Positions 1 through 9,924 of a DNA stretch of 9,924 bases are shown here, in pieces. Each line of letters starts with the position of its first letter. The first letter of the stretch is position 1. The notes beneath the pieces are model-generated. The model was not told the origin of the DNA and made no database searches. It saw only the letters and a list, made by a program, of their open reading frames with translations. Origin of the DNA: Candidatus Heimdallarchaeota archaeon (GTDB lineage Archaea > Asgardarchaeota > Heimdallarchaeia > Heimdallarchaeales > Heimdallarchaeaceae); contig JAUVXQ010000034.1 in assembly GCA_030603505.1 (NCBI GenBank), positions 1 through 9,924 on the forward strand. Reading direction: 5' to 3'. The position numbers and the translations under genes are program-made.

Positions 1-132
1 GCTTCCATTAGTAATAGTTAATACTATCTCTTCTTGTTGTGGAGGTTTTAATCCAAAGTATATTCCCAGTCCTACGCCTGTAACAATAACAGCAGTTAAT
101 AGAGAAACTACAACAATCCTCTTATTCAACAT
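1..132 (-). CDS. N-terminus of an exported or membrane-anchored protein, function unknown (cut by window edge)
   Basis: Reading leftward from the ATG at 132-130 there are 44 open codons running off the window. The protein begins MLNKRIVVVS. Two basic residues are followed by a hydrophobic helix at about residues 6-28, then a short Pro/Gln/Glu stretch (KPPQQEE) and the start of a probable beta strand (IVLTITNG). This is the form of a signal peptide or N-terminal membrane anchor with the functional domain outside the cell. No lipobox cysteine is visible. A TATA-like box lies about 26 bases upstream, so the transcript is probably leaderless, which supports this start. The gene diverges from the ABC importer operon and shares its intergenic region. 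Too little is visible to assign a family; a second binding protein or another surface protein would both fit. Confidence 0.6.
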   Translation of the reverse strand, partial: MLNKRIVVVSLLTAVIVTGVGLGIYFGLKPPQQEEIVLTITNGS

Positions 133-153
133 TATGAGGTGTCAGAATAAAGA

Positions 154-163
154 TTATATAAAG
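154..163 (-). promoter_or_regulatory. TATA-like box for the minus-strand gene at 132
   Basis: On the minus strand this reads CTTTATATAA, centred about 26 bases before the start codon at 132. In archaea transcription starts about 25 bases downstream of the TATA centre, so the mRNA would begin at or next to the ATG. A perfect 10-base palindrome abuts and slightly upstream-flanks it, at the position of the BRE element. Confidence 0.6.
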
Positions 164-173
164 ATTGTACAAT
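164..173. promoter_or_regulatory. Palindrome ATTGTACAAT next to a TATA box, possible operator
   Basis: This is a perfect 10-base inverted repeat directly upstream of the TATA-like box of the leftward gene, and about 25 bases before the TATA-like element of the rightward importer operon. A protein bound here would cover the leftward BRE/TATA and could also touch the rightward promoter. A second, looser palindrome (CAATT-TG-AATTG, 227-238) lies near the predicted transcription start of the operon. The palindromes are seen directly. The operator role is inference, and no regulator gene is in the window. Confidence 0.3.
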
Positions 174-195
174 TTGTCATAACAGAGCAAAACAA

Positions 196-204
196 TTAAT
201 ATAG
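196..204 (+). promoter_or_regulatory. TATA-like box for the ABC importer operon
   Basis: TTAATATAG lies about 55 bases before the ATG at 257. A start about 25 bases downstream would fall near 225, leaving a leader of about 30 bases. This fits the presence of a Shine-Dalgarno-like GAAGTGA at 245-251, in contrast to the leaderless genes elsewhere in the window. The assignment rests on position and composition only. Confidence 0.45.
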
Positions 205-256
205 TAAGTGAATAGTCCGTAACTCTCAATTTGAATTGTAACACGAAGTGAAAATA

Positions 257-1513
257 ATGGATAAAAAGAGGTTATTGAAGTCTTTAGCTATTACTGTACT
301 AATTCTTAGTACTATTTTCACAATAGCGTATTTCAGCGTAAGGAACTACAGTACTTCCCCAATTGAACTTGAAGTCTGGTTTACTTATGAAGGAGGCGAT
401 ATAATTAAAGAAAGGATAGCAAGCTTTGAGAATCTTCATCCTGACATCTCTGTAAAATTTCATGAACAACCATCATCTGGTTGGGTTGACAAGTTTGTTA
501 GTATAGCACAAACTGGTGAATCACCAGATGTTTTTCTAGCAAAAGGTTCATGGTTTGGTGAACTAGCTACTTTAGGGTACATCTACTCATTAACCGATTT
601 TATATCTCCTACTTTGGAATCTTCCTTTCTTCCTTTTTCAATAACAAGTTTAACTTATGAGAATGATTTATGGGGGTTGCCTTTATGGTTAGATTCGATT
701 TTACTATTTTATAATAAAGACCTCTTCAATCAGAATGGTTTGGAATATCCTTCAGCTAATTGGACTGAAATTGATCTGATTTTCGCAGCTAAAAACCTTA
801 CTGATTTATCAGAAACTCAAAGATACGGATTGGCGTGGAGCACGCTGTCTCCTTATATGTGGCCAGCTTTTCAATATGGATATGGACACGGTCCTCTTTA
901 TCAGAATCAGACAATTATCGTAAATGACACTGCTTCTGTTAACGCAATGGATTTTATTTACAAACTTAAGTATTATTATAATTGTGTAGGTTACGATGAT
1001 ACCAGTAGTGCTGCTACACAAGCTTTTCTTGAAAACAAGGCTTCAATGCTAATCTATGGAGGTTGGTTTGTACCTGTTCTTAAGGATGTTGGGTTTAACT
1101 ATGGTGTTGAAATACTCCCAAAAATATCTTCTACTGGTGAATTCATTTCCCCAATGGCTGAAGTAAAGGGATTTGGGATATCAAAAGACACTTTATATCC
1201 AGAAACATGTTTTGAACTTATTTCCTATCTAACTTCAACAGAGACTCAACAAGAACTTGTTAATGAAGAATATAAAATTCCCACAAAAAATGATTTAATA
1301 CTCTCTTCTACTGTGCAAAATAATCCAGACATCAAAAAACAAATTGAACAGATTTCACATAGCCAAAATTTCCCGCTCGATCCTATCTATGCAATTTATT
1401 CAGATTATATTAGAGCAGCTCTGCAATTTATATTGATAGATTTTCAAGATATTCAAGAAACATTAAATGCAGCACAACAAAACATTGATGCTAATAGAGG
1501 TGTTGATGGCTGA
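257..1513 (+). CDS. Extracellular solute-binding protein, family 1 (carbohydrate ABC importer)
   Basis: This is a 418-aa MalE-like receptor that should capture a sugar or related solute outside the cell and deliver it to the permease encoded next. Residues 1-28 form a basic N-terminus (MDKKRLLKS) and a hydrophobic helix. There is no lipobox cysteine, so the protein is either anchored by this helix or cleaved by a signal peptidase. Family features follow: ELEVWFTYEGG (about 37-47), the FENLHPDISVKF strand-helix (57-68), GESPDVFLAKGSWFGELATLG (87-107), LWGLPLWLDSILLFYNKDLF (138-157) and AFLENKASMLIYGGW (256-270). Its length is normal for the family. The ATG at 257 is preferred over an in-frame GTG at 248 because GAAGTGA (245-251) sits five bases before it as a Shine-Dalgarno-like site. 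The stop overlaps the ATG of the permease gene by 8 bases. Several Asn-X-Ser/Thr sequons suggest surface glycosylation. The substrate cannot be predicted. The family call is firm. Confidence 0.93.
   Translation: MDKKRLLKSLAITVLILSTIFTIAYFSVRNYSTSPIELEVWFTYEGGDIIKERIASFENLHPDISVKFHEQPSSGWVDKFVSIAQTGESPDVFLAKGSWFGELATLGYIYSLTDFISPTLESSFLPFSITSLTYENDLWGLPLWLDSILLFYNKDLFNQNGLEYPSANWTEIDLIFAAKNLTDLSETQRYGLAWSTLSPYMWPAFQYGYGHGPLYQNQTIIVNDTASVNAMDFIYKLKYYYNCVGYDDTSSAATQAFLENKASMLIYGGWFVPVLKDVGFNYGVEILPKISSTGEFISPMAEVKGFGISKDTLYPETCFELISYLTSTETQQELVNEEYKIPTKNDLILSSTVQNNPDIKKQIEQISHSQNFPLDPIYAIYSDYIRAALQFILIDFQDIQETLNAAQQNIDANRGVDG
1497..1502 (+). promoter_or_regulatory. Shine-Dalgarno site that places the permease start at ATG 1506
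   Basis: GAGGTG lies inside the end of the binding-protein gene, three bases before the ATG at 1506. It matches the CACCTCC tail typical of archaeal 16S rRNA. It supports translation of the permease from 1506, even though the reading frame opened there is not the frame of the long permease. Confidence 0.6.
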
Positions 1514-4500
1514 AATCACAAAAAAAAAAGAGACTATTTGTATTTTCTTTAACCTTTCTAACACTTTTCTTGGTTTCTACTTTACACACAACCGCTAATG
1601 CTCTAGAAGAGGATAGAGTAAACTTCTTTCCAAATCTTGATTTTTCAATTGTTGAAATCAAAGATAGGTATGTAATTTTGAATTGGAGTTTACAAACTGA
1701 AGTCAATTATAATTCATTTCAAATCGACCTTTATTCAGCTAAAACTAATCAAACAACAATTTGGTCTTTTATTTCTTTAAATCACTCTTCTGCATATTTT
1801 GAAGGGGATTTTTCTATAGTGAATTATACTCTTTCATCAGAAAATTTCAGAGCAGAAAAAATACCAACATCAAACTTCACAGTATATTCAGTTCCTTACA
1901 ATGCAGAAAGTGTCCAAATAAAAGTAACTGGATTAATTCCAGAAGAGAGTTATCTTCTAGAAATATCAATATCAAACATTTCTTTTGTTGAAGGAATTGT
2001 TCCTTATGTAATTGTTAGTTCTAGCTCTATTATATGGACATCTCCTTTATTTCAAACTCTTTCAAGTCTTCAACAAGCTTCTGTGCATTCTAGAACAGCA
2101 ACTGTTGTATCACTTCTGATAATTATTCTAGTTTTTCTCATCTTATTTGCTTTTATTGCGAAAAAGGACATTCCATTTAACAAGATAGCATACATCTTTA
2201 TTTTTCCAGCACTTTTTGCTTTAGCGTTACTTGAAGTGTACCCTATACTCTATGGGTTTGTTTTATCTTTTACTTCATATAACCTACAAAGAGGAGAGAC
2301 TCCAATTTTCAACGCTTTTGAAAATTATGCATATATCTCACAAAACCCTCATCTCTCAATAACTCTTACAACAACTTTAGTTTGGAGTACAGTCATTATT
2401 TTCTTCAAATTACTTTCTGGTTTTTTAATCGCATATTTTATACAATACAAAGTAAAAAGAAAGAAAGTATGGTACCTATCTATCTATATTCCGTGGGCAA
2501 TACCTGCTTACATTAAAATACTATCTTGGCGTAGTTTCTTTCATGGAAATGCAGGTCATTCACTTTTTAATTTGTTATTTGGAACAAGTGTTAATTTTGT
2601 ATCTCAACCGTATGTGACATTTTTTATAGCATCTTTTGTGGAAGTGATAGACTCTATACCTTTAATTACAACACTATTTTTAGGTGCTATGAGCAGTATA
2701 CCTAAAGAATTAATGGATATTGCTGAAGTTGATCAGATTAATGAAAGATCAAGAATTAGGCATATTGTGCTACCTCTGATAAAACCCGTAATGTTACCAG
2801 TACTAATACTTGAAATAATAAAGGCTTTTGGGAGTTTTAATGTGTCTTACTTGCTGACAAGAGGTTATCCCTTGCTATCTTACGGCACAAATGAGGCAGG
2901 AGTTGTCGGAGCAACAGACCTTTTTAGTACATTCACTTTTTACATGTTTTATCAGAGAAGAGAAGTAGGAATCTCAGCTGCTTATTCAACTATTATGAGC
3001 CTTTTAACACTCTTTTTTGTTTTAATTTGGATTAAAATGTCGAAGGGGACACAAAGTACTTTCCGTCCAAGAAAGAGTAAACAGAAGAAGAAAAATCAAT
3101 TGATTGTAGCTTTTGTATTATTTAGTCAGAGTATTGGATACTTCCTAGCAACAACCTATAATTTTCGTTATTTTGGCATTTATTGGAATAAAACAATTAG
3201 CTACACCATTGCAGTTTCATTCTTAATATGTGCAATTCTTATAGTTTCAAAGAAGAATAGAAGCTGGAAAATTTTCACGATTATTATTGCACTTGATCTA
3301 ATTTTATCATTATCACAATTCTTCTTTTATCAAATGTGGTTTGCTTTTAACTGGAATATATTTATTTCTGGAGTGATTTTCTACGTTATCAAAAATAACA
3401 ATGCTTTAAACGATACTAAAATTGGTTCCAAAAGTATTTCTAAAATAAAGGATTGGATAATTAGAGTAAGAAGGCAGATATTGTCTTCATTAAATCATCT
3501 AGATGAAAAATTTGTTGAAATCAATAGGTTCCATTCATTTTTAGGTCTAGAAATCTTTGTTGTTCTACTTTCCTGCTTATTGGATTCTACTAGTGATTGG
3601 ATTCTTTGGTTGGTTCTATCGATTCTAGTGTTTAATTTTATAATCAGTTTATTCATTACTCAAATCAAAACGTTTTCCTTTGTTCTTCAAGTAGGGTTAT
3701 GGATAACTTTACTTATACTACCTTATTCTTTAGGATGGAAAATAATTGAACTATTAATTTCAGTTATGCTTATATTTTATCTCTTAAAACATTTCATTAC
3801 TGAAAAAAGGTTTGTCAATAGATTTGTAAACTACCTGAATAGGTCTACTCTGAAGGTTTCTTTTACACATTTTCTTATGATAGGAATTATTGTTGTATCA
3901 ATAATCCCTCTTTGGAACGTTGTTTGGATAGCATTCTCTTCTGGTAATAAAATTGTCCCTGATTCTTTCTTTCCTAGTAATCCAACTTTCGAGAATTTCA
4001 AATTATTGTTTACAGAAGAGAAAATATATCTGAACTTTGGAAACTCTCTAATTATTTCCTTAGGCTCAGCTATTCTTTGTGTAGTTCTCACAATCCTAGC
4101 GGCTTATGCTTTCTCTCGATATGACTTTAAGCTGAAAAGTGAGATAATGGTGGGAGTATTCATTTTAAAGATGTTTACAGGTGTTTTAACCTTAATTCCC
4201 CTTTATCTTATTATGTTTAATCTTGGATTAATTGACACATACTTAGGTGTAATTATAGCTTATAGCACTCATACAATTCCAATTGCTCTTTGGTTAATAA
4301 AAGGATATTTTGATTCTATCCCTAAGGAACTTGATGAATCATCACAACTGATTGGGAATTCCTCATTCTTTACATTAAGAAAAGTCATTTTACCACTTGC
4401 TGGTCCTGCTATTGCAGTTGTATTTTTATTGAATTTCATTGCTACATGGAACGGTTTTCTGTTAGCTTTTGTTCTTCTACAATCAACTTTTAAATATACA

Positions 4501-4674
4501 TTACCAATTAAACTCTATTCCTTTATTGGATCAATTGAATCTAGCACACCACTCTGGGGACTTTTTGCAGCAGCTTCTGTTCTTGTTATTATTCCGCTAC
4601 TTATCCTTTTCATATTCCTTAGAAATTATCTGCTGAAAGGACTTGGTAGTCAAGCACAAATTAGAGAGGTTTAA
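1506..4674 (+). CDS. Fused MalF-MalG-type ABC sugar permease with an Fn3-like ectodomain; apparent +1 frameshift at an A-run near the N-terminus
   Basis: This is the membrane channel of a carbohydrate importer, with both permease subunits in one chain (about 1,055 aa once the frameshift is resolved). The uninterrupted frame starts at TTG 1570 (1,034 aa; numbering below counts from there). In order: the end of a signal peptide (1-10, ...TTANA); a beta-rich Fn3-like ectodomain (about 20-155, with ILNWS and a GLIPEESYLLEI tyrosine corner); a helix (177-197); a MalF-like unit (about 203-492) with the EAA loop at 379-406 (DIAEVDQ...LPLIKP); a basic linker; about eight extra hydrophobic segments (510-740); and a MalG-like unit (about 765-1034) with its EAA loop at 918-946 (ELDESSQLIGN...LPLAGP). 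The natural start, ATG 1506 with GAGGTG upstream, is one frame off. Deleting one A from the A10 run at 1520-1529 gives MAEITKKKRLFV, the start of a classic signal peptide. Coupling to the ATPase gene is tight (1 base). The family call is firm; the frameshift's nature is open. Confidence 0.88.
1520..1529 (+). other. Run of ten A: frameshift or slippage point in the permease start
   Basis: Reading from ATG 1506 in the given sequence yields only 30 codons (MAEITKKKETIC...) and stops at TAA 1596-1598. With nine A instead of ten, the same ATG reads into the 1,034-codon frame and supplies a basic N-region and hydrophobic core joined to STLHTTANA. In the long frame no ATG or GTG exists between the upstream stop (TGA 1504-1506) and TTG 1570. 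An eight-A run in the ATPase gene (4701-4708) causes no such break. The cause may be a homopolymer miscall, a real indel, or polymerase/ribosome slippage. Confidence 0.75.
4664..4670 (+). promoter_or_regulatory. Shine-Dalgarno site of the ABC ATPase gene
   Basis: GAGAGGT ends five bases before the ATG at 4676, and the permease stop codon (4672-4674) lies between them. It decides the ATPase start at 4676 over an in-frame GTG at 4643 that would overlap the permease. The layout favours translational coupling. Confidence 0.65.
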
Positions 4675-4675
4675 A

Positions 4676-5791
4676 ATGAAAATATCATTTAAGAAATTAG
4701 AAAAAAAATATGGAACATCAATTGCTTTAAACAAGGTAAGTGCTGTCCTATTAGATGGAAGTTTTACAGTTATTTTAGGACCTTCTGGAAGTGGAAAAAC
4801 AACATTATTAAGGCTTGTAGCTGGTTTGACATACCCAACAAGCGGAAAAGTTTTTTTCGATAACGAAGATATCACTAATAAACCTCCAAGAGACAGAAAT
4901 GTAGCGCTTGTTTTCCAAAATTTTCCACTTTTTCCACATATGACAGTTGAAGAAAATTTACGGTTCTCATTAGAAAATCAAAAATTTGGGAAAGTGTTCA
5001 AAAAAAGAGTATATTCTAATAAAGTAGTTGACGAGAAAGTGAATGAAGTCTTAGATATGCTTCAAATTGAAGAGCATAGATACAAATATCCAAACCAGAT
5101 GAGTGGAGGGGAGCAACAGAGAGTAGCAATAGGGAGGGAAGTTATACGAGAGCCAAGAGTTTTCCTTTTTGATGAACCACTTAGTAATATTGATGCAAGG
5201 CTCAGGTACGAAATGAGAACATGGATCAGAAAAATACATAAAATGCTAAAGAAGACAATGATTTATGTTACTCACGATCAGAACGAAGCTATGACTTTGG
5301 GAGATATTATCGTTTTACTTAAGGAGGGCGAAATTGAACAAATGGGTAAACCAGAGGAATTGTATTTTAATCCTAAAACAAAATTTGTTGCTACATTCAT
5401 AGGAAATTATCCCATGAATTTCTTACCGTTTGAAGTAAAACAAAATGAAATATGTATTTCAGGCACTAGTAATATAATAAATTCAGACAAAATACTTGAA
5501 AAAATAGAAAATCTGAATCTCAAAAAAGGAGAAATAGCTTTCAGAGCGGAATCCATTAGAGAATTTGACAAAGATAAACTGCTTGAAGAGAGTATGTTCT
5601 CATTAAAATGCAAAGTTACTGATATTGAAAAGCTTCTAGAACTGCAAATTCTGACTTTAAACATCGATATGTTTAATCTTATTTATGTTACAAAAACAAA
5701 AAAAGAGTTCAATATTAATGATAATATTACAGTTATCATTCATTCAGATGAAATTTATTACTTCAATTCTGAAGGTGTGAGGGTGAAGTAG
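4676..5791 (+). CDS. Sugar ABC importer ATP-binding protein (MalK/UgpC-like)
   Basis: This 371-aa ATPase powers the importer from the cytoplasmic side, presumably as a dimer on the two EAA loops of the fused permease. All nucleotide-binding motifs are intact: Walker A GPSGSGKTT (35-43), Q-loop Gln81 in FQNFPLFPHM, signature MSGGEQQR (142-149, with Met and Glu as common variants of LSGGQ), Walker B VFLFDEP (162-168) with catalytic Glu167, D-loop SNID, and switch His200 in VTHDQNEAM. Residues about 245-371 form the C-terminal TOBE/OB-like region of MalK-type proteins, which is divergent here. Length is normal for the family. The start at 4676 is chosen from the GAGAGGT site and the 1-base gap after the permease stop. 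It is the last gene of the operon. The ATPase class is certain; the sugar family follows from its length, C-terminal domain and neighbours. Confidence 0.95.
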   Translation: MKISFKKLEKKYGTSIALNKVSAVLLDGSFTVILGPSGSGKTTLLRLVAGLTYPTSGKVFFDNEDITNKPPRDRNVALVFQNFPLFPHMTVEENLRFSLENQKFGKVFKKRVYSNKVVDEKVNEVLDMLQIEEHRYKYPNQMSGGEQQRVAIGREVIREPRVFLFDEPLSNIDARLRYEMRTWIRKIHKMLKKTMIYVTHDQNEAMTLGDIIVLLKEGEIEQMGKPEELYFNPKTKFVATFIGNYPMNFLPFEVKQNEICISGTSNIINSDKILEKIENLNLKKGEIAFRAESIREFDKDKLLEESMFSLKCKVTDIEKLLELQILTLNIDMFNLIYVTKTKKEFNINDNITVIIHSDEIYYFNSEGVRVK

Positions 5792-5911
5792 ATGCAAATC
5801 CTCCAAAACTCTATCCAATTGATGTGACTTCTTGTATTAACTCAAAAAGTACAACAGAGTTCTAGAAATGAAAGATTAATTACAATCTCTTCTTGAAAAG
5901 TGAACTGCAAT

Positions 5912-5920
5912 CTTATATAT
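5912..5920 (+). promoter_or_regulatory. TATA-like box for the cation exchanger gene
   Basis: CTTATATAT is centred about 25 bases before the ATG at 5941, and no Shine-Dalgarno sequence precedes that ATG. This predicts a leaderless transcript and makes the exchanger a separate unit from the importer operon. The rest of the 149-base gap (5792-5940) holds no gene and no clear terminator. Confidence 0.65.
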
Positions 5921-5940
5921 TACATTAAATAAATAAAGTT

Positions 5941-7068
5941 ATGAGTTTCCTTAGAAAATTCAAAGATACTTTTCATACAAGTCTCTGGGAAGTTATAATA
6001 GGAATAATATTAGTTACTGTTTTTATAGTCTTACGTTTTACTTTGGATGACATTCCCCCATATATTATAATCCTAGGATTTATAGTAGGAGTTTGGCTAG
6101 CTTTTCGTCCTTCAGAATGGGCTGTTGAAGGTTTGGATAGTGCTTCAAAATATGTCGGGTTTTCTGATTACACCGCTGGGACAATTTCAAGTCTTGCTTC
6201 TAACCTTCCTGAAGCAGTTATAGCAATCTTCATGTTTATAGCAGGTCAACATATAATTGCAACAGTTACAATCTTATCAGCAGCAGGTTTCAATGCTATT
6301 ATTTTAGGAGTTGCTATTCTTATAGCTACTTTGAAGAAAAAAGGTCACGTTGATGTTCCAGAAGGTTTAGAGAAAAAAGAAGCTCCGATTATCCGATGGG
6401 CAATAGTTGCTTTACTCATGACAGTATGTTTTGGATTTATTGAGTATTTCCAGAAAAGTGATGAAATAGCTGTTTTGACTAAGCCAGTTGGTGGATTTCT
6501 AGCAGCAGGATACATCTTCTACCTTATCTACTTAGCTTTTTCTGAAAGAAAGGGTAAAAATAAAAAGCAGGAAGAAGGAGTTGAACGTGAAAAACCTAAA
6601 TTATCGAAACATATGACAATTATTATTCTGTTACTAGGTTTCTGTGGAATCATACTTGGTGGTGAAACACTTTCTTTCTGTGTTGAAGAATTAATACATG
6701 TTCAAAATATAGAACTGAAACCAGAATTTTTAGGTTTAATTTTAGGAGCAGCAGGAGCGTTGCCAGAGCACGGAATTGCATTAGTTTCCGCTGCCAAAGA
6801 TGAAGTAGAGATTGCTTTTGGAAATGCAATTGGAGGAATCTTACAATCCGCACTTCTAATCTTTGGTCTACTTGGAACAATCTTCGTTATTGAACTATCT
6901 CCTTTTGTACTACTACAACTAGCTGCTATTGCTGTAATACTGTGGTTCACTAAACGTTGCATCACAGATGACAAAAGATTTGATACGTTTGAAGGAATAA
7001 TGATACTTCTGCTACAATTCTTAGTGTTTGCTATACTCATTGAAGATGTACTTCTCGCGAGTCTGTGA
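5941..7068 (+). CDS. CaCA-family cation antiporter (sodium/calcium exchanger-like)
   Basis: This 375-aa multi-pass membrane protein should exchange a cation such as Ca2+ for Na+ or H+. It has the two-fold layout of the Ca2+/cation antiporter superfamily. Alpha-1 lies at about 77-130, with TAGTISSLASNLPEAVIAI and the ion-binding-type acid Glu91, then AAGFNAIILG. Alpha-2 lies at about 263-312, with GAAGALPEHGIALVSA and Glu276, then GNAIGGILQSALLIFG. A charged cytoplasmic loop (202-224, rich in Lys and Glu) separates the halves. About ten to eleven hydrophobic segments are visible. The Ser/Asn-rich GSN motif common in alpha-1 of exchangers is changed to GFN, and alpha-2 carries a Gln-Ser reminiscent of the CAX branch. 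The transported ion therefore cannot be read from sequence. The start is supported by the TATA box 25 bases upstream. A hairpin with T-tracts begins at the stop codon. The superfamily call is strong; the substrate is uncertain. Confidence 0.85.
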   Translation: MSFLRKFKDTFHTSLWEVIIGIILVTVFIVLRFTLDDIPPYIIILGFIVGVWLAFRPSEWAVEGLDSASKYVGFSDYTAGTISSLASNLPEAVIAIFMFIAGQHIIATVTILSAAGFNAIILGVAILIATLKKKGHVDVPEGLEKKEAPIIRWAIVALLMTVCFGFIEYFQKSDEIAVLTKPVGGFLAAGYIFYLIYLAFSERKGKNKKQEEGVEREKPKLSKHMTIIILLLGFCGIILGGETLSFCVEELIHVQNIELKPEFLGLILGAAGALPEHGIALVSAAKDEVEIAFGNAIGGILQSALLIFGLLGTIFVIELSPFVLLQLAAIAVILWFTKRCITDDKRFDTFEGIMILLLQFLVFAILIEDVLLASL

Positions 7069-7120
7069 AACCTCTTTTTTCTCTTTTTTATTTAAGAGGT
7101 TTTTTCACATTTTTCTTTCT
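7068..7120 (+). terminator. Hairpin plus T-tracts after the cation exchanger gene
   Basis: The nine-base arms AAACCTCTT (7068-7076) and AAGAGGTTT (7094-7102) are perfectly complementary across a 17-base T-rich loop, followed by further T runs (to 7105 and at 7110-7114). The left arm starts in the stop codon. T-tracts alone can end archaeal transcription; the hairpin would reinforce this or protect the 3' end. Confidence 0.6.
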
Positions 7121-7123
7121 GGG

Positions 7124-7132
7124 TTTTTATTA
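7124..7132 (+). promoter_or_regulatory. Weak TATA-like box for the 73-aa gene
   Basis: TTTTTATTA is centred about 28 bases before the ATG at 7156, a position consistent with a leaderless transcript. The match is loose and sits in a T-rich terminator region, so the call rests mainly on spacing. Confidence 0.35.
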
Positions 7133-7155
7133 CTTCTTGTTATCTAATTAGTAAT

Positions 7156-7377
7156 ATGAGTCTACTAGATTTAATTGAAGAAGAACTCAAATACAAGGAT
7201 ACAAGAATTTTCTACCATAAAAATGGTGAAATAATAGAATATGGTGATTCAGTTTTCAAAATCAGATTATACTCTAATCCCGAAAAACTGATTATTACTA
7301 CTTCAATTGAACGAGCATTTAAAATATTGAATTATGAAGAGATCCAAAGAAAAATAGGAGATAAGTGTGACATTTAA
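7156..7377 (+). CDS. Small protein of unknown function (73 aa)
   Basis: I do not recognise this protein. It begins MSLLDLIEEELKYKDTRIF and contains an acidic N-terminal helix (about 3-12). A likely beta-hairpin region (18-50, with the turn KNGEIIEYGDSVFKI) follows, then a short strand (LIITTS) and a C-terminal helix (about 52-68). There is no signal peptide, membrane segment or metal-binding cluster, so it should be a small soluble cytoplasmic protein. Support for coding: its own TATA-like box, an ATG with no competing start, amino-acid use and codon choice like the neighbouring genes, and a position that fills the gap between a terminator and the convergent aminotransferase gene (6 bases away at the 3' ends). 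It could be a lineage-specific gene. Confidence 0.6.
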   Translation: MSLLDLIEEELKYKDTRIFYHKNGEIIEYGDSVFKIRLYSNPEKLIITTSIERAFKILNYEEIQRKIGDKCDI

Positions 7378-7383
7378 AAGAAA

Positions 7384-8631
7384 TCAAATTTCACTGAAAA
7401 CTTTCTCTATTACACCTAAAGCCCATTCAAGCTCTTTCTTTGTTACAATTAACGGTGGAATAAAACGTATTGAAAATTCATGTGTCTCCTTTGCCAATAA
7501 GCCAACTGGTTCATTGTTCTTCATTGCTTCTGTATACGGACGAGATTTTGAATCCAGTTCAATTGCAACTAATAATCCTCTACCTCTAACTTCTTTGATT
7601 TTATCTGGGTGTTTAGCTTGAATACGTTTTAAACCCTTTATAAAATATGAACCTAAAATTTGTGCTCTTTCAGAGAAATCTTCTTTTTCAATTAGATCAA
7701 CAACAGCTTCTAAAACAGCCATACCTAAACTATTACCACCCCATGTCGAGCCATGAGATCCTGGGGTTAAAACATCCATTATTTCCCAGCTTGATAATAC
7801 CCCTGATACAGGATATATTCCTCCTCCTACAGCTTTTGCTACTAAAGTCATATCAGGTTTGACACTCTCAAAATCGCAAGCAAGTAGATTACCAGTTCTG
7901 CAAAAACCTGTCTGTATTTCATCGGCTATCATCAAGATGTTTTCTTTTTTGCATACTTTTTGTACTTTCTTAATGTATCCCTCTGGAGGAATAATAACGC
8001 CTGCTTCTCCTTGGATAGGTTCAAACAAGAATGCAACAGTGTTTTTTGTGATGGCTTTCTTTAAAGCATCAATATTACCAAAAGGAATGACTTTGAAACC
8101 TGGGGTTATTGGACCAAAACCGTCTTTTGCCTGAGGATCTGTTGAAAATCCTACTATTGTGATTGTTCGACCATGAAAATTATCCTCACATACAATAATC
8201 TCTGCTTTATTTTCTGCTACGCCTTTCTTCTCATATCCCCATCTTCTAGCTATTTTCAAAGCTGACTCTACTGCTTCTGCACCAGTATTCATAGGAAGAA
8301 ATGCTTCATAGTCTGTTAGTTCGCAGAGTTTTTTAGCTGCTTCTCCCATTGAATCATTGCAAAAAGCTCTAGATGTCAAGACAACTTTGCCCAATTGCTT
8401 TTTCAAAGCCCTAACGAGTTTTGGGTGTCTATGACCAAAATTTTGTGATGAATAAGCTGAAAGACAGTCAAGATATTTTTTTCCATCAACATCTTTGACC
8501 CAAGCACCTTTTGCTTTTCTAATAACAACAGAGATTGGGTTATAATTGTGAGCAGTCCATTTAGCATCAAGATCGAGATAAAATTTCGATTTGTTTTTGT
8601 CATTTTGCGCCATCAAAATCACTGATTCCAT
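7384..8631 (-). CDS. rocD: Ornithine--oxo-acid aminotransferase (class III, PLP-dependent)
   Basis: This 415-aa cytosolic enzyme should move the delta-amino group of ornithine to 2-oxoglutarate, giving glutamate semialdehyde (and so pyrroline-5-carboxylate) and linking arginine/ornithine to proline and glutamate. PLP residues are present: Lys266 (LVAKAVGGG) as the Schiff-base lysine, Asp237 in ADEIQTG, and Gly/Ala 117-118 in MNTGAEA. Ornithine-type rather than acetylornithine-type marks are the HNY tyrosine (Tyr30), LSAYSSQNFGH (57-67), LTSRAFCND (85-93), NFHGRT with Arg155, STDPQAKDGFGP (163-174) and the HGSTWGGN segment (293-300). Length matches the family. The ATG at 8631 is favoured over an in-frame ATG at 8613 because a TATA-like box lies 25 bases before it. 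The gene is divergent from the membrane-protein gene at 8750 and is monocistronic. Related class III enzymes acting on other omega-amines remain possible, but the motif match to ornithine aminotransferase is close. Confidence 0.92.
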   Translation of the reverse strand: MESVILMAQNDKNKSKFYLDLDAKWTAHNYNPISVVIRKAKGAWVKDVDGKKYLDCLSAYSSQNFGHRHPKLVRALKKQLGKVVLTSRAFCNDSMGEAAKKLCELTDYEAFLPMNTGAEAVESALKIARRWGYEKKGVAENKAEIIVCEDNFHGRTITIVGFSTDPQAKDGFGPITPGFKVIPFGNIDALKKAITKNTVAFLFEPIQGEAGVIIPPEGYIKKVQKVCKKENILMIADEIQTGFCRTGNLLACDFESVKPDMTLVAKAVGGGIYPVSGVLSSWEIMDVLTPGSHGSTWGGNSLGMAVLEAVVDLIEKEDFSERAQILGSYFIKGLKRIQAKHPDKIKEVRGRGLLVAIELDSKSRPYTEAMKNNEPVGLLAKETHEFSIRFIPPLIVTKKELEWALGVIEKVFSEI

Positions 8632-8650
8632 ATTCCTTTTTCATACTTGA

Positions 8651-8660
8651 TTTTTAAAAT
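8651..8660 (-). promoter_or_regulatory. TATA-like box for the ornithine aminotransferase gene
   Basis: On the minus strand this reads ATTTTAAAAA, centred about 25 bases before the ATG at 8631. That spacing predicts a leaderless or near-leaderless transcript and supports the upstream of the two possible Met starts. Confidence 0.5.
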
Positions 8661-8717
8661 TTTGGTGTGTACATTGATATCATTAAAAGAAAAAAATTCA
8701 GTAAAAAAATCGGAAAA

Positions 8718-8725
8718 CATTTAAG
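8718..8725 (+). promoter_or_regulatory. TATA-like box for the membrane protein gene
   Basis: ACATTTAAG-like sequence about 27 to 28 bases before the ATG at 8750, with no Shine-Dalgarno site next to that ATG. This fits a leaderless start and argues against the in-frame TTG at 8741, which would be too close to the box. The 118-base gap between 8631 and 8750 is a divergent promoter region. Confidence 0.5.
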
Positions 8726-8749
8726 AATTATCTTCTACAATTGATTTCA

Positions 8750-9715
8750 ATGTCAAAAAAGGAAGCAGATAAAACTAATGAAAAAATAAAACCTAAAAAA
8801 GAAAAGAAGCGAAACCGAAAAGAGTTCTGGAACAAGTTCTGGAGCAAAATTTGGAAAGGAGTAGTTTTATTTTTCAAAGGATTGTGGAAGTTTATTATTG
8901 GGATATTCAAATATATACTGTTCCCATTCTGGTATACAGGAGTTTTATTTGTCAAAACTTCAAAATTCCTGAAAAAACGAGGTGAAAATGCATTAACAGA
9001 CGAAGACAAGGGATATCTTTCAGTAATTCCTACGTTATTCTTTATGCTCAGTCTGTGCATTGTTATCATATTTCTCCTATTTTACCTTCAATTTTTCGAT
9101 GATGTAGTTGAAAAAATAACAGATGTTGGTTTTTGGGCGGCAGTAGGACAATTTTTCTTAACTATTGGAGAAGGAATTTGGTGGTTGTTAGGAGTTATCT
9201 TTGTAGATTTCCTTTGGTATATGATAATAGTCCCATTTGGAAACACCTTACAAGGACATCACTGGATATCAGCATTAATTCTACTTGTAGGAATTATTTT
9301 AATCTCTGGATTATCAATACTTCTCTATAACTTAGCTAAGACAAATAATTTTATGCGAAAAATAGGGCATGGAATCACAGTTGTAACTCTCTTCCCTAAG
9401 AAAATCCATGACAAAATACGTGAAGATGTAGTCTTAAAATATCTAATTGGTGAAAAACGCATCGAAACAAGATCAAAGAATTTCTTCTGGGTAACTGTCT
9501 TCATACAAACTCTCATAACATTTGTCTTCTTCATATTTGCGCTTGTATTGGGAATCTATAATTACGCAAAAGATATCTGGTCAGGGATTGAAGTTCTTCA
9601 ATTTTCTGTATATGCGTCACTTATACTCTTCCTTTTCGTAGGAATATTCTCTACATGGTTCTTTAATGCAGTCCTAGGAGTTTCAACAAAAGACTCTGAT
9701 CGATTCACAATATAA
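8750..9715 (+). CDS. Multi-pass membrane protein of unknown function (321 aa)
   Basis: I do not recognise a family. The N-terminus (about 1-25) is very rich in Lys, Glu and Arg and should be cytoplasmic. A stretch with tryptophan or phenylalanine roughly every fourth residue follows (FWNKFWSKIWKG, then FFKGLWKF; about 26-48), leading into a first hydrophobic segment (about 48-68). Further likely membrane helices lie near 92-115, 129-162 (one or two), 173-193, 247-270 and 286-308. A charged loop at about 197-245 (lysine/arginine rich) should be cytoplasmic. No catalytic or ion-binding motif is visible. The start at ATG 8750 is chosen from the TATA spacing. The gene diverges from ornithine aminotransferase, which might mean shared regulation but does not reveal function. 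T-rich sequence follows the stop codon. It is clearly coding; the function is open. Confidence 0.85.
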   Translation: MSKKEADKTNEKIKPKKEKKRNRKEFWNKFWSKIWKGVVLFFKGLWKFIIGIFKYILFPFWYTGVLFVKTSKFLKKRGENALTDEDKGYLSVIPTLFFMLSLCIVIIFLLFYLQFFDDVVEKITDVGFWAAVGQFFLTIGEGIWWLLGVIFVDFLWYMIIVPFGNTLQGHHWISALILLVGIILISGLSILLYNLAKTNNFMRKIGHGITVVTLFPKKIHDKIREDVVLKYLIGEKRIETRSKNFFWVTVFIQTLITFVFFIFALVLGIYNYAKDIWSGIEVLQFSVYASLILFLFVGIFSTWFFNAVLGVSTKDSDRFTI

Positions 9716-9717
9716 CA

Positions 9718-9754
9718 TCCTCTACTTTTTTCTTTTTCTTAACTGTTCTCTTAT
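9718..9754 (+). terminator. T-rich terminator region after the membrane protein gene
   Basis: Several T runs separated by C (CTACTTTTTTCTTTTTCTTA and on) follow directly after the stop codon at 9713-9715. Archaeal RNA polymerase can terminate at such T-tracts without a hairpin, and no stem is visible here. The next bases (9755-9839) contain no gene. Confidence 0.45.
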
Positions 9755-9760
9755 TTAGGT

Positions 9761-9788
9761 ATACATATTGCTAATACATATTTATTAG
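9761..9788. repeat. Two 9-base direct repeats overlapping a 6-base inverted repeat, possible regulatory site
   Basis: ATACATATT occurs at 9761-9769 and 9774-9782, a spacing of 13 bases. The second copy overlaps an inverted repeat CTAATA (9771-9776) / TATTAG (9783-9788) with a 6-base loop. The element lies about 20 to 45 bases upstream of the TATA-like box of the possible gene at 9840, where archaeal activators often bind. A binding role is inference, and short repeats are expected by chance in A+T-rich DNA. Confidence 0.25.
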
Positions 9789-9806
9789 TACTTCCGAATT
9801 AACGCA

Positions 9807-9815
9807 AAATTTTAG
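9807..9815 (+). promoter_or_regulatory. TATA-like box for a possible gene at 9840
   Basis: AAATTTTAG is centred about 29 bases before the ATG at 9840, within the range seen for the other leaderless genes in this window. Support is from position only. Confidence 0.3.
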
Positions 9816-9839
9816 GGTCAAAGTGCCGACAAAATTATT

Positions 9840-9924
9840 ATGAACAAAAACATACTAAGATGTTTAAAGAATCTTGTCCAGCAACTTAGACCCTGTAGAG
9901 AAGTAGTTGGAACTTCCTTAAAAA
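9840..9924 (+). CDS. Possible N-terminus of a protein, function unknown (cut by window edge)
   Basis: ATG 9840 opens a frame of 28 codons with no stop before the window ends. The peptide begins MNKNILRCLKNLVQQLRPC, a basic amphipathic helix with two cysteines. A TATA-like box 29 bases upstream fits the leaderless pattern of this window. The stretch is short, and one minus-strand frame is also open here, so the strand is not certain. No family can be suggested. Confidence 0.35.
   Translation, partial: MNKNILRCLKNLVQQLRPCREVVGTSLK

Follow-up and report, generated by a model that had tools for sequence, protein, structure and literature searches.

In E. coli MalFGK2 and in the mycobacterial LpqY-SugABC system, an MBP-like binding protein and a MalK-like ATPase accompany two permease units that are encoded by two separate genes. 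Type I permeases with both units in one chain exist as well; ThiP, the permease for thiamine, is one of them. A further fused type I permease is FbpB, which belongs to the Thermus ferric importer FbpBC (PDB 9j4r). In the accessible parts of a survey of archaeal gene fusions, ABC transporters form the largest clusters (PMC11237513), and the accessible passages of a survey of Asgard transporters (PMC7997004) do not mention a MalF-MalG fusion. No description of such a fused permease was recognised in the literature searched, which comprised mostly titles and the beginnings of abstracts and included few subscription papers or preprints.

Here, we describe a locus from a Heimdallarchaeota genome, contained in a stretch of 9,924 nucleotides that is referred to as the window. 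The fold and order of the permease units, the binding protein and the ATPase are of the kind found in MalFGK2 and LpqY-SugABC, whereas the two permease genes of those systems are replaced by a single one, which additionally encodes an ectodomain and a linker and carries changed cavity and EAA residues. With good confidence, we regard the locus as a CUT1 (MalFGK2-like) type I ABC importer with both permease halves in one polypeptide, and this single-chain importer is probably not dedicated to maltodextrin. All features of the window described below are located on the forward strand.

A single permease frame and its distribution

The permease ORF as listed (1570..4674) encodes 1034 amino acids from a mechanically assigned TTG start and contains two stretches of the Pfam family BPD_transp_1, which bears out the proposal of the initial annotation that a MalF-like and a MalG-like unit share one frame. 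Matches to the NCBIfam equivalog models remained below the NCBI cut-offs for MalF (residues 258-493, 77.8 bits, cut-off 392) as well as for MalG (residues 760-1027, 151 bits, cut-off 261). According to the translation and to alignments, the EAA-type loops lie where they had been placed, at residues 379-406 in the MalF half (2704..2787) and at residues 918-946 in the MalG half (4321..4407). The two expected partner genes, one for a binding protein and one for an ATPase, flank the frame. The upstream gene (248..1513) encodes a MalE-like extracellular solute-binding protein with an N-terminal hydrophobic segment, which belongs to the Pfam families SBP_bac_1/8 (SBP_bac_1, 2.6e-31); its solved relatives among the matches listed are mostly proteins that bind maltose or maltodextrin, or fusions that contain such a protein. 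The downstream gene (4676..5791), with a likely ATG start, encodes a MalK-like ATPase (ABC_tran in Pfam), the best solved relatives of which are maltose/sugar ATPases. Its translation contains what we take to be the Walker A motif, the signature MSGGEQQR, the Walker B motif and VTHD. In six Heimdall neighbourhoods, binding protein, fused permease and ATPase follow each other and are succeeded by a long ORF in five of the six and then by an exchanger and an aminotransferase, both assigned by their likeness to genes of the window.

While the span from 1570 to 4674 is indeed open as a single frame, translation probably does not begin with the TTG at 1570. No stop interrupts the frame from 1507 onwards, and its additional 5' part (1507..1569, within the stop-to-stop frame) resembles a signal peptide by eye; full-length relatives mostly comprise 1047-1065 amino acids compared to the 1034 counted from this TTG; and L001, a locus titled Heimdallarchaeota that is 95% identical to the window over 9.8 kb, has no TTG at the corresponding position. 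In the window (1507-1570), neither the signal-peptide-like stretch nor the sequence ahead of it contains an in-frame ATG, GTG or TTG; the sequence ahead of this stretch in L001 (near 7941) has none either, and a usual start is present in the 16 other Asgard loci that are uncut by contig ends. The lack of a usual start in the window and L001 may reflect an assembly error, an unusual start or slippage. An A-run near the permease start differs in length between the two.

The comparison of loci covered the best 80 of 129. Both halves lie in one open frame, uninterrupted by a stop and restart between the units, in all 19 Asgard loci among these (L001-L019; 18 titled Heimdallarchaeota and L015 'Asgard group archaeon', with L010 and L016 truncated where their contigs end) and also in three DHVE2-type loci (L020 and L021, titled DHVE2 group, and L022, titled Euryarchaeota). 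The halves of the remaining 58 are on separate frames, and the MalF of L078 is itself split. The initial annotation had proposed a search for full-length homologues, and this returned 39 of 94 proteins with both halves of the family in one chain (P0001-P0038 and P0040, some of which are truncated); the test for both halves was also passed by P0048 and by four iron-permease-type proteins. At a threshold of 1e-60, the fused permease was detected in 19 genomes when the 58 of the L001 class were searched, and a search of the 227 genomes of the phylum gave the same 19. Ten more genomes of the class match through unfused relatives only. One protein, P0015, is titled Thorarchaeota, which is at odds with a Heimdall-only distribution unless it is misassigned. 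No plasmid record matched the query over 80% of its length at a single location. In the same class, L103-L108 contain separate MalG-like frames of 773-828 amino acids with N-terminal extensions of about 500 amino acids.

Nearly all record titles denote metagenome-assembled genomes, and nothing else favours the reading that a sequencing or assembly error has joined two separate genes. This reading is extremely improbable and we consider it refuted, as the single frame is common to 19 of 19 Asgard loci, the homologues are 47-95% identical and the linker between the units is under purifying selection.

Ectodomain, linker and related fusions

From the N-terminus, the chain is composed of a putative FN3-like beta-sandwich ectodomain (residues 24-157; 1639..2040), a membrane anchor helix (residues 167-199; 2068..2166), the MalF-like permease unit (residues 205-495; 2182..3054), a linker (residues 496-764; 3055..3861) and the MalG-like permease unit (residues 767-1029; 3868..4656). 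Eight membrane helices are predicted in the linker, arranged as two sets of four with an amphipathic helix between them. Neither the ectodomain nor the linker helices had been part of the earlier description of this ORF. Structure prediction of the whole chain was of modest quality (pLDDT 67.4, pTM 0.54). When the linker was folded alone (pLDDT 76.2, pTM 0.41), no PDB entry matched its model at an E-value below 1.1, which for a model of such quality is no proof of a new fold. The linker halves showed no significant match to each other, and the linker had none to the MalG extension of Poseidoniales or to the long N-terminal extensions of MalG-like proteins of the class, the latter being a weak comparison with a set of seven that included one unrelated ORF of L103.

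Linker dN/dS was 0.19-0.47 and indicated purifying selection in eight of eight sequence pairs (seven Heimdall, one DHVE2), the highest value coming from the pair L004-L005 with very few synonymous changes (dS 0.024). In every pair it exceeded the value of the permease cores and was well under 1, from which it follows that the linker is translated and selected. The frame 4048-7539 of L018 (P0003, 1164 amino acids) carries a tandem duplicate of the first approximately 90 residues of the MalG unit.

With an even number of linker helices, the chain would return to the cytoplasm and the MalG unit would thereby keep its usual orientation. The anchored binding protein would then pass its solute on to this chain, and the ATPase encoded by the adjacent gene would dock in two copies on the two coupling loops and drive the transport cycle. 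It is fair to infer that a single chain would fix the stoichiometry of the complex. If two fused chains dimerised or if the linker were cleaved, the fusion would leave open which halves pair, and the length and the lower constraint of the linker would be compatible with this. We consider it rather improbable, however, because linker length is similar in the window and 18 Asgard loci (L018 left out) and the helix count is even.

The order ectodomain, anchor, MalF, linker and MalG recurs in the fused permeases of the DHVE2 group, which belongs to Thermoplasmatota, and of two further genomes in that class (L020-L022, L096-L098 and P0040), with 29-30% identity between P0040 and the Heimdall fusion. 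When 300 genomes of the L020 class were sampled, five matched at 1e-100; three of these are L020-like, two of them already known, and two have frames of 900-905 amino acids. Ectodomain and anchor are common to the Heimdall and the Thermoplasmatota fusions (hhalign E 6e-8 and 1.2e-7) and to the two Thermoplasmatota groups (E 1.1e-10). For the linker, the comparison of Heimdall with DHVE2-class fusions was repeated with P0040 taken out of the profile rows, since some scores would otherwise be circular, and gave hhalign E-values of 0.0087 and 0.025, up to 0.04 overall, while HMMER found nothing significant. A single clade of the three fused groups was not rejected (AU p 0.531 for MalF, 0.155 for MalG; P0048 with its 593 amino acids and very long branch left out), and the MalG tree placed the Heimdall rows beside two unfused Firmicutes-type MalG rows with support of 92/91. 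The fused permeases may thus go back to a single event with later transfer or loss, or to several events.

The gene upstream of the L020 permease is one frame of 1795 amino acids with GH57, Glucodextran_C and binding-protein parts, so that an enzyme and the importer's receptor form one polypeptide. Frames of 1795-1805 amino acids occur in L020 (2344-7728), L021 (2344-7728) and L022 (2536-7950), and the binding-protein part was matched in the latter two. In L110, which is from the genome of L097, separate GH57 and binding-protein genes precede the fused permease. The systems of L020 and L110 look like maltodextrin uptake systems.

Substrate cavity and coupling loops

According to the accessible part of PMC3150292, the maltose site of E. 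coli is built by MalF, and MalG Q129 and E229 are met when maltose moves aside. The accessible part of PMC8134467 names MalF Y383, Y325, F436, N376 and S433 together with MalG E229, and locates MalF N440 near the periplasmic gate. We compared these positions in 48 distinct MalF halves of the Heimdall clade with 118 others and in 45 Heimdall MalG halves with 176 others. The comparison rows were our own selection, made by score and by range of identifiers: MalF matches had to reach 60 bits and to come from named loci and proteins, and MalG matches had to reach 100 bits. Rows with the same sequence were counted once, weaker matches were dropped from the cavity counts, and positions were mapped to E. 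coli by pairwise alignments and MAFFT. As related rows are non-independent, the counts describe fixation in one clade and not repeated events. MalF L379, G380 and N437 are contact positions as well.

E358 and D361 (2641..2652) correspond to MalF N376 and L379. The former position is Glu in 48/48 Heimdall halves and the latter Asp in 45/48, compared to Asn in 106 and Leu in 101 of the 118 others. E415 and K418 (2812..2823), corresponding to S433 and F436, are invariant in the clade (48/48 each), whereas the others mostly have Gly (69) or Ser (37) at the first position and Trp (105 of 118) at the second. The position of Y383 is Leu in 45/48 and Phe in 3/48 (others, Phe in 110/118), and that of N440 is Ser throughout (others, Met in 94/118). 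The position of Y325 remained unchanged and aromatic (Trp in 48/48 and in 112/118, respectively); seven residues beyond this Trp, K316 is Lys in all 48 Heimdall halves, at a position that is charged in none of the 118 others. In MalG, K867 (4168..4170) takes the place of Q129 (Lys in 44/45 and Arg in 1/45, compared to Gln in 176/176), G962 (4453..4455) that of E229 (Gly in 45/45, compared to Glu in 162 and Asp in 14 of 176), and P132 is replaced by Thr (45/45, compared to Pro in 176/176). By homology, the side chains at these positions would face the cavity. The label 'MalFGK2-type' of the initial annotation fits the architecture, but the clade differs at most of the maltose-contact positions.

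Charges at the four MalF positions N376, L379, S433 and F436 occur in 3, 8, 4 and 2 of the 118 other halves, respectively, and are hence not unique to Heimdall: all four are charged in P0102 and in P0118, which its source annotates as a sugar permease, and two are charged in P0112. P0102 and P0118 are bacterial-type unfused MalF relatives and could serve as a guide to the substrate class of the Heimdall protein. The Thermoplasmatota fusions, two of which have the GH57 neighbour described above, show the usual cavity residues in contrast to the rebuilt Heimdall cavity; four distinct DHVE2-type and two other Thermoplasmatota MalF halves have Asn, Leu, Gly and Trp at N376, L379, G380 and F436.

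The coupling loops are altered as well. The Gly of the EAA-X3-G motif is replaced in the MalF half by Gln (Q389, 2734..2736; 48/48, compared to Gly in 115 and Arg in 3 of 118) and kept in the MalG half (45/45). In the latter, the EAA Asp is Met (42/45) or Ile (3/45), compared to Asp in 162 and Glu in 14 of the others. With these two exchanges, coupling may be weaker than usual.

In the binding protein, Y203, W273 and Y384 are conserved in 18 of 18 sequences, at positions that we assign to Y155, W230 and W340 of MBP. It lacks the residues which we take to be W62, D65, R66 and E153 in MBP, with a register uncertain by about one residue for W62-R66. The conserved Tyr/Trp/Tyr set suits a carbohydrate ligand.

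An ordinary maltodextrin importer that is merely fused seems unlikely against this background. It would agree with the maltose/maltodextrin systems nearest to the binding protein and the ATPase, with GH57 beside two fused Thermoplasmatota relatives and with the few bacterial CUT1 permeases that likewise have charged cavity positions. On the other hand, the 48 sequences show complete or almost complete fixation of the charges at N376, L379, S433 and F436 and of the Leu at Y383, MalG Q129 and E229 have become Lys and Gly, and no glycoside hydrolase was found by Pfam among the six window genes scanned. Furthermore, mutations of F436 and Y383 in E. coli cut transport by over 90%, according to the accessible part of PMC8134467. 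The name 'arabinogalactan oligomer/maltooligosaccharide transport system permease protein', which some relatives carry in a source, may be misleading.

A nutrient sensor (transceptor) instead of an importer appears even less plausible, although altered coupling loops, an altered cavity and an FN3-like ectodomain would be in line with it. A second ORF of more than 800 amino acids lies downstream of malK in 14 of the 19 Asgard loci, and the two tested, in L002 (7480-12045) and L011 (12298-15969), are PAS arrays according to Pfam. This ORF is missing, however, in the window, L001 and L012 (L004, L008 and L010 have little sequence there), and the ATPase motifs are intact.

Since the Heimdall cavity positions carry conserved charges, the imported solute more likely differs from maltodextrin, for instance by being charged or zwitterionic. 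The cavity charges and the aromatic residues of the binding protein could both be accommodated by a ligand that is a glycan, or resembles one, and bears charged groups. Tentatively, we propose a more specific form of this importer, in which the fusion went along with wholesale rebuilding of the cavity for a charged or zwitterionic solute and with asymmetric ATP coupling. The sugar-stacking site would have been replaced by conserved acidic and basic residues, and of the Asp-Gly pair, one coupling loop would have lost the Asp and the other the Gly; a single chain would favour such asymmetry because its halves are always paired.

Comparison with known fused transporters

The locus shows that, in Asgard archaea, the permease of the best studied importer type recurs as a single gene, and it offers a natural single-chain form of a heterodimer whose halves can be modified one at a time. 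Since the charges have been swapped, and conserved, at positions published as maltose contacts, a change of substrate can be tested directly.

Related CUT1 permeases are found in Poseidoniales, which also fuse transporter parts, but there the binding protein is fused to MalF in many, though not all, loci and the extended MalG is a separate gene. One-chain fusions of binding protein and MalF were seen with Pfam in L025 (6324-8939) and, by length and binding-protein match, in many other Poseidoniales loci; P0041, P0055 and P0061 are of this kind, too. A compact and very distant MalF-MalG fusion is P0048, with 593 amino acids.

FbpB resembles the Heimdall permease in having both permease units in one chain. 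It belongs to an iron system, however, whereas the Heimdall binding protein is of the SBP_bac_1/8 families and nearest to maltodextrin-binding proteins, and the sequence relation of iron permeases to the Heimdall permease is weak (E 3.7e-6 or worse). With 490 residues, the solved FbpB chain would have no room for a linker and an ectodomain such as those described here.
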